A stretch of 64,000 nt of DNA from Thermogutta terrifontis (lineage in GTDB: Bacteria > Planctomycetota > Planctomycetia > Pirellulales > Thermoguttaceae), in contig NZ_CP018477.1 in assembly GCF_002277955.1 (NCBI RefSeq), positions 1,860,001-1,924,000 on the forward strand, written 5' to 3'. The notes below the pieces were generated by a model. It worked only from the letters and a program-made list of their open reading frames with translations. It did no database searches and had not been told where the DNA came from. Below are positions 1 through 64,000 of this stretch, in pieces. A program made the translations under genes and the position numbers. Every line of letters starts with the position of its first letter. Within the stretch, counting starts at the first letter, position 1.

Positions 1-806
1 CGCGCCTGCACCATCAGGGCGTCGGCGGCGACCGGACCTTCCACGGGAAGTCCCTCGTCCTGGGCACGACGCACCGCGGGTGTAATGAGGAGGTTTTCTT
101 CATTGCCGAATAGACCGTTTTCGCCAGCATGGGGATTGAGAGCACACACTCCAATCCGTGGCGCGCCGTTTTTCAGACACCGGGTCAAATCGTAGATGAG
201 GCGGATCTTGTTGAGGATGGCCTCAGCCGTAAGATGGCGAAAGATTTCCTTCATCGCCATGTGCAGGGTGACGTGCACGATTGCCAGCCCAGCCGGCCCC
301 TTCAGCGGTGCCCCTGGCCCGAGGTAGAGCACCATCCCTACCTGACTGACGCCGCACAGCTCGGCGAGAAGCTCGGTATGTCCTGGATAGCGATGCCCCG
401 CTGCGTGAAGGGCCTCCTTGTTGATCGGAGCCGTCACGAGAGCATCGACCTTCTCGGCGAGCGCCAGTTCTGTGCCAAGCAAGATCGCTTCGTAGGCGGC
501 CTGACCGGCTTTAGGATCGATGCGACCCATTTGCACAGCCGGTGCCCGATCGCTGCCCGGTGGAATACAAACCAGAGTTTCCGGTGAGGGTTGGGCTCGC
601 GCGGGTTCGTCACAGCAGGTGATTTGAAGCTGCAAGCGTCGCAGTGCCGCTGCCCGTCGGAGAAACTCCGAATACCCGACCACCACCGGCCGACACACTT
701 CGTGAACGGTCGGATCGGACCACGCAGCCGCGACAATTTCCGGACCGATGCCAGCCGGATCCCCCGTCGTGATGGCGATGATCGGTCGTTCGTCAATCGG
801 GCTCAT
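1..806 (-). CDS. pdxA: 4-hydroxythreonine-4-phosphate dehydrogenase PdxA (partial, C-terminus outside window)
   Basis: The minus-strand frame is open from an ATG at 806 to the window edge, giving about 268 residues of a family that usually has about 330. PdxA oxidises 4-phosphohydroxy-L-threonine with NAD(P) in the DXP-dependent pyridoxal phosphate pathway and is cytosolic. I see the family N-terminus TGDPAGIGPEI, then TAPINKEAL in the middle and GHTELLAE, which carries a metal-binding His. A strong GGGGGAGGG Shine-Dalgarno lies just upstream of the ATG. The gene is divergent from dtd across a 348-base gap. The missing C-terminus is due to the window edge, not to damage. Confidence 0.93.
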   Translation of the reverse strand, partial: MSPIDERPIIAITTGDPAGIGPEIVAAAWSDPTVHEVCRPVVVGYSEFLRRAAALRRLQLQITCCDEPARAQPSPETLVCIPPGSDRAPAVQMGRIDPKAGQAAYEAILLGTELALAEKVDALVTAPINKEALHAAGHRYPGHTELLAELCGVSQVGMVLYLGPGAPLKGPAGLAIVHVTLHMAMKEIFRHLTAEAILNKIRLIYDLTRCLKNGAPRIGVCALNPHAGENGLFGNEENLLITPAVRRAQDEGLPVEGPVAADALMVQA

Positions 807-1154
807 GATACCCTCCCCCGGCTCCTCGATGCCGGACAGCCTCTCATGGCGATCTTCCCACATTTCTGCCCCTCATTTTATCATGGCAAGTAGCAAAGAG
901 TGATCAAAGGGCGGCAACACAGGATGAAAAATCGGTCAAAAAACCCGCGGTGATTGGCGACCACTGAGAAAACGGGGCTATTTCCGACTCCCTGAAAGCG
1001 CGTGCCTCTGACCAAGACAGTATTTCCCTATATTGGCGGTGCCGTCTTCTGTTTTTGGCTGATGTTTTTAGCTGGGTATTTTTGGTTGAAACAGAAAGCA
1101 TTGACCACCGCCCTGCTTTCTCCTGATTGAGTTCTTTAGCGGAGGATTGATGCC
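807..1154. other. Intergenic region between divergent pdxA and dtd
   Basis: This 348-base stretch must hold the promoters of pdxA (leftward) and dtd (rightward). A 65-codon minus-strand frame at 904-1101 has no recognisable similarity or ribosome site and is probably noise. I see no hairpin, repeat or RNA gene that I can support. Confidence 0.5.
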
Positions 1155-1637
1155 ATGAGAGCGTGTATCCAGCGCGTCCAGTGGGCGCGAGTAAAAGTCA
1201 ATACGGAAATTGTGGGCGAAATAAAGAAAGGGATCCTTGTACTTTTAGGTGTTGCCGTCGGAGACACCGAAAAAGAAACAAAACTGATTGCTGACAAAGT
1301 GGCTCAATTACGAATATTTGAGGATGCACAAGGCAAAATGAATCGGTCCCTGGCCGAGGTGGGAGGGGCCGTTCTTGTAGTCAGCCAGTTCACACTGCTG
1401 GCGGATTGCCGCAAAGGACGTCGTCCCAGTTTCACAAAGGCCGCGCCGCCCGAGGATGCCGAAAAACTGGTGGATCAGTTTGTGCAGATCCTGCGGGAGT
1501 ATGGCCTGCCGGTCGCGACTGGACGCTTTCGCGAACACATGGAGGTGGAACTGCTCAATGATGGTCCCGTGACAATCCTCCTGGATAGCGATGAATTGAG
1601 CCGTCCCCGAAGGGCCGGGCCGGGTGTGGTAGAATGA
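1155..1637 (+). CDS. dtd: D-aminoacyl-tRNA deacylase
   Basis: 160 residues, slightly longer than the usual 145-150 because of a short basic tail. DTD hydrolyses D-amino acids from mischarged tRNA in the cytosol. Both family signatures are present: [17 protein letters not shown] from residue 77 and the Gly-cisPro motif NDGPVT at 135-140 that excludes L-amino acids. GGAGG stands 9 bases before the ATG, so the start is firm. The cvpA-like gene follows 49 bases downstream on the same strand, probably in the same transcript. Confidence 0.95.
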
Positions 1638-1686
1638 CTGAGAGGGCTGAAGCGAATCGCTTCACGGTTAAAGGAGGGAAGAAGCG

Positions 1687-2238
1687 GTGATAGGCGGGAT
1701 TCCTATTTATGATCTGGTGATTGGCCTCATTCTTTTATGGACGACGGTCTACGGAGCAATACGCGGATTCGCCTGGCAGGTGGCCTCGTTGAGCTCACTT
1801 GTCGTCAGCGCCTGGGCAGCCGTGCGATGGAGTCCCTCCGTTGCGCCCCATCTCAGCCGCCAGGAACCATGGAATCGTTATCTCGCGATGTTGCTCATTT
1901 TCGTCGTGTGCTCGCTGATCATCTGGCTTGTGTTCCGTTATGTGGCCAAGTGGATTCAGCGGGTGCGATTGGAGGGGTTTGACCGGCAAATGGGGGCTTT
2001 GCTGGGGTTAGCAAAAGGGATTCTTTTGTGTTTTGTGTTGACCTTCTTTGCGATCACACTGTCGGAGGGAACGAAGCGGCTGGTGCTGGAGTCGCACTCC
2101 GGACCCTGGGTGGCGGCCTTGTTGCCGCGTGCGGTGCGAATTCTTCCGCCGGAGGTGCGGAACTCGGTAGGGGAGACCATTCACAAATTCAAGGAACAGT
2201 TTTCAGAGCCGCCGGCGTTCCCGCCCACCGTACCGTGA
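1687..2238 (+). CDS. CvpA-family membrane protein
   Basis: 183 residues beginning with GTG, preceded by a strong AAAGGAGGG ribosome site. There are about four hydrophobic segments: near residues 7-25, 28-45, 65-85 and 105-128. These are followed by a hydrophilic tail, which is the CvpA layout (named for a colicin V production locus; the molecular role is unsettled). The N-terminal pattern of IYDLVIGLILL followed by a Gly/Arg turn fits the family. It probably sits in the inner membrane and is likely cotranscribed with dtd. Confidence 0.75.
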   Translation: MIGGIPIYDLVIGLILLWTTVYGAIRGFAWQVASLSSLVVSAWAAVRWSPSVAPHLSRQEPWNRYLAMLLIFVVCSLIIWLVFRYVAKWIQRVRLEGFDRQMGALLGLAKGILLCFVLTFFAITLSEGTKRLVLESHSGPWVAALLPRAVRILPPEVRNSVGETIHKFKEQFSEPPAFPPTVP

Positions 2239-2705
2239 AAAACTTCTGGCTTGTCGTCACACTCTGATCGAGATCGCTGAATTGTTCAGGCGAATCGGGA
2301 GCGGTTTGGCCGCAGAATCGGCACCGAACAGCCTCTTGTTCAGCGGGACGCGTTAAGCCGAGGACTTTTAATGGGCGACGGTCCAAAAAGCTTACAAAGT
2401 GGCCGAAAAACGGCCTATCTGACCGAACATAAGAAACATTATCGGACGTTGTAAAGCCGGTGTTGTGACGGTCTTCGGCTGTTTCTCCTGGCCATAAGTT
2501 TCCCTCCGATCGCCCGCCAGTCACGGCTCTTGCGAGGACACCAATGATCCAACGTGGAAAAGCCGGCTCTGACAGGTGGCACCCAAGTTATGTTCAGAGG
2601 AGCACGACTGTCGTGCCCGTTCAATGCACGGGCACGTTTCCGGGGTTCCGGCTAGGTTTGTCGGATCCGCGCCAGCCCAGTCTTGGCTTTTGCGTTGGTC
2701 CGGGG
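2239..2705. other. Non-coding region between cvpA-like gene and accA
   Basis: This 467-base stretch lies between convergent genes. It contains a GGCCG-AAAAA-CGGCC hairpin near 2402-2416 and the REP-like hairpin at 2597-2619. The 3' arm of that hairpin can also pair with a second arm to form CGTGCCCG...CGGGCACG at about 2612-2636. No convincing gene is seen on either strand. A long plus-strand frame that starts at 2544 is the shadow of accA. Confidence 0.5.
2597..2619 (+). repeat. REP-like hairpin, GGAG-headed family (divergent copy)
   Basis: GAGGAGCACGAC-TGTCGTGC-CCG is a 7-bp GCACGAC stem with a very tight turn. It matches the intergenic hairpins at 45696-45775 and 53127-53364 in its GAGG head, GCACG arm, TGTC core and CCG tail. 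The centre differs (ACTGT instead of CTTGT), so it is a decayed or variant member. Confidence 0.55.
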
Positions 2706-3761
2706 TCACGCGTCGCCTGCTGCTCCCTCGTCGGCAATTTCCTGCGCAGGAGAATACGCGTCGCTGTTCGCGGCGGCTGGTTGCATCGCGGTACTGACCG
2801 CCTCACCACCTTCGAGATAGACGCCCATGCGGCGAAACTTCTGGTAGCGGGCTTCCAGAAGTTCGGGGATCGGTATGGCGGTCAGTTCCTTCAGGGTGTT
2901 TCGCAGGTAAAGTTTCAGCCGCGAGGCCATCTGGAAGGGATCGCGGTGAGCCCCGCCGAGCGGTTCCGGAATGACGTCGTCGATCAATCCGAGCTGAATG
3001 AGGTCCTTGGAGGTCATTTTCAGCGCCCGCGCGGCTTCCTCTTTGTACTGCCGGTCCTTCCAGAGGATGCCGGCACATCCTTCGGGGCTGATGACCGAGT
3101 AATAGGCGTGTTCGAGCATGGCCACGCGGTCGCCCACCCCTATGGCAAGCGCTCCCCCGGAGCCGCCTTCGCCGATCACGACGCAGACGATCGGCGTCGG
3201 CAATTTGGACATCAGAAACATCGACTCCGCGATCACCTGGGCCTGGCCACGTTCTTCGGCGCCAATGCCAGGATATGCTCCCGGTGTATCAATCAGGCAT
3301 ACGATGGGCAGCCGAAACTTAGCCGCCAGCTTCATCTTGTGCATCGCTTTACGGTAACCTTCAGGATGGGCGCAGCCGTAATTGCACGCCAGGCGTTCCT
3401 TGGTGTTTTTGCCCTTTTCGTGACCGATGACCATCACCTTAAACGTGTCGAGTTTGGCCCAGCCCGTGCGAATGGCTCGATCGTCGCCAAAACACTTGTC
3501 CCCGTGAAGTTCTACAAACTCGTCGAAGGTGAGCTGGAGATAGTCGCTCGTCTTAGGCCGGTCGGGATGCCGAGCAACCTCCACAACTTCCCATGGTTTC
3601 AAGTTGGAATATATTTGGACCATCAGATCGATGAGTTCCTTGCGTTTCTGCTGAAGTTCTTCCCGCGCCGCGGGGTCCGTTTGAGCAAGCCGTTCCAGTT
3701 TTTCCAGACGAGCTTCCAGTTCGTAAATTGGACGTTCAAAAGCCAGTCGATATTCGCTCAT
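2706..3761 (-). CDS. accA: Acetyl-CoA carboxylase carboxyltransferase subunit alpha
   Basis: 351 residues. AccA with AccD transfers the carboxyl group from biotin to acetyl-CoA, giving malonyl-CoA for fatty acid synthesis. I see the family N-terminal coiled coil (MSEYRLAFERPIYELEARLE), DYLQLTFDEFVELHGD, the DTPGAYPGIGAEERGQ oxyanion region and GEGGSGGALAIGVGD. Translation could extend seven codons upstream to a TTG. The ATG at 3761 has AAGGAAG placed correctly and matches the usual family start. The last 35 or so residues, rich in Ala, Asp and Glu, go beyond the core. The protein kinase gene ends 166 bases upstream on the same strand. Confidence 0.96.
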   Translation of the reverse strand: MSEYRLAFERPIYELEARLEKLERLAQTDPAAREELQQKRKELIDLMVQIYSNLKPWEVVEVARHPDRPKTSDYLQLTFDEFVELHGDKCFGDDRAIRTGWAKLDTFKVMVIGHEKGKNTKERLACNYGCAHPEGYRKAMHKMKLAAKFRLPIVCLIDTPGAYPGIGAEERGQAQVIAESMFLMSKLPTPIVCVVIGEGGSGGALAIGVGDRVAMLEHAYYSVISPEGCAGILWKDRQYKEEAARALKMTSKDLIQLGLIDDVIPEPLGGAHRDPFQMASRLKLYLRNTLKELTAIPIPELLEARYQKFRRMGVYLEGGEAVSTAMQPAAANSDAYSPAQEIADEGAAGDA

Positions 3762-3927
3762 AGAACAACTCTTCCTTTTCAAATTGGGGTTAAAGCTATC
3801 AATTTAATACTGAACAATCTGGACTGCTGTTAAATCGTCACTGGTTTGCCATGTCCGAACAAACAGACGCGACTCTTATTCCCCAACGAAAAAACTTCCG
3901 ACAAATATGCATGCGGAATACTCTTTT

Positions 3928-4908
3928 CTAAACACTGACCATCTCCGGCGTTACTTCCCCCACCGGTGGTTCTTTGAAAATCTGGACGTCGTAAAGTGCG
4001 CCGGCGAACTCCCCTATCGTTTTGAACCGGTCCGCCGGTCTCTTCGCAAGGGCCTTTTGCAAAATTCGCGAGAACTCCGGGGTCAGATTGGGGTTATACG
4101 CCTCCGGTGGCGGCGGCGCGGCCTTGAGGTGCTTGTTCAGCAACTCGGTTTGATTCTGTCCGGTAAACGGGGGCTTCCCGCACACCAGCTCAAAGATGGT
4201 ACAAGCCAGGCTGTACAGATCTGCCCGTCCATCGAGCGGTTTGTTGAGAATCTGTTCCGGCGACATGTAGCTGCACGTGCCCTGAATTTTGGCCTTCGGC
4301 CGAAGATACCACAGAATCCGGGGAGCCATTTTGCGGCACAAAGCAAAATCGATGAGCTTCACATCGCCCTGGTTGGATACGAGAAAATTCTCGGGTTTGA
4401 TGTCCCGATGCACATACCCCTGGCGGTGAAGGTAGGAGACGCCCTCAATGCACTGGAAAATGATTTTGCGGACCAGATGGGCGTATTCGGGCAACCCGCG
4501 GCGGATGAGAGATTTCATGTTCCCCCCGCTGAACCATTCCATGGCGAGGTACGGGATGCCTTTATCGATGTTGAATTCGTAGATCTTGATGATTCGCTCG
4601 TCGTCGAACTGGCTCGCGACCTGGTACTCCCACCGCAACGACCGAATTTGCTCCCGATCGGTGCGGAATTTTTCCTGGAGGAATTTCAGCGCGATGTATC
4701 GATGGGTGGCGTCGTGGTAAGCCTGCCACAGTTGGGTCGTTGCCCCAAAATAGACGGGATTGATCAGCCGGTAAGGCCCGATGAAGGTAGCTGCCGAAGT
4801 CACGGGATGACCTGAAACTGTTGCTGTAACAATACCCTGCTCGTTTGGCCCGATTGTCAACACCCGGTTGCTGGCTGCGGGGCGCGGCTGCCCGGGAAAC
4901 CCCTGCAA
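3928..4908 (-). CDS. Serine/threonine protein kinase, Hanks type, with atypical motifs
   Basis: 326 residues, soluble, no membrane segment. The kinase domain spans about residues 45-310. It has the ATP-binding Lys75 in IALKF, a candidate helix-C Glu94, an intact catalytic loop HRDIKPEN (167-174, Asp169) and a GTCSYMSPEQ activation segment. Two motifs are unusual: the glycine-rich loop is degenerate (FGATTQLW) and the metal-binding DFG reads DFA (187-189). Asp187 is kept, so activity is possible but may be altered. No ATG precedes the domain and the best in-frame starts are TTG at 4908 or GTG further in, so the N-terminus is uncertain. accA follows on the same strand. A weak hairpin with an A/T tract (3889-3918) just after the stop could be a terminator. 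Confidence 0.88.
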   Translation of the reverse strand: MQGFPGQPRPAASNRVLTIGPNEQGIVTATVSGHPVTSAATFIGPYRLINPVYFGATTQLWQAYHDATHRYIALKFLQEKFRTDREQIRSLRWEYQVASQFDDERIIKIYEFNIDKGIPYLAMEWFSGGNMKSLIRRGLPEYAHLVRKIIFQCIEGVSYLHRQGYVHRDIKPENFLVSNQGDVKLIDFALCRKMAPRILWYLRPKAKIQGTCSYMSPEQILNKPLDGRADLYSLACTIFELVCGKPPFTGQNQTELLNKHLKAAPPPPEAYNPNLTPEFSRILQKALAKRPADRFKTIGEFAGALYDVQIFKEPPVGEVTPEMVSV

Positions 4909-5017
4909 CTTACCATCCGCATCATCTTAACGGCTTTTTCCGAAAGAAACAATGACGAAAGATAGGCAACGCCGGCACATTTTTTCTGGTCTGTCTGTTC
5001 TAAGTATCATGCCCGAC

Positions 5018-6229
5018 CTACTGATCTTGCCGATTTTTTAGGACATCCTCGTATACCTTTCTGATTTGCGCGGTCATCCGCTCATGGGAAAAACGCTCCA
5101 TGCACAAGCGTCGTCCCCTCTCTGCGAACTGGGACCCCAGCGCTGGAGTTTCGATCAGTTGCGCGATCGCGTGGGCCATGCCCACCCAGTCGCGAGCTGG
5201 GACAAGGAAACCAGTTTCTCCAGTCTGCACAACCTCTCGTGCACCATCCACGTCGTAGCTGACGACCGGCTTTCCGGCAAGAAGCGCCTGGGGCAAAACG
5301 CGCGCGAGACCCTCCCGCAGGCTGGGATGAACCACCGCATCCATGGCTGCCAGATATTCCGGTAGCTTCTCAGGAGGGACAAGACCCACCAGACGGACGT
5401 AACTACTCCAGCCCGCCTGGCGAATCTGGCGTTCCAGCCGAGCTCGCAACAGGCCATCGCCTACCCAAAGAAAGCGGACCTGGGGAAAACGCGGGATGAG
5501 GTACCCGGCCGCCCGCAGGATGTCCTCGTGTCCTTTGAGATGGAAAAGCCGGGCAATGGTGCCCACGACAAAGTGAGTCTCGCTGTAACCGAGTTGTTCA
5601 CGCATCCTATGGCGGTGTTCCCCGGCCTGGAGAAAGGGCTCGACTTCCATCCCGCTGTAGATTGTCACGAATTTTTCACGGGGAGCGACTCCCGCGCTAA
5701 CAAGCAATTCCGTCATGGCATCGGCAACACTGATGAGGCGGTGGCACCGCCGGGCCGCCCACCGCTCGCAGGCCGCGATGAATAACCTCGCCAGTCGCGG
5801 CTGATAGGGATGGAAAGGAGCACCGTGCACCGTGTGGACGATCGCGGGGACGTGTTGCCTCCAGGCAGCAGCCCGTCCCAGTATGCCCGCTTTAGCGCTA
5901 TGGGTGTGGACGACGTCCGGGCGAAATTCGCGAATGATGCGAAAAATTGCCCGGTACGCACGGATGTCATGGACGGGGTTAATCGCCCGACGCAATGAGG
6001 GCACAACGACCGTGGGGACTTCCCCTGCCCTTGCCCGCTCCAGAAGGCTCCCCTCTGGACCGAGTGGCGGGCCTGTGACCAGCAGGACATCATCCCCGTA
6101 CGTTCGGATAAGGTCTTCACAAGTTAAAAGGGTGTTTTCCTGGGCCCCGCCGAGGATCAATCGCGTAATGATGTGAAGGATGCGCACCGTATCTTCGAAC
6201 CGACGGCTAAGGAGTGCAGACTGGTTCAA
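5018..6229 (-). CDS. Glycosyltransferase family 4 (GT-B fold)
   Basis: 403 residues. It is predicted to move a sugar from an activated donor onto a lipid or glycan in envelope or capsule synthesis; acceptor and sugar are unknown. The N-terminal half has RILHIITRLILGGAQENT (Gly-rich acceptor loop) and VVHTHSAKAGILGR. The C-terminal half has VGTIARLFHLKGHEDILRA and an EX7E-like segment in SLREGLARVLPQAL, followed by GKPVV, typical of GT4. The start is a TTG without a clear ribosome site; GTG at the VRILHI segment is an alternative. It stands alone: no other polysaccharide genes adjoin it. Confidence 0.88.
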   Translation of the reverse strand: MNQSALLSRRFEDTVRILHIITRLILGGAQENTLLTCEDLIRTYGDDVLLVTGPPLGPEGSLLERARAGEVPTVVVPSLRRAINPVHDIRAYRAIFRIIREFRPDVVHTHSAKAGILGRAAAWRQHVPAIVHTVHGAPFHPYQPRLARLFIAACERWAARRCHRLISVADAMTELLVSAGVAPREKFVTIYSGMEVEPFLQAGEHRHRMREQLGYSETHFVVGTIARLFHLKGHEDILRAAGYLIPRFPQVRFLWVGDGLLRARLERQIRQAGWSSYVRLVGLVPPEKLPEYLAAMDAVVHPSLREGLARVLPQALLAGKPVVSYDVDGAREVVQTGETGFLVPARDWVGMAHAIAQLIETPALGSQFAERGRRLCMERFSHERMTAQIRKVYEDVLKNRQDQ

Positions 6230-6326
6230 GCTTCCGTTTTGACCTTACTTCCATTGTGATTATCCAACCGAAAAAACGCGATTGGTAAGCAGGGGGCGAT
6301 TTCAGTAGTGGCTGAAGCTGAAATGA

Positions 6327-7205
6327 TCAGTCGCACGATGCAGAGCTGTGCCCGCGCGTGGTGAAAAGGTCCCAGGGATCAGGACTCGAGGCAACAGGGG
6401 TGTCGCTGTACGAGACGCCGACAAGGAACAGGCCGCTGCCGGGGGCTGTTGGTCCGGCTAGCCGCCGATCCTTGCGAAGCAGGACCTGTTGCATCCAAGC
6501 TGGGGCGTATGCTCCCCGGCCAACCTCAACCAGGCTCCCTACAATGTTCCGAACCATGTTATAGAGGAACCCGTTGGCTTCGATCTCCACGGTGATAAGG
6601 TTCGGGAGTCCAGGATGGCGGCGGGTGACAGTGAGTTCGTACACGGTTCTGACGCTGGTTTTCCTTTTTGCTCCGCCTGTTTCAAACGCGGAAAAATCGT
6701 GCTCTCCCAGGAGGTAAGCCGCCGCTGCGACCATGGCCTGCACATCGAGAGGTTTTCCAAGAAACCATACATACTGGCGAAGGAAGACCGGCTTGAGCGG
6801 CGAGTCCCAGATGAGGTAGCGATAACGTTTGCGGCGGGCGTCGCGGATTGGATGAAACGAGAGGGGGACCTCTTCAACCGAGAGTACAACGATATCCGAT
6901 GGCAGCAGGGCGTTGAGGGCCCGCTGGATGACCGGACAGCCCAGACGGCTTTTGGTGCGAAAGGCAGCGACCTGTCCCAGGGCGTGAACACCAACGTCAG
7001 TCCGACCGCTTGCCAGCACCCGGGTCGGAGCGCCGGTCAGTTGCTGGAGGGCCTCTTCCAGAACGCCCTGGATGGTTTTTCCCTGGGGCTGCTTTTGCCA
7101 GCCCAGATAGTGCGAGCCATCATACGCAAGGGTGAGCCTGATGCAACGTACCGCGTCGTCCGCGCCCTGCACTGTGCTGTCTTGGTGCACCACGTGATTC
7201 GTCAA
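6327..7205 (-). CDS. truA: tRNA pseudouridine(38-40) synthase
   Basis: 292 residues. TruA converts uridines 38-40 of the tRNA anticodon arm to pseudouridine. The catalytic motif GRTDVGVHA is present with Asp70. Other landmarks are LTLAYDGSHYLGWQ, RYRYLIWD, FSAF and NGFLYNMVRNIVGSLVEVGRG, in the family order. The start is a TTG at 7205; an overlapping upstream ATG runs straight into a stop. Twenty or so residues at each end exceed the core. asd lies 63 bases upstream (leftward stop at 7269) on the same strand, suggesting a shared transcript. Confidence 0.94.
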   Translation of the reverse strand: MTNHVVHQDSTVQGADDAVRCIRLTLAYDGSHYLGWQKQPQGKTIQGVLEEALQQLTGAPTRVLASGRTDVGVHALGQVAAFRTKSRLGCPVIQRALNALLPSDIVVLSVEEVPLSFHPIRDARRKRYRYLIWDSPLKPVFLRQYVWFLGKPLDVQAMVAAAAYLLGEHDFSAFETGGAKRKTSVRTVYELTVTRRHPGLPNLITVEIEANGFLYNMVRNIVGSLVEVGRGAYAPAWMQQVLLRKDRRLAGPTAPGSGLFLVGVSYSDTPVASSPDPWDLFTTRGHSSASCD

Positions 7206-7268
7206 ACCTACATCGACCGCCGGCCTGCTATGACAACAGGATAGTGCCGCCTCTGTTGCCCAGGGCTG

Positions 7269-8279
7269 TCAGTTGGGCCTACCGCGAATCAGCAGCTCAA
7301 CGATTTGCACGGCGTTGGTGGCCGCACCTTTGCGGAGGTTATCGCTCACACACCAGAACACCAATCCGTTTGGTGAACTGAGATCTTCCCGAATTCGCCC
7401 CACGAAGACTTCATCACGACCAGTGCAGTCCATTGGCATGGGATATTTCTTGTTGGGCAAATCGTCCACGACGACGATTCCTGGGAAGCTGGCAAAAAGT
7501 TCCCTCGCCTTTTCTACCGTGATCTTCTTTTCTGTTTCCACGAGGATGGTTTCACTGTGGGAGTTGGCAACCGGAACCCGAACACAGGTGGCGCAAATTT
7601 GGATGCTCTCATCCTCCATAATCTTGCGGGTTTCCAGCACCATTTTCATCTCTTCTGAAGTATATCCCGCATGTTTGGGGGAGCCGATCTGGGGAATGAG
7701 ATTGAAAGCAAGGGGATGCGCAAACGTGGTGTACTGATAAGGACGATCTTCCAGGTAGGCTCGAGTACCCTCGATAAGATCTTTTGTCCCCCCTACCCCG
7801 GCACCGCTTGCCGCTTGATAGGTACTCACCACGACTCGCTTGACACGTCCATAATCGTGCAGCGGCTTGAGTGCCACGACCATCTGCGTGGTCGAACAGT
7901 TGGGGCTGGCAATAATCCCCTTGTGGCGGAACGCTGCGTGGGGATTGACCTCTGGTATGACCAGAGGCACCTCGGGATCCATTCGCCAGGCGGCGCTCTC
8001 GTCCACTACCACGCAACCACGCTTGACGGCTTCCGGGATGAACTCTCGCGCCACCTCGTCAGGGGTGCTGCTGACAGCCAGGTCGACGCCGTCGAAGGCC
8101 TCCGGCCGGAGTTCCTCGACCGAGTACTCGCGTCCCCGGAACGTGAGCGTCTTGCCCACCGAGCGCTTGGAGGCTAAAAACTTGATATTCTCAAATTGAA
8201 GCGCGCTCTTTTCCAATAATTCGACCATAATTCGGCCAACAGCGCCGGTGGCACCTACGACGGCCAGCGAACGAAACAT
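7269..8279 (-). CDS. asd: Aspartate-semialdehyde dehydrogenase
   Basis: 336 residues. It reduces aspartyl phosphate to aspartate semialdehyde with NADPH, the branch point to lysine/diaminopimelate, threonine and methionine. It shows the nucleotide-binding VVGATGAVG at residues 7-15, the active-site Cys128 in SPNCSTTQM, the YQAASGAGVGG loop, and RVPVANSHSE, where most family members have a Gly before HSE. The ATG at 8279 has a near-perfect AGGAAGGAGG ribosome site; a longer upstream reading frame is not needed. truA follows downstream. Confidence 0.96.
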   Translation of the reverse strand: MFRSLAVVGATGAVGRIMVELLEKSALQFENIKFLASKRSVGKTLTFRGREYSVEELRPEAFDGVDLAVSSTPDEVAREFIPEAVKRGCVVVDESAAWRMDPEVPLVIPEVNPHAAFRHKGIIASPNCSTTQMVVALKPLHDYGRVKRVVVSTYQAASGAGVGGTKDLIEGTRAYLEDRPYQYTTFAHPLAFNLIPQIGSPKHAGYTSEEMKMVLETRKIMEDESIQICATCVRVPVANSHSETILVETEKKITVEKARELFASFPGIVVVDDLPNKKYPMPMDCTGRDEVFVGRIREDLSSPNGLVFWCVSDNLRKGAATNAVQIVELLIRGRPN

Positions 8280-8711
8280 GGATCCTCCTTCCTCTTTCAC
8301 GGTACGGCTCGTGTGTTTCCAGTTCACCAATGTCCCTGCCACCACCTGACACCACGAGTGGGGCAATTGTTCGCTCAGTTCGTGCGGTAAAAGTCAGATT
8401 TTCACGTGGGATCCGACAAACACTGTCGGCTCGTTCCGATCGGGTGTCTTTTAGAGGGCCTCATTTTCGAAGACCGGATCCACAAAACTTTTCCATTTTA
8501 CGCGAAGGTTTGATCGCTATGGAGGCGGGGAACAATTGGCACATCCCCACTTTTCCTTCGCCAATAGGAACCCGAAGGCCCACGCGGGCATGATGGGAGC
8601 GGAACTTTGCCCGGAGGAACGGGTTGCCTGGACCACAGCCCAACGCTGGGATGACCCAATTCATCGGCTGCATCCCAACTGCTGGGTGCAGTGGCTGGTC
8701 AAAATGGCTGC

Positions 8712-8729
8712 GGCAATTCACGAATTGCC
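8712..8729. repeat. Short palindrome, TTCATGAA family
   Basis: GGCAATTC-AC-GAATTGCC is a perfect 8-bp inverted repeat with a 2-base centre, followed by CC. It belongs to the same family as the intergenic palindromes near 30115, 30169, 34747 and 34807. This copy is single rather than paired. Confidence 0.55.
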
Positions 8730-8800
8730 CCAACGAAACTCTGCGCCCGCGGGATTTCGTAGCTTTTACAAAAGTGGGGATGGTTCAGGAGACACAAAGC

Positions 8801-8827
8801 AAAAAGGCACCAGACGTCTCTGGTGCC
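8801..8827 (-). terminator. Rho-independent terminator of the TIGR03000 gene
   Basis: Read on the minus strand, a perfect 9-bp stem (GGCACCAGA / TCTGGTGCC, 4-base loop, 8806-8827) is followed directly by TTTTTGCTTT. It lies about 50 bases after the stop codon of the leftward secreted-protein gene, in the right place and orientation. It is the clearest intrinsic terminator in the window. Confidence 0.9.
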
Positions 8828-8876
8828 ATGGGAAATTCGTTTAGCCGAGCAAAGTCCGGCCAAGTTCAGTGAGGCG

Positions 8877-9698
8877 TCACAGGCGGTCGCCACTGGTGAT
8901 TCCTGCCAGGTTTTCCGACGGAAATTGGAAGGAGAAAGCGACGCCTTTTTTCGACCCGGCCGTAAGAATCACTTCCCGAGTTTCTTCGTAAACTTTTCCA
9001 TCCCGTTCTACCTGGGCCGTGATGGTGTACTTGTACTGAAGCCCCTCGGCGAGACCGTAGGAGACATATTCGCGGCGGGTTCCTGTACTTTTTGTCACCA
9101 TCCCGTTGATGATGACCTTGGCCTCGGCGGGGACGTACACGGTAATCAGTCCGCTGTCCGCCCGGCTAGGAGTGGGGCTTGCCAGCGGCACGGAGTAACT
9201 TGTCGGATTGATCGCCGATGGCGACATGGGTGGCTCACCGGGGGAGACTCCCGGGGCGGGACCGGGAGTGGCCGGAGCCGGTTGAGGCGCTGGTGAGACA
9301 CCAGGAGTCGGCTGCGGCGCCGGTTGAGGTGTCGGCGTCGGAGTGGAAGGCATGGTCAAAACTTGCGCTTCGCACTCGCACGGGGCAACACCACAAACCG
9401 CGCACGCCCCACCTACTACCGGATACCATCGGTAAGGACCGAAGAGAAGCCGTCGGATCGGGCCTGGACGAACTCCCAGCACCCATTCCACATCACAGCA
9501 CGGATCCACACAAACATCGCACGGCGGACACAGGTCGTAAGCGCTCCAACACGGTGTCCATGCGCTGACCACCGCCAGCGGGCCAGGATACCAAACTCGG
9601 TGGCCGCAGCATCCCCAACACGCCTGAGCTGTGTTGGGCACAACTGCCAATCCCAGAAGCATTGTCCCCAGCAACGCACTTGCACTGATCCGTGACAT
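8877..9698 (-). CDS. Secreted Cys/Pro-rich protein with C-terminal TIGR03000 planctomycete domain
   Basis: 273 residues. An N-terminal signal peptide (hydrophobic ALLGTMLLGLAVV, cleavage near AQA) leads into a Cys- and Trp-rich segment (CWGCCGHRVW, then CPPCDVCVDPCCDVEW). A Pro/Thr/Ala linker with repeated PAPQP and PGVSP units follows. The last ~80 residues run ITVYVPAEAKVIINGMVTKSTGTRREYVS...YKYTITAQVERDGKVYEETREV, the pattern of TIGR03000, a domain known almost only from planctomycetes and of unknown function. It is likely exported and possibly wall-associated. ATG at 9698 is preferred (AAAGGA ribosome site); ATG at 9716 would add six residues. It is a single-gene unit with its own terminator. 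Confidence 0.85.
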   Translation of the reverse strand: MSRISASALLGTMLLGLAVVPNTAQACWGCCGHRVWYPGPLAVVSAWTPCWSAYDLCPPCDVCVDPCCDVEWVLGVRPGPIRRLLFGPYRWYPVVGGACAVCGVAPCECEAQVLTMPSTPTPTPQPAPQPTPGVSPAPQPAPATPGPAPGVSPGEPPMSPSAINPTSYSVPLASPTPSRADSGLITVYVPAEAKVIINGMVTKSTGTRREYVSYGLAEGLQYKYTITAQVERDGKVYEETREVILTAGSKKGVAFSFQFPSENLAGITSGDRL

Positions 9699-9980
9699 TT
9701 CCAGGGTTCCTTTCATGAAAGTAACCGCTCACCGCAGATGTAAACCTCTCGAGCCGAATCCAGCGAGGCCTGTGCGCCTTGCACTTCTCCTAAGATAGTC
9801 TGGAAGGCTTGCGAAATTCAAGCAGGTCGCGCAAAATTTGCCAATCGTCACGCCTGCACGGCTTGTGAGCTGCGCCTTTTAAAACAGCTTGTGGTGCGGT
9901 CGCACAGTTCGCGCGTCCTTCTTTGTTTCGGTGATAGTCCCATAAGGGCTTTCGGCGTTTTACGAACAGCGGTGTAACCG

Positions 9981-11267
9981 CTACCTCTGGCGAGTGGCGA
10001 GTGGCTGGAGTTCCAGGGCGTCGAAAGCCACTGTCCCGACTGCCCCCGTCATTCCGATAGCAAGGATGGCTTCCCGCGCTTCCGAGGGCACCGGAATGCG
10101 GTGGCTTTCTTTTCGCCAGGGGAAGCTCCCCAGGAATGGTCCGATGGCCTTTTCCCCGACCGGTGCCCTGCTTTCTCCAAAAAACGTGATCACCACACCC
10201 GCCGATTCCTGCAAACTTCGCCCAGGACGTATATTTTCACCACGGACCCAGAAGGTTAGCATCAGTTCCCGGACTTCCCGGCCATCCACGGCGAACCCCT
10301 GGAGTGCGCGGGCGGGTCGGCCCGGCTGCTGATTGCGGAAGGCAATGTAAGCCTGACCTGAGGGCGCACCCCCTCCCCTGCGAACCTCGAATTCCTTGCA
10401 GTAATACCAACCCGGCGGGGATTCGAGTTCATCCAACTCCTCTTCGAAATCTCCATTAACAAGCCGCGGATTTGCAGGATCAGGCTGGATCTGGCGTTGG
10501 GCCTCGGCCTGGCCCGTCATGGGCACGAACAGCGTTGGTTGGAGTGCTTCCTTGACGAGTTTGCCGTTCTCCTTTCGCAGAAGGTACAGAATCTGCTGGT
10601 AGCGTTCCCCCACCGGGATGACCATTTTCCCACCCTCTTTAAGCTGATCGATCAGCGGCTGAGGAATGTTTTCAGGGGAGCAGGTCACGATGATTTTGTC
10701 GAAAGGTGCGTGTTCTGGCCAGCCCAGGTAGCCGTCTCCCGCTTTCACGAAGACGTTGGAATAGCCCAGTCGTTTGAGGGTGCCGGCTGCCCGTTGTGCC
10801 AAAGGTTCGACGATCTCAATCGTGTACACTTCTTTGACCAGTCCGCTCAAGATAGCGGCCTGGTAGCCGCTTCCGGTGCCTATTTCAAGGACCCGATCCG
10901 TGGGTTGGGGATCGAGTTTCTCCGTCATGAAGGCCACGACGTAGGGCGGCGAAATTGTTTGCCCGTAACCGATGGGTAGCGCCATATCCATGTAAGCCAG
11001 CCGCCGTTGGTCCGGTGGGACAAATTCATGTCGAGGGACGCGAAGCATGGCCTCGATGACGCGGGGATTCGTGATGCCGCCGCCAATGATGTCCCGTTTG
11101 ACCATCTCCTGGCGAAGACGGTCAAAAAGGACTGCTCCGCGAGGCCCCCCCTGCCCTGCCGCCGGACCGTCAACAAGGCAAATCGAAAGGCCGAGAATTG
11201 CCAGACCGGCTATCCATGGATTGAGAACTTTCCCTGTCATCGAGCACCAGCGGATATGACTTCCCAT
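9981..11267 (-). CDS. pcm: Protein-L-isoaspartate O-methyltransferase with export signal and extra C-terminal domain
   Basis: 428 residues, about twice the usual Pcm length of 210-230. Residues 1-40 carry a hydrophobic segment (NPWIAGLAILGLSICLV) resembling a signal peptide or anchor. The Pcm domain follows: VPRHEFVPPDQR, YGQTISPPYVVAFM, SAM-binding VLEIGTGSGYQAAIL, FDKIIVTCSPENIP and GGKMVIPVG. Pcm methylates isoaspartyl residues so that damaged proteins can be repaired. The final ~150 residues (from LVNGDFEEELDELESPPGW) look like a beta-sandwich, carbohydrate-binding-like module; that is inference. The chosen ATG has GGGAAG 8 bases upstream; ATG at 11240 is the alternative. An exported SAM-dependent enzyme is odd because SAM is cytosolic. 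Confidence 0.88.
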   Translation of the reverse strand: MGSHIRWCSMTGKVLNPWIAGLAILGLSICLVDGPAAGQGGPRGAVLFDRLRQEMVKRDIIGGGITNPRVIEAMLRVPRHEFVPPDQRRLAYMDMALPIGYGQTISPPYVVAFMTEKLDPQPTDRVLEIGTGSGYQAAILSGLVKEVYTIEIVEPLAQRAAGTLKRLGYSNVFVKAGDGYLGWPEHAPFDKIIVTCSPENIPQPLIDQLKEGGKMVIPVGERYQQILYLLRKENGKLVKEALQPTLFVPMTGQAEAQRQIQPDPANPRLVNGDFEEELDELESPPGWYYCKEFEVRRGGGAPSGQAYIAFRNQQPGRPARALQGFAVDGREVRELMLTFWVRGENIRPGRSLQESAGVVITFFGESRAPVGEKAIGPFLGSFPWRKESHRIPVPSEAREAILAIGMTGAVGTVAFDALELQPLATRQR

Positions 11268-11616
11268 ACATAACGCTTCCCAAAAACTTTGATTCACGGT
11301 CACAGCCGCTGCTCCAGCCCGAGCTTGTCTATTGAGCAGGGACCATACCGGAATCCGCAGATCACTTTTTAGTGTACACACCAGATTTGGGAGAAGCACC
11401 AATGACGGGTCGTGTCGATCCAGGTGCGGCGGGTTTCCCGTTTACTGGAGCGATCTCCTTTGGTTCCGTTCGCCTTGTTTTATTCCTGCATGGCCTAACA
11501 ATGAAAGAGTAGTTCCAAATGAGGAGGGGATGCGTGGAGGCAGTGCCCAAGTTCCCCGTCGGTCACTGCTCTCTTGCACACATACACTTTTCAAACGGAT
11601 AGATGAGGGGATGTCC
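11268..11616. other. Divergent promoter region between pcm and radical SAM gene
   Basis: 349 bases between two divergently read genes. Reading frames continue through it from both sides, but the starts with good ribosome sites lie at its edges. I see no hairpin or repeat that I can support; promoters are expected but not identified. Confidence 0.4.
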
Positions 11617-13419
11617 ATGGCAATAAACCAGGAACTAAAAACTCTTGTGGCCCAGAGGATTTTGCCGAATGTTCAGACTCCCGCCCAGTATCTGGGGGGC
11701 GAACTGAACGCCGTGGTTAAAGACCACCGGACAGTCCGCGGCAAGGTATGCCTGTGCCTGCCGGATATGTATTCCATTGGGATGAGTCACCACGGTCTGC
11801 AAGTTCTCTACGATGCGATGAATCGACGGAGCGATTGGGCGTGCGAGAGAGTGTTCGCTCCGGCACGGGATATGGAGCAGAAATTGCGAGAGCTGGGCGT
11901 GCCCCTTTACTCGCTGGAGACGTTCACGCCGCTTTCGCATTTTGACGTGGTAGGGTTTTCGCTCCAGTATGAACTTTCCTACACCAATGTTTTGACGGTG
12001 CTCGATCTGGGCGGGATTCCTCTCCGCGCGGAGGACCGCGATCTGGAGGATCCTCTGGTCATCGCGGGAGGCCCGTGCGCCCAGAATCCTGAACCCATGA
12101 GCAGGTTCATTGACCTCTTCGTTCTGGGAGATGGTGAAGAGAGCCTGCCGGCAGTGTGCGACGCCTGGTTGGAAGCCCGGTCCACGGCATGTTCCCGCGA
12201 AGAAGCCCTTTTGCTTTTAGCGCGGCGATTTCCCTGGGCCTATGTTCCGCGCCTGTATCGCCGGGAGATCCAACCCTCCACAGGGTTGGCCGCTGTTTTC
12301 CCGCGTGAAGACACTGTTCCGGGACTGATTGTTCCCGCGATCTTAACAGAGTTTGCGGAGTACCCCTTGCCGCGGGCCCCAATTGTCCCCTATGTGGAGG
12401 TCGTTCAGGATCGCATTTCGCTGGAAATTATGCGGGGCTGTCCCTGGCGATGCCGATTTTGCCAAAGCACCACGATCAAACGCCCTCTGCGTTATAGGCC
12501 TGTGGAAAAACTGGTCGAGGCCGCCTGGGAGGCGTACCGCAATACAGGCACGAGTGAGATTGCACTGCTGTCGCTGTCCTCCAGCGACTATCCCCTGTTC
12601 GATCAGCTCGTCCGGGAACTCAAAAGAGTGTTTGATCCTGTGCGCGTGGCTATTTCGGTTCCCAGCCTTCGGGTGAATGAACAGTTGAGAGTTGTAACTG
12701 AACTCCTGTCGCCGGAAAGGCATTCGGGCTTGACACTGGCACCGGAGGTGGCACTGGATGACATGCGTCAGCAGATCGGCAAACCGATCCGGAATGAGGA
12801 CCTTATTGAGGGGTGCAAACGGGCTTTCCAGAAAGGATTTCAAAGGGTTAAGCTGTACTTTTTGTGTGGCCTTCCTGGGGAGCGCGAGGCGGATTTGGCG
12901 GGAATTGTGGACCTGGCGGAGGAGATTTCCAGATTGGCCCGGCCATATTTGGGCCGCCCCGCCACAGTGGTGGCCAACGTATCGAACTTCGTCCCCAAGC
13001 CACACACACCCTACCAGTGGCAGGCGATGCAGCGTCGTGAGTATTTCGCCGCCGCGCACCAGTTTCTGCGCCGTCGGTGTCGGATGCGGAGCTTGGAAAT
13101 CAAATGCCACTCCATCGAGAGCAGCCTCGTAGAAGGAATGTTAACTCGCGGAGATTGGCGGATGGGCCAAGCCATCGAGCTGGCGTGGCACCGGGGAGCA
13201 CGATTTGACGGCTGGACAGACCAATTTAACCCCCAGATTTGGTGGGAAGTCTTTCACGAGCTGGGTCTTTCACCCGAAGAATACATCCACCGGCGTTGGG
13301 ACACGGATGCCCTGCTGCCGTGGGATCACATTGCCATTCGGCAGGGGCGAGCTTATCTGGAACGGGAACATCAGCGATCCGCCGCGCAACTGGTCCAATT
13401 GGTCGGCACGCAAGCATAG
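11617..13419 (+). CDS. B12-binding/radical SAM protein, TIGR03960 type
   Basis: 600 residues. The N-terminal ~200 residues resemble a cobalamin-binding-like domain (VCLCLPDMYSIGMSHHGLQVLYDAMN, FDVVGFSLQYELSYTNVL, VIAGGPCAQNPEP, DLFVLGDGEE). The radical SAM core carries CPWRCRFC (C-x3-C-x2-C) after SLEIMRG, for a 4Fe-4S cluster that cleaves SAM. The order and landmarks match the TIGR03960 family, whose substrate is unknown. In many bacteria this gene is fused to or followed by a DUF2344 (TIGR03936) unit and RNase G; neither is here. ATG at 11617 has GAGGGG at proper spacing; ATG at 11611 is too close to it. Confidence 0.88.
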   Translation: MAINQELKTLVAQRILPNVQTPAQYLGGELNAVVKDHRTVRGKVCLCLPDMYSIGMSHHGLQVLYDAMNRRSDWACERVFAPARDMEQKLRELGVPLYSLETFTPLSHFDVVGFSLQYELSYTNVLTVLDLGGIPLRAEDRDLEDPLVIAGGPCAQNPEPMSRFIDLFVLGDGEESLPAVCDAWLEARSTACSREEALLLLARRFPWAYVPRLYRREIQPSTGLAAVFPREDTVPGLIVPAILTEFAEYPLPRAPIVPYVEVVQDRISLEIMRGCPWRCRFCQSTTIKRPLRYRPVEKLVEAAWEAYRNTGTSEIALLSLSSSDYPLFDQLVRELKRVFDPVRVAISVPSLRVNEQLRVVTELLSPERHSGLTLAPEVALDDMRQQIGKPIRNEDLIEGCKRAFQKGFQRVKLYFLCGLPGEREADLAGIVDLAEEISRLARPYLGRPATVVANVSNFVPKPHTPYQWQAMQRREYFAAAHQFLRRRCRMRSLEIKCHSIESSLVEGMLTRGDWRMGQAIELAWHRGARFDGWTDQFNPQIWWEVFHELGLSPEEYIHRRWDTDALLPWDHIAIRQGRAYLEREHQRSAAQLVQLVGTQA

Positions 13420-13692
13420 GCACTGGCGAGCTCCGAAAACGCTCTGTCAAGGCCTTTCTTCGAAACGGGTCAACGGGTACTGAGCCGCTCGACCTTGACC
13501 GTTCCGGTGTAGTTTTGCAAGGGGCGCGGTAAGATGGAATTTACGGATTAGCCCTCGCTATGGGTCGGGCCAACTGTTGATCAATGCCCCCCTTCTGGGA
13601 GTAAGGGCTCGAAATACCAATCGGTGGACTCTCCGCGGAAATGCTGGAACGAGACTTCCGACGATTCGCGTGAGCAGATTACAGGAATACCC

Positions 13693-14580
13693 GTGCAGAA
13701 CGAGTTTGAGACCAAATCGGTGCGAGCAAAGTTGCGGCTGCTGGCCATCGATATTGATGGGACCCTCGTCAACAGCACCGACGATGTAAGCGAACGGACC
13801 CGGCAGGCCATTCAAGCGGCCATGAGCGCGGGGATGGTGGTGGTGCTGGCTTCGGGCCGGCGTTACAGCCGGGTTGTACCCGTTGCCCGGGAGTTGGGGT
13901 TGTCCACGCCGGTTATCAGCTCCAGTGGAGCGCTGATCAAGGAGACCGAGAGCCACAGGACGCTGTGGCGGGCCGATTTTCCCCCTCAGCTTTTGCGCAG
14001 GGTGGTCCAGGCTGTCCGCAGGGCGGGGTTTCCCCTGGCACTTTTGGGTGACACGTTCACCGACGGCTTCGACTACTACGTGGAGTCCCGCGGGCCCAGA
14101 AATGGGTATTTGGACCGCTACCTGGAGCTTAATCCTGGGTGTCATCGCGTGTGGAATGACTTCCAAAAGGATCCCCCGCCCGATGTCTTTGCTGCCTTTG
14201 CTCTGGGAACGCGAGAGGAGATGGAGGGCTTGGCGGCGGAGTTGCACCGCACGCTGCCAGGCCTGCTGACCACCAACGTCCTCAAAAGCCCCCGCTACGA
14301 AGGGTTTTTCTGCGAAATGATGCCCAGCGGAACAACCAAGTGGTCGGCAGTTTGTCGGGTGGCCGATCAGTGGGGAATAACACCTGGCGAAATTTGTGCA
14401 GTGGGCGATGATGTCAACGATTTGGCGATGATTTCTGGGGCGGGCCTGGGTATTGCGATGGGAAACGCGTGTGAAGAGGTCAAGGCTGCCGCCCACTGGG
14501 TAGCCCCATCCCACGAGGAAGACGGTCTGGCCCATGCCATCACCCTGATTCTGGAGGGACGCGTGCCGCAAACCGCCTGA
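13693..14580 (+). CDS. Cof-type HAD-IIB phosphatase
   Basis: 295 residues from a GTG preceded by AGGA. The HAD nucleophile motif DIDGTLV holds Asp20 and Asp22. The Thr/Ser loop is VLASGR, the Lys motif is in SGTTKWSAV, and motif IV is GDDVNDLAMI. The large cap between motifs II and III puts it in subfamily IIB (Cof/SupH-like), which dephosphorylates sugar phosphates or phospholipid-like small molecules; the substrate cannot be told. A longer in-frame version would start at 13624 but lacks a ribosome site. The MazG-like gene follows 61 bases later. Confidence 0.88.
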   Translation: MQNEFETKSVRAKLRLLAIDIDGTLVNSTDDVSERTRQAIQAAMSAGMVVVLASGRRYSRVVPVARELGLSTPVISSSGALIKETESHRTLWRADFPPQLLRRVVQAVRRAGFPLALLGDTFTDGFDYYVESRGPRNGYLDRYLELNPGCHRVWNDFQKDPPPDVFAAFALGTREEMEGLAAELHRTLPGLLTTNVLKSPRYEGFFCEMMPSGTTKWSAVCRVADQWGITPGEICAVGDDVNDLAMISGAGLGIAMGNACEEVKAAAHWVAPSHEEDGLAHAITLILEGRVPQTA

Positions 14581-14641
14581 GTATCCTTAGAAGCCATACC
14601 CATGCACGTGGCCCCGTTTGGGAAATCTGGACAAAATCGCG

Positions 14642-14995
14642 ATGACTGAAGATCACGTGCCGAGTCGAACACCCGAACCGACTCCGTCGGCGGAGATTAC
14701 CATTTCCGATTTTCAGCGTCTTATTCGTAACATGTATCATGAGAAGGACGTTGCGCGGGGGATCGAAGGAACCTTCATGTGGCTCGTCGCGGAGATAGGT
14801 GAGCTCGCGGAGGCCCTCCGCAACGGGACACGGGAGCAACGGGCGGAGGAATTCGCCGACGTCATCGCCTGGTTGACGACCATCGCCAACGTGGCGGAGG
14901 TGGACCTCACGGAGGCCCTTCGGCATAAATATGGGCAGGGATGTCCTGGATGTGGGAAGTTTGTATGCGTATGCCCCGATTCAGGAAAACCATAA
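14642..14995 (+). CDS. MazG-like nucleotide pyrophosphohydrolase with C-terminal Zn-ribbon tail
   Basis: 117 residues with one MazG helical domain. The metal site shows as EIGELAEAL (ExxE) and EEFADVIAWL (ExxD), so the protein should hydrolyse NTPs to NMP and pyrophosphate as a house-cleaning enzyme. The short tail CPGCGKFVCVC has four Cys and may bind zinc, which is not part of the core domain. The ATG at 14642 is preferred; a TTG 24 bases earlier is in frame. Ribosome binding sequences are weak at both. It probably forms a transcript with the HAD gene upstream. Confidence 0.85.
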   Translation: MTEDHVPSRTPEPTPSAEITISDFQRLIRNMYHEKDVARGIEGTFMWLVAEIGELAEALRNGTREQRAEEFADVIAWLTTIANVAEVDLTEALRHKYGQGCPGCGKFVCVCPDSGKP

Positions 14996-15064
14996 CACGG
15001 CCATTCCCGAACTCAGATTCGGCCAAAATCTTTCAGCGTGATTGAAAGAGACTGAAAAACATCC

Positions 15065-17446
15065 GTGGGCTTTTCCCGTTCGTTCCGGATCATTTTGACG
15101 ATGGCACAGCGATTTAGCAGTGGGCGCTACCGCACTATTTATGAAACATCTCCTCGGCTGAAGTGTATGCCAGGATTCCTCTTGGCACTCTTGCTATTTG
15201 GCGTCCCAGCCCTTGCGGACGAGGCTCCTGAGAACATCCCGACAAATCGTGCGGCGGGGCAGCAGCTCGAGGAGGCCTCGGTGGAGATTGTGGCGTGTCG
15301 AGTGGGCGTCGGCGGGGTGTACAAACTCGGGCTATGGACGCCGGTAAAGATCACGCTCCGCAGCCCGCGAGAGATAACCGGCCGACTGGCCGTCGTCGTG
15401 CCCGACGGATTTGGAAATCTGTGCTCCTACGAACTGACGAAGGTCTCATTACGAGGGAGAGGCGAGGAAGAGGTGGAGGTGCTCGTCCAGATCGGGCAGA
15501 CTCTCACCTCCCTGGAAGTCCGATGGAAAGGGGAGGATGGCTCAAACGCCGCTGTGACCTTTCGCGGCAAGGCGATGGGGAATGGAGAGGTCCCGCTCGT
15601 TGTGCCTGCCCATGTGCCGCTTTTTCTGTGGATTGGGCCGGGCGACTTGGGGCGGTTTTTCCGGGATTGGACACGGCGGGGCAATTACTGGTGCCAAGTG
15701 ACCGAGGTCGGACGGCTCCCGCGGAACTGGCTTGCGTATCAGAGCTTTCGTGCGGTCGTCCTGTGCACCGGAGATGATGCACGTTTCATCCAGGAACTGG
15801 CCGACTCTCCTCAGATTGTGTCGGCACTGCGCCATTGGGTGGAAGCGGGCGGAAAAATTGTTTTTTCTGGCGGAACGATGGTCCGTCCGCTGCTGGAGAA
15901 GGAAGGACTGCTATCCTGGGTTGCGCCGGGACCTGTCGTTGGCGCAATCACCTTGCGCAGGACCACGGGATTGGAAAGCCTGGTGAAAGCCACTCGACCG
16001 GTGATCCTCCGCCGTAGTGACGCGCCGCTGGTGGCTCAGCAATTCGAGCTTGAGGACGGCCTGATCACCGTACGGGAAGGAAACGTGCCGCTTGTCATTC
16101 GACATGGCCTGGGCCTGGGCACTGTTGTCGCAGTAACGATCGACGTGAGCCATCGGGCCCTTGTGGACTGGCCTCAATGGGATCGCTTCATCGCTTGGCT
16201 GGTGGGTAACGAAGAGGCCTCGCGGGAAGAGGAGGCCAGCGTGGCCCAATCACGAACCCTGATGCACTATGGTTACACAGATTTGGCGGGGCAACTGCGG
16301 GCCGCTTTGGAAGTGTTTCCTGGCGTTCCCTTCGTGCCTTTTGCCTGGGTCGCCGGTTTGACGGTCCTCTACTTGGCGATCATTGGCCCTTTAGATTACT
16401 GGCTTTGCGGGCTCCTTGGCAAACATCGGCGGTGGACGTGGGTGACTTTTCCCACGCTGATTCTTTTGGCGGGATTGGTGGGGATGGCTTTGGCTTCCCA
16501 CAAAGGAAATGTTCCACATGTCCGCCAACTTGTGTGCGTGGACATTGACCTGAAGGACGGTCAGCTTCGCGGAAATTGCTGGGCCAATATGTACTCACCG
16601 CGGCCGGCGGCATACCGAGCACAATTGCGGACTGATATTCCCGCGAATATCAGCATGCACGATGTGAAGTTCGGTTGGTTGGGCATTCCCGGTCATGGCC
16701 TGGGTGGGATGGAAAGTCCTGCCAACGTCATGCTGTTGCCGGGTGCGTACGTCAATGAAGATGGCCATGTTTTTCAGGGGCTGCCCGTAGGACAATGGGT
16801 GACGCGGGGACTGTGGGCCATCTGGACGGGAAAGCTCCGTGACCTGCCGCTCGACTGGCAGTTGAGAGACCGTGATGGTACGCTCCGCGGGCGGATCATC
16901 AATCGCTCAGCTATCACACTGGAGGATTGCGTTATCGTGTACGGTAACTGGGCATATCCCGTCGGTACGCTGGAACCAGGCCAGGTCTGGGAAGCGGGAA
17001 TCGGCGAGGACCGCCGGGAATTACGCTCGTGGCTCAACGGGCAACATGTTCTCTTCGAGGGGAAAGGCCCCCATCTGCAGACACACCAGCAAGTGCAGCC
17101 TTACGATCAAGCATCCCGTGATGTCGGCTACATCATGCGAATGATGGGGCTTTATCAGGCGGCCGGGGGGAAAGCCTACACGCAGCTCTCTCACGAGTAC
17201 TGGCCCAGCCTGGATCTGACGGATGCCGTTCTGAATGGACGGGCCGTGTTGGTCGGGCGGATGCGTCCACCAGGAGAGGCAGAAGCCCCATGGCCCGAGT
17301 TTGGAGTTACACTGGACAATGGTGAAAATCCCGTTTCCATGAGGTGGAGCAACGACGTATTCTGGCGATTTATCTTGCCCGTGCTTCGTTCCCCGGGCGA
17401 AACTTCGGCGATGCAAACGGCCAGTCCCGAAAAAAATAACAGTTAG
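15065..17446 (+). CDS. Large exported/membrane protein of unknown function, paired with an ABC ATPase gene
   Basis: Up to 793 residues. A signal-like segment (MPGFLLALLLFGVPALA) stands about 35 residues in. A ~380-residue beta-rich extracytoplasmic region follows, including an amidotransferase-like stretch (RAVVLCTGDDARFI, LRHWVEAGGKIVFSGG). Two membrane segments lie near residues 420-475 (FVPFAWVAGLTVLYLAIIGP and TFPTLILLAGLVGMALA). A second beta-rich region of ~300 residues ends the protein. The ABC ATPase gene begins 42 bases downstream, so it may be the membrane partner of that ATPase, as large unknown proteins are in other planctomycete ABC clusters (inference). The start is uncertain (GTG 15065, ATG 15101 or ATG 15167). 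I do not recognise a named family. Confidence 0.75.
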   Translation: MGFSRSFRIILTMAQRFSSGRYRTIYETSPRLKCMPGFLLALLLFGVPALADEAPENIPTNRAAGQQLEEASVEIVACRVGVGGVYKLGLWTPVKITLRSPREITGRLAVVVPDGFGNLCSYELTKVSLRGRGEEEVEVLVQIGQTLTSLEVRWKGEDGSNAAVTFRGKAMGNGEVPLVVPAHVPLFLWIGPGDLGRFFRDWTRRGNYWCQVTEVGRLPRNWLAYQSFRAVVLCTGDDARFIQELADSPQIVSALRHWVEAGGKIVFSGGTMVRPLLEKEGLLSWVAPGPVVGAITLRRTTGLESLVKATRPVILRRSDAPLVAQQFELEDGLITVREGNVPLVIRHGLGLGTVVAVTIDVSHRALVDWPQWDRFIAWLVGNEEASREEEASVAQSRTLMHYGYTDLAGQLRAALEVFPGVPFVPFAWVAGLTVLYLAIIGPLDYWLCGLLGKHRRWTWVTFPTLILLAGLVGMALASHKGNVPHVRQLVCVDIDLKDGQLRGNCWANMYSPRPAAYRAQLRTDIPANISMHDVKFGWLGIPGHGLGGMESPANVMLLPGAYVNEDGHVFQGLPVGQWVTRGLWAIWTGKLRDLPLDWQLRDRDGTLRGRIINRSAITLEDCVIVYGNWAYPVGTLEPGQVWEAGIGEDRRELRSWLNGQHVLFEGKGPHLQTHQQVQPYDQASRDVGYIMRMMGLYQAAGGKAYTQLSHEYWPSLDLTDAVLNGRAVLVGRMRPPGEAEAPWPEFGVTLDNGENPVSMRWSNDVFWRFILPVLRSPGETSAMQTASPEKNNS

Positions 17447-17488
17447 AAAAAACAGGACGTCCTTCAGTTTTAGAACACGCGTAGTGTG

Positions 17489-18511
17489 ATGACAATGGTC
17501 CGAGAAACATCTTCCCCCGTGACGACCACTTCCCCAACGTCGATGAGTGTCGAAAAGTCGTCGGACACCAACGATCGCCCCGTCGCTGTTAAAACGGTTG
17601 GTCTTACGAAGATTTACGGCCAGATTCGGGCTGTGGATCATCTGACGCTCGAATTAAGGCAGGGGGATTTGTTCGGGTTTATCGGGCCGAACGGTTCGGG
17701 CAAGACAACCACAATGAGAATTCTGGCGACGCTCCTTCAGCCGAGTTGGGGCGAGGCCTACGTTTGCGATCATTCCATTTATACGCACCCAAAAGAGATT
17801 CGCCGGTTGATTGGCTACATGCCAGATTTCTTCGGCGTGTACGATGACATGAAGGTCATCGAATACTTGGAATTCTTCGCCGCCGCTTACCGTATCAATG
17901 GGCCGAAGCGTCGCCGTGTGTGTGAGGAAATGCTCGAGCTCGTCGAGCTGGGCTACAAGCGGGATGCATTGGTGACAAGTCTCTCTCGTGGCATGACGCA
18001 GCGTCTGGGACTTGCCCGCGTGCTGCTCCACGATCCCCAGGTCCTCATCCTCGATGAGCCGGCGAGTGGTTTGGATCCCCGCGCCCGCATCGAAATCCGG
18101 CAGCTCCTCAAACGACTCCGGCAAATGGGCAAGACGATCATGGTTTCCAGCCACATCCTGCCCGAGTTGGCTGACATCTGCAACAAAGTGGGGATCATCG
18201 AGCAGGGCGTTCTCAAGGTCTGCGGAGAGCTTGAGGAAGTGATGCGGCGAATTCGGGAGAAGATCACTCTGTGCATCGAATTGTGGGATCAGCCGGACGG
18301 AGCCGCCCGTCTTCTCGACTCACACGAACTGGTGGAAAGCGTGGACGTTCGTCAAAACCGGTTGTATGTGACTCTCAAAAAAGGTGTGGAAGACTATCGG
18401 GAACTGCCCCGTCTTTTGCTCGAAGGGGGCTACGCGATCAAACTGTTCAAGGAAGAGGAAATCAATCTGGAGACCGCGTTTATGATGCTCACCAAGGGCA
18501 TGACCTCCTGA
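17489..18511 (+). CDS. ABC transporter ATP-binding protein (ABC-2/CcmA type)
   Basis: 340 residues. Walker A is GPNGSGKTTT (near residue 66), the signature is LSRGMTQRLGLAR and Walker B is VLILDEPASGLDP. The switch His lies in VSSHILPEL. A C-terminal ~90-residue domain after the ATPase is typical of CcmA/NatA-like exporters and gliding-type ABC-2 systems. There is an N-terminal Ser/Thr-rich extension of ~30 residues before the ATPase, so ATG at 17543 is a possible later start. No ABC-2 permease gene adjoins it; the upstream 793-residue membrane protein is the only local candidate partner. Confidence 0.9.
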   Translation: MTMVRETSSPVTTTSPTSMSVEKSSDTNDRPVAVKTVGLTKIYGQIRAVDHLTLELRQGDLFGFIGPNGSGKTTTMRILATLLQPSWGEAYVCDHSIYTHPKEIRRLIGYMPDFFGVYDDMKVIEYLEFFAAAYRINGPKRRRVCEEMLELVELGYKRDALVTSLSRGMTQRLGLARVLLHDPQVLILDEPASGLDPRARIEIRQLLKRLRQMGKTIMVSSHILPELADICNKVGIIEQGVLKVCGELEEVMRRIREKITLCIELWDQPDGAARLLDSHELVESVDVRQNRLYVTLKKGVEDYRELPRLLLEGGYAIKLFKEEEINLETAFMMLTKGMTS

Positions 18512-18601
18512 ACGGTCACAGAAATACACGTATTCCGAAGGAGGGGTTCGTAGAAAGCCACGTGAGTGGCGCTTCGCTTATGTAGCACGAGTGGCGCGCA
18601 A

Positions 18602-19384
18602 TTAACCAGCGGGGAGCGAGTTTGAAAGTGCGGCGATGTACTCGCGGGCTCGTTCTGTGAGCATGGTGATGTCCGTTCCCACCGCGATCAGCCGCATGCC
18701 CTGCCGTGCCCAAAATTGGGCTTCTTCGGGACTTCTCGCGTGAATGCCTGTGACCCGACCGAAACGTTGTCCCGCGATAATGACCTGCTGGACGTGCTCT
18801 GCAAAGGCCCGAGTGATCTCGCTCCCAGGCGATTCCGCCCGCAGACGCGTCTCCAGATCGAGGGGACCCACCAGCAGCGCATCACATCCGATGACGGAAG
18901 CAATGGCTGGGGAATTCTGGACGCCGCGGGGACTTTCGATTTGAAGAACCAGCATGATTTCCTGATTTGCTTGGGCTAAATATTCTTCCAAAGTGGCTGC
19001 CCAGTGGAGGAAATGGAGAGTTCCTCCAGCGCTGCGGTCGCCATCGGGCGGGAACCGCGTTCCCCGAACGATCCGCTGTGCTTCTTCCGGTGTTTCCACC
19101 ATCGGCACGATGATCCCAAATGCTCCTGTGTCGAGGGCACGCTTGAGATAAAATGGAGTGCCCTCCGGAATCCGGATAAACGGGACGACGTTGTTGTCGG
19201 CAATGGCTCCCACCAGACGAGCGACATCCGACCAATCCACGGCGGCATGTTCCATGTCGATTGTCAACCAGTCAAAACCAAGCGGCAAAAGAGCACGCGT
19301 TACATGGTAGTTTGCCGACGTGATCCACGTTCCCCACGCGACCTGGCCTTGGAGAATCTTGCGCTTGACAGCGTTGGTTCGCAT
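18602..19384 (-). CDS. HpcH/HpaI-family class II aldolase
   Basis: 260 residues. The family cleaves 4-hydroxy-2-oxo acids to pyruvate and an aldehyde using a divalent metal. I see WLTIDMEHAAVDW (catalytic His), VPFIRIPEG (Arg), LQIESPRGVQN (metal-binding Glu) and LLVGPLDLETRL (metal-binding Asp), all in the order of 2-keto-3-deoxy-L-rhamnonate and HpaI aldolases. ATG at 19384 with GGGGAG is preferred over a start 22 codons earlier. The true substrate may be a keto-deoxy sugar acid, fitting the carbohydrate genes elsewhere in the window (inference). It converges with the ABC gene and diverges from the Rieske gene. Confidence 0.9.
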   Translation of the reverse strand: MRTNAVKRKILQGQVAWGTWITSANYHVTRALLPLGFDWLTIDMEHAAVDWSDVARLVGAIADNNVVPFIRIPEGTPFYLKRALDTGAFGIIVPMVETPEEAQRIVRGTRFPPDGDRSAGGTLHFLHWAATLEEYLAQANQEIMLVLQIESPRGVQNSPAIASVIGCDALLVGPLDLETRLRAESPGSEITRAFAEHVQQVIIAGQRFGRVTGIHARSPEEAQFWARQGMRLIAVGTDITMLTERAREYIAALSNSLPAG

Positions 19385-19679
19385 CGAGATCGCTCCCCGG
19401 GGTGATTTTGAGAAATTCGCCTTTATGTCTGTAACCTTCGTCTCGAACAAGAGGCGAAAAACATTTGCTTGTCAAAGACACTAAAATTAAACGATACACC
19501 GCCAGATCGGGCTCATTCTAGTGGAGAGTCATTGCTCGCACGAGGGTGACGCCTGAAATGGCATCAATTGACAGGACAATGTTTGGGCCTTCGGCACCCG
19601 ATCATTCCGGCCAAGCCGACGGAGAAAACCAGACTGACTGATTCAATTTGGAAAAACCAGTTCAATCACGGAGTTGACT

Positions 19680-20051
19680 GTGGCGAATAGAAGTTTCGAG
19701 TGGCACGATGAGGAGTGGTGGCGAGCAGTCGAATTCAGCTCCCTGAAAGAGGGAGCAGGATTCCTTTTTTCGGCAGACGGCCATGACATTGCCCTTTTTC
19801 GTGTGGGAGAGGAAGTCTTCGCAGTGAACGATTATTGCCCGCACATGGGCGACTCACTCTCTGCCGGACAGATTTATCAGGGGGCGGTCATCTGCCCTCG
19901 GCATATGTGGGCGTTTCGCCTGACCGACGGACAGTGTCTGGATGTGGCTTCTCTTCGCGTGCGAACTTACCAGGTGGCCATCCGCGACGGGTGGGTTTTT
20001 GTCAAGAAACCCACTGACCATAATGACAAGCAGTCAGCCGCTCAACAGTAA
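19680..20051 (+). CDS. Small Rieske [2Fe-2S] protein (NirD/ferredoxin-like)
   Basis: 123 residues from a GTG with GGAG seven bases upstream; an in-frame TTG two codons earlier is the alternative. The cluster ligands are CPHMG and CPRHMW (C-x-H ... C-x2-H), 17 residues apart. The fold length and the N-terminal EEWWRAVEFSSLKEG...FSADGHDIALFRVGEEVFAVND fit stand-alone Rieske ferredoxins and NirD. It is predicted to be a soluble electron carrier. No nitrite reductase large subunit or oxygenase lies next to it. Its redox partner is unknown; the sulfite reductase gene is about 18 kb away. Confidence 0.9.
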   Translation: MANRSFEWHDEEWWRAVEFSSLKEGAGFLFSADGHDIALFRVGEEVFAVNDYCPHMGDSLSAGQIYQGAVICPRHMWAFRLTDGQCLDVASLRVRTYQVAIRDGWVFVKKPTDHNDKQSAAQQ

Positions 20052-20240
20052 GCATGGTCCTTCCCGGCAGTGCTGGCAGATCCGTGCGGGGTTGCATGGC
20101 GACGGTGTACCCCAGGTCTGAACTTCCCAGAAGTGGTGGGCGCGGAAAAGTACTCTTTCTTTCGGTCAACACTTGACGCGCACCGCCGTCGTCAACTTGT
20201 TAATTCGCGCGACCGCGCACAACCTGTTACCGGGAATGTG

Positions 20241-20927
20241 CTATTGGAGCGTCAAAGATTCGCCAGGTTCCAGCACAACAGCCTTGACGGCGGTCTCCTT
20301 ATACACGCGTTCCGCCCAGGCGTGCACGTCCTGCGCGATGAGGGGCCAGGTATTGGCGTGAACTGGGACCACCATTTTGGGGTGCAGGAATTTAACGGCC
20401 TGGAGTGCATCTTCGGGCCCCATCGTGAAATTGTCGCCGATGGGGAGTGCCGCGAGAGTTAACCCTTCCTGCCCGATCAGTTGCATATCCAGGAAAAGGC
20501 CCGTATCGCAGGCGAAATAGACCTTTCCCTCTGGCAAGGTGAGAAGAAACCCCGCCGCCACACCTCCGTAGCTGCCATCCGGAAGCATCGAGGTATGCAC
20601 CGCGGGAGTCATTTTCACACGGCCAAAGGGGAAGGTGTAACTGCCTCCGATGTTCATACCGTGGGTCTTTTCCACTCCCCGCTTGGCCAGCCATTCGCAG
20701 ATTTCGTAAGTGGAAATGACGGTTGCCTGATTCGCCTTGGCGATCTTCTCGGCATCGGCAATGTGGTCAAAGTGTCCGTGCGACACGAGAACATACTCGG
20801 CCTGTACCTGATGCGATTTCACGGGAGCTACCGGTGAATCATCCAGGAAGGGATCGAGCACAATCCGCGTCCCATTCGTTTGGATCAGCCAACTGCCGTG
20901 ACCTAGCCATTGCAATTCTGTGGCCAT
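20241..20927 (-). CDS. UPF0173 metal-dependent hydrolase (metallo-beta-lactamase fold)
   Basis: 228 residues, the usual family length. It opens with LQWLGHGSWLI and carries the metal motif HGHFDH, then HTS, CDTGLF and VPVHANTWP, the pattern of YtkL/UPF0173 proteins. The fold is a two-metal hydrolase and the physiological substrate is not established. An AGGAGG lies about 10 bases before the ATG. It is a single gene, convergent with the Rieske gene. Confidence 0.9.
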   Translation of the reverse strand: MATELQWLGHGSWLIQTNGTRIVLDPFLDDSPVAPVKSHQVQAEYVLVSHGHFDHIADAEKIAKANQATVISTYEICEWLAKRGVEKTHGMNIGGSYTFPFGRVKMTPAVHTSMLPDGSYGGVAAGFLLTLPEGKVYFACDTGLFLDMQLIGQEGLTLAALPIGDNFTMGPEDALQAVKFLHPKMVVPVHANTWPLIAQDVHAWAERVYKETAVKAVVLEPGESLTLQ

Positions 20928-21251
20928 TCGATCAGCACCTCCTCGATGTTGGTCAGCGGACTTGTCGTTCGATCACCAAAGCGTCTCGCCCGTTATTTTA
21001 GACCTACGTGCGATGTTCTATTATACAGGCGTCGGAAACTCCTGCAGAATCTCCCACGGGCGACTTCCCTGCCACTCTTCCACGCCAGGGGATCGCGTGT
21101 TGATTTGAGCGCAAAACACCCTCAAGCGAGAGGGCGGACCAGCTTGAGTGCAAAGGGTGAGGGTTTTTGCAGGCCTTGGTGATTGCTCTCCTCGGCTCGC
21201 GGTGGGAAAGTAGTCCCCCTCCCCTGCCCTGCCCCGTCGGGAAAAACCCCG
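20928..21251. other. Intergenic region between two leftward genes
   Basis: 324 bases between the UPF0173 gene and the 3' end of pgi. Just after pgi there is a G/C-rich tract (CCCCCTCCCCTGCCCTGCCCC) and a loose inverted repeat around 21118-21145 involving CTCAAG/CTTGAG. No terminator with a T-run is clear and no gene is visible. Confidence 0.4.
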
Positions 21252-22667
21252 TCAGGTTTTCCGCAAGTACTGCCGCATATGCCGTTTATACGCCTCCACG
21301 CCCGGCTGGCCATAGGGATTGATTCCAATCAGATAGCCTTCCGTAACAGTCGCCAGCATGAGGAATTGAAATACGGCCCCTAGCGTGCGTTCGTCGATTT
21401 GGGGAATCACTATCTCCGCTGTTCTTCGCAAAGCCTCCGCGTATGCCTGATTGGTACCTTGCCGAGCGGCGTTGAGAAGTTCGTGGACCGTTCGGCCGGC
21501 GTACTCGTTCAACCCATCCTCGTCGGTATCCCAGCGGGGAATGCGAAGAGTGGGAAGCCGCTCTTGGGTAGGCCAGACGTTTGTGAACAATTTGTCCCGG
21601 CGTCCCTCCTGATGCTGTTGGCCCCGCGAGTGTAAATCACGGGTGTTGACAACCGTCAGTGGTGTGGCTCCCTGCCCGTTTTTTCCCAGGCTTTCCGAGA
21701 GGAGCTGATCATACCACAGGCCGAGGGCCTCCAGACGCTTGCCCCAGGTGGCAAGTACGCGGATGGAAGCGCCCCGCTGCATTTCCATGAGATGGCAGAT
21801 CGCCACGTATTTCAGGATAAGGTTCTCAGCCGGATCATTCTTCCGAAACGCCTCATTGGCTGCCACGGCTCCTTCCAGAAGCCTCTTTACATCAAGACCA
21901 ACGACGGCACTGGGGATCAGTCCAACCGCACTGAGGACGGAGAACCGGCCCCCAACATCGTTGGGGAATGCGAACATGTTAGCTTCTGGAACACCCAGGG
22001 ACTGACATAATCGCCACAGATTGCTTCCTTCCTGACTCACCACCAAAATATGCTCCCCAAGGGACAGCTCCTTCTTTTGGCAGTGGCGCCGGAGGGCCTC
22101 CACGAATATCCGAAAGGCGACGGCCGTCTCGATCGTGGACCCGCTTTTGCTGATGACGACGATGCCCCATTTTTCATCCGGGCGATTCTCTAGCAGCTCG
22201 ATAAGCCCAGCCATCGTGTCGTTGTCCAGGTTGTTTCCCTCAAAGTAGAGCCGGGGATGCCCTCCCCGTTGTTCCCGCGGGAGTTCATTGTGGTGGGGAT
22301 GGCAGCACCCTTCAAACAGTGCCCGCGCACCCATGTAAGAGCCCCCAATACCCAGCACTACGACGGAATCATTTTTCTGTCCGAAATTGCGCGCGACTTC
22401 CACCATTCGCTCAACTTCGGAGCGCGATGTCGTCAGGAGCTCCTCTGGAAGGTCCAAGAACCGTGAATCCACAGGCTCCGGGAAAATCGGGGACGGCCGA
22501 CGATTTTTCTTGTTTTCAACATCCGCAAGCACCTGATCGCGGCATGAGAGCAACCTCGGCCATAACCAAGCAATGTCCTCGGGCAAAACGCCGGTTTCCT
22601 TCTCAATAGCAGTTGCCTGGTGCGAGACTTCGACCAGCGATGTGGTGTATTCGATGGGCAATTTCAT
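21252..22667 (-). CDS. pgi: Glucose-6-phosphate isomerase
   Basis: 471 residues, the short bacterial form. It interconverts glucose 6-phosphate and fructose 6-phosphate in the cytosol. The SIS phosphate-binding segments are VVLGIGGSYMGARALFEG and VVISKSGSTIETAVAF. The PGI signature region is GGRFSVLSAVGLIPSAV, and the catalytic-loop Glu/Lys neighbourhood includes QHQEGRRDKLF. The ATG at 22667 has AAAGGA upstream. The gene is monocistronic as far as can be seen. Confidence 0.95.
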   Translation of the reverse strand: MKLPIEYTTSLVEVSHQATAIEKETGVLPEDIAWLWPRLLSCRDQVLADVENKKNRRPSPIFPEPVDSRFLDLPEELLTTSRSEVERMVEVARNFGQKNDSVVVLGIGGSYMGARALFEGCCHPHHNELPREQRGGHPRLYFEGNNLDNDTMAGLIELLENRPDEKWGIVVISKSGSTIETAVAFRIFVEALRRHCQKKELSLGEHILVVSQEGSNLWRLCQSLGVPEANMFAFPNDVGGRFSVLSAVGLIPSAVVGLDVKRLLEGAVAANEAFRKNDPAENLILKYVAICHLMEMQRGASIRVLATWGKRLEALGLWYDQLLSESLGKNGQGATPLTVVNTRDLHSRGQQHQEGRRDKLFTNVWPTQERLPTLRIPRWDTDEDGLNEYAGRTVHELLNAARQGTNQAYAEALRRTAEIVIPQIDERTLGAVFQFLMLATVTEGYLIGINPYGQPGVEAYKRHMRQYLRKT

Positions 22668-22951
22668 ACGAGGATCCTTTCCATCACTTCGTCGTGATCG
22701 ACGTCCAGTATGCCGCAGCGGCTAAGATGCCCTTCAAATCGGCACAGGGCGAGTGGTTTCAAGTCCATCTCTGCGGAATATGATGCCGATTATCTCTCAC
22801 CCCACACAAGGATTTGCTAAACCTCTCATTTTGTCGCACTTTCGCCGGTGAACGTAGGGGGCGTGACAAGAAGTCAAGGAAATGGTTAGATTTTTGATCA
22901 TTCTGCCCCTTGATCATGTCACGGTCCCCCCAGCGATCCAGAGATGGCCCG

Positions 22952-24094
22952 CTATTGGGTTGGCATCAGACGCCACTGCGGCACGGACTCATCCACCTCA
23001 ATCGCGCGAGCGCCGGCGTAACGATCGTAGGTCATAATCATCTCTCCGATTGTGTCGAAATACCCGACAATAAACGCAGCACTGAAGGTCTGGCCTGCCT
23101 TGATCGGATAGCCACCAATTTCTTCAATCATGCACACGTATCCTCGCTGGTGGCACCAGGCGTCGTACACCACGGCGGGATCGAGCGTCATTCCCGCCAA
23201 CCACGGCCCTTGGGCACCCGTCTCGGGGTCGCGCAGTCGGTAGGCGCGGATGAAGCGATCAGGTAGCGGTTGCTCTCCACGGAAGTATCGGAAACGAGCA
23301 TCCGGTGGAAAGTCCTCAAAGAATTCTTTCGCAGGAATAAAACCGAAGTAACTCAAGTAAATAAGGTCGAATGTATCACCGTTCTTGTGTCGGATGTGGC
23401 CGGGCATATCAATGCGGAGGAATAACGCGGGACTATTGTTGACAGTTTCCACACTATCCATAGTAAACACGTACCTGGTATCACAGGGTATAACAATCCA
23501 CTGACGCCATAGAGAACCCGCGTTTTTCCCTGGTGCCGCCAAATAGTATTGGAATTCCTGCTGGATCGCGACAAAGTCCTTCCCGCGAACAACCCGAGGA
23601 TGCAGCTCTCCGGCTTTCGTGCAAATTTGCGGACCTTCGATAGATCGCTTGGGAATTTGACCATGATAGAGATTATTAAACTGATAGACCAAGTCGGGCG
23701 GCAGCGTGTTTCGGTATGACTCATCCGAGCCGGGCTCCATGAGCCAGTCCACGATATCCAAACCGAAGCCGGCGTCCCTGAATCCCGTCTTTCGATCCAC
23801 AAACGACTGTGCGGCGATCCCACTCACGTACCCTCTTTTTTGAATGGCCAACTCCAAATGGGGCGTCACCACAGTGATTCGGTCGTCGGTTTCCGTCACG
23901 CTGTACCGGGGTTGCTGCTCGCCCAGAACAAAGCGGTTGACGTTCGCCACTAAAACCACGAACATGAGGACACTGAATCGTTGATACGCCGCCACGAAGA
24001 AAGGTCTGGATTTGCAGGGGCGTTTTGAGGTGGACACCGCAGGAACAGCGGATTGTGATTGGCGGCGCGCTAGAAAAATCTTATTCCTCGCCAT
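22952..24094 (-). CDS. Predicted exported protein of unknown function
   Basis: 380 residues. A hydrophobic segment (FSVLMFVVLVANVNRFVLG, around residues 40-58) follows a basic N-terminus, so it is probably exported or anchored. The rest is rich in aromatic residues and reads like a beta-sandwich carbohydrate enzyme or binding domain (TVVTPHLELAIQKRGYVSGI, WRQWIVIPCDTRYVFTMDSV, RYFRGEQPLPDRFIRAYRLRD). I do not recognise a family. GGGGAA lies 6-7 bases before the ATG at 24094; a shorter form starting at the Met inside the hydrophobic segment is possible. Its position beside a sulfatase remnant suggests a polysaccharide-related locus (inference). Confidence 0.7.
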   Translation of the reverse strand: MARNKIFLARRQSQSAVPAVSTSKRPCKSRPFFVAAYQRFSVLMFVVLVANVNRFVLGEQQPRYSVTETDDRITVVTPHLELAIQKRGYVSGIAAQSFVDRKTGFRDAGFGLDIVDWLMEPGSDESYRNTLPPDLVYQFNNLYHGQIPKRSIEGPQICTKAGELHPRVVRGKDFVAIQQEFQYYLAAPGKNAGSLWRQWIVIPCDTRYVFTMDSVETVNNSPALFLRIDMPGHIRHKNGDTFDLIYLSYFGFIPAKEFFEDFPPDARFRYFRGEQPLPDRFIRAYRLRDPETGAQGPWLAGMTLDPAVVYDAWCHQRGYVCMIEEIGGYPIKAGQTFSAAFIVGYFDTIGEMIMTYDRYAGARAIEVDESVPQWRLMPTQ

Positions 24095-24956
24095 GGCGGT
24101 TCCCCACTACTTGGGTTTTCAGGGATATTGGCACACTGGTTTTGTGACCTATTATAACAACTTGTCGCCCCGGGGAAGTTTCGCGCAATTGACTTGGCGA
24201 ATCGCCTAAATCGCTGCATCGTATCTTGTCGCCTTTTGGCAGCCGATTGCGACTGGGTCCCGGACCAGGATCACGGAGCTGTGCTGATGATCACGGTGCT
24301 GAGTATGGTGCTTCAGGAAGATGAGGACAGGTTACCGGCCTCGCCGCAGGATTGGAACGTGCGGTCTCGATTGCACACGCCCTCTCGCCCGGCCATCACT
24401 GGCGAATTTAGAGATGAACAACTGGTGTATTTAGACGTCAATCCGGCGGATCGCGGAAACGATGTGGTTTTCTGCGTGCCGCGAGGATCGGTGTCGGGGG
24501 CATATTAGCCCGTGGGTTTGCCAACGTTGAACGTCGCTACGTGTGAATATGACCGGCAGGCCTTCCCACCAGTCTGCCAAAATGGAGGCGAATACCCTCG
24601 ATGGTCACCCGGGTACGTTGAGCCCAGGCGTCTTAAAGCACTGCCACGGCAACGAACCATTCAGGATACTGCGCGGCAAGATTGCGCTATTCGGTGTGAT
24701 CGGCTCCCGTGTCATAGAGTTCCCAGGGTTCGCCCGCAGGGCACAAAGACGTTTCGTCCCTATGTGGTTGGGATTGCATCCTGTGAATGGGAATTCATAC
24801 AGTGGAAGGGGTGTGGTGGAGATTGCGAAGGAGACTGACAGCTCTTGTTAATAAACGAAGGACTCAAGTATTTCGAATTGGCGCCGCATTTGGAAATGGC
24901 AGGATGCGAAATACTGTCGATTGTTGTTAAATTCGGACATCAGTGTGTGAATAAAG
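24095..24956. other. Gene-poor region with decayed coding traces
   Basis: 862 bases without an intact gene. It contains a recognisable but broken sulfatase C-terminus on the minus strand (24600-24760). Plus-strand frames of about 100 codons at 24194-24508 and 24512-24838 resemble nothing known and lack good ribosome sites. The composition reads like former coding sequence. Confidence 0.55.
24600..24760 (-). pseudogene. Remnant of a sulfatase gene (C-terminal end)
   Basis: One minus-strand frame reads PAGEPWELYDTGADHTE, stop, RNLAAQYPE..., stop, DAWAQRTRV. This is the typical C-terminal end of formylglycine-dependent arylsulfatases (pattern WELYDLeaDpTE-l.nLA...P--...l...W..WA.r..V), interrupted by two in-frame stops (TAG and TAA) exactly where Leu and Trp/Glu codons would be expected. 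Nothing upstream (24761-24956) resembles the catalytic domain, so the gene is truncated as well as nonsense-mutated. Sulfatases are abundant and turn over quickly in planctomycete genomes. Confidence 0.75.
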
Positions 24957-25796
24957 ATGCCAAATCATATGTGGTTGCGGATTGAGAGTTTTCAAAACCG
25001 TCGTGTGAAAGAGGCCATCGCCCTTCGCAAATCGGACGAGCGACGCAACACGGGCCGTATCATCATCGATGGCGTACGCGAAATCGAGCGGGCCTGTGAG
25101 GCGGGGGTGCTCATCGAGGAGGTGTTTTACTCCCCGACTCTCGCCCCCGAAAAAGCGCGGCAACTCGTCGAGATGCTTGCCGGACGGAACGTCACGATCC
25201 TGGAGGTGCCAAAACGCCTCTTCGAAAAAATTGCGTATGGTGAGCGAGAGGAAGGAATCGTCGCTATTGCGAGGTCTCCCACGTTTTCCCTGAAGGAGCT
25301 CACGCTCAAGAGTGGTCCAGAAGCGCCCCTTGTCCTCGTAGTGGAAGGGATCGAAAAGCCGGGGAACCTTGGGGCGATGATTCGCACGGCCGACGGCGCG
25401 GGGGTTGCCGCAGTTGTGGCGGCAGATATACGGTGTGATATGTACAATCCCGCCGCCATTCGCGCGAGCTTGGGGACCATCTTTTGCTTGCCGGTTGTGG
25501 CGGCCAGCAGTGCCGAAGTTCTGGAGTTTTTACAACAACATGCATTGAAATGCGTGGCCGCTCGGGTAGATGGAGCCGTTGCCTACTTTGAGGAAGACCT
25601 CACCGGCCCCACAGCAGTTGTTCTGGGCAGCGAGGCGGAAGGCCTAAGCCCGATATGGCGCCAGGGTTGGGTAAAATCTGTCCGCATTCCGATGCTCGGG
25701 CGAGCAGACAGCCTTAATGTCTCCGTAGCGGCAGCCGTCCTCCTTTATGAAGCCCGTCGTCAGAGAATGGTTTCAGGGGTATCAGCTCAGGTGTAA
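24957..25796 (+). CDS. SpoU/TrmH-family RNA 2'-O-methyltransferase
   Basis: 279 residues. An N-terminal substrate-binding domain (LRIESFQNRRVKEAIALRKSDERRNTGRIIIDGVREIERA) precedes the knotted SPOUT methyltransferase domain. The three SpoU motifs are EGIEKPGNLGAMIRTADGAG, VLGSEAEGLS and IPMLGRADSLNVSVAAAVLLYE. It is predicted to methylate a ribose in rRNA or tRNA using SAM; the target base is not evident. No strong ribosome site precedes ATG 24957, and ATG 24969 is also possible. Confidence 0.92.
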   Translation: MPNHMWLRIESFQNRRVKEAIALRKSDERRNTGRIIIDGVREIERACEAGVLIEEVFYSPTLAPEKARQLVEMLAGRNVTILEVPKRLFEKIAYGEREEGIVAIARSPTFSLKELTLKSGPEAPLVLVVEGIEKPGNLGAMIRTADGAGVAAVVAADIRCDMYNPAAIRASLGTIFCLPVVAASSAEVLEFLQQHALKCVAARVDGAVAYFEEDLTGPTAVVLGSEAEGLSPIWRQGWVKSVRIPMLGRADSLNVSVAAAVLLYEARRQRMVSGVSAQV

Positions 25797-25879
25797 AGTC
25801 ACCAGATTGTTGAGAGAGGGCCGTGTCCGTTTGCTTGGCCAGAATTTCAGAGTAACGTATCCTTGGCGGCCAGCGGAAT

Positions 25880-28800
25880 TCATTCTTCATCTCGCGGGAA
25901 GGAGAAGAGGACGCGGAATCCACGACGAATCGCCCGTCCCCAGTCGGTGACCTGCTTGACGATTTCGTCCGATTTTGCGACCGGAAAAGCTCCCGCCTGC
26001 CACGCTGGCCTTGCCCACTCCCAGGGGCGTTCAAGCACCTCCAGATCGATTTCCGCCCGGTCGATTGCCTGTTCAAGGTCTTCCATCCAGTCCGGCCGTC
26101 TGTAACCGAATGGAATGTGAAACGACCCTAGTTTTTCAGCACGTTGCGTGAATTGTTCAAAATGTTGGCCTGGTTGTCCGATAGAAAGCTCCCGCATGGC
26201 CGGACGGACGAGTGCCGCGATATGGGCCTCCTGCAGTGGTCGCAGACAGCCACCTTTCAAAAGTTCATGCAAGCCGGCTAGATGAATACCATGCATTTTG
26301 CGCAGCCGCTCGTACTTTTTAAGGAAGACCTCATCCCAGCCACGGAACTGGGTTGCCAGTTCATTTTCCCACGCTTCGGCGAGCTCCCATTGTTCATGGA
26401 GGAGCAGGACACGATGGGCAACAATAAAGGGTTTGAGCATCCACTGACGCCGCAGGAACTCTGCCTTGACTTTAAGAAACTCCAGAAGAATGTAAAGATT
26501 TTGACCATAGTCGGACTGGACGGTCATGCTGTTATAGTCAAGATAGTCCTCGTAATTCTCTAAAACGCTCTCGATAATCAGGCGAAGGTATTCGCCAGCC
26601 TTGGCCAGCGGGAGTTCTCCCGACCGCACATCGTCGCACAGCTTCTGAAACTGAGGTTCGTCGGATTCAATCGCCGCTTCGAGCCAGCGTATTGGGCCGG
26701 TGGTCAGGACACCGCGCAGGTTCGCCTGGGCCATGAACGTGGGAGTAAATATGGCCTGGCCATAGTCCATGATAAACTTGCGAAGGTCTCGCCACTGTTT
26801 TTGAAACGGCGTGGTTTCTAAAGTGGAAAGGTAAATTTCCTGAGACAGGGCCATCCAGAAATCGGCAAGCACCTGTGCGACGGTAATCAAATTCTCGAGA
26901 ATGCGATGCCGGTGTTCTTCGGCGGAGATTCTTGGATTTTGAGGTGCAGCCACCAGTGCTGCCATAATGCCCTCGGCGAGGGCCTCAAACAGCCGTTCGA
27001 TTTCCGAAACTTTTCCACCACTTTCCACCTGGGATTGCTCGGCACTTTTGACAAAACTGACAACGCTGAGCGCCGGTAGAACCCAACCTGCCCGGGATGC
27101 CAGGTAAACCAACAATCCGAGAGAACGATGGAGAACGCGGGCTTCGAAATAAGTTTTTGGTGACCCACCGCGGGTGATGGGCTGATAGAGCACCGGTCTT
27201 TCGTTGACCAGGGCAGGAATTTTTTCGAGACTCTCCTCAAAGATTTCGGGCTGTGAGAAGAGGACGGAGCGAAGAAGACCAGAATACACGTCCTCCCATT
27301 CGTCGCGGACCGTTGGTTCGGTCGGGAAACGATCTCCCATGGCGGCCCTGATCAGAAATCTCAGGTTCGCAATGTCCAGCGCTGCATGGAGGGCACGTTC
27401 CAGAAGCGTTTCGCGAATGTTCCTCCGGCGTTCAAATTCAATCATGCTGTCCAACGAGGTGCCCGGAGGAGGTACCGGAAACCGCCGCAAATCCTCAGCC
27501 AGTTGAAGAAGGTCCTGTTGCACGCGATAGCTGTGGCGATACCAGTTGATCAGAGTTTCGCCGGTGAATTCATCCTCGGGGAGTTGATAGAGAGTTCCGA
27601 GGAGTGAATCAAAGCGGATCAGCATTATGGCGCTGAGAAAATTACAGCGGTCAAAAATTTCGTTGTGGACAGCGGCCAGGCCAAAGTCGGTGGGAATGTC
27701 GTCATCCACGATCGAGCCTTCATGGCCGTCATCGGCACTATCGCGGAATACGACGCCCTCGTAAGCCGCTTCAAAGAGGTCTTCCATTCCGCCCTCGGGC
27801 TCCTCTTCTCCGGGGAGGGCAGCGGCCTGGCGTTCCGTCCGTCCGAGCAGTTCAGAGAGTTTCGGCACGCGAAAAAAGTCTTCCGCATTGGCTTCCAGAA
27901 AGTCCAAGAATTTCCGGGTTTGATCCCATCGATGGTGGGGGTTTTTCTCCTGTTTCCAAAAAGCCTGAAACCACCGCAGGACAATGACCTGGAACGATAT
28001 CTCGCCGCTTCCCAATCCGACTTCGTGTGCCCGGGAGGCCCAATGCACCAGAAGAGCCATCGCAGCTCTCAGATCGCCGTGCTGGACAAGGGTATCGACG
28101 AGGAGCCCGTAGCTGATCGCCGATCGGAGCGATTCGGCATGTTCGCGCCAGAACGCGAGATTGTGGGCTTGACCCGGTTGCTGTCGCCAGTCGTGAATAA
28201 CGCCCGCCACCTGCTCGGAAGCTTCGCATTCTTCATGCGCCACAAAACTGTTAATATCCGAGATGGCGGTGGTTCCGAATTGGTCCCACCATTCCGCCAG
28301 CGCTCTTGCCTGTTGGGCGATCCGGGCGTCCAGTTCGAGATCACCGGAAGCGGCAGCCTCTCGCCGCAGTGCAGCAAACTGCTGGAACAGTTCCTTCATG
28401 AGACCGATCAACTGGTCCACACGATGGTCGTAAATCGAATCCCGGGTATGTTCGAAAATGGGAAACAGGCCACCGAATCCCAGAATGCACCAGGGATCAA
28501 TCACTGCTCCACAGGCGATAGCGCGGTGAAGCAGATCGACTGCCTCAGCCAAACGAGTAGCCGATTCCTTAATTCGCCCGCGTCGCAGAAGCCACTCGCA
28601 TTCGCTGAGCTGACATCGAATTTCACAGCGGATGCGGGCGGCACCTGAGTGGATTCGGTGCATCCAACGGCGGGCCTCCTGGATTGCCCCCATTCGCGCG
28701 AAGCAGTATGCCCACGCAGCGGCACATAACTCCTGGGATCGATACGCCGACAATCGTTGGTTCAGCGCCTGCCGGGTTCCACCAAAAGGCTGTCGAAGCT

Positions 28801-29875
28801 GGCGTGCCTCTTCCTCCAATCGGGTCCGCCTTGCTCCGCTGCAGCGGTTCAACAGATCCACGTAAAACTGATCACGAAGCCTGGCGATACCCTGCAGCCA
28901 GCGGTCGATTTGCACGGTCGAAAGGATGCCGCCTGGCCGGTCACCGCAGATACCGGAGGCCATGAGAGTGGTCCCGGCAAGGACGGCCGCCGCTTCGAAC
29001 AGGCGCTCTTCACGATCCGCCGGGTCCGCTTCTGCGACGCGTGATAAAACACTTTCGAGGTGGGCGTCATGGAGCACGAACCGGCAGTAGTAGCCCCGCC
29101 TGTTGAGCTTGTGAGGGTCCCACAATCCATAGAGGTAATTCGGCCGCTGTTGGACCGGGTGATCCATATCATACCCGCGAGGATCAAGCACGATTTCCTC
29201 GAGTTGTTCCAGGTCGAAAAGCGCTGCCCGCCGCAACTCTTCAGGAGTTTCTCGCAGGATATTGAGGGCCGTTTCGATCAGCGCCTGATACCGCCCCACG
29301 GCAGCCCCGGCTCCCCTCACCCAAAGCGGGACCGCACAGACATACTCATGATCGTAAGGTTTGCACCGACGGTCACCTTCGAGAACGGCTACCGGCCGGT
29401 ACCCCAGATAATCGTTAAGTTGCTTGAGGGTGGCCTTCACCAGGGTGTCAGAAACGCAGGGTTCACCCTCCGTGCTGGCGAGGGTTGCCAGAATCCCCTC
29501 GCAGAATCGCGCAAGCAGAAACGGATGACAATAATCGTCGGCACTCCAGTGGCTTAACAGATCCCGGTGAAAATCACGGTACGCCGGCATGACCGTGTCA
29601 AAAAGAAAATTGAGCACGAATTGAGCTCGGGTCAGGTCGGAAAATGCGGCGTTCTGTTCCGCGAGTTCCTCACTGCTGCGAACGAGGTGTTCCCGGAGTT
29701 TCTCAAGTCGCGGTGGTTGGCTGTCGGCTTCCCTGTTGGCCGATTCTGTCAGGCCCAGTGAAAGAAAAAGCGCATTCCATGCCTGAAAAAACTGGGGATC
29801 CCGAACACCATCCGAGAAGTTGAGATACCCCAGGATGATTTCTTCAGGGGACTTGAACTTCCGCGGGTCTGTCAT
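25880..29875 (-). CDS. Very large soluble protein of unknown function
   Basis: 1331 residues from ATG 29875 (GGAG about 10 bases upstream; a longer frame exists to 29959). No signal peptide, membrane segment or known motif is visible. The sequence is rich in Arg, Glu, Leu and Ala with long amphipathic stretches, so it is mostly alpha-helical, perhaps a repeat or scaffold protein. It starts MTDPRKFKSPEEIILGYLNFSDG and ends VTDWGRAIRRGFRVLFSFPRDEE. An acidic segment near residues 700-760 (PGEEEPEGGMEDLFEAAYEG, DDGHEGSIVDDD) looks like a linker. Single gene, convergent with the SpoU gene 83 bases away. I do not assign a function; the reading frame itself is secure given its length. Confidence 0.85.
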   Translation of the reverse strand: MTDPRKFKSPEEIILGYLNFSDGVRDPQFFQAWNALFLSLGLTESANREADSQPPRLEKLREHLVRSSEELAEQNAAFSDLTRAQFVLNFLFDTVMPAYRDFHRDLLSHWSADDYCHPFLLARFCEGILATLASTEGEPCVSDTLVKATLKQLNDYLGYRPVAVLEGDRRCKPYDHEYVCAVPLWVRGAGAAVGRYQALIETALNILRETPEELRRAALFDLEQLEEIVLDPRGYDMDHPVQQRPNYLYGLWDPHKLNRRGYYCRFVLHDAHLESVLSRVAEADPADREERLFEAAAVLAGTTLMASGICGDRPGGILSTVQIDRWLQGIARLRDQFYVDLLNRCSGARRTRLEEEARQLRQPFGGTRQALNQRLSAYRSQELCAAAWAYCFARMGAIQEARRWMHRIHSGAARIRCEIRCQLSECEWLLRRGRIKESATRLAEAVDLLHRAIACGAVIDPWCILGFGGLFPIFEHTRDSIYDHRVDQLIGLMKELFQQFAALRREAAASGDLELDARIAQQARALAEWWDQFGTTAISDINSFVAHEECEASEQVAGVIHDWRQQPGQAHNLAFWREHAESLRSAISYGLLVDTLVQHGDLRAAMALLVHWASRAHEVGLGSGEISFQVIVLRWFQAFWKQEKNPHHRWDQTRKFLDFLEANAEDFFRVPKLSELLGRTERQAAALPGEEEPEGGMEDLFEAAYEGVVFRDSADDGHEGSIVDDDIPTDFGLAAVHNEIFDRCNFLSAIMLIRFDSLLGTLYQLPEDEFTGETLINWYRHSYRVQQDLLQLAEDLRRFPVPPPGTSLDSMIEFERRRNIRETLLERALHAALDIANLRFLIRAAMGDRFPTEPTVRDEWEDVYSGLLRSVLFSQPEIFEESLEKIPALVNERPVLYQPITRGGSPKTYFEARVLHRSLGLLVYLASRAGWVLPALSVVSFVKSAEQSQVESGGKVSEIERLFEALAEGIMAALVAAPQNPRISAEEHRHRILENLITVAQVLADFWMALSQEIYLSTLETTPFQKQWRDLRKFIMDYGQAIFTPTFMAQANLRGVLTTGPIRWLEAAIESDEPQFQKLCDDVRSGELPLAKAGEYLRLIIESVLENYEDYLDYNSMTVQSDYGQNLYILLEFLKVKAEFLRRQWMLKPFIVAHRVLLLHEQWELAEAWENELATQFRGWDEVFLKKYERLRKMHGIHLAGLHELLKGGCLRPLQEAHIAALVRPAMRELSIGQPGQHFEQFTQRAEKLGSFHIPFGYRRPDWMEDLEQAIDRAEIDLEVLERPWEWARPAWQAGAFPVAKSDEIVKQVTDWGRAIRRGFRVLFSFPRDEE

Positions 29876-30114
29876 AGCGCGAAACTCCGGTATGGCTGAT
29901 CCTCCTTTAGCCGACCAACTGGCCCCCATTGTGGCGGGTAAGTCGGGAATCCGCTCCAAGGTCCGGAAGAGCGTCGACTATCTGGCATTCTACCGCAGAG
30001 GCTCATCTTTTATAACCGATGCACGAAAACCTGGAACAGCCGGCGAGTTTCGTTTTGTGGCGGGCCATCAGGTGTGAAGGTCGGCCAGGGTGTCGCAACA
30101 TTTGGGTCAGGCTG

Positions 30115-30136
30115 GGGGCACTTCGTGAATTGCCCC
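30115..30136 (-). repeat. Palindrome, TTCATGAA family
   Basis: GGGGCA-CTTCGTGAAT-TGCCCC: outer 6-bp arms are perfect and the inner TTC/GAA also pair, with one c/t mismatch between them. Read on the minus strand it begins GGCAGGGGCAATTC. It forms an inverted pair with the copy at 30169. Confidence 0.6.
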
Positions 30137-30168
30137 TGCCCAAACCATTTGGCTATATCGGACGTGTG

Positions 30169-30193
30169 GTGGGCACAATTCGTGAATCGTCCC
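30169..30193 (+). repeat. Palindrome, TTCATGAA family (imperfect copy)
   Basis: GTGGGCACAATTCGTGAAT followed by CGTCCC: the ATTC/GAAT core and the GGG/CCC ends are kept, but the middle of the stem has mismatches. It lies 33 bases after the oppositely oriented copy, a BIME-like arrangement. Confidence 0.5.
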
Positions 30194-30577
30194 TCTGTGA
30201 ATCTCGGTACGCTCAGGTTCGGCGTGGTCTCGGGGGCCGGACAACCAGCGCATTTTGCACGCCGGGCCCAAACTCGTGCCCAAGGGCTCTGTCAAAAGTG
30301 AATAAACTTTGGGAACAAAGTACATTCAGGGCGCGGGCCAACAGCTGTCAAAAAGTATCCCAGAAAAAGAGCGTTTCTTTTCCAAACCACCTAATTATCA
30401 TGGATAATAGCCGGACAGGCGATGCATTCCGCACGGATTGCTGGTATGCGGGCTCCCGCTTTGCTCTCCTGGGATAGCGAACGCCGTCAGCGGGGAGCGG
30501 GCGGGGTGTGGCAGCTTTTCGGTTGTCGTAAGGACGCACCTGACGTTGAACGCCAGATCGACATACGAGGCAGAGAG

Positions 30578-32101
30578 ATGACGCAACGCGCGATGAAACG
30601 TGCCCGACTGTGCCTGATGATGGCAGCTCTTCTGCTGGGAAGTTTTTCCGGTCCCCGAAACTCCGAGGCGGTGGCGCCGGATCTCATTCGGCCCCAGCAA
30701 CTGGCACCGTACGGTTTGGAACTCGCCTGGTTCAACCAGGTGCAGATGGATCCCAGTGTCGGTAGGATGACGAGCTGGCTATTGGATCGAGGGACACTGT
30801 TTGTCGTGACCGACACAGCCGTGCTCCAGGCGTTCGACGCCGAGACCGGTCGTTCCTTGTGGGCAACAACTGTCGGGAGTCCCGATTTGCTCACCTTGAA
30901 ACCGACGGCTAGTGAACATCTGGTCGCGGTGGTGAATGGGAGTACGATCTATATCCTGAACAGACACACCGGGGTCATTCTCTGGAAACGCCAGACCGAA
31001 GGTGCTGTAGGAGCGGGGCCGGCCTTGAGTCCGACTCGGGTGTTTGTGCCGCTTATTCGCGGAAAGATCGAGTCTTACCGATTTGAATGGGCCACGCCTG
31101 AGATGGCAGCGGCTACTGGCACACCGCTTGTGGAAACAGCTACCTTTGGGCAAACGGGCAGCAGCCAGCCGACGAGCAACAATCGGGGAACCGGCGGTCA
31201 GGGCGCTCAGCAGACTTCCCCACAAGCCGAAACGGAAACACTTCCACCTGAAGCTACCGTGACCGCCCAACCGGTGGGAAAAGAGGAACTCCGCCTTTCC
31301 ACGAAACAGAGACCGGGGTTATTTGTGATGTCCTGGGGGCACGCTCTTGTGGAGCCTCGGCTCACCTATGCGGATTCCAATCGGGAACGGGTGGCCTGGC
31401 CGACTGACCAGGGATTGCTTTTCGTGGCGGAATTGGATGTCCGTGCAGAATTGCGATTCCAGGTTCAGTACTTTTTGCAGACCAACGGAGATATCGTCGC
31501 GCCTCCCTGTATCCGTCCCGGTGATCCGACGCTCTCCAACGATCCCAACCGGATGTTATTTGTGGCCACCACCAACGGATTCATCCACGCCTTAAGGGAA
31601 TACGACGGCAAGGTTTTGTGGCGTTTTTCCACGGGCGAGCCCATTAATCAATCACCAGCCCTTGTGGGGGATGACCTCTACTTTACGACACAAACCGGTG
31701 GGCTTTATCGCGTCAAGGCCACCACCGGGGAACTGGTTTGGTTCAGTCGCGGAATCAGACAGTTTGTGGCTGCGAGCGACCAGCGCGTTTACGGAATCGA
31801 CGGGATCAACCAGTTGGTCATCATGGATATCCAAACTGGTTCCCGGCAGGGACAGTTTGATGTGACACGTTACCCGCTTCGATACATGAATTCGCAGACC
31901 GACCGAATCTATCTCGCCAACGAACAGGGCCTGATTCAGTGCCTGCGAGAAAGCAGATTGACCCAGCCCATCAAACATATGGTGCCTGTTACCCAACCCC
32001 CCAAACAGCCGCCTAAGCCAGCGCAGGCTCAGCCGCAGGCCCTGCCGCAACCCGCAACTCCAGCTCCGACTCCTCCGGTGGGAGAAAACCCATTTCAATG
32101 A
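30578..32101 (+). CDS. Exported PQQ-type beta-propeller protein
   Basis: 507 residues. An Arg-rich start and hydrophobic LCLMMAALLLGSFSG make a signal peptide. The mature part holds repeated propeller blades of the PQQ/YfgL kind with the motif AxDxxTGxxLW: AFDAETGRSLWAT, ILNRHTGVILWKR, ALREYDGKVLWRF and VKATTGELVWFS. No PQQ-binding dehydrogenase catalytic residues are evident, so it is more likely a scaffold like BamB than an enzyme. A Gln/Thr-rich low-complexity insert lies near residues 195-240 and a Pro/Gln/Ala-rich tail ends the protein. ATG 30578 has GAGG upstream. No operon partner is obvious. Confidence 0.82.
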   Translation: MTQRAMKRARLCLMMAALLLGSFSGPRNSEAVAPDLIRPQQLAPYGLELAWFNQVQMDPSVGRMTSWLLDRGTLFVVTDTAVLQAFDAETGRSLWATTVGSPDLLTLKPTASEHLVAVVNGSTIYILNRHTGVILWKRQTEGAVGAGPALSPTRVFVPLIRGKIESYRFEWATPEMAAATGTPLVETATFGQTGSSQPTSNNRGTGGQGAQQTSPQAETETLPPEATVTAQPVGKEELRLSTKQRPGLFVMSWGHALVEPRLTYADSNRERVAWPTDQGLLFVAELDVRAELRFQVQYFLQTNGDIVAPPCIRPGDPTLSNDPNRMLFVATTNGFIHALREYDGKVLWRFSTGEPINQSPALVGDDLYFTTQTGGLYRVKATTGELVWFSRGIRQFVAASDQRVYGIDGINQLVIMDIQTGSRQGQFDVTRYPLRYMNSQTDRIYLANEQGLIQCLRESRLTQPIKHMVPVTQPPKQPPKPAQAQPQALPQPATPAPTPPVGENPFQ

Positions 32102-32279
32102 TGCGATCTAGCGGGTGGTCTATGGTTTTGTTACTCCCTCGGTAACTGTCTGGCTTCGGTCAAGCGCCGCGACGGACACGTCTGGCGAAAGCAGAAGCGA
32201 CTCACAATTTGGAAGATCGCTGCGAAACGGCGGGAATCAGGTTGCGTGTCTGGGGGATCGGCAAAGAAGACCGACGAGG

Positions 32280-32906
32280 TTAGGGACTGGATTCGGACTC
32301 GCCCCCACCTTTGGAAATGGCCCGTTCGGCAAGGGAGAAATTTTCGATGCGGGCGGTTTTCAGCACAGGTTGCCCGAGCAGGCGGTTGATCCGGGTGACG
32401 ACTTTTCTCGCCAAATAGTCCACCTCCTGGAGTTCAGAGGGACTGGTTGCCCGAACGGTCACGAGGACCTCGTCTCGGATGACTTGGCCGAAGGACTGGA
32501 TAAATCGGCCAAAACTGTCGGGATCGTCGAAGGTGGTCACTACCCGGAATTGAAAGCTGGCTTCGCGAATCAGGCCGCTGGCTGGATCGTAAACGCGGAC
32601 GCAAAAGTCCCCAAAATCGGCTTCGCCATTGCCCAGCCATTTGGCGGCCGGGGCTGGGCGGGAGTGTGACGCCCCCCAGGCTTCGCCCATTCCCAGCTTC
32701 TCAAGCCACTGGCTCCAGTGCGTATGGGAACTTGCGAGGAGGCCGATAAAAAAGGCAGGGAGAATTCCCAGAAAAACGGCCAGCACTTCCACCCAGACCA
32801 GCCTGCGACGCGGTGCGACGGCAGAAGGGGTGCGCGCTCCAGCCGGCGGGATCGGGTGCGTGCCCCGCGAAACACCGTTCCCTTTATCTGGTGAAGACGA
32901 GCGCAT
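32280..32906 (-). CDS. Single-pass membrane protein with FliL-like domain
   Basis: 208 residues from ATG 32906. A Pro/Arg-rich cytoplasmic part of ~45 residues leads to one membrane segment (VLAVFLGILPAFFIGLLA). The extracytoplasmic domain of ~130 residues resembles FliL in pattern: a beta strand with FRVVTTFDDPDSFGRF, then a helix IRDEVLVTVRATSPSEL, then VDYLARKVVTRINRLLGQPVLKTARIENFSL. FliL controls stator units at the flagellar basal body. No flagellar gene is nearby, so a related non-flagellar role is possible. The start is uncertain; the frame is open to 33062. Confidence 0.6.
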   Translation of the reverse strand: MRSSSPDKGNGVSRGTHPIPPAGARTPSAVAPRRRLVWVEVLAVFLGILPAFFIGLLASSHTHWSQWLEKLGMGEAWGASHSRPAPAAKWLGNGEADFGDFCVRVYDPASGLIREASFQFRVVTTFDDPDSFGRFIQSFGQVIRDEVLVTVRATSPSELQEVDYLARKVVTRINRLLGQPVLKTARIENFSLAERAISKGGGESESSP

Positions 32907-33158
32907 TGAGGACTTTTCGCCGTGCGCCACAAGCAAACCTCGCTGGAAAATGGCTCGAACCTGAAAAGACGAAGGCGGTTTAGTTGCGCCGCATAGGTTT
33001 TCTGTGAAGAGTATAGCATATTTTCCGGCCGTAACCCGACGCCATGCGAGCTTTGCCCACAAAATAGATCACGGCGGGTTACCATAGATCCCGAAAAATC
33101 AATTGCTGAATCGGAGCGTATCCCCGCTCGAAAGCCCGGGACCGGCACCGCCTCGCGG

Positions 33159-34466
33159 TCAGCATTCGAATCCGGGCGGCCGTTCGTAAAGTTTCTTGCG
33201 AGTGGCCCAAAGACCGGCAGAAGGTGTAGGAATGTAATAAATCGTCTCGCCGTCTGGGGTTGTATTCCACCCCTCGCGGAGCTTGTCAATCGGATAGCGG
33301 CGAAGCGTCTCTTGGAGATCCGCGTACTTGAAATTCACCCCCTCGATTTCTTCGCGCGTCAAATGGCCGGGGGCATAGGTGATGGTGAAACGGCCCTCCG
33401 AGGAACCATGAATGAGGTGGGCCGCGGCATGGGCAAGGTCCTGGAGATCCGCGTTCGTTCGATACAGCTCCATAATCCGCTTGGTTCCGACGTACCCATA
33501 TTTTCGGATTAATCGATCCACCTCTTCCTGTTCACCAAATCGTTTTAGGCCCGGGGCGATGATAATGAGTTCGCCGCCATCGGCCATGACCATCCGGGTA
33601 CGATAGATCGCCTTGTTCGCCACCCAGGTGCTGACGAATTCGTCCTCCTGCATGTAGCACACAACTTTGTGAAGCGGTTCTTCAAACACCTTGATGTTCT
33701 CTTCGCGGGACTGCCGCGCCGCCATCAAATAGGTGTCCAAATCATCGCCCACGTAGATGCCCGTGTGAACAAGCTGATCCTCTGGATTGCGGGCCATGAC
33801 AATTTGGATGTAAAAGTCCGGCAGCGAACCGAGGAAATCTTCCTCTGCTTTGTTAAAACACGCCCGAACCGGCGTGATGAGCGTCCCCAGATTGTTTTCT
33901 ATTCCACAACAGGCCGCCGCAATGTGCGAGGCACAAATGGTCCGCTTTCCCGCCAGACCAATGAAATAGTTCTTGTTGTGATTGGCGAATCCCAACACTT
34001 CGTGGGGAACGACGTGCCCAATGTTGATGATTAAATCCCACTTTTCCCGCATGAGCATCGTGTTCAGATCGATGGGAATCGCCCAGTCTGCCGCACCTCG
34101 GCTGACCTCCTTAACAAATTCGGCAGGGACCTCGCCCACGGGGACGACGGTGTCAATCCAATGATGGGCGTGAATCCGTTCATGGGGGATGCTTCCAAAC
34201 ATGCGGGCGTTCTGTTCGCGACTGTGCGGCTCATGCTGGCCCAATGTGGGGATGACATGCACGTCGGCGTCCTTGGCCAGCATTTGATAGAGCATCTCGG
34301 TCATTTTGCCCGCACCGGAGTGCATGCGTGTGATGTCGGGCGGAAGAAGGAGAACTCGCCTGGGAGAGCGGCAAATTCTCGCCCGGGCCTCATCCAACGC
34401 CCGTTCCATCAGTTCGCGAATACGGGGCCACTCAATCTGCGAAGCTCGCTCATAAAACCAGGGCAT
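33159..34466 (-). CDS. LarA-family protein (lactate racemase/epimerase superfamily, DUF2088)
   Basis: 435 residues, the usual size of LarA (about 425). The family racemises or epimerises 2-hydroxy acids with a nickel-pincer nucleotide. N-terminal DITRMHSGAG corresponds to the DxTRP loop of LarA. IPTLGQHEPHS and NIGHVVPHEVLGFANHN supply the conserved His residues, HNKNYFIGLAG has the Lys equivalent to the cofactor-bearing residue, and CASHIAAACCG has a further His. Sequence drift from LarA suggests another 2-hydroxy acid such as an aldonate. ATG 34466 is preferred (AGGAG about 12 bases upstream). The cofactor maturation genes larB, larC and larE are not in the window. Confidence 0.82.
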   Translation of the reverse strand: MPWFYERASQIEWPRIRELMERALDEARARICRSPRRVLLLPPDITRMHSGAGKMTEMLYQMLAKDADVHVIPTLGQHEPHSREQNARMFGSIPHERIHAHHWIDTVVPVGEVPAEFVKEVSRGAADWAIPIDLNTMLMREKWDLIINIGHVVPHEVLGFANHNKNYFIGLAGKRTICASHIAAACCGIENNLGTLITPVRACFNKAEEDFLGSLPDFYIQIVMARNPEDQLVHTGIYVGDDLDTYLMAARQSREENIKVFEEPLHKVVCYMQEDEFVSTWVANKAIYRTRMVMADGGELIIIAPGLKRFGEQEEVDRLIRKYGYVGTKRIMELYRTNADLQDLAHAAAHLIHGSSEGRFTITYAPGHLTREEIEGVNFKYADLQETLRRYPIDKLREGWNTTPDGETIYYIPTPSAGLWATRKKLYERPPGFEC

Positions 34467-34742
34467 GGGTGATTGTTTTCTCCTGCTGCGGTGTTGATCC
34501 GATGCCAATCTATGCCAGCGTAATTGATCTATTATGACGCGCGAGAGGCAGACTGGGGAGCCCGCGACGCAGCTGGTCTCCGCATACCCGTTGGGCAAAA
34601 TTTGCGTTCCGGATAAAAGGATCGGCCGATTTGCGTGGCCAGCCGGTCGAACAGGCCCGTGACGTTGCTGGCTGAGCGTGAGAAAGGTTCAACAGGAACC
34701 TGACAAAGTGATACGGATTGCTGCGTTTCTCAGCCAACCACG

Positions 34743-34766
34743 GTAGGGGCGATTCATGAATCGCCC
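34743..34766 (+). repeat. GTAG-headed perfect palindrome (REP-like, TTCATGAA family)
   Basis: GTAG at 34743-34746 is followed by GGGCGATTCATGAATCGCCC (34747-34766), a perfect 20-base palindrome. A GTAG or GGAG head next to a hairpin is the hallmark of REP elements moved by TnpA-REP (RAYT) transposases. An inverted copy follows 40 bases downstream. Confidence 0.65.
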
Positions 34767-34806
34767 GTCCAGCCCGTCAAGCATCACCCGACGATTTCAG
34801 TACGAC

Positions 34807-34824
34807 CAATTCATGAATTGCCCC
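34807..34824 (-). repeat. Palindrome, TTCATGAA family (inverted partner)
   Basis: CAATTCATGAATTG (34807-34820) followed by CCCC. The left arm has lost its GGG. It is oriented opposite to the copy at 34743, making a BIME-like doublet. Confidence 0.55.
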
Positions 34825-34861
34825 GCCCACTGAGCAACACCGCCCCCACGGCGGACGAACT

Positions 34862-37800
34862 TCATTGCGACCGCGTGCTGTCGCTTCGTCTGATGGGAGG
34901 CGTTACCGCGGCCGTGGCTGCCAAAATGGCCAGAAGCAGGAGGCAGAGCCCTCCCAAAATACCACCTTTCCAAGGCGACTGATACGAAACCCGCACCTCA
35001 CGAGTTCCCGCGGGAACGGAGACCACAGTTCGTCCCCACGAGTCCGACCCAATTGGCAGGGAATGGCCGTCGGCTGTTGCCACCAATCCCTTCCGCCAAA
35101 GATAATTGAGCACGAGTCGTCCACCTTCCGGTTTATCCTCACAGTCCACCACAAGGACCGCACCACTCGGGCAACGAAATTTGGCTGGCCGCCGGCGCGG
35201 ATGTACATTGTGCACACGGTTCTTTTCCGTTGCGACCGCCCGAGTGAGCCGCGCAGATTGTGAGCAGACGGCAGCCTGCTCCAGCCCAGGCTCTTCCCAA
35301 AAGGCCGGGGGATCGGCATCTTCCACCGGGAACACGGCTACGAATTCATCGAAATATGCCGGTCGTTGGCTGCGGCACCACGCACGGATGCGGAAGTCGT
35401 CGAACAAACTTTGCGTTTCGGCCCAGCGGGCGTCCCAACTTGGGCTGCGAACCGGCTGAGCGGCCGTTCGATGAAGCACAACATACTGCACGCCGTATTT
35501 CTGAAACGTCTGCAAAGGCGCGGTGGTCAAACCGTCAAGTACGCGGCGGTACTCATTCGTCTGGCGGACGAATTCGCTGTAGCCGTCAAGGGACTCTACG
35601 CCGTAGACCATCGGAAAGTCCAGGCCCAATCCCCATACGAAGTTCTCGGCCGGGGAGCGGAACGGCGTTATGGGGGCGATTCGGGCTGCGCAGTCGCCTG
35701 GGGCCAAAAGCTCTGCCAGTCGCGGCGGAAGAGGACGATAGTCTCTGTCGCCATACTGGTAAAAACACGTGTCGACAAGGAACACGTGCCACACAAGCAA
35801 GACAAGTGTCATGCCTATCGTGATCCACAGCGCTTGACGCTGTTCCGGCGAGGTGTTGCTGAGTGTGCAGGGTCTCTGGCCATTTCGCTCGATGAAAATG
35901 TGCTGCCAGAACTTCGCCCCTACCACAAGCGCTCCCAGGTGGAAGAAGGGAAGATACTTGAACGGGTGGTATGCCTGCCCGATGATCGGAAAACGCGACT
36001 GAAGCCACCATAACCCGCCGACATTCCCCAGGGCAAGTACCAAAGCGAGGACGGCGATCAACTGCCAAAACGATGCGAGGAAAGAAGCGGCCTTGCGGAC
36101 ATGAAGACCATACCAGGTGACACATCCCAGCCACAGGAGCGTGAATAGACCGCCGGCAAAATAAAACTGTCCGTGATGGGGATTAGTAGGATCGGCCCAA
36201 TTGCAGGGGCTCGGCGCCCGCGCTAGCGGATACGGAAGAACGAGACACAACAGGCCGTCGAAAATGCCTTCGTGAGGACCCGGGGGACGTTGCACCTGCG
36301 AAACCACAAGGAGTTGCGGAACGAGAAGCGGAGCCGCCACGGCGCTCGCGACGAGTGCGGCTGAGACCAATATCGCCCAGCGGCGAACAGACCACCGGCA
36401 CACCACACCCCGCACAAGAATCGCCGCACCCAGCAACTGGATTGTGTACAGCCACATTTGGGCATTTCCCGCATGATAGAAAAGTCCTGCAAGAACACCC
36501 GTGGCGAGAATCCATCTCCAGATTTGGAGTTTGGAATGGGCAAACGGCTCCTGAACGCTTTCCAGTTTGCGAAGTTGAAGGGCCAGCAATGGGACGAAGA
36601 GGAACACTGGGGACATGTAATACCAGGAACGACAAGCGATCAGGGCGTATCCACACAGGGACCAGCAGGCCGATGCACACATGCCAAGAGGGGGAATGAC
36701 CGCTTCCTGCCGCAACAGCCAGAAGAAAGCCCAGTATCCCAGGAAAAGGTGGGACCAGCAAAACACATCGACAAACCAGGTGGGATCCCCTAACACGTCC
36801 CGAGAAAAAAAGTACGCCAGATACGTGGGAGGATACGTGAGTGCAAAGGTTCCCAGTTCCGCCAGGGGCATGCCCAGAAACTGGTGAGTTGCCCACTGAG
36901 GAAATTGACCGACGGCCGCGATTTCGCACGCCCGGCTGATGACGGGGTAGAAGATGGCAAAGTTGTCGTCCTGAAGGAAATAGCGAGGGTCGCGCGTCTC
37001 AAGATACGTGGCAGCCAGCACGACCAGGAGAAACCCTCCTGCTCCCCATGGCAGGCCCCCGCGCACGGAATCAGATATTAGAGTGGCATTTTCGGCCAGA
37101 AAGCCCACGTCTGGCGTATTTCTGCCTTTCCTCACGTAAAGCCCACCCAGGGCTATGATCCCCCAAAGGACAAAGAACCACGTGCTCGGATGCTGCGCAA
37201 AGTTTGCGAAAATGTGGCGTATCAGGCCGAAGTCGCCGGGGTAATTCCAAAGACCGCTGAACCGCGGCAGGATGGAACGTGAGCAATCCGCCCCCCAGGG
37301 CAAGTTGCACGTGAAGAACTCCTGGTGAGCCGGTGGGTCGTGCCCGACAATCGGTTCGGCAACGTTGTTTCGCTCCCATGTGAGTTTATTTCCCGGAATT
37401 CGAAGTGACGTGCTCCCGCAAACAATGAGTACGCTCTCAATGTCTCGATGAGATCCCGCTAATACCTGTAAGCGGAGTGATCGGACCCAGGATCCCTTAA
37501 TCGTCCACTGCCACTCCTGCTCACTCATTGCTGGTGCGGTCCACCAGGCCGGGATGGTGGTTTTGTCCGGTACCCCTTTTAAGCTGACCGGTTCATTGGT
37601 AGACGGCAAAGAGCTTTCCAAACCATCGAGGGCAAAGTTTTGGAAAGCCTGTTGGCCGAACGCATTGGATGGACGAATTGCGTCTTGGTGATCTCGCGAA
37701 TGCCGGGGAAATTCGAGACACACCGGGATGACCGCGTTACTGCGGGTAATCTGGAAAAGTTCGATGATCCCGCGCTCGAGAGGTTTCCGGCAGGAGACCG

Positions 37801-37930
37801 TCACCAGAACGGGCAGACTCGCATCACCTTTTAACGCCTGGTAGGTATGGATCGCGAGGAGCCAGCAAAGGATGCCGAGCCCGAGTGCGACAAGTCGGAG
37901 CTGAATCGCACGTCTATCGCTGCTGAGCAT
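34862..37930 (-). CDS. YfhO-like polytopic membrane protein
   Basis: 1022 residues. One membrane segment stands at residues 11-27, then an extracytoplasmic ~200 residues. About ten hydrophobic segments follow between residues ~235 and ~690 (for example FFVLWGIIALGGLYV, GAGGFLLVVLAATYL, WILATGVLAGLFYHAG). A large soluble C-terminal part ends in RLVLNYLWRKGLVATADGHSLPI...VSVPAGTREVRVSYQSPW and a last membrane helix. That ending is the YfhO signature (pattern L-s..y..GW.a.vDG...pi...vpaG.h.V.f.Y.p). YfhO proteins are thought to be GT-C-like glycosyltransferases acting on lipid-linked sugars. ATG 37930. It is the largest membrane protein here and is monocistronic. Confidence 0.78.
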   Translation of the reverse strand: MLSSDRRAIQLRLVALGLGILCWLLAIHTYQALKGDASLPVLVTVSCRKPLERGIIELFQITRSNAVIPVCLEFPRHSRDHQDAIRPSNAFGQQAFQNFALDGLESSLPSTNEPVSLKGVPDKTTIPAWWTAPAMSEQEWQWTIKGSWVRSLRLQVLAGSHRDIESVLIVCGSTSLRIPGNKLTWERNNVAEPIVGHDPPAHQEFFTCNLPWGADCSRSILPRFSGLWNYPGDFGLIRHIFANFAQHPSTWFFVLWGIIALGGLYVRKGRNTPDVGFLAENATLISDSVRGGLPWGAGGFLLVVLAATYLETRDPRYFLQDDNFAIFYPVISRACEIAAVGQFPQWATHQFLGMPLAELGTFALTYPPTYLAYFFSRDVLGDPTWFVDVFCWSHLFLGYWAFFWLLRQEAVIPPLGMCASACWSLCGYALIACRSWYYMSPVFLFVPLLALQLRKLESVQEPFAHSKLQIWRWILATGVLAGLFYHAGNAQMWLYTIQLLGAAILVRGVVCRWSVRRWAILVSAALVASAVAAPLLVPQLLVVSQVQRPPGPHEGIFDGLLCLVLPYPLARAPSPCNWADPTNPHHGQFYFAGGLFTLLWLGCVTWYGLHVRKAASFLASFWQLIAVLALVLALGNVGGLWWLQSRFPIIGQAYHPFKYLPFFHLGALVVGAKFWQHIFIERNGQRPCTLSNTSPEQRQALWITIGMTLVLLVWHVFLVDTCFYQYGDRDYRPLPPRLAELLAPGDCAARIAPITPFRSPAENFVWGLGLDFPMVYGVESLDGYSEFVRQTNEYRRVLDGLTTAPLQTFQKYGVQYVVLHRTAAQPVRSPSWDARWAETQSLFDDFRIRAWCRSQRPAYFDEFVAVFPVEDADPPAFWEEPGLEQAAVCSQSARLTRAVATEKNRVHNVHPRRRPAKFRCPSGAVLVVDCEDKPEGGRLVLNYLWRKGLVATADGHSLPIGSDSWGRTVVSVPAGTREVRVSYQSPWKGGILGGLCLLLLAILAATAAVTPPIRRSDSTRSQ

Positions 37931-38392
37931 GGAAAGTCGGTTAACCGGCTACCAAACGCTTCGTCCTTGGTGTCTCGTCTGGGAACGATGACTCTCGAAG
38001 AACTCGTAAAATACATTCTCTGATTCTCCCCGCCGCAAAAAAGAAATGCCACAACGTCGGATGGGCAGAGCTTCATTCCTGCCGACCGATTTCGGGGGTG
38101 TTTTGTTAGTCCGACGTTCCTTAGGAAGTATTTCATTCCTATAACGGTGTCAGGGAGGGCAGAATTTGGCACTCCATTGTCGCCCTTGACAGTGAGGTAA
38201 TGGCAAAAAGTAACAAATTAGGTAAATTTTCTCTGGTGGAGCCCCTGCGATTTTGGGATTGCCCCGCTCGTCAGGCTGGATATATAATGATGCAGTAAAT
38301 TGCTCATATTAGTGACGATTTGAGTTGGGAATGAGCCAACGGCGAATTTGACACTAAATCTCATTTGCAGGTCAAGCAAGGATCCACGTGGT
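37931..38392. other. Divergent control region upstream of sulfite reductase
   Basis: About 460 bases between the YfhO-like gene (leftward) and the sulfite reductase gene (rightward). It is AT-richer than its surroundings. A candidate promoter is at 38259-38288. Nothing resembling a known riboswitch was recognised and no gene is visible. Confidence 0.45.
38259..38288 (+). promoter_or_regulatory. Candidate sigma-70-type promoter of the sulfite reductase gene
   Basis: TTGCCC (38259-38264) and TATAAT (38283-38288) are separated by 18 bases, about 100 bases before the ATG. The -10 is a consensus match and the -35 matches three or four of six. Position and orientation fit, but there is no independent support. 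Confidence 0.35.
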
Positions 38393-40153
38393 ATGAGTGA
38401 TTCTCCCCAGCAAAAGCCCGAGCGGAAACGGAGCGGTGTTGAGGAAGTCAAGGAAGCCAGTCAGTTTCTCTACCGCATACTGGCCGAGGAAGTTTTCAAC
38501 GATCAACCCGCATTCAGCGAGAAAGCAGTCCAGGTCCTCAAACACCATGGGACCTATCAGCAGGACGACCGCGACAGACGGCGGGAAGGGAAAACGTACA
38601 TCATGATGGTGCGCGTGAAGGTGCCGGGTGGTGTGCTTACCTGGCAACAATTGCTCGCGCAACTCGATCTGTGCGACGAGCTGGGCAACGCCACGGCGCG
38701 AATCACGGACCGCCAGGACCTGCAACTGCATGGGGTTTTGAAGCGGAATCTGCGGGAGGCGATCCAACGGATCAATGAGGTCCAGATGACCACGCTGGGC
38801 GCCTGCGGGGACGTGGTTCGGAACGTCATCTGCTGTCCCGCCCCCTTGCGACACGATGGGGTTCGCGAGGAACTCCAGGAGTTGGCACGGGCTGTGACCC
38901 GACACTTGCTGCCTCGAACCCCAGCGTACCACCAGATTTGGCTGACCGATCCCGAGACTCAGGAGAAACAACTTGTCGGCGGCCAGGCCGATCCGGAGGA
39001 AGTTGAGCCGATTTATGGTAAGACCTATCTTCCTCGCAAATTTAAGATAGCGTTGGGACTGCTGGATGATAACTGTGTCGATGTTTACGCGAATGACCTC
39101 GGCTTCGTGGCGATCGTGGAGGACGGCCGGATTGCCGGCTTCAACGTCTTGGCCGGGGGATCCCTTGGAGTAACCCCCAGTAACAAGAATACTTTTCCGG
39201 CCCTTGCCAAACCGGTGGGTTTCATCAGTAAGGACGAGGTTATTCCGATTGCCGAAGCAGTGGTGAAGATCTTCCGCGATTTCGGCGAGCGGGGAGACCG
39301 GAAGCGGGCACGCCTCAAGTACTTGATTGCCGACCGTGGCATCGATTGGTTCCGACAGACCCTGGAACAGTATTACGGTCGGTCCATCCGAGATCCGCTG
39401 CCGGTAAGTGTTCGCGGATTTGACGATCACATCGGGTGGCATGACCAGGGCGACGGCAAGTGGTTTTACGGATTGAATGTGGAGAATGGGCGGATTCTGG
39501 ATCGCGACGGCTTTCGATTGAAGAGTGCGATTCGCGAAATCTGCCAGAGATTCCAGCCAGGGATTCGGTTTACAGCCCATCAAAGCATTCTGTTTTGCGA
39601 CCTGCCGGAAAACGTTCGGCCGGAATTGGAAGGAATTCTCCGCGAACACGGCGTACCTTTGAGCGAAGAAATCTCGCAGGTCAGACGCTGGTCAATGGCC
39701 TGTGTGGCCCTTCCGACTTGTCCGCTGGCGGTCACCGAGAGCGAGCGCGTTCTGCCGGGGCTGATCGACCAACTCGAGGTTGAACTAGCGCGGCTAGGGC
39801 TAGAAAACGAGCGGTTCACCGTGCGGATGACCGGCTGCCCCAATGGATGCGCCCGGCCGTACAACGCCGATATCGGGTTGGTTGGACGAACGGTTAACAA
39901 ATATGCGATTTATTTAGGTGGGCGATTACTAGGCGATCGGCTCGGCGAGTTGTACCTGGACACCGTGCCGTTGGGGGAAATTATCCCTACCCTTAGGCCA
40001 GTACTGACGCTATTTGCCCAGCACCGGCAGAACGGCGAGACGCTGGGGGATTTCTGTCACCGAATAGGGATCCAGAAACTTCGCGAACTGTGCGCCGCAA
40101 ATGGCGGGCAAGGGGTCGCAATCGCCGAAGGAATGGAAAGCGAAACGTGCTGA
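38393..40153 (+). CDS. Sulfite reductase hemoprotein (siroheme, 4Fe-4S)
   Basis: 586 residues. It should reduce sulfite to sulfide with six electrons in the cytosol. The siroheme/4Fe-4S ligands are C437 and C443 in CVALPTC and C482 and C486 in GCPNGC. The surrounding TESERVLP and RMTGCPNGCARPYNADIGLVG match CysI/ferredoxin-sulfite reductases better than nitrite reductases. Two ferrodoxin-like repeats are seen (RITDRQDLQLHGV and RFTAHQSILF). ATG 38393 is supported by AAGGA about 12 bases upstream; a longer frame begins at 38348. No flavoprotein CysJ or sulfate-activation genes adjoin it, so the donor may be ferredoxin. Confidence 0.9.
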   Translation: MSDSPQQKPERKRSGVEEVKEASQFLYRILAEEVFNDQPAFSEKAVQVLKHHGTYQQDDRDRRREGKTYIMMVRVKVPGGVLTWQQLLAQLDLCDELGNATARITDRQDLQLHGVLKRNLREAIQRINEVQMTTLGACGDVVRNVICCPAPLRHDGVREELQELARAVTRHLLPRTPAYHQIWLTDPETQEKQLVGGQADPEEVEPIYGKTYLPRKFKIALGLLDDNCVDVYANDLGFVAIVEDGRIAGFNVLAGGSLGVTPSNKNTFPALAKPVGFISKDEVIPIAEAVVKIFRDFGERGDRKRARLKYLIADRGIDWFRQTLEQYYGRSIRDPLPVSVRGFDDHIGWHDQGDGKWFYGLNVENGRILDRDGFRLKSAIREICQRFQPGIRFTAHQSILFCDLPENVRPELEGILREHGVPLSEEISQVRRWSMACVALPTCPLAVTESERVLPGLIDQLEVELARLGLENERFTVRMTGCPNGCARPYNADIGLVGRTVNKYAIYLGGRLLGDRLGELYLDTVPLGEIIPTLRPVLTLFAQHRQNGETLGDFCHRIGIQKLRELCAANGGQGVAIAEGMESETC

Positions 40154-40162
40154 CATGTGGTT

Positions 40163-40190
40163 TCACGCGGAACAGACGGCAGCCGCGTGA
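40163..40190 (+). other. Stem-loop after the sulfite reductase gene
   Basis: TCACGCGG and CCGCGTGA form a perfect 8-bp stem with a 12-base loop, starting 9 bases after the stop codon. There is no T-run after it, so it is not a canonical intrinsic terminator. It may protect the mRNA end or help factor-dependent termination. Confidence 0.45.
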
Positions 40191-40262
40191 TCAGTGCTTT
40201 ATCGAATGGGTGTGCTCTGAAAAAGTCCCCGTCCACCCAGTCAATCGGCGAGGGGAATCACG

Positions 40263-40793
40263 CTAGATGCGTTGGCTGGGTGATGATCCCGCAGTTGATG
40301 GGGGATGGGCACGCACCTTTTCGTAGAGCAGATTGATGATCCCCTCGATGACCTCAGCCTGGTTGGTTTCCAGGAGAATGGCCAGCTTTCGCTCGAGGTC
40401 GCGTCGTCGGTTCGTTTTCTTGGCTACGGCGATGACCCCTTCCTCGGTGAGTGCGCCACCAGTGCCGAACCGGCTGTAAAGCTCTTCGAATTCAGCGGTT
40501 GTCCAATCCTGAAACAGCTCTGGATGGGCCTGGATGACGCGCTCCACAATGGGATTTGTTTGACGATCGAAACGGCGATAGAGAAGGCGCGTGGGGTCGA
40601 TAAACAGTTCGTCCACGGGGACCCCCAGCCCCTGTGCCAGTTGGCCGATCGTCCGAGGATGGGGCCGTTTGCTTCCCTCGAGAATTCCCCGGATTGTCCG
40701 TTTGTCCAATTTGGTGCGTTCCGCCACCTCATTGATGGTGAGCCCGAGCTGAGACATGAGGCGCCGCAGGTTGTCACCGAGTAGATTGTCCAT
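40263..40793 (-). CDS. XRE-family helix-turn-helix regulator
   Basis: 176 residues from ATG 40793, which has GGGAGGAG nine bases upstream. An N-terminal HTH of the Cro/CI type occupies about residues 5-65: LRRLMSQLGLTINEVAERTKLDKRTIRGILEGSKRPHPRTIGQLAQGLGVPVDEL. The C-terminal ~100 residues are charged and helical with no recognised ligand domain. It is predicted to be a DNA-binding repressor, perhaps controlling itself; ACCATGGT, a short palindrome, lies about 60 bases upstream (40854-40861). It is convergent with the sulfite reductase gene; a regulatory link is possible but unproven. Confidence 0.88.
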   Translation of the reverse strand: MDNLLGDNLRRLMSQLGLTINEVAERTKLDKRTIRGILEGSKRPHPRTIGQLAQGLGVPVDELFIDPTRLLYRRFDRQTNPIVERVIQAHPELFQDWTTAEFEELYSRFGTGGALTEEGVIAVAKKTNRRRDLERKLAILLETNQAEVIEGIINLLYEKVRAHPPSTAGSSPSQRI

Positions 40794-41135
40794 CTCTACA
40801 ACTCCTCCCACAGACGCTGCGCCCCGCCTGAATGTGCTGTAAGGATCTGCACTACCATGGTAATTCTTCTCACCTGCATGTCGCAACATACAGAAAAATG
40901 TGAACGCTTTGGTGCCACCTTGCTTTCAATGAGTGCGACGGCTTGGACACAGGCCAAAGTGTGTACCGAACGATGTCAACAATTTATACTCGATTAAAGA
41001 CGCAATTTTGACGTGGGTCCTCCCGGCCGCACGAGACAGGTCCGGCCAGTTCGCAAAAGGTCTGTTGAAAAGTATACGTTCTCCCACGCATCTTTCCTAG
41101 AATTATGACAATTTCCCCCGGAAAAATATAGGGCC
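40794..41135. other. Divergent region between XRE regulator and Zn-ribbon gene
   Basis: 342 bases, AT-richer than neighbours. It contains the 8-base palindrome ACCATGGT at 40854-40861, a possible operator of the XRE regulator. No gene or terminator is visible. Confidence 0.4.
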
Positions 41136-41690
41136 ATGAACAGACAGTACGAAATTGCTTGCGAGTGCGGACGGAAAGTCTCTGTTTCCGCGGGCCAGTC
41201 GGGAACCACCCTTGTCTGCCAGTGCGGCCGTCAGGTGACCGTGCCTTCTTGGGGGGAACTCTTACGACAGGAAACCCGGGTCGCAGTCGCTGGAACTAGC
41301 GAACAGGCCTCCTACAGTCCTCTGGCAGGCTGGGTCACCGGTTTTCGATGGCTGGGCCTGGGACTCATCTTGCTGGCCGTGCTGGGTATGCTCTATCTGT
41401 ATAGAACCATGCCCTCACTGCCCGATCTGCACAGGGTTCCCCCCGCGGTAGTCTATAATTATTTTCGCGTCCTCCGCACGGGAGTCGATGGGCCGATGCC
41501 GCGATTTGAGAGAGACTTTATCGAACACGAAAGAATCTGGCGGGGACTGTGGGACTTGGTGATCCTCGTGGCCATTGTGGGCGCGATCCTCGTGGCGGGA
41601 ATCACCGTTGCAGAATGGTGGGAACAGCGGCACCAGAAGAGGGTGGCCGAGGCCGAGGACGGGGATGAGGAAAAAACTCCCCCCGAGTAA
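41136..41690 (+). CDS. Zn-ribbon membrane protein of unknown function
   Basis: 184 residues. The first 35 residues form a small treble-clef-like ribbon with two CxC pairs (CECG and CQCG, 19 residues apart), a module common at the N-termini of planctomycete proteins. Two membrane segments follow: WLGLGLILLAVLGMLYLY (about 72-89) and LWDLVILVAIVGAILVAGIT (about 138-157). The tail is acidic. Both termini should be cytoplasmic. It is convergent with the histidine kinase gene, whose stop is only 27 bases away. No family is recognised. Confidence 0.75.
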   Translation: MNRQYEIACECGRKVSVSAGQSGTTLVCQCGRQVTVPSWGELLRQETRVAVAGTSEQASYSPLAGWVTGFRWLGLGLILLAVLGMLYLYRTMPSLPDLHRVPPAVVYNYFRVLRTGVDGPMPRFERDFIEHERIWRGLWDLVILVAIVGAILVAGITVAEWWEQRHQKRVAEAEDGDEEKTPPE

Positions 41691-41716
41691 TGCTCGATCG
41701 GGATTTCTGCCGCGGC

Positions 41717-43477
41717 TCATTTCGGCAGGTGGATGGTGAAGGTGCTTCCTCGGCCAACTTCGCTTGTGACCGTCACGTATCCTCCGTGCACCTGCGCCAC
41801 GTGTTTGACGATGGAGAGGCCCAGCCCTGTCCCGCCGAGTTCGCGGCTTCTCCCGGGGTCCACACAGTAAAAACGCTCGAAGATGCGGGGAAGGTGCCGG
41901 CTTTCAATGCCCCATCCCTCATCAATCACGGAAAAGAGAATCTCTTTATCTTGCATTTCTACCCGAACTGTGATCGTTTTTCCGGGATCGCTGTACTTGA
42001 TCGCATTGTCGATCAGATTGACAATCGCCATCTGGAACAGGCGGGGATTAACATCGAGGTCGGGATCTGTCACAATCTCCGCTTTCAAGGTCATGTTCTT
42101 TCTTTCCGCGGCAAGCTGGCACTGCTCAATTGCCCCTTGTATCAGGGCGCTGGCCTTAACCTGCTGGCGTTCAAGAGGCTGATCCGTTGCACTGTCCAGT
42201 CGTGTGAGCACCAGAAGATCGTCCACAATTCGTTCCAGTCGCTCGGTTTGTTCGAAGACGATCTGCGTGAAGTGTCGGGCTTGGTCCGGCTCTTCAATCG
42301 CACCGTCGAGCAATGTTTCGAGAAAACCTTTCATGGTGGTGAGTGGAGTTTTCAATTCGTGACTGACATTGGCGACGAAGTCTCGGCGCACCCGGTCAAG
42401 CACTTCGGTTCGCGTAACATCCCGAACGACCACCAGAAAGTGCACATCCCCGGTGTCATCAAAGCGAAGCGGCACGGCTCTTAGTTCGAGGTGTTGTTCA
42501 GGAAATTCGTGAGTAAGCCGAAGCGGTGGCGAAGCCTCGCCGGAAAGGACCCGTTGCCACCACGGTGGAAAGGCCGGGTGTCGAATTCGCTCGGAGAGGA
42601 TGAGTTGGCCGGGAGACAGATGGGGTGGGAAACGAAGGAGCTGAGCCGCCTGCTGGTTCCACTTCTGTCCCCTTCCCTCTCGATCCAGGATGAGGATTCC
42701 GTCGGCAAGATGTTCCAGAACGGCCTCCAACTCAGCCTGAATTTGGCGAAGCCTTTTACGCTCATTTTCACGCTGAACCGTGTAGTCCCGCCACTGTTGC
42801 GCCAGTTGCACAATTTCCTGCGGGTACCATCGTGGCACGGATGGCCCACGCTCCTTGACCAGCTTTTCGGGCGAGAGCCCAGCAAGGACTCTGTCGACCC
42901 AGAGGCCTACGACCAACCATCCCATAGCACCCAGGAGGCTCCCCCAACCGATACTTCGCAAGCCGCTCCAGAGAATCGTGCCCGACAGATTTGCCGAACT
43001 CAAAGGAATCTCTTGCTCGAGCCATAGCACGGCGGGCGCGGAAAGCGCGGTTACGGGAAAAGCCGCCACGCAGCGGAGATGGCCGCCCGACCGAACCTCC
43101 TGCCACCGAAACACCGGGCGTCCCGAGTTCCGGCACAGTTGGACCTCCGACGGCTCCGTGGCGGCACGGGTAATTCCCGGCGTTGTGGCTACCAGGACAC
43201 GTCCGCCTGCGTCGAAAATCGCAAGCTGGAGTTCCAAAGCGCCGGCCTTTTGACGCAAGACGTTGGTCAGGGCTTGGAGGTCCGTCATCTGTTTCGCCGT
43301 TTCGTCTGGAAGAATGGTCCGGGCAAGATAGTGCGCCCGCTCTTCGATCCACATGTTCACGAGCTGCTCATGGGTGGCCGGACTCGTGAGTAACCATATC
43401 AGGGCAATTGGAACAGTCGTGACAGCCCAAAAAGTGAGAAGCACGAAAGGTAACCTCAATCGAGACAGGCGAAACAT
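41717..43477 (-). CDS. PhoR-type sensor histidine kinase
   Basis: 586 residues. Membrane segments at residues 9-30 and 167-195 flank an extracytoplasmic sensor of ~135 residues. A PAS domain (about 248-357) precedes the HisKA box with phospho-acceptor His373 in NVSHELKTPLTTMKG. The ATPase has the N box NLIDNAIKYSD, DEGWGIE (G1) and GGTGLGLSIVKHV (G2). The arrangement, including PAS before HisKA, is that of PhoR, the phosphate-starvation kinase. It lies about 2.3 kb from the pst operon but is separated from it by two other genes. No response regulator gene is adjacent, which is unusual. ATG 43477 is preferred over TTG 43492. Confidence 0.88.
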   Translation of the reverse strand: MFRLSRLRLPFVLLTFWAVTTVPIALIWLLTSPATHEQLVNMWIEERAHYLARTILPDETAKQMTDLQALTNVLRQKAGALELQLAIFDAGGRVLVATTPGITRAATEPSEVQLCRNSGRPVFRWQEVRSGGHLRCVAAFPVTALSAPAVLWLEQEIPLSSANLSGTILWSGLRSIGWGSLLGAMGWLVVGLWVDRVLAGLSPEKLVKERGPSVPRWYPQEIVQLAQQWRDYTVQRENERKRLRQIQAELEAVLEHLADGILILDREGRGQKWNQQAAQLLRFPPHLSPGQLILSERIRHPAFPPWWQRVLSGEASPPLRLTHEFPEQHLELRAVPLRFDDTGDVHFLVVVRDVTRTEVLDRVRRDFVANVSHELKTPLTTMKGFLETLLDGAIEEPDQARHFTQIVFEQTERLERIVDDLLVLTRLDSATDQPLERQQVKASALIQGAIEQCQLAAERKNMTLKAEIVTDPDLDVNPRLFQMAIVNLIDNAIKYSDPGKTITVRVEMQDKEILFSVIDEGWGIESRHLPRIFERFYCVDPGRSRELGGTGLGLSIVKHVAQVHGGYVTVTSEVGRGSTFTIHLPK

Positions 43478-43726
43478 GACTGCGATTCCCAAAGTGCGAT
43501 GTCTGGATCAAAATGGTGGCTTAACCGATCTGACTGACGGAGCTTTATTCCAAGGTGAGCGCGTCGAGATCGGTAGTCTCAGCTTCTTATGTTCTCATTC
43601 CCCTGAAATTGATCTTGACTGTTTTCAAGCAATCAATCTACGCTACTTCCGATGGTGCGTCCAAGTTGACGGATGTTGGGACATCTGGAGAGACACCCAC
43701 GGACGGTGAGCGAAGAAGGAAATCAC

Positions 43727-44986
43727 ATGGCACCAACTCCTCGGCCAATGGAGAGCACGGAAGCCTCGTCGCACCCCCGACGCATGGTCCCCTTTCTCGA
43801 CCTCGGTCGTGCCCAGGCGCCTCTGCGGGACGAGATTGTGGCAGCGCTGGCGAGGGTCGTCGATTCTGGAGTGTTTGTTCTCGGCCCCGAGGTGGAGACC
43901 CTTGAACAGGCCCTTGCAGAGTACTGTCATTGCCGGTATGCCATTGCCTGTGCTTCGGGCAGTGATGCTCTGCTGCTTGCGATGATGGCTCTCAACATCG
44001 GGCCGGGGGACGAGGTGATCGTCCCGAGTTTCACTTTTTTTGCAACTGCCAGTGCCGTCGCACGGCTTGGAGCCAAGCCAGTCTTCGCTGACATTGACCC
44101 GCGATCGTACAACATATCGCCCGAGCACGTAGCGCGATTGATCAGGAAGAATACCAAAGCCATCATACCCGTTCATCTTTTCGGTCAGGCGGCCGACATG
44201 ACGCCGATTTTGGAACTGGCGGAACGCTTCGGCATAACCGTCGTCGAAGATGCCGCCCAGTCGATTGGGGCGGAGTACCGCGGAAAACGCGTCGGCTCGC
44301 TGGGCCGAATTGGATGTCTCAGCTTCTATCCCACCAAGAATTTGGGCGGGATGGGCGACGGTGGAATGTTGACCACCAACGATGGGCAGCTCAGCGATCA
44401 GCTTCGCATCCTCCGCGTCCACGGAATGCATCCGCGGTACTATCATCATAAAATTGGTATCAACAGCCGGATGGACGCCTTTCAAGCAGCCGTTCTCCTG
44501 GTCAAATTTCGCCATCTGGAGGATTGGGTGGCCTGTCGCCAGGAAATTGCCCAACGTTACACCGCGCTCTTTTTGGAAGCCGGTTTGGAACGGCACATTG
44601 TTTTGCCGGAGAGAACCGTGGAAGGGCGCCACGTGTGGAATCAGTACGTCATTCGGGTGCGCAACGGACAGCGTGACGCTCTTCGCAAGTACCTCCAAGA
44701 ACAGGGAATCGGGACCGAAATCTATTATCCGCTTGGCCTGCACGAGCAGGAATGCTTTCAATTCTTGGGCTACGCTCCCACCGACCTGCCGGAAACATTT
44801 CTGGCCAGCCGAGAGGTGCTGGCTCTCCCCATTTTTCCGCATTTGACCGAAGAAGAGCAGCGGACAGTGGTTCGGGCGATCGCGGAGTTTCTGGGGGCAC
44901 AATCGCATACGTTCCGGATTGGGCCGCCCAAATTTCTGGAAAGAACATCTCAACCGACGACGGAAACACACGTGGAACGCCGGTAA
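43727..44986 (+). CDS. DegT/DnrJ/EryC1-family PLP aminotransferase
   Basis: 419 residues from ATG 43727 with AAGGA at good spacing. The family transaminates keto-sugar nucleotides for O-antigen, capsule or antibiotic sugars. The hallmarks are VPFLDLGRAQAPLRDEI, CASGSDALLLAMMAL (PLP phosphate loop), VVEDAAQSIGAEY (Asp to the PLP ring nitrogen) and the PLP-binding Lys204 in SFYPTKNLGGMGDGG. The end after ~400 is a short extension. No nucleotide-sugar genes adjoin it, so its pathway cannot be told. Confidence 0.93.
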   Translation: MAPTPRPMESTEASSHPRRMVPFLDLGRAQAPLRDEIVAALARVVDSGVFVLGPEVETLEQALAEYCHCRYAIACASGSDALLLAMMALNIGPGDEVIVPSFTFFATASAVARLGAKPVFADIDPRSYNISPEHVARLIRKNTKAIIPVHLFGQAADMTPILELAERFGITVVEDAAQSIGAEYRGKRVGSLGRIGCLSFYPTKNLGGMGDGGMLTTNDGQLSDQLRILRVHGMHPRYYHHKIGINSRMDAFQAAVLLVKFRHLEDWVACRQEIAQRYTALFLEAGLERHIVLPERTVEGRHVWNQYVIRVRNGQRDALRKYLQEQGIGTEIYYPLGLHEQECFQFLGYAPTDLPETFLASREVLALPIFPHLTEEEQRTVVRAIAEFLGAQSHTFRIGPPKFLERTSQPTTETHVERR

Positions 44987-45179
44987 CGGCCAGCTCGAAA
45001 TCTCTTCCCACAGCGGCCGAGAGCCTCCAACTGCACTCCCGCTGTGTGCGGCCAACTATCCGACGCAGCCCGGCGGATCGCACGTGCGAAGCCCAATTCA
45101 CGAGGAATGCACAACGGCAACCACCGGGACACGGCTGCCAGGGCCCGTTGGGCAGGTACGGCGAGGAGACCCGACGAGC

Positions 45180-45476
45180 TCACCCGCGCTTTTTCGCCAT
45201 CTGAGCAGGAGCAAAGACGCCGGGCGGAGGGCCCTCCGGCGCCTTCTTCTTTTCTGTTTCTGACGTCACGACTTTACCCCAGGATGTGCCCTTAAACTCA
45301 ATTCCCTTGACTTTGTCGGATCTGCGACTCGGGGCCAAAGCGATCATCATCACGAAAACTGTGGCCAGGATGACCACGAGATACCCCGGTGCCCATGCTG
45401 GACTGCCTCCCCCGCTCGCCTCTTCAGCGATGAGCAAGCTTTCCCCCAGATTGATAACCGCCAGCCACAAGCACAT
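45180..45476 (-). CDS. Small single-pass membrane protein
   Basis: 98 residues. A hydrophobic N-terminus (MCLWLAVINLGESLLIAEEAS) may be a signal peptide. A membrane helix at about 30-48 (APGYLVVILATVFVMMIAL) is followed by a basic, Pro-rich tail (RRSDKVKGIEFKG, ...KKKAPEGPPPG). GAGGAG lies 8 bases before ATG 45476. Short proteins of this APGYLVVxL type are common in planctomycetes and unassigned. Its bases were not predicted as coding by any motif, so the call rests on the ribosome site and topology. Confidence 0.65.
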   Translation of the reverse strand: MCLWLAVINLGESLLIAEEASGGGSPAWAPGYLVVILATVFVMMIALAPSRRSDKVKGIEFKGTSWGKVVTSETEKKKAPEGPPPGVFAPAQMAKKRG

Positions 45477-45695
45477 CACGCGGGCTCCTCACTTCTCTGC
45501 GTGTTTTCAGTGGTAGATGACATTTCCGCGATGGCCACACTGTTCGATTATAAACCGGCACGCCGTCTCTGCCAATTTGGCGACTGGTTGCCTGATCACC
45601 AGTTTTCCTCCGCCAACGGCGCCCCGGACCTTCGTGCCGTTTCGTGTGGGAGCGAGATTCGCTCCGGAGGCAGTGGATTATCAGGTCCGCTTTTA

Positions 45696-45718
45696 GAGGG
45701 GCCTGCTTGTCAGGTCCG
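45696..45718 (+). repeat. REP-like hairpin, GGAG-headed family
   Basis: GAGGGGCCTGCTTGTCAGG followed by TCCG: the stem arms are CCTG and CAGG around the CTTGT loop. Just upstream, TATCAGGTCCGCTTT (45679-45693) repeats the 3' arm and its flank, a partial tandem copy. The element at 45752 is inverted relative to it. Confidence 0.65.
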
Positions 45719-45751
45719 CTTTGCCACGTTAAATCACCCATCGGGTTTCGG

Positions 45752-45775
45752 CGGGCACGACGAGCGTGCCCCTCC
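45752..45775 (-). repeat. REP-like hairpin, GGAG-headed family (inverted)
   Basis: On the minus strand: GGAGGGGCACGCTCGTCGTG then CCCG. Compared with the copy at 53284 it has CTCGT in the loop instead of CTTGT. It forms a tail-to-tail pair with 45696-45718. Confidence 0.65.
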
Positions 45776-45805
45776 GAAGGATTTCCCCTCCAATGGGGAC
45801 GAACC

Positions 45806-46921
45806 TTATCCAAACCGTCCCGTCACATACGCTTCCGTCTCCGGCAACCGTGGGGCACTGAAGATGTCTGGGGTCGGGCCGTATTCGATAAGACGACCCA
45901 AATAGAGCAGAGCCGTGTAATCACTCACCCGGGCGGCCTGCTGCATATTGTGAGTCACGATGACCACGGTATATTCCCCAGCGAGTTCTCGGATGAGATC
46001 TTCAATCTTGTTCGTCGCGATGGGATCGAGTGCCGAGCAGGGCTCGTCCAATAACAGCACTTCCGGGTTGCCTGCCAAAGCTCGGGCGATGCACAGACGC
46101 TGCTGCTGCCCGCCGGAAAGCTGGAGGGCGTTTTGATTGAGATGATCCTTGACCTCATCCCAAAGTGCGGCCGCCCGGAGGCACCGCTCACATTGTTCCT
46201 GAAGGTACTGCCGATTTCGGATGCCCTGAATCCGCAGCGGATAGACGACGTTCTCAAAAATGCTCATGGGAAAGGGATTGGGCTTCTGAAACACCATGCC
46301 TGCCCGCTTGCGGATTTGGGTCACATCCACGGTAGGATCAAATACCGAGACGCCATCCAACCGGATATCTCCTTCCGTACGCACATCATCAATCAGATCA
46401 TTCATGCGGTTGACGCAGCGGATCAGCGTGGATTTGCCGCATCCACTGGGACCGATGATGGCGGTTACCTTCCCTTTCGGGATATTCATGGAAATGTCGA
46501 AGAGGGTCTGTTTTTTCCCGTACCAGAGGCTGAAATGGTCTATTTCAAGGACGGCGGGCTCTGCCAGAACCTGCGGATGGATTTCGCTTTCAAAAGGTTC
46601 ACCTCGGGCGATCGCTGCCAATCGCGACGCGCCCTGCAACAGCGATTCTTCGAAGGAAAGCAGTTTTCCGTCACGGCTCGCTCGTACTTGGGAGTTGGAG
46701 GGCTGAACTTTTACGGCCGAGCTTAGCCGAGTTGAGGTTGTTTCCGCAGATGACGGTGCAGACTTGGAATCCATGGGAGACACGCGCTCAATAAACGGAT
46801 TACTGGCCAGACTGGCCAGTTGCGACTCTTTCTTCTCTCGCAAAGCGGCAACCTTACGGCCGGAGTTTATTGGCACAAAAGTTTGCCAGTAGCTCATCTT
46901 AGTAAAGCCACGCTTCATCAT
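45806..46921 (-). CDS. pstB: Phosphate ABC transporter ATP-binding protein PstB, N-terminally extended
   Basis: 371 residues; PstB proteins usually have 250-280. The ATPase domain starts near residue 122 ([23 protein letters not shown]). Walker A is GPSGCGKST, followed by the PstB-specific [10 protein letters not shown]. The Q-loop is [15 protein letters not shown], the signature [15 protein letters not shown] and Walker [13 protein letters not shown], with switch His in VTHNMQQA. The start ATG at 46921 overlaps the pstA stop by four bases (ATGA), classic translational coupling. About 95-120 residues precede the core; they are polar, Ser-rich and of unknown role, and an internal start at 46774 is possible. 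Confidence 0.93.
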
Positions 46922-48675
46922 AAATGCAAGACGCGTGAGGCCCGCCGTAACCGCGCACGCAGTGCGAACGCCCACAGGTTGAGTGCCAGAATAAGCAAAA
47001 TCAACACCAGTGTTGTGGAGAATACCATCGGCTTGGCGGCTTCGCTGTTGGGACTTTGAAAACCGAGGTCATAAATGTGGAAACCCAGGTGCATAAAACT
47101 CCGCTGCAGGTGAATGTAGGGGAAGCGATGATCGATGGGCAACTCCGGAGCCAGTTTGACAGCGCCGGTCAGCATGAGTGGAGCCACTTCTCCCGCGCCA
47201 CGAGCCATGGCCAAAATCGTGCCGGTGAGGATTCCTGGAAACGCTTGGGGTATAACCACCCGACGCAGCGTCTGCCAGCGGGTAGCACCACAGGCATAGG
47301 AGCCCTCGCGGACAGATCGAGGAACTGCGGCCAGTGCCTCTTCAGTGGCCACAATGACTACCGGGAGCGTGAGCAGCGCAAGCGTAAGAGATGCCCAGAG
47401 AATTCCCCCGGTGCCAAAAGTCGGGTTGGGGAGCCGAGCCTGGAAGAAAATGCTATCGATCGATCCGCCGACCAGGTAGCAGAAAAATCCGAGACCAAAC
47501 ACGCCAAAGACGATGCTGGGTACTCCCGCCAAATTGTTGATGGCAATCCGTAAACCACTGACGATCACGCCGCCTTTGGCATACTCCCGCAGGTAAAGTG
47601 CCGCCAGCACTCCCATGGGCACAACAGCGATGGTCATCAAGAGCGTTAGAAATGCTGTCCCAAAAATCGCCGGAAAGATTCCACCTTCGGTGTTGGCCTC
47701 TCGTGGTTCGTCTGTTAAAAACTCCCAGACCCGGCTCAGGTAAACCTGGCATCGCGCAATCAGGTCAAGTTGGTTTGCCGGATACGCGCGAACAATGTCC
47801 GCCAGAGCGATGTCTTTCTCCTGACCATCGGCCGTTTTCAGGCGAATGGCATACCGAGCGTTCTCAGCTCGCAGGCGCTCAATTTCCTGCCGCACCGATT
47901 CGTAACGTTCGTTTAATTTCTTTTCTGCCTGAGCAACCTCTGCCTCCAAGCGGCGATACCGCGGGGATTGCTTACCTTCTTCCAGTTCCACAGAGCGCAG
48001 ACGCAGACGGGCAGACTCAAGATCGTGATTGATGTCGCCAAGGACCCGAGTTTCCAATCGCCTGATCACCCTGAACCGGCGGCGTACCTCTGGATGCCAG
48101 TGAAGAAAGTTTTCCCATGCCTCGGAGGGCGTGGTGACCTGGGGCTGACCATCGATCACGAAAGCCACGGGAATTCCATAAAACCGTCCCCATGCCATCC
48201 GTTCCAAAACAATAACCCAGTCGGGCCAGGTGGTCTTACCCAGGAGAATCTCAGGCGCCGACACCCACTGGAAGTGTTCATTGGTGAGTTCGTAATTACC
48301 TGTTCTCACCAGGTACCGCAGAACCCAGCCTTTGTGCTTATCCGTATATTCCTGGAAGGATTTTTGTAGTTCCGGTGACATGTTCTGGATGGATTGAGGG
48401 TCTGGACGAAACCATTCGCTTCGAGTGATTTCACCCATCACCACGCGATCCGGCAGTTCCCACCGAACGACACGAAGGGGCCAGAAAGTCCGCGTCCCTT
48501 CTACCAGGATGAGGGCCAGCAAACCGAACATCATCGTGAGTGCGATGACCAGCGCGCCGCCAGTCAGCCACAGAGAGGGCTCGGCATAGGCCGAGAGCAA
48601 TCGTGCGGGGCTGTCCCGCAAGGCGGGCGGTTCACGAGAAATTCTTGTGTTTCTCGAAGTTATAACCTGTGTCAT
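46918..48675 (-). CDS. pstA: Phosphate ABC transporter permease PstA, with large insertion
   Basis: 585 residues, about twice a standard PstA. A first membrane segment near residues 36-58 ([20 protein letters not shown]) is followed by ~270 extracytoplasmic residues. These include a coiled coil of Glu/Arg heptads ([49 protein letters not shown]). The permease core then has about five helices, the EAA-type loop ([28 protein letters not shown]) and a C-terminal helix. ATG 48675 is the likely start, 52 bases after pstC. The insertion is absent from classical PstA but a long form exists in some bacteria. Confidence 0.9.
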
Positions 48676-48727
48676 CGAATTGGAACCGTTAAGCCATCCA
48701 GGTTTAAGTGATGGAAGCGGTCTGAAA

Positions 48728-51493
48728 TCACAATTGAAATGCCTTCTTGCGGAACCGTAGACGGACGAGCTCCGCCACGGTATTGACGATAAACGTGATA
48801 ACAAACAGGCAAAGCCCGGCCAGGAACAGCATCCGGTAGTGCGTGCTGTACTGGACCGCCTCGGGCAATTCCACCGCGATGTTGGCCGACAACGTTCGGA
48901 AACCGCTGAATATGTTCCAGTCCATGATGGGCGTGTTTCCGGCGGCCATCAGGACGATCATTGTTTCCCCAGCAGCCCGCCCCAGCCCAATCATGAGGGC
49001 AGAGAAAAGTCCACTCATGGCGGTCGGAATAACCACCCGGAGAGCGGTTTGCCAGGGCGTGGCACCGGCGCCAAGGGAAGCAGCACGGAGGTGATCCGGT
49101 ACAGCCGTCAGGGCATCGTCGGCGATCGTGTAAATGATGGGGATGATCGCAAAACCCATCACGAAACCGACGACGAAGGCATTCCGCTGCACGTAGGTAC
49201 CAAGAAACAATCCACGTGGGTCGATGCCCAAGACATGCGTCAAAAGCCACCCCAGAAGGAAACTGGCAAAGAAGGCTGCCACGACGCCCAGCAGAAATAA
49301 GCCGAGCTTGATCCATGCCCAAAGTTGACGAGAAGCAAGTGGCAGAAATCTTTCAAGAGTTGGCCCAATCCACAAGATCTGGGTCATCGCCACGAATACG
49401 CCCGCGAGAGGCAACAATACAAACGCCCAGCCAGGTGTTCCCGAGCCTACCCTTCCATTCAGCCATGCCTTGATATCCCCGTGAAAAAAGGCCTTTTCAG
49501 CCAGTGGGCCGGCGTAGTTGGCCAGGGCAATGCCCAGCGCGCAGGCCACTAGGATTGTCCAGAACCGGTACCGCGCCGCGACGAACTGCCAGGACCTCGG
49601 CAGAACCCGAAGAACGTGTCCGCCCAGCAGGAGCGCGAATGGTACTGTGTAGAACACGGCTAGAACCTGGGGAAGGCGTGTTTCCACCCAGGGGGCAAAC
49701 ACAAGTGCCGCCAGAAAACCCAGCACCACGCTGGGCAGGCCCGCCATCAGTTCCAGGCTGGGCTTGACATACGCCCGCACGCTCTTGTGCAGCACCTCGC
49801 TGGTATAAACGGCGGCCAGGAACGCCAGTGGCACGGCAAAAAGAAGGGCGAATACGGTGGCCTTGATAGTTCCGAAAATGAGTGGAGTGAGACTGTACTT
49901 GGGCTCAAAGTCGTCTGTACCGCTCGATGATTGCCAGACAAACTCCGGTTTTGGGTACCCCTCGTACCAAACCCGTCCAAAAACAGAGCGGAGCGTGATA
50001 CCGGCATGAGGGGCGGCAAGCCGCCAGAGTTGGGCCTGGTGCTTTTCGACTGCGATGAGGGCGTCTTCTTTAGGGCCAATCGCCACAGCCGAAATGTGTG
50101 TCTCCCACGATTTTGCGGCGTTCCTTGCGGCAGAGAGTGGTTTAGAACCATGAGCGGATGACGCAGTTACCTCTGCAACAAACCTATCTTCCGCGACGAG
50201 CTGCTCGCTTGTGGCGTGAAAGACTCTCACCGTTCCGTCGGAGTACGCCACGGAGAAGAGACGACTCCGCTGGGAGGGACCGAAGCACACAGCCGCGGCC
50301 GGCCCTTTGCGAAAGATATGTCCCTGCACAAGCTGGACGCCATCGGGAGTCTTAGCATTTTCGGGTTTAATGGGAAACCAGGCAGAGACCTCACCATCGC
50401 GGGTTCCAATGAGAAGGGTGTTCTTTCCGATGAGTTGACCGAATGCTGTAATGGTATCGTTTCCGCGAGTGACTCGGAGTCTTTCTGCGACCTGTGGGGC
50501 ATCCACCACACGGGTGTCAACGCGGAGGAGTCGGCCGTCTTGCCACAGGAGGTAGACCGAATCGCCAACCCCCGACATGCAGAGATAACTCGGAAAACTC
50601 TCTCCGAGCTCCGCGTCCAATTCCAAGGAACCCCCGGAAAAGGTCACCGTTTCCTCGCCTGTCAGAAAGTTGAGCTTCTTTTCTGAGGTTCCCACGTGGA
50701 GAACTCTATCCTCAGTGAGGGCGGCGAGAAGTCGGGTTTCACCGCGGAAAGAAGAGTCCACCAGGACCACGGCCCGATCACCAAGGACGACCGGGTCTTC
50801 CCGCGAAACCGAGACACGCGAATTTCGCCAGAGCCCCTGCCCGGCAGTCCACCAGGCGGCGTCGCCCTCGATGACTACCTTGGTCTCAGCGGCCGGGCTC
50901 GGCCGATGAGATCTGATTTGCGCGGGTACTTCCTCCTCAGGGACGGAAGTCATCTGGATCGTGAAACTTCCCGGCAACAGTTTGCCGTCCTGCGTTCCCA
51001 GCACAAATGATCGTCGTCGAGCGTCCACCGTGGCGCAGACGATGTTTTCCGATTCACTTAATGGGATCTGGTGAACCATCCGTCCTTGAGCCAACTCCCA
51101 GACGGAAAGGATACCCGTTCGCGAGACACCCCAGAGCACGGAAACGGACTCATCCACACCGAATGCCACAGGATTTGAAGGCAGGGCGTCGTCAAGCGAT
51201 TCATGGCGAGTCTGCCTGCTCTGAAGCTCTTGTTGCGGCTCCTCGGAACTCGGCGGTTCGCCGGACGTTCTTGCAGCCCTTGAGCCCGCAGTCGGCCGCT
51301 CCATGGTGAGTCGCACGACTGCCTGGTGAGTTAAAGATGCAGGCCGGAAAAGTGGGAGCACACTCCAGACCAGAAAGACAAAAACCGCCAGAACGGCGAC
51401 AATTGTGCTGACGCCTCCGAGGGAAATAATCCAGGCTGCGATTCGATCGATTGAGTGGACTATGCGAGTTCTTCGCCTCGACGCACTATCCAT
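48728..51493 (-). CDS. pstC: Phosphate ABC transporter permease PstC, long form with periplasmic propeller-like domain
   Basis: 921 residues against ~300-340 for classical PstC. A membrane helix (IISLGGVSTIVAVLAVFVFLVWSVLPLF, about 23-50) is followed by ~480 extracytoplasmic residues with WD-like blades (SVLWGVSRTGILSVWELAQG, FVLGTQDGKLL, LLIGTRDGEVSAWF, VAYSDGTVRVF). The permease core starts near residue 550 and carries the EAA loop (AASLGAGATPWQTALRVVIPTAMSGLFSAL). GAAGGAGC precedes two ATGs at 51496 and 51493; the second has better spacing. Long PstC proteins of this kind are known in other phyla (COG4590-like). The role of the propeller is unproven. Confidence 0.9.
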   Translation of the reverse strand: MDSASRRRTRIVHSIDRIAAWIISLGGVSTIVAVLAVFVFLVWSVLPLFRPASLTHQAVVRLTMERPTAGSRAARTSGEPPSSEEPQQELQSRQTRHESLDDALPSNPVAFGVDESVSVLWGVSRTGILSVWELAQGRMVHQIPLSESENIVCATVDARRRSFVLGTQDGKLLPGSFTIQMTSVPEEEVPAQIRSHRPSPAAETKVVIEGDAAWWTAGQGLWRNSRVSVSREDPVVLGDRAVVLVDSSFRGETRLLAALTEDRVLHVGTSEKKLNFLTGEETVTFSGGSLELDAELGESFPSYLCMSGVGDSVYLLWQDGRLLRVDTRVVDAPQVAERLRVTRGNDTITAFGQLIGKNTLLIGTRDGEVSAWFPIKPENAKTPDGVQLVQGHIFRKGPAAAVCFGPSQRSRLFSVAYSDGTVRVFHATSEQLVAEDRFVAEVTASSAHGSKPLSAARNAAKSWETHISAVAIGPKEDALIAVEKHQAQLWRLAAPHAGITLRSVFGRVWYEGYPKPEFVWQSSSGTDDFEPKYSLTPLIFGTIKATVFALLFAVPLAFLAAVYTSEVLHKSVRAYVKPSLELMAGLPSVVLGFLAALVFAPWVETRLPQVLAVFYTVPFALLLGGHVLRVLPRSWQFVAARYRFWTILVACALGIALANYAGPLAEKAFFHGDIKAWLNGRVGSGTPGWAFVLLPLAGVFVAMTQILWIGPTLERFLPLASRQLWAWIKLGLFLLGVVAAFFASFLLGWLLTHVLGIDPRGLFLGTYVQRNAFVVGFVMGFAIIPIIYTIADDALTAVPDHLRAASLGAGATPWQTALRVVIPTAMSGLFSALMIGLGRAAGETMIVLMAAGNTPIMDWNIFSGFRTLSANIAVELPEAVQYSTHYRMLFLAGLCLFVITFIVNTVAELVRLRFRKKAFQL

Positions 51494-51496
51494 CAT

Positions 51497-51824
51497 GCTC
51501 CTTCATACTCGCCCAAATGACAATGCCCACGATGTGATTCATAAATGTGGCTTGATGGATGAAATTTGTCGTCTGCGTCTTCTGTAGTGAGGTCACGTCG
51601 CACGGGCTAAACCACGAGGAAATAGCCTAACAATATGTGCTGATTTTGCCGAGTACTGCACATTTCTTCTACAGTCGACTCGTGGCTGTATGGCAAGGCA
51701 GGGGCCTCCTGTCGGCGCCCCTGCCCTGAATCGCCAACTGTCCTGCGGACGGACCAGCACACCAAGGTCAATCGCTCACGGGTAATCCTCAAAATACTCA
51801 TTTATCGTTTTTCACTCCACGAGA
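51497..51824. other. Gap between pstS and pstC within the pst operon
   Basis: 328 bases, long for an operon spacer. It contains the strong stem-loop at 51697-51725 about 100 bases after the pstS stop. No second Pho box and no gene are visible. Such spacers often allow pstS mRNA to be more abundant than the permease message. Confidence 0.5.
51697..51725 (-). other. Intercistronic stem-loop between pstS and pstC
   Basis: GGCAGGGGC and GCCCCTGCC form a perfect 9-bp G/C-rich stem with an 11-base loop. On the transcript of the leftward operon it lies about 100 bases after the pstS stop. It has no T-run, so it is more likely an mRNA stabiliser or attenuator than a full terminator. Confidence 0.55.
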
Positions 51825-52835
51825 TCAAAAGTCGACGGGTAGCCCCACAGCCTGAAGTGTTTTTCGAGCGAAGACAGCCGGCACGGGATAGTAACCGGCA
51901 CGAATGACGTCATTCTGCCCTTGCTTGCTGAAGATATACTTGATGAACTCAGCCCGAAGGGGGTCGAGTTGGGTTCCTTGCTTATAGTTCACGTACACGT
52001 AGAGAAACCGGGCAAGGGGATAATCCCCCGTGTAGGCATGCTCTGGTTCCGCGGGGACGAAGGGTGCTCCCTGTTTGGCAGCGAGAGGGAGTGCTCGCAC
52101 GTCTGCGGTCTTGTACCCAATCCCGCTGTATCCGATGGCATAGCGATCGCTCGCAACCCCTTGAACCACCGAGGAGCTACCAGGCTGTTCCTTGACCTCA
52201 TCTTTGAAATCGCCGCCGAATAGGGCGTGTTCTTTGAAGAATCCGTAGGTTCCCGATGCCGAGTTTCGGCCGTAAAGACTTATCGGATGGGAAGCCCAAT
52301 CTCCAGTCAGGCCCAACTGGCCCCAGGTTCGGATATCCGTGGGATAACCGCCACGACGAGTCTTTGAGAAAATGGCGTCCACCTGCTGGAGAGTCAATCC
52401 TTTAATGGGATTGTCCCTATGCACATAAACTGCCAGCATATCGATGGCCGTGGACAGAGCCGTTGGCTTGTAACCGAACTTGGCCTCAAATTGATCGATC
52501 TCGGCTTCTTTCATGGGGCGACTCATCGGCCCAAATTGCGATGTGCCCGCGATTAAGGCGGGCGGTGCCGTCGATGAGCCTTTTCCTTCGATCTCAATCT
52601 GCACGTTAGGATAATAACGGCGGAATCCCTCGGCCCAAAGGGTCATGAGGATGTTCATGGTGTCCGAACCAACACTTTTCAGGTTACCGGACACACCCTG
52701 AACGGGTTTATAATCCGGAAGTTTGGGATCTACCTGTATCTGCGCGAAACAAGCCGCATGAAACGCCCAGATACCGTAAACGGCCAGCGTCAGTCTGGCC
52801 AACCAGCGTGCTGCAAGTAATCGTCTCATCGTCAT
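51825..52835 (-). CDS. pstS: Phosphate-binding protein PstS
   Basis: 336 residues. A signal peptide (RRLLAARWLARLTLAVYGIWAFHAACFA) precedes the mature QIQVDPKL start; there is no lipobox. The binding protein hands phosphate to PstC/PstA. Phosphate-contacting motifs are GSDTMNILM near the N-terminus, EGKGSSTAPPALIAGTSQFGPMSRPM, and the hinge/second-domain GRNSASGTYGFFKE. AAGGA lies 8 bases before the ATG at 52835; ATG 52829 is next. The first gene of the operon, it is preceded by a Pho box 168 bases upstream. Confidence 0.95.
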   Translation of the reverse strand: MTMRRLLAARWLARLTLAVYGIWAFHAACFAQIQVDPKLPDYKPVQGVSGNLKSVGSDTMNILMTLWAEGFRRYYPNVQIEIEGKGSSTAPPALIAGTSQFGPMSRPMKEAEIDQFEAKFGYKPTALSTAIDMLAVYVHRDNPIKGLTLQQVDAIFSKTRRGGYPTDIRTWGQLGLTGDWASHPISLYGRNSASGTYGFFKEHALFGGDFKDEVKEQPGSSSVVQGVASDRYAIGYSGIGYKTADVRALPLAAKQGAPFVPAEPEHAYTGDYPLARFLYVYVNYKQGTQLDPLRAEFIKYIFSKQGQNDVIRAGYYPVPAVFARKTLQAVGLPVDF

Positions 52836-52987
52836 AACTGGTTTCCTTTGGGTGCCGAAGAGTTTCATCCACAGTACCTCGTTAAACCTCACTTCTGACC
52901 GCAGAGTCGCATCCGCGGAGCTTGCGTCCCTACCGCGCCTTTCCTTTACTCTTGTTGTGCACTGCGGTCGTGGCCACGTTTGCCTTG

Positions 52988-52993
52988 ATTTTA
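52988..52993 (-). promoter_or_regulatory. Candidate -10 element of pstS
   Basis: On the minus strand, TAAAAT (within TTTAAAAT) lies nine bases downstream of the Pho box. The -35 position falls inside the second Pho repeat, the usual arrangement where an activator replaces a poor -35. This leaves an untranslated leader of about 145 bases. Confidence 0.45.
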
Positions 52994-53002
52994 AAGGCAC
53001 TC

Positions 53003-53041
53003 TGTTAGGCATTTGTTAAGGAATTGTTAAGAATTTGTTAA
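53003..53041 (-). promoter_or_regulatory. Pho box: four 11-bp-spaced TTAACA repeats upstream of pstS
   Basis: On the minus strand: TTAACA-N5-TTAACA-N5-TTAACA-N5-CTAACA. The plus-strand repeats TGTTAG/TGTTAA begin at 53003, 53014, 53025 and 53036, exactly 11 bp apart, so all face the same side of the helix. This matches the binding pattern of PhoP/PhoB-type regulators (TT[AT]ACA repeats in Bacillus). It should activate the pst operon in phosphate starvation. Confidence 0.85.
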
Positions 53042-53126
53042 CATGGAATGTTTGGAGATGCCTGCGAGGACAGTTCTTAGGCGGTATTGCAGCCGTGGGA
53101 CGCCTTCCACGGGGTCCGTCGAACCC

Positions 53127-53150
53127 GGAGGGGCACGCTTGTCGTGCGCG
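53127..53150 (+). repeat. REP-like hairpin, GGAG-headed family (A)
   Basis: GGAGGGGCACGCTTGTCGTG followed by CGCG; stem GCACG/CGTGC around the CTTGT region. First of four elements in 53127-53364. Confidence 0.65.
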
Positions 53151-53248
53151 GGCCAACTCCATATGGGGACTGCGGGGCTTTAGCTCCGCTTTCCGCGCGG
53201 GACTTCAGTCCCCGGCGAGAGGGAATGGATGATCGAACGTCAAACCAC

Positions 53249-53271
53249 GGACCCGACAAGCGGGTCCCTCC
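53249..53271 (-). repeat. REP-like hairpin, GGAG-headed family (B)
   Basis: On the minus strand: GGAGGGACCCGCTTGTCGGG then TCC; stem GGACCCG/CGGGTCC. It faces head-to-head with the next element, their GGAG heads separated by 12 bases. Confidence 0.65.
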
Positions 53272-53283
53272 AAGGGATGTTTC

Positions 53284-53307
53284 GGAGGGGCACGCTTGTC
53301 GTGCCCG
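53284..53307 (+). repeat. REP-like hairpin, GGAG-headed family (C)
   Basis: GGAGGGGCACGCTTGTCGTG followed by CCCG; stem GGGCACG/CGTGCCC. The head of the previous element is 12 bases away in opposite orientation; the next element is tail-to-tail. Confidence 0.7.
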
Positions 53308-53340
53308 ACGATTCGAAATGGAGGATCCGACCTTGAGCGG

Positions 53341-53364
53341 CGGACCTGACAAGCAGGTCCCTCC
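53341..53364 (-). repeat. REP-like hairpin, GGAG-headed family (D)
   Basis: On the minus strand: GGAGGGACCTGCTTGTCAGG then TCCG; stem GGACCTG/CAGGTCC. The loop and head match the other copies while both arms differ, keeping the pairing. Confidence 0.7.
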
Positions 53365-53604
53365 AGGCTGAAGCTTGCCCCTGCCCAAGGCGTTGTCTAG
53401 GTGAGTGCCGGTTTCCAGCAGGAAAATAGCCGGGGGGACTCCGGTGTCCCACATGCTTGACGAAGGCTTTCCCTCGGGGTTAGACTGCATGATTTGGGTT
53501 TTGCCAACGGCTGAAATCCGAGTCATCGGGTGCCGGCTACAGCCAAGGAGCTTGTAACCCAGAATCCGAACGTCGCGTTCTGACGAGAAAAGGACACTTT
53601 AACC

Positions 53605-54891
53605 GTGAGTGCTACCGCCGTCATTGGACTTCAGTGGGGGGATGAGGCCAAGGGGAAGATTGTCGATCTTCTCACTGAAGAACACGATATCGTGGTCCGC
53701 TATCAGGGGGGAGCAAACGCCGGGCACACCGTGGTGACGGGTGGAAAAACGTTCAAGCTCTCGCTCGTGCCAAGCGGAATTTTTCGCCCCCACGTGACAT
53801 GCGTCATTGCTGCCGGTGTGGTCGTCAATTTCAAAACGCTCTGTGAAGAAATTGCCAGTCTCCGGGCTCAGGGGGTATCTATTGGTGACAATCTGATGCT
53901 CAGCGACCGAGCGCACGTCATTCTCCCCTGGCACATCGAAGAGGACCGGATCCTCAACGAATGTCCCGGGGGAGAGGCAATTGGTACGACCTTGCGCGGA
54001 ATTGGGCCGTGCTACCGAGACAAGGTGGGGCGCTCCCTCGCGGTACGGGTAGGCGATTTTTTTGAGCCGGGCTTGAAAGAACGGCTCCTGGCCATCGCGG
54101 CGAGCAAGGCCAAAGCCCTCATTCCGCTCGGATTGTCGCCGGACTCGCCCGCCCTTGATGGGGAAGCTGTGTACCGGGAATACGCGACCTATGCGGAAGA
54201 ACTTCGGCCCCATGTGACGGACACAACCGCGTTTTTGCTCGACGCTGCTGAAAACGGGAAAAAGATTCTTCTCGAAGGTGCGCAGGGGGCCCTTCTTGAT
54301 ATCGACCACGGTACCTTCCCCTATGTGACGAGTAGCAACAGCTCGGGGGTGGGGATTTCCGCTGGGTCAGGCCTGCCTGCCAAATATATCACCAGAGTTG
54401 TTGGGGTCATTAAGGCGTACACAACGCGGGTGGGCGGCGGGCCCTTTCCTACCGAGCAGAACAACGAAATTGGCCAACTGATTCGCGATCGCGGTAACGA
54501 ATACGGCACAGTAACCCGGCGGCCGCGGCGCTGTGGGTGGTTTGACGCCGTGGCGGTTCGCTACACCGCAAGACTGAGCGGTGTGGACAGCCTGGCCATC
54601 ATGCTTTTAGATGTGTTGAGCACACTTCCTGAAGTCAAAATTTGCGTCGCTTACGAATTGGATGGCGAAAGGATCGATCGATTTCCCAGCCACACCGAAC
54701 AGTTGCGGCGCGTGCGGCCAGTCTATGAAACACTTCCCGGTTGGGAGCAGGAGCTTCGCGGCATCCGGCGGTTGGCGGAGCTTCCGAAAGCTGCCCGTGC
54801 ATACGTCGACCGGATCGCCGAATTGGTGGGAAGACCGGTTGAGATTATCTCAGTAGGGCCTGATCGCGAGGAAACGATTTTTTGTCAGTAG
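53605..54891 (+). CDS. purA: Adenylosuccinate synthetase
   Basis: 428 residues from a GTG with GGACA upstream. It joins IMP and aspartate with GTP to adenylosuccinate, the first step of AMP synthesis. Catalytic Asp13 and His41 are in GLQWGDEAKGK and GGANAGHT. The P-loop-like segment reads GDEAKGK where most family members have GDEGKGK. Further landmarks are LEGAQGALLDIDHGTFPYVTSSN, ITRVVGVIKAYTTRVGGGPFPTE and RPRRCGWFDAVAVRY. The uppS gene follows after 183 bases. Confidence 0.96.
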   Translation: MSATAVIGLQWGDEAKGKIVDLLTEEHDIVVRYQGGANAGHTVVTGGKTFKLSLVPSGIFRPHVTCVIAAGVVVNFKTLCEEIASLRAQGVSIGDNLMLSDRAHVILPWHIEEDRILNECPGGEAIGTTLRGIGPCYRDKVGRSLAVRVGDFFEPGLKERLLAIAASKAKALIPLGLSPDSPALDGEAVYREYATYAEELRPHVTDTTAFLLDAAENGKKILLEGAQGALLDIDHGTFPYVTSSNSSGVGISAGSGLPAKYITRVVGVIKAYTTRVGGGPFPTEQNNEIGQLIRDRGNEYGTVTRRPRRCGWFDAVAVRYTARLSGVDSLAIMLLDVLSTLPEVKICVAYELDGERIDRFPSHTEQLRRVRPVYETLPGWEQELRGIRRLAELPKAARAYVDRIAELVGRPVEIISVGPDREETIFCQ

Positions 54892-55074
54892 CGTATTTGC
54901 GGCGAACTAACCGGCAGTCGCTCTAGGCGTTGAAATCTCCGATCGGCAAAATGAGCGTGCGAGGAGAGAAAATCTGGGTCAGAGAGATCTCTGGATCTTT
55001 GCCGCGCCGAGCAGTTCTCAGCGTGAGCAAGTCAATGCCCGAAATTTGGGTCTTTTGACCGAGGTGGGTGCTCC

Positions 55075-55836
55075 ATGAAATCATCGCCAGGCAAAAGCGA
55101 TTCTAACTTTGAGGTCCCGCCCGAAAAGCGACCCCGCCACATAGCGGCGATCATGGATGGAAACGGGCGCTGGGCCCAACGCCGGGGTCTCCCGCGGATT
55201 GAAGGGCACCGCCATGGTGTCGCTGCCGTTAGGCGTACCGTGGAAGAGTGCGTCCGGCTCGGCATTGAATATCTGACACTTTATTGCCTATCCAGCGAAA
55301 ACTGGAAAAGGCCCAAAAGCGAGCTCGACTTTCTCCTAAGGTTGCTGGAGCAATACATCGTTGAAGAACGTCAAACTTTTCTGGAAAACAACGTGCGTGT
55401 GGTGGTTATCGGAAAGCGGGAAGGGATTCCATCTCATGTTCAGCGGGAGATCGATAAAACAGTCGAAATGACGGCTGATCAGACCGGGCTGTGTCTGTGT
55501 CTGGCAGTTAACTACGGAGGGCGTGCGGAGATTCTCGACGCAGTCCGTGCAATCGCGGCCAAGGTGGCTGAAGGACAGCTCAGCCCGAACGACATCGACG
55601 AAGCAACCTTCTCCGCCCATCTCTATACGGCCGGGATGCCTGATCCTGATTTGTTGATTCGGACAGCCGGCGAATTGCGAGTCAGTAATTTTTTGCTTTG
55701 GCAGATCAGTTACGCAGAGCTCTGGGTGACCGACGTCTGTTGGCCAGATTTTGATGAAAACCTGCTGCGGCAGGCCATCCGTGATTATGCGCGACGGGTG
55801 CGCCGGTTTGGGGGGCTGGCGGTTTCCCCAAGTTGA
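55075..55836 (+). CDS. uppS: Isoprenyl transferase (undecaprenyl diphosphate synthase type)
   Basis: 253 residues. It extends farnesyl diphosphate with isopentenyl diphosphate to a cis-polyprenyl carrier for cell-wall glycans. The catalytic Asp28 is in IMDGNGRWAQ, followed by GHRHGVAAVRRTVEEC, SSENWKRP, RTAGELRVSNFLLWQISYAELW and DVCWPDF, all family-specific. ATG 55075 has GAGGTGG upstream. It is read in the same direction as purA but may have its own promoter in the gap (54892-55074). Confidence 0.95.
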   Translation: MKSSPGKSDSNFEVPPEKRPRHIAAIMDGNGRWAQRRGLPRIEGHRHGVAAVRRTVEECVRLGIEYLTLYCLSSENWKRPKSELDFLLRLLEQYIVEERQTFLENNVRVVVIGKREGIPSHVQREIDKTVEMTADQTGLCLCLAVNYGGRAEILDAVRAIAAKVAEGQLSPNDIDEATFSAHLYTAGMPDPDLLIRTAGELRVSNFLLWQISYAELWVTDVCWPDFDENLLRQAIRDYARRVRRFGGLAVSPS

Positions 55837-55916
55837 CCTCAAGGGGGCGAAGGACCTCGTCGGCTGATGAGTTGATTTTCCACGGCGGAGAAAAACGTCC
55901 CCGTGGGAAATTTGCT

Positions 55917-57314
55917 CTATTCCAGCTCCACCTCGTCCATGTATTCTGGCACGCTTGCTCGCCATCCGAACCGACTGCGGAGCGTCTCGGCGAAAGAGAG
56001 CGACGCGTTTTCTTCACCGTGGGTAATGAACACCGATTTTGGGGGTTGCTTGATTTCCGAGAGCCAGCTCAGCAGGGCAGGACGATCAGCATGTCCAGAA
56101 AGACCGTGGATTTGCTCGATGCGGGCACGAGTCGGCCACTCTTTGCCGTGGATTCGAACCTGAGGGTTACCGTCGAGTATTTGCCGTCCCAGTGTTCCCC
56201 TTGCCTGGTAGCCCACGAATAGGATTGTCGATTCCGGCCGCACGATATTGTGCCGCAGGTGAAACTTGATTCGCCCTGCCGTGCACATTCCCGATGTCGC
56301 CATAATGACAGAGGGAACGCTTATGGTGTTGATCTGTTTCGATTCCTCCACTGTGGAAACAAGATGCAGGTTGGGAAAACTGAACGGTGATTCGTCCGCG
56401 TCAATCAGGGCTTGCGTCTCTTCATCGAGGCATTCTCGATGGCGTCGAAACACCTCGGTGATACGTACTGCCATTGGGCTGTCCAGAAAAATCGGCAAGG
56501 GCGGGAGTTTGCCTTCACGGTAGAGGCGACTGAAGTAAAAGAGGAGTTCCTGTGCCCGTTCGAGGGCGAAAACGGGAATCACAACATGGCCTCCTCGGGC
56601 CGAGGTTTCTTTGACCACCCGCGTAAGCTGTTCCATGACGCTCGGACCGTGATCGTGTTCCCGATCACCGTAGGTGGACTCTATGATGAGATAGTCAACC
56701 TGGTCGATGGTTTCGGGATCCCTGAGAATAGGGCGGTCTCGCATGCCGAGATCCCCGGAAAATACAATCCGCCGTCGCCGACCGTTCTCGACCGCATCAA
56801 GCACGAGAAATGCGGAGCCGAGCACGTGGCCCGCATCCAGAAAGCGTGCGGTTACTCCATTCAACTGAATCGGTTCGTGGTACGGGATGGGCTGGAAATA
56901 CGGCAAGGCCCGCTCCACATCGGTTTCATCATAGAGGGGAATTTCCGGATGTTTGCCGGTGCGACCTTCCTTGCGGTGGCGCTTCTTTTTGTAGGCGGCA
57001 TCTTCCACCTGGATATGGGCTGAATCGCGGAGGATAATCTCGGCAAGATCGGCCGAGGCCGCCGTGGTGTAAATCTTTCCGCGGAAGCCGTCGCGAACCA
57101 ATTTGGGGATCAGGCCGCAATGATCCAAATGGGCGTGTGTGAGAAGGAGTGCATCAATTTCTCTGGGGGGAACAGGGAGGGGTTCCCAGTTGCGATCAAG
57201 ATACTGTCTTTCTTGGAACATGCCGCAGTCAATTAGGAGACGAGTTTGTCCTACCCGCAGGTAATACTGCGACCCTGTGACCTGCCTGTTTGCGCCAAGA
57301 AATTGAAGTTTCAC
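55917..57314 (-). CDS. Beta-CASP metallo-beta-lactamase ribonuclease (CPSF73-like)
   Basis: 465 residues from a GTG with GAGG upstream. The metallo-beta-lactamase part has LLIDCGMFQ, the zinc motif THAHLDHCG, and the FSGDLGMRDRPIL strand. The beta-CASP part has ESTYGDREH, VFALERAQELLFYFSRL, SGMCTAGRIKFHLRHNI, GYQARGTLGRQIL, SGHADRPALLSWL and THGEE. This is the order of RNA exonuclease/endonuclease YsxC-unrelated, CPSF73/MJ1236-type enzymes that cut or trim RNA. An in-frame extension to 57479 lacks support. It converges with uppS. Confidence 0.92.
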   Translation of the reverse strand: MKLQFLGANRQVTGSQYYLRVGQTRLLIDCGMFQERQYLDRNWEPLPVPPREIDALLLTHAHLDHCGLIPKLVRDGFRGKIYTTAASADLAEIILRDSAHIQVEDAAYKKKRHRKEGRTGKHPEIPLYDETDVERALPYFQPIPYHEPIQLNGVTARFLDAGHVLGSAFLVLDAVENGRRRRIVFSGDLGMRDRPILRDPETIDQVDYLIIESTYGDREHDHGPSVMEQLTRVVKETSARGGHVVIPVFALERAQELLFYFSRLYREGKLPPLPIFLDSPMAVRITEVFRRHRECLDEETQALIDADESPFSFPNLHLVSTVEESKQINTISVPSVIMATSGMCTAGRIKFHLRHNIVRPESTILFVGYQARGTLGRQILDGNPQVRIHGKEWPTRARIEQIHGLSGHADRPALLSWLSEIKQPPKSVFITHGEENASLSFAETLRSRFGWRASVPEYMDEVELE

Positions 57315-57606
57315 GGGGATCCTCGACGAGTGCTCACGCTTGGCTGAACGATCAAGACCTGCTGACCATTCCTCACGCGGGACATCCGATCCTCTCTGGA
57401 AACGGTGGGCAAGGGCAAGACGTACCTTGCTCTTACCGACATCTGTGTTGATACGCTCGACGGTACCACAAATGTTCACCCTGCCGTGGGGTGAACGCTC
57501 CTCTCAAAATTTAGCTTACGGAAGCAAATGGGACCAATTCGGGGACATCCCAGGTGCCCGGGTTGCCGAAAAAGTTCCTGCCCGCACGAGGCTGGCCTGG
57601 AGGCAC

Positions 57607-58899
57607 TCATTCGGCGACCAGATAGGTCGGACTGTCGGCCACCTCCACGGCAACCGGCTGGGATGTAACCTCAAGCACACCTTTATCTTGTCCCAGCCAG
57701 TCTGTCATGCGGTACCGTCCCTCGGGTATCCGCAATCGGATGGTAGCAGTCTTGCCGTCCTCTTGACACCAGGCGACAATGGCTGGCTTTTTATCCTTTT
57801 CAAAAAGGAGCACCCAGCAGGGGACCGCATCATTTCCCTCGGCCTCCAAGGTTTTAACGAATCGGAAATCCTGGAGCACTCGACAGAGTGTTTGCGCTGC
57901 CCGATAGGCAGGTTTGGGGTCGTACACGGGGTCCCGCCCGGCATGATATGGATAGGCCACCATTCCGAAGTGGTGCTCGGGTTCTTTCGGATCTGGGCCG
58001 TCATCGTGCCAGTCGTACCAGATCGACACCGGGACTCCCGCACTGATGTTGATGAGCCACTGGCGAGGCAGATATTTGCCCTGGCGCGTCTCATCGTAGT
58101 TTTTCCATACGGCCGAATATCCCCACTCTCCCGAAATGATGGGGATCTTCTTGCCTGCCGGAGCGTATTTATCGATGAGCTGGCGCAGCTTTTCATACTC
58201 AGGGAGAACGGTTTCGGGGGGCGTCTGACGATAGGGGTGCACGGAAACGGCGTCCCAGTATTCCAGTAACCCGCCCTGGAAACAGGCTTCCAGGAACTTC
58301 AGGTCAATCTGGGAGGTGGCGGGACCTATATACAGCTCTTCCGGAGCTTCTCGACGAAGGGTTTTACCCACTTCCACGGCCAGTTTGACGTAATCCTGCA
58401 CGTTGGGCTTGGGTTTCCAGAATCCGATGTTGGGTTCGTTGTACATTTCCCAGAGGATATCCTTGCCGCGAAAATGCTTGGCAGCCGCTGCCGCCCAGCG
58501 TGCGAAGGCCTGACGCCCTTCATCAGTGTGGGGGGCCAGACCATCGTCATAGAGAGGATTGCCATAATCGAGAATGAACAGGGCCCGGATCCCGTGTTTT
58601 TCCAGCGAGTTCATGAGCCGCTCGTAGGCTGAGAAATCGTATTCTCCTCGTTTCCGCTCGGTGGCGCCCCAGACAAAATCCATGCGGATCCATTTGACTC
58701 CGGAAGCAGCCAGCATTTCCATTTCACCCGGGCGTGCATCCGTGAAGTGGATATTGACTCCAAAACCCTGCGGCACAACAGGGGGCGGGAACTTTTCTTC
58801 CGCTGCGCTCGGGGGCAGTGCTCCGGCCAGAATACTTCCCGACACTGTTATCCCCAGGAGTAACCGAATAAGAAAAGAAGCGGAAGTGGTGCGACGCAT
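57607..58899 (-). CDS. Secreted glycoside hydrolase, clan A-like (TIM barrel)
   Basis: 430 residues from ATG 58899 with GAGGAGG upstream. The signal peptide contains ASFLIRLLLGITVSGSILAGALPPSAA. The barrel starts with GFGVNIHFTDARPGEMEMLAASGVKWIRMDFVW. The likely acid/base Glu is in WEMYNEPNIGFW at the end of strand 4 and the nucleophile Glu in ISGEWGYSAVW at strand 7, the clan A pattern. I see a short beta domain at the end. The exact GH family (5, 39, 51 or a relative) and substrate cannot be given. It diverges from the Tat-exported isomerase. Confidence 0.85.
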   Translation of the reverse strand: MRRTTSASFLIRLLLGITVSGSILAGALPPSAAEEKFPPPVVPQGFGVNIHFTDARPGEMEMLAASGVKWIRMDFVWGATERKRGEYDFSAYERLMNSLEKHGIRALFILDYGNPLYDDGLAPHTDEGRQAFARWAAAAAKHFRGKDILWEMYNEPNIGFWKPKPNVQDYVKLAVEVGKTLRREAPEELYIGPATSQIDLKFLEACFQGGLLEYWDAVSVHPYRQTPPETVLPEYEKLRQLIDKYAPAGKKIPIISGEWGYSAVWKNYDETRQGKYLPRQWLINISAGVPVSIWYDWHDDGPDPKEPEHHFGMVAYPYHAGRDPVYDPKPAYRAAQTLCRVLQDFRFVKTLEAEGNDAVPCWVLLFEKDKKPAIVAWCQEDGKTATIRLRIPEGRYRMTDWLGQDKGVLEVTSQPVAVEVADSPTYLVAE

Positions 58900-59128
58900 G
58901 GTCAATCCTCCTCGATCCTTCGGCATCTTGTGAGAGTGTGTTACTTGCGTGGGCAAATTGTTCCAGTGTATATTTTGTCCAATCAAAAACTGCTTCGTTT
59001 TGTGGGAGGCAGTTATTTTACCTTTTATGGGCGAAGTTGCAGTCAAACGCGAAGAACCGGCGTGTTGCCTGGGTGGGTGGCTGTACCGTGCGAAAGATTA
59101 CATTATCACTGCTTCAAAGGATCATGCA

Positions 59129-60085
59129 ATGGCTGAGCTATCTCGACGTCGCTTTCTGAAAGCAGCAACCGCCGCCGTTTGCGCGGCCCATGGCACTGGC
59201 TGGCTCACAGCTCGGACGACCGAGTATCTGGCTGCGGCAGAGAGCCAGCTCCACATAGCCACAAACGTGTATCCGTGGTTTACGTTTTATCGCCGGGAGA
59301 AGAAAGACTTCAACGCCGACCTGGACGCCGGCCTCGCAGAAGTTGCAGCGGCTGGTCTGGACGGCTTCGAGCCCATTCTCAACAGTCCGGAAGAAGTGGA
59401 CAGGTTGGCGCCGCTCCTGGAAAAACATCATCTGGAAATGCGATCGTTTTATGTGAACACAGTGCTTCACGATCCTCAGGCGGCGGACCAGTCCATTGAG
59501 CATGTCCTCGTGGTTGCGGAAAAGGCACGGTCACGCCTGGGAACCCAGTTTGTGGTTACCAATCCCAGTCCGATTTCCTGGAATCGGCAGGAACCGAACA
59601 TTGATAAGAACGACGAACAACTGGAAATCCAGGCCCGTGCCCTGGACCGGTTGGGTGCGGCCTTGAGAGAACGTGGGCTGAGGCTGGCGTATCACAACCA
59701 CGACATGGAACTCCGGCAAGCTGCCCGCGAGTTCCACCATATGATGTTGGCAACCAATCCCGAGAATGTGGGTTTATGCTTGGATGCGCACTGGATTTAC
59801 CGCGGCTCGGGAAATTCGCAGGTGGCTCTGTTCGACGTGATCAAGCTTTACGGGTCTCGGGTGCGCGAACTGCACCTCCGCCAGTCGCAAGATGGGATTT
59901 GGACCGAAGCTTTTGGGCCAGGCGATATTGACTACGTCCGTCTGGCAAATGAGCTCAAGCGTTTGGGCGTCCGTCCCCATCTCGTCCTCGAGCAGGCTGT
60001 GGAGCAGGGATCACCCAACACGATGGGGGCCCGGGAAGCTCACCGGAAAGGGCGTGATTACGTCCTCCAGCTCTTTGCTGGATGA
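59129..60085 (+). CDS. Tat-exported sugar phosphate isomerase/epimerase-like protein (AP endonuclease 2 fold)
   Basis: 318 residues from ATG 59129 (AAAGGA 8 bases upstream). The N-terminus SRRRFLKAATAAVCAAHG is a twin-arginine signal. The rest is an AP2Ec TIM barrel: NVYPWFTFYRREK, GLDGFEPIL, RLAYHNHDMEL (metal His), NVGLCLDAHWIYRGSG (metal Asp/His), HLRQSQDG and HLVLEQAVEQG (metal Glu). Exported members of this fold are frequent in planctomycete sugar clusters; they probably act on free sugars or inositol. A 60-residue upstream extension in the same frame has no ribosome site. Confidence 0.88.
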   Translation: MAELSRRRFLKAATAAVCAAHGTGWLTARTTEYLAAAESQLHIATNVYPWFTFYRREKKDFNADLDAGLAEVAAAGLDGFEPILNSPEEVDRLAPLLEKHHLEMRSFYVNTVLHDPQAADQSIEHVLVVAEKARSRLGTQFVVTNPSPISWNRQEPNIDKNDEQLEIQARALDRLGAALRERGLRLAYHNHDMELRQAAREFHHMMLATNPENVGLCLDAHWIYRGSGNSQVALFDVIKLYGSRVRELHLRQSQDGIWTEAFGPGDIDYVRLANELKRLGVRPHLVLEQAVEQGSPNTMGAREAHRKGRDYVLQLFAG

Positions 60086-60268
60086 TGCGGACTGGAGCAG
60101 GGCACGCGGACGGGCTTATCGTGTTGACAGACCAAATCTCGTGCCAGGTTGTCTGGCCATTGTGATTGGGACGAAGGGTTTTTGTCGGGTGAGTTGGAAC
60201 GGTCAGCGCGGCTGAGGATCAGCCGCCGGCCGTGACGGATGGTCGTTTTCCTTCCGGGAGGAGAAACA

Positions 60269-61639
60269 ATGGCAACGGTTAAAACGATGAACCGCTGGTG
60301 GGTTGTATTGGGGGCAATTCTCATCCAATTGGCCCTTGGTGCGATCTATTCCTGGAGTGTGTTCACCAAAGCGTTGACCTCCGAACCTTATGCCTTCAGT
60401 AAAACCCAGACGCAGATTATTTTTAGCGTCGGGTTGGCGACATTCGCGTTTGTCATGGTTGTGGCTGGGCAGCTCCAATCGCGATTGCCGCCGCGCGCCG
60501 TCGCTTTGTTGGGCGGATGGACGCTGGGCCTCGGTTACATTCTGGCCCGTTTTGTAGGGACCAGTTTCTGGGGTCACGTCTTAACGATCGGACTGGTCGG
60601 TGGTGCGGGGATTGGGCTAGCTTATGTGATTCCGATTGCGGTCGGGGTGCGATGGTTCCCGGATCGCAAGGGAATGCTTACGGGGTTGGCCGTCGCAGGT
60701 TTTGGTTTTGGAGCATTCCTTTGGATTCAGCTGGCGGGTAATCTTGGCCAGCTTATTGCGCGATTGGGCGTGGCCAATGTGTTTCTCGTATACGGAATTC
60801 TCTTCGCCCTTCTAGTCACGGTCGGTGCGATTTGGATGGTCAATCCCCCGGAAGGATATACTCCGCCTGGATGGACATCGGAAACCGCGGCAAGGGTGGC
60901 GAAGAAAACGGGCGGAACACGGGAGTTTTCGCCCTGGCAAATGCTTCGCACACGGCAATTTTATATGCTGTGGTTGATGTTTGTTGCCGGGGCAATGGCG
61001 GGCCTCATGGTGATTGGCATCATCAAATTGTTTGGCATCGAACGCCTGACGAGCTACTACGAAGCGACTGACCTGCCGCCGGAGCAGGCCATGAAACGGG
61101 CCGAAGTCACCGCCGAACTGGCAATGGCCATTTTCTTTGCCCTGGCCAATGGACTTGGACGGATCGGTTGGGGAATTATCTCGGACTGGATCGGTCGAAA
61201 GGCCGCGCTGGTGGCAATGCTCATTTCCCAGACCATTGTGATGGCAGGGTTCTACTGGCTGGCCGCCAGCCCGGCCCTGTTCTGTGTCGGCACGTGTTGG
61301 ATTGGCTTCAACTTCGGAGGGAATTTCGCCCTTTTCCCGGCAGCCACGGCAGACCTCTTCGGTAATAAAAACGTGGGTGTCAATTACGGGTGGGTATTCA
61401 CTGCCTACGGCATCGGGGGCATTTTGGGGCCGATTCTCGGCGGTTTCTTCGGCGATCTTGCAAAGAGCAGCCAGCGTTTGGAAGCCTGGCTGGTACCGTT
61501 TTGGATTGCGGCTGCGGGATGCCTTCTCGGTACCGTTCTGGCGGCACTGCTCAGTCCCCCTGAGTCGGCTCCGTCCGCCAAGCCGAGCTTGCCTGCAGGT
61601 GAACCTAACACCCGGCACGAGGCCGCCGCGCAGCGGTAA
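60269..61639 (+). CDS. OFA-family MFS transporter (oxalate/formate antiporter-like)
   Basis: 456 residues with twelve predicted membrane helices and a central loop. GGGAGGAG lies close to ATG 60269. N-terminal RWWVVLGAILIQLALGAIYSWSVFTKAL, YSWSVF followed by VGLATFAFVMVVAGQLQSRLPPR, and GAGIGLAYVIPIAVGVRWFPDRKGMLTGLAVAGFGFGA are the OFA pattern. The cargo may be an organic acid or small sugar acid rather than oxalate. It follows the isomerase gene by 183 bases in the same direction. Confidence 0.9.
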   Translation: MATVKTMNRWWVVLGAILIQLALGAIYSWSVFTKALTSEPYAFSKTQTQIIFSVGLATFAFVMVVAGQLQSRLPPRAVALLGGWTLGLGYILARFVGTSFWGHVLTIGLVGGAGIGLAYVIPIAVGVRWFPDRKGMLTGLAVAGFGFGAFLWIQLAGNLGQLIARLGVANVFLVYGILFALLVTVGAIWMVNPPEGYTPPGWTSETAARVAKKTGGTREFSPWQMLRTRQFYMLWLMFVAGAMAGLMVIGIIKLFGIERLTSYYEATDLPPEQAMKRAEVTAELAMAIFFALANGLGRIGWGIISDWIGRKAALVAMLISQTIVMAGFYWLAASPALFCVGTCWIGFNFGGNFALFPAATADLFGNKNVGVNYGWVFTAYGIGGILGPILGGFFGDLAKSSQRLEAWLVPFWIAAAGCLLGTVLAALLSPPESAPSAKPSLPAGEPNTRHEAAAQR

Positions 61640-61944
61640 GGGCTGTTTTCCCGTGATCCGCAGCTCAATAAACTGGTCGGGCATTGTGACCACCCGGTCC
61701 CGACTGGTCACAAAACGTTCTTGAAAGGCCTTCTGACGACAGAATGGTCGGCCAAGGCGGTTTTTCCACCGCAACCTTGGTGGGAGTGGACAGGAGGTCT
61801 TCTCCGTCAGAGGCACACTGTTTGCTCCGCCACCGGAAAGGTGCACGGTCTTGATTTTCGCTTGGCGGGGGGTAAAGTACAAGGCAACTGACCGCCGATG
61901 GACGTCCTCTGTGGAAACGGATAATTCGTGGGAGATCGTTCAGC
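61640..61944. other. Intergenic region after the MFS gene
   Basis: 305 bases without a gene. A perfect inverted repeat lies at 61684-61713. The rest shows no terminator T-run, promoter or repeat that I can support. Confidence 0.4.
61684..61713. repeat. Perfect 9-bp inverted repeat
   Basis: TTGTGACCA and TGGTCACAA separated by 12 bases, 44 bases after the MFS stop. It could be a transcript-end hairpin or a dyad operator for the gene at 61945, but there is no further evidence. Confidence 0.5.
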
Positions 61945-63024
61945 ATGCGCAATGATACTTGCCAGTGCCGGCCCGACACAAATGCCGAGACAACCTCGCT
62001 GGATGTATCCCGTCGCGAGTGGCTTGCCGCCGCGGGGGTGAGCGGCATGCTTGGGCTGGTCGGTGTTCTGGGCTGCCAACCTGCTAAGGTTGTGGAGGAG
62101 GCTCAAAAAGGCCGCCGTTTGCGAGCCGCGTTTTCGAATGCCGGACTGGCCGGGACATGGAACAAATTGGGTTACGACGCGGCGAAACTCTGGGGTGATT
62201 TACTCAACGTGGAAGTCGTCTGGTTCGATGGCGAGTTTAACGGTCAAAGGCAGAGAGAGAAAATCGAATTGGCTGCCGCGGAGGACTGGGATTTCTGTGC
62301 CTTTCAGGCCCATCAGATCGACATCCTTGCGGAGCCGTGTCGGCGGCTTAAGGCTCGGGGCATCCCCATCATTGGAATGGACACTCTCATCGTCCCGGAG
62401 AACCAGCTCTTTGAAACAGGGGTCCTCGTCTATGTGACCCCTGACCACGTGAAAATGGCCGAACAAAGCACGCAGTACATGGTGGATAAAATTGGTGGTA
62501 AGGGAAAGGTTATTCACATCGGCGGCCAAAGTGAGCACAGCGGAGCGCAAGACCGTGCCCGAGGATTTCAGAACGTCATCAGCAAATACCCGGAAATCGA
62601 AGTGGTCGGTGGGGGAGTCCGCTGGTGCGACTGGCAAACAGAAAAAGCTCGAAATACGTTCGAGGTGCTCCTGGAACAAACCCAAGACCGGATTGCCGGG
62701 GCGTTTTTCCATAACGATGACATGGCGCTGGCCTGCGTGCCGTCTCTCAAGGGAACACGCCATGAGGGGATGGTCGTCACGGGCGTGGATGGTCAACGTC
62801 CCGGATTGCTGGGTGTTCGCGACGGTTTGCTGGCAGCCACCAGCGTCAATCCCGCCGCGATGATCCACATGTATGCGCTGGTGATCGGACAATTTATTGT
62901 GCGAAACCAGGAAAAATTCGACCGGCTTCTGAAGATTGTGCTCCCCTGCCCTCTCGTGTCCAAGGAATCGGGCAATCTGGACGCGATGCTCTACCTTTCA
63001 GACCCGAAGCACTGCTTAGTGTGA
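61945..63024 (+). CDS. Sugar-binding lipoprotein (periplasmic binding protein family 4)
   Basis: 359 residues. SRREWLAAAGVSGMLGLVGVLGC looks like a combined Tat signal and lipobox (LGC), so it should be lipid-anchored outside the membrane. The mature part has the ribose-binding-like fold: LRAAFSNAGLAGTWNKLGYDAAKLW, VVWFDGEFNGQRQREKIE, GIPIIGMDTLIVPEN, GGQSEHSGAQDRARGFQNVI and GAFFHNDDMALACVPSLKG. No ATPase or permease gene is in the window; they may lie beyond 64,000. Its likely cargo is a sugar, given its neighbours. Confidence 0.9.
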   Translation: MRNDTCQCRPDTNAETTSLDVSRREWLAAAGVSGMLGLVGVLGCQPAKVVEEAQKGRRLRAAFSNAGLAGTWNKLGYDAAKLWGDLLNVEVVWFDGEFNGQRQREKIELAAAEDWDFCAFQAHQIDILAEPCRRLKARGIPIIGMDTLIVPENQLFETGVLVYVTPDHVKMAEQSTQYMVDKIGGKGKVIHIGGQSEHSGAQDRARGFQNVISKYPEIEVVGGGVRWCDWQTEKARNTFEVLLEQTQDRIAGAFFHNDDMALACVPSLKGTRHEGMVVTGVDGQRPGLLGVRDGLLAATSVNPAAMIHMYALVIGQFIVRNQEKFDRLLKIVLPCPLVSKESGNLDAMLYLSDPKHCLV

Positions 63025-63155
63025 ACAAAAATAGAGAATAAAATCGTTGTAAAAACCATATTTGGTTTGCGGTACGAGGAAGAGCGACTAAGTCGGGAAA
63101 GTCTGCTGAAGAAGCTCACTGACTCGCTGAGTCTTTGCTGTGGGAGGCCGGTGCT

Positions 63156-64000
63156 ATGGACCGATCGCTCCGCCAAATGAGCGCTCTGTCGTGGCCTCTA
63201 ATCCTTTTTCTGATTGGCATCGCGCATGGCGGTGAAGTTTCCAACAGTATTCGCCCGTGGTCACAGAACCCGCGCTATTGGGAATACAAAGGGAAACCGG
63301 TAATGCTTATTGGGGGCAGTAAAGACGACAACCTCTTTCAAATCCCGGATTTAAGAGAGCATTTGGATGAGATGGTCCAGGTGGGGGCCAATTACATTCG
63401 CAATACCATGAGCGACCGCCCCGATAAAGGATTCGAAGTTTATCCGTTTAAAAAGCTGTCCAATGGGAAGTATGACCTGAACCAGTGGAACGAGGAATAC
63501 TGGAACCGGTTTGAAAATATGCTCAGATGGACTGCCGAACGTGATATTATTGTCCAGATTGAGGTATGGGACCGCTTCGACTATTCGCGGGACAACTGGG
63601 AGGTTCATCCCTACAATTCCAAGAACAACGTGAATTATTCGTACGAAGAATCCGGGTTCGCCGAGCACTATCCGGAGCATCCCGGTGCGAATAAACAACC
63701 ATTTTTCTTTACAACCCCTTATCAGCGAAATAACAGGGTCGTTTTTCCTTATCAGCAGCGATTTGTGGATAAACTCCTCTCTTATTCATTGCAGTACGGT
63801 CATGTGTTGTACTGTATTGATAATGAGACGTCGGGCGAGGAAGCTTGGGCACGGTTCTGGGCGGAGTATATTCAGAAATGCGCGAATGAGTTGGGAAAAA
63901 CAGTTTGCATTACGGAAATGTGGGATGACCGGGACCTAACCGCGCCACGGCACCGGCGAACCCTGGACCATCCCGAGCTTTACGCATTCGCTGAAGTGTC
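63156..64000 (+). CDS. Exported TIM-barrel glycoside hydrolase-like protein (partial, C-terminus outside window)
   Basis: The frame is open from ATG 63156 (GGGAGG 8 bases upstream) to the window edge, over 281 residues. A signal peptide is near [15 protein letters not shown]. The barrel-like body has [54 protein letters not shown], and [13 protein letters not shown], where the NE pair looks like the acid/base of clan A enzymes. It resembles DUF4038/DUF4434-like putative glycosidases; the family is not certain. It follows the binding-protein gene by 131 bases in the same direction. Confidence 0.8.

Follow-up and report, generated by a model that had tools for sequence, protein, structure and literature searches.

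The window analysed here is a stretch of 64,000 nucleotides from the genome of Thermogutta terrifontis, which consists of one contig of 4,810,751 bases. Its minus strand carries the four genes of a phosphate transporter, pstS, pstC, pstA and pstB, each with an NCBIfam match that exceeds the cut-off of the model, as well as a repeat array that lies ahead of pstS on the same strand and a gene for a PhoR-like sensor kinase. The features of the locus are as follows:

53003-53041, minus strand: very probable Pho box of four direct half-sites (from the sequence, its uniqueness in the genome and its identity in congener G001)
52988-52993, minus strand: TAAAAT, probable -10 element, 9 bases past the last half-site (TANNNT has this spacing in 30 of the 48 related arrays examined)
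52844-52849, minus strand: AAAGGA, probable ribosome-binding site of pstS, judged from the sequence
51825-52835, minus strand: pstS, phosphate-binding protein (TIGR02136, 240.6 bits against a cut-off of 206.6; PF12849)
48728-51496, minus strand: pstC, long permease of 922 aa (TIGR02138, 211.8 bits against 196.45, in two stretches)
46918-48804, minus strand: pstA, long permease of 628 aa (TIGR00974, 248.6 bits against 193.45)
45806-46975, minus strand: pstB, ATPase, start codon uncertain (TIGR00972, 385.7 bits against 343.2, with 45806-46768 as the query)
41717-43492, minus strand: PhoR-like sensor kinase (HisKA and HATPase_c; NCBIfam matches strongest to PnpS and PhoR, under the cut-off in both cases)

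Read along the minus strand from 53041 to 53003, the array has the form TTAACA-N5-TTAACA-N5-TTAACA-N5-CTAACA in exact 11-base steps, with TTAACA at 53041-53036, 53030-53025 and 53019-53014 and CTAACA at 53008-53003. The initial annotation, which had described a four-repeat array of exact 11-bp periodicity upstream of pstS, was thus correct on this point, and the TAAAAT that it had placed nine bases downstream is present too (52993-52988, after a 9-base spacer). The last half-site of the array occupies the expected -35 location, and 167 bases separate the end of the array from the pstS start codon (52835). Judged by their number, the four half-sites would offer room for two PhoB-type dimers. 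The spacers between the repeats are not alike, in contrast to a tandem duplication. Both permeases are far larger than their NCBIfam models (296 positions for PstC and 272 for PstA), and residues 399-433 of PstC give a weak, sub-threshold WD40-like match.

We scanned the whole genome by pattern searches that allow mismatches, with the reversed pattern as control. At the G+C content of the window, approximately 9e-8 exact four-repeat arrays would be expected by chance per genome, and approximately 0.005 arrays with up to three mismatches. The four-repeat pattern with up to three mismatches was found at a single site in the whole genome, before pstS, and the reversed control returned none. The exact pair [CT]TAACA-N5-[CT]TAACA occurs three times, in every case within the array (two in the reversed control), and a genome scan for three repeats with two mismatches gave no further site, its two matches both lying in the array against two in the control, which is the noise level. 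On the same strand, no Pho box was found in the 400 bases upstream of phoB or in the 300 bases upstream of phoR (best match 12 of 24 mismatches in either case), and none was found on either strand of a 4-kb stretch around phoU (best 9-10 of 24 mismatches), a gene that is distant from pst, at about 1405603-1406331 of the genome. The motif had been put forward as a means of defining the organism's Pho regulon; in that form the proposal found no support, since the strict motif marks pstS alone in this genome and a second, weaker site (described below) was found only via orthology. In the congener G001, the array likewise lies upstream of pstS, where 39 of 39 array bases and the TAAAAT are identical whereas the flanks and the bases separating the array from the TAAAAT diverge in places.

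Only one OmpR/PhoB-type regulator (Trans_reg_C) was found in the whole 4.8-Mb genome, at 2003659-2004378, away from pst. Among NCBIfam models it matches PhoB best, with 243.4 bits where the cut-off is 296.2, and on its sequence it is likely to be PhoB; the kinase at 41717-43492 is its likely partner. Both the regulator and the kinase are under the equivalog cut-offs, a point that counts against the reading of the array as a Pho box. Among the 18 genomes of the family that were searched, Trans_reg_C matches number 0 to 5 per genome.

We then consider the array in relatives. Sixty-one genomes of the family, a draw of which G001 was not part, were scanned for the four-repeat pattern with up to three mismatches and for the reversed control; 16 of the 61 have a match and 45 have none. 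Two of the 16, G068 and G084, carry arrays made of AT-rich or simple tandem repeats; they were dropped from the count together with their control rows (2 and 5, respectively). The remaining 59 genomes yielded 27 distinct sites, spread over 14 genomes, and 10 control rows. These 27 sites correspond to 30 rows, three of which are shifted readings of one array. The next co-oriented gene is pstS at seven sites (four tested with the PstS model, the rest assigned by likeness), a phoB-type gene at three (that of G009 being a receiver fragment at a contig end), pstC at one and a Na/Pi symporter at one. The remaining sites lie before genes for DUF1559 proteins (11 sites, 10 genes), a phosphonate-type binding protein, a lipoprotein, a PHP-like protein (by eye) and a GDSL lipase, one site for each of the last four. 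That the three-mismatch control is not empty (10 rows, 59 genomes) is a further point against the Pho box; noise at this threshold is not negligible, yet noise would not favour phosphate genes. Two weak arrays by the G078 homologue of the lipoprotein (4 mismatches) lie 3' of the gene, seemingly as part of an inverted repeat, and were left uncounted.

A scan of 294 genomes across the phylum, with up to two mismatches and the reversed-pattern control, gave 52 rows in 31 genomes against 2 control rows, the other 263 genomes having no match. We read 28 new loci, each from a different genome among the 31; G113, for which there was no locus, was left out. At 20 of them the gene behind the array is Porin_O_P (8), pstB (7, of which six were tested with the PstB model), pstS-type (2), psiE (2) or phoB-type (1). 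The genes at the other eight have no obvious or recognised phosphate role, and comprise a kinase-like, a CheW-like and a cyclic-nucleotide-binding gene, an SBF-family transporter, a lone receiver and three without a Pfam match. The SBF-family transporter, behind a TTAACA array in G231 (L174:1679-2800), has SBF as its only Pfam match and presumably resembles an arsenite exporter.

The distance from the array to a -10-like element is also preferred. Of 48 distinct arrays, 30 have TANNNT exactly nine bases past the last repeat and 12 have it at offset 11, with every other offset at five or fewer. The count took the best array per locus from both scans (49 loci, one removed as identical), and left out L027 (G013), L031 (G033), L047 (G060), L157, L188, L190, second arrays per locus and simple repeats. 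Enrichment of the motif at other phosphate genes, on which the initial annotation had staked its reading, was thus not seen inside T. terrifontis, where few genes were checked, but is strong across its relatives. Given arrays of this type before phosphate genes across the phylum, and their favoured distance to a -10-like element, the proposal of a PhoP/PhoB-type binding array appears well founded. What emerges, backed by comparison and controls, is a phylum motif for phosphate control: YTAACA-N5 four times over, nine bases before the -10. No article describing a planctomycete Pho box was among the matches listed when the open-licence literature was searched for Pho control in planctomycetes or anammox bacteria.

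We consider it very probable, from the sequence comparisons, that the segment 53003-53041 serves as the Pho box of pstSCAB, an operator for a PhoB-type regulator. The array has 11-base direct repeats, has its last repeat at the -35 location, nine bases ahead of the probable -10, and recurs upstream of phosphate-starvation genes. It is a known type of site, ordinary in kind but very clean. Several further results weigh against this reading: 45 family and 263 phylum genomes without a match at the thresholds used, eight phylum loci whose genes lack an evident phosphate role, close pstS relatives such as L080 in which no array beats the shuffles, the missing box at phoB, phoR and phoU of T. terrifontis, and the lack of a Trans_reg_C match in the fragmented drafts of G001 and G002. 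During phosphate shortage, the PhoR-like kinase (41717-43492, or another) would phosphorylate the sole OmpR/PhoB-type regulator, and phosphorylated dimers would bind the array head to tail, with one monomer per 11-base repeat and on one helix face. As the last repeat stands at the -35 location, nine bases before TAAAAT, the bound regulator could take over the role of the -35 contact in bringing in RNA polymerase, and pstSCAB would be transcribed as a single message.

It is very improbable that the array is instead the operator of a regulator that is not of the PhoB type, such as a one-component pst activator or a repressor. This would accommodate the f52 genomes in which arrays lie before CheW-like, cNMP-binding and histidine kinase genes, as well as the congeners G001 and G002, which bear the box and gave no match in a Trans_reg_C search of their fragmented drafts. 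However, the T. terrifontis genome holds one OmpR-type regulator, and arrays lie before phoB-type genes in G060, G066 and G176, before the phoB-like receiver fragment in G009, and before psiE and phosphate-selective porins. Furthermore, the architecture is that known for PhoB: a Pho box is described in PMC4415409 as two 11-base direct-repeat units with head-to-tail binding, and the E. coli Pho box in PMC1906773 as lying 10 bases ahead of the -10.

The E. coli Pho box likewise has 11-base direct repeats, about 10 bases before the -10 and before pst genes, but its repeats are CTGTCAT whereas the Thermogutta half-sites are YTAACA, and enteric-type CTGTCAT half-sites are absent from the Thermogutta array. 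The cyanobacterial SphR box, given as three tandem repeats of CTTAACCT in PMC1906773, has the same 11-base period (8 bases and a 3-base linker), the TTAAC core and a place before pst genes; it has CT where Thermogutta has A after TTAAC, and three repeats instead of four. The recognition-helix stretch reads VDVHIRRLRK in E. coli PhoB and VDVHIASLRK in the Thermogutta regulator. In the E. coli structure these residues determine the letters of the half-site, and by analogy they may do so in Thermogutta too.

To compare the letters more widely, 80 relatives of pstS were collected by sequence, of which 79 had sufficient upstream DNA, and 100 base shuffles were made of each. For 15 of the 79, the best four-repeat YTAACA match is better than all 100 shuffles, where about one would be expected. 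These 15 include records of Planctomycetota, Phycisphaerae, Verrucomicrobia, Desulfatitalea, Desulfobacterales, Rokubacteriota and Abyssobacteria, and their matches span 3-9 of 24 mismatches, the weakest being an Armatimonadota record. CTGTCA pairs stand at Rhodospirillaceae, Alphaproteobacteria and Marinimicrobia records with 0, 1 and 1 mismatches, counts that carry no shuffle comparison. Neither the YTAACA nor the CTGTCA form was seen at many pstS relatives, among them the Thermoguttaceae record L080, a close relative in which no array beats the shuffles.

These comparisons bear on a further proposal of the initial annotation, a Bacillus-like TTAACA preference rather than the enteric one. 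The PhoP half-site of B. subtilis is TTAACA-like and its box has a four-repeat layout, so that letters and layout are the same in Thermogutta, and the letters TTAACA and CTAACA, not CTGTCAT, were indeed found. The specific tie to Bacillus was not supported: YTAACA also occurs at pstS of Verrucomicrobiota and Desulfobacterota, the cyanobacterial box has the related form given above, and PhoB is the model that the regulator matches best, albeit under cut-off. Since pstS promoters of several phyla carry it, TTAACA is not specially Bacillus-like; on the promoters compared, it is a common variant outside Proteobacteria, and its presence in a planctomycete is not a Bacillus trait. A PhoP box of the Bacillus type, either specific to a Bacillus-like regulator or gained together with one, would explain the shared half-site, but with YTAACA arrays at pstS of several Gram-negative phyla and PhoB as the best model it is highly improbable. 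Least credible of all is a chance or neutral tandem repeat without regulatory role, which the simple-repeat look of the G068 and G084 arrays might suggest but which is opposed by the minute chance expectation for exact arrays, by unlike spacers, by an array identical between congeners amid changed adjacent bases, and by the recurrent association with phosphate genes at a preferred -10 distance.

The Pho box also stands before some genes of the DUF1559 family, for which it offers a regulatory handle on proteins of unknown function. In Planctopirus limnophila, for example, 68 DUF1559 paralogues are called of unknown function in PMC10632474. Arrays lie before 1, 3, 2 and 4 DUF1559 genes (10 in total) in G002, G003, G030 and G079, whose genomes have 19, 36, 38 and 132 matches to the family, against 43 in T. 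terrifontis. The boxed genes are mutually related and hence are not independent cases. G002 C604, G003 C301 and G030 C156 are orthologues with 72-85 percent identity, and the T. terrifontis orthologue lies at genome 901207-902214 (L209:908-1915), with 75 percent identity to that of G002 over 297 residues. Upstream of it is the weaker site, TTAACA-N5-TTAGCG-N5-ATAACG-N5-CTAACA (901011-901049; L209:712-750), with 4 of 24 mismatches and a TATAGT nine bases past the box; when the 400 upstream bases were shuffled, none of 500 shuffles reached even 6 mismatches. The box at this one orthologue is thus found in T. terrifontis, two congeners and a second genus. At the other 23 of the 24 T. terrifontis DUF1559 stretches searched (the 24 represent 25 of the 43 matches), no site comes closer than 8 mismatches. 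A structure prediction of the orthologue from four sequences was uninformative (mean pLDDT 33.8).

A second DUF1559 orthologous group is boxed too; a lipoprotein gene lies close to it, and the G030 homologue of that gene has its own box. In T. terrifontis, a search for the lipoprotein partner of the G003 cluster returned a weak partial match only (E 6.8e-4). On this pattern of boxes, we lean towards the view that some proteins of DUF1559, a large planctomycete prepilin-like family, belong to the Pho regulon and, as surface proteins, may contribute to phosphorus scavenging, for instance by forming pseudopilin-like fibres or by taking part in phosphatase export. In G003, one box stands ahead of a DUF1559 pair, followed by a gap and then the lipoprotein on the same strand. 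The G030 homologues of the pair and of the lipoprotein are on separate contigs, with a box each; the loci of the two genomes are L055, L056 and L060. Finally, G079 has near-identical arrays at four DUF1559 genes (L188, L189, L190, L191), three of which also begin alike, as though the promoter had been duplicated along with the start of the gene.
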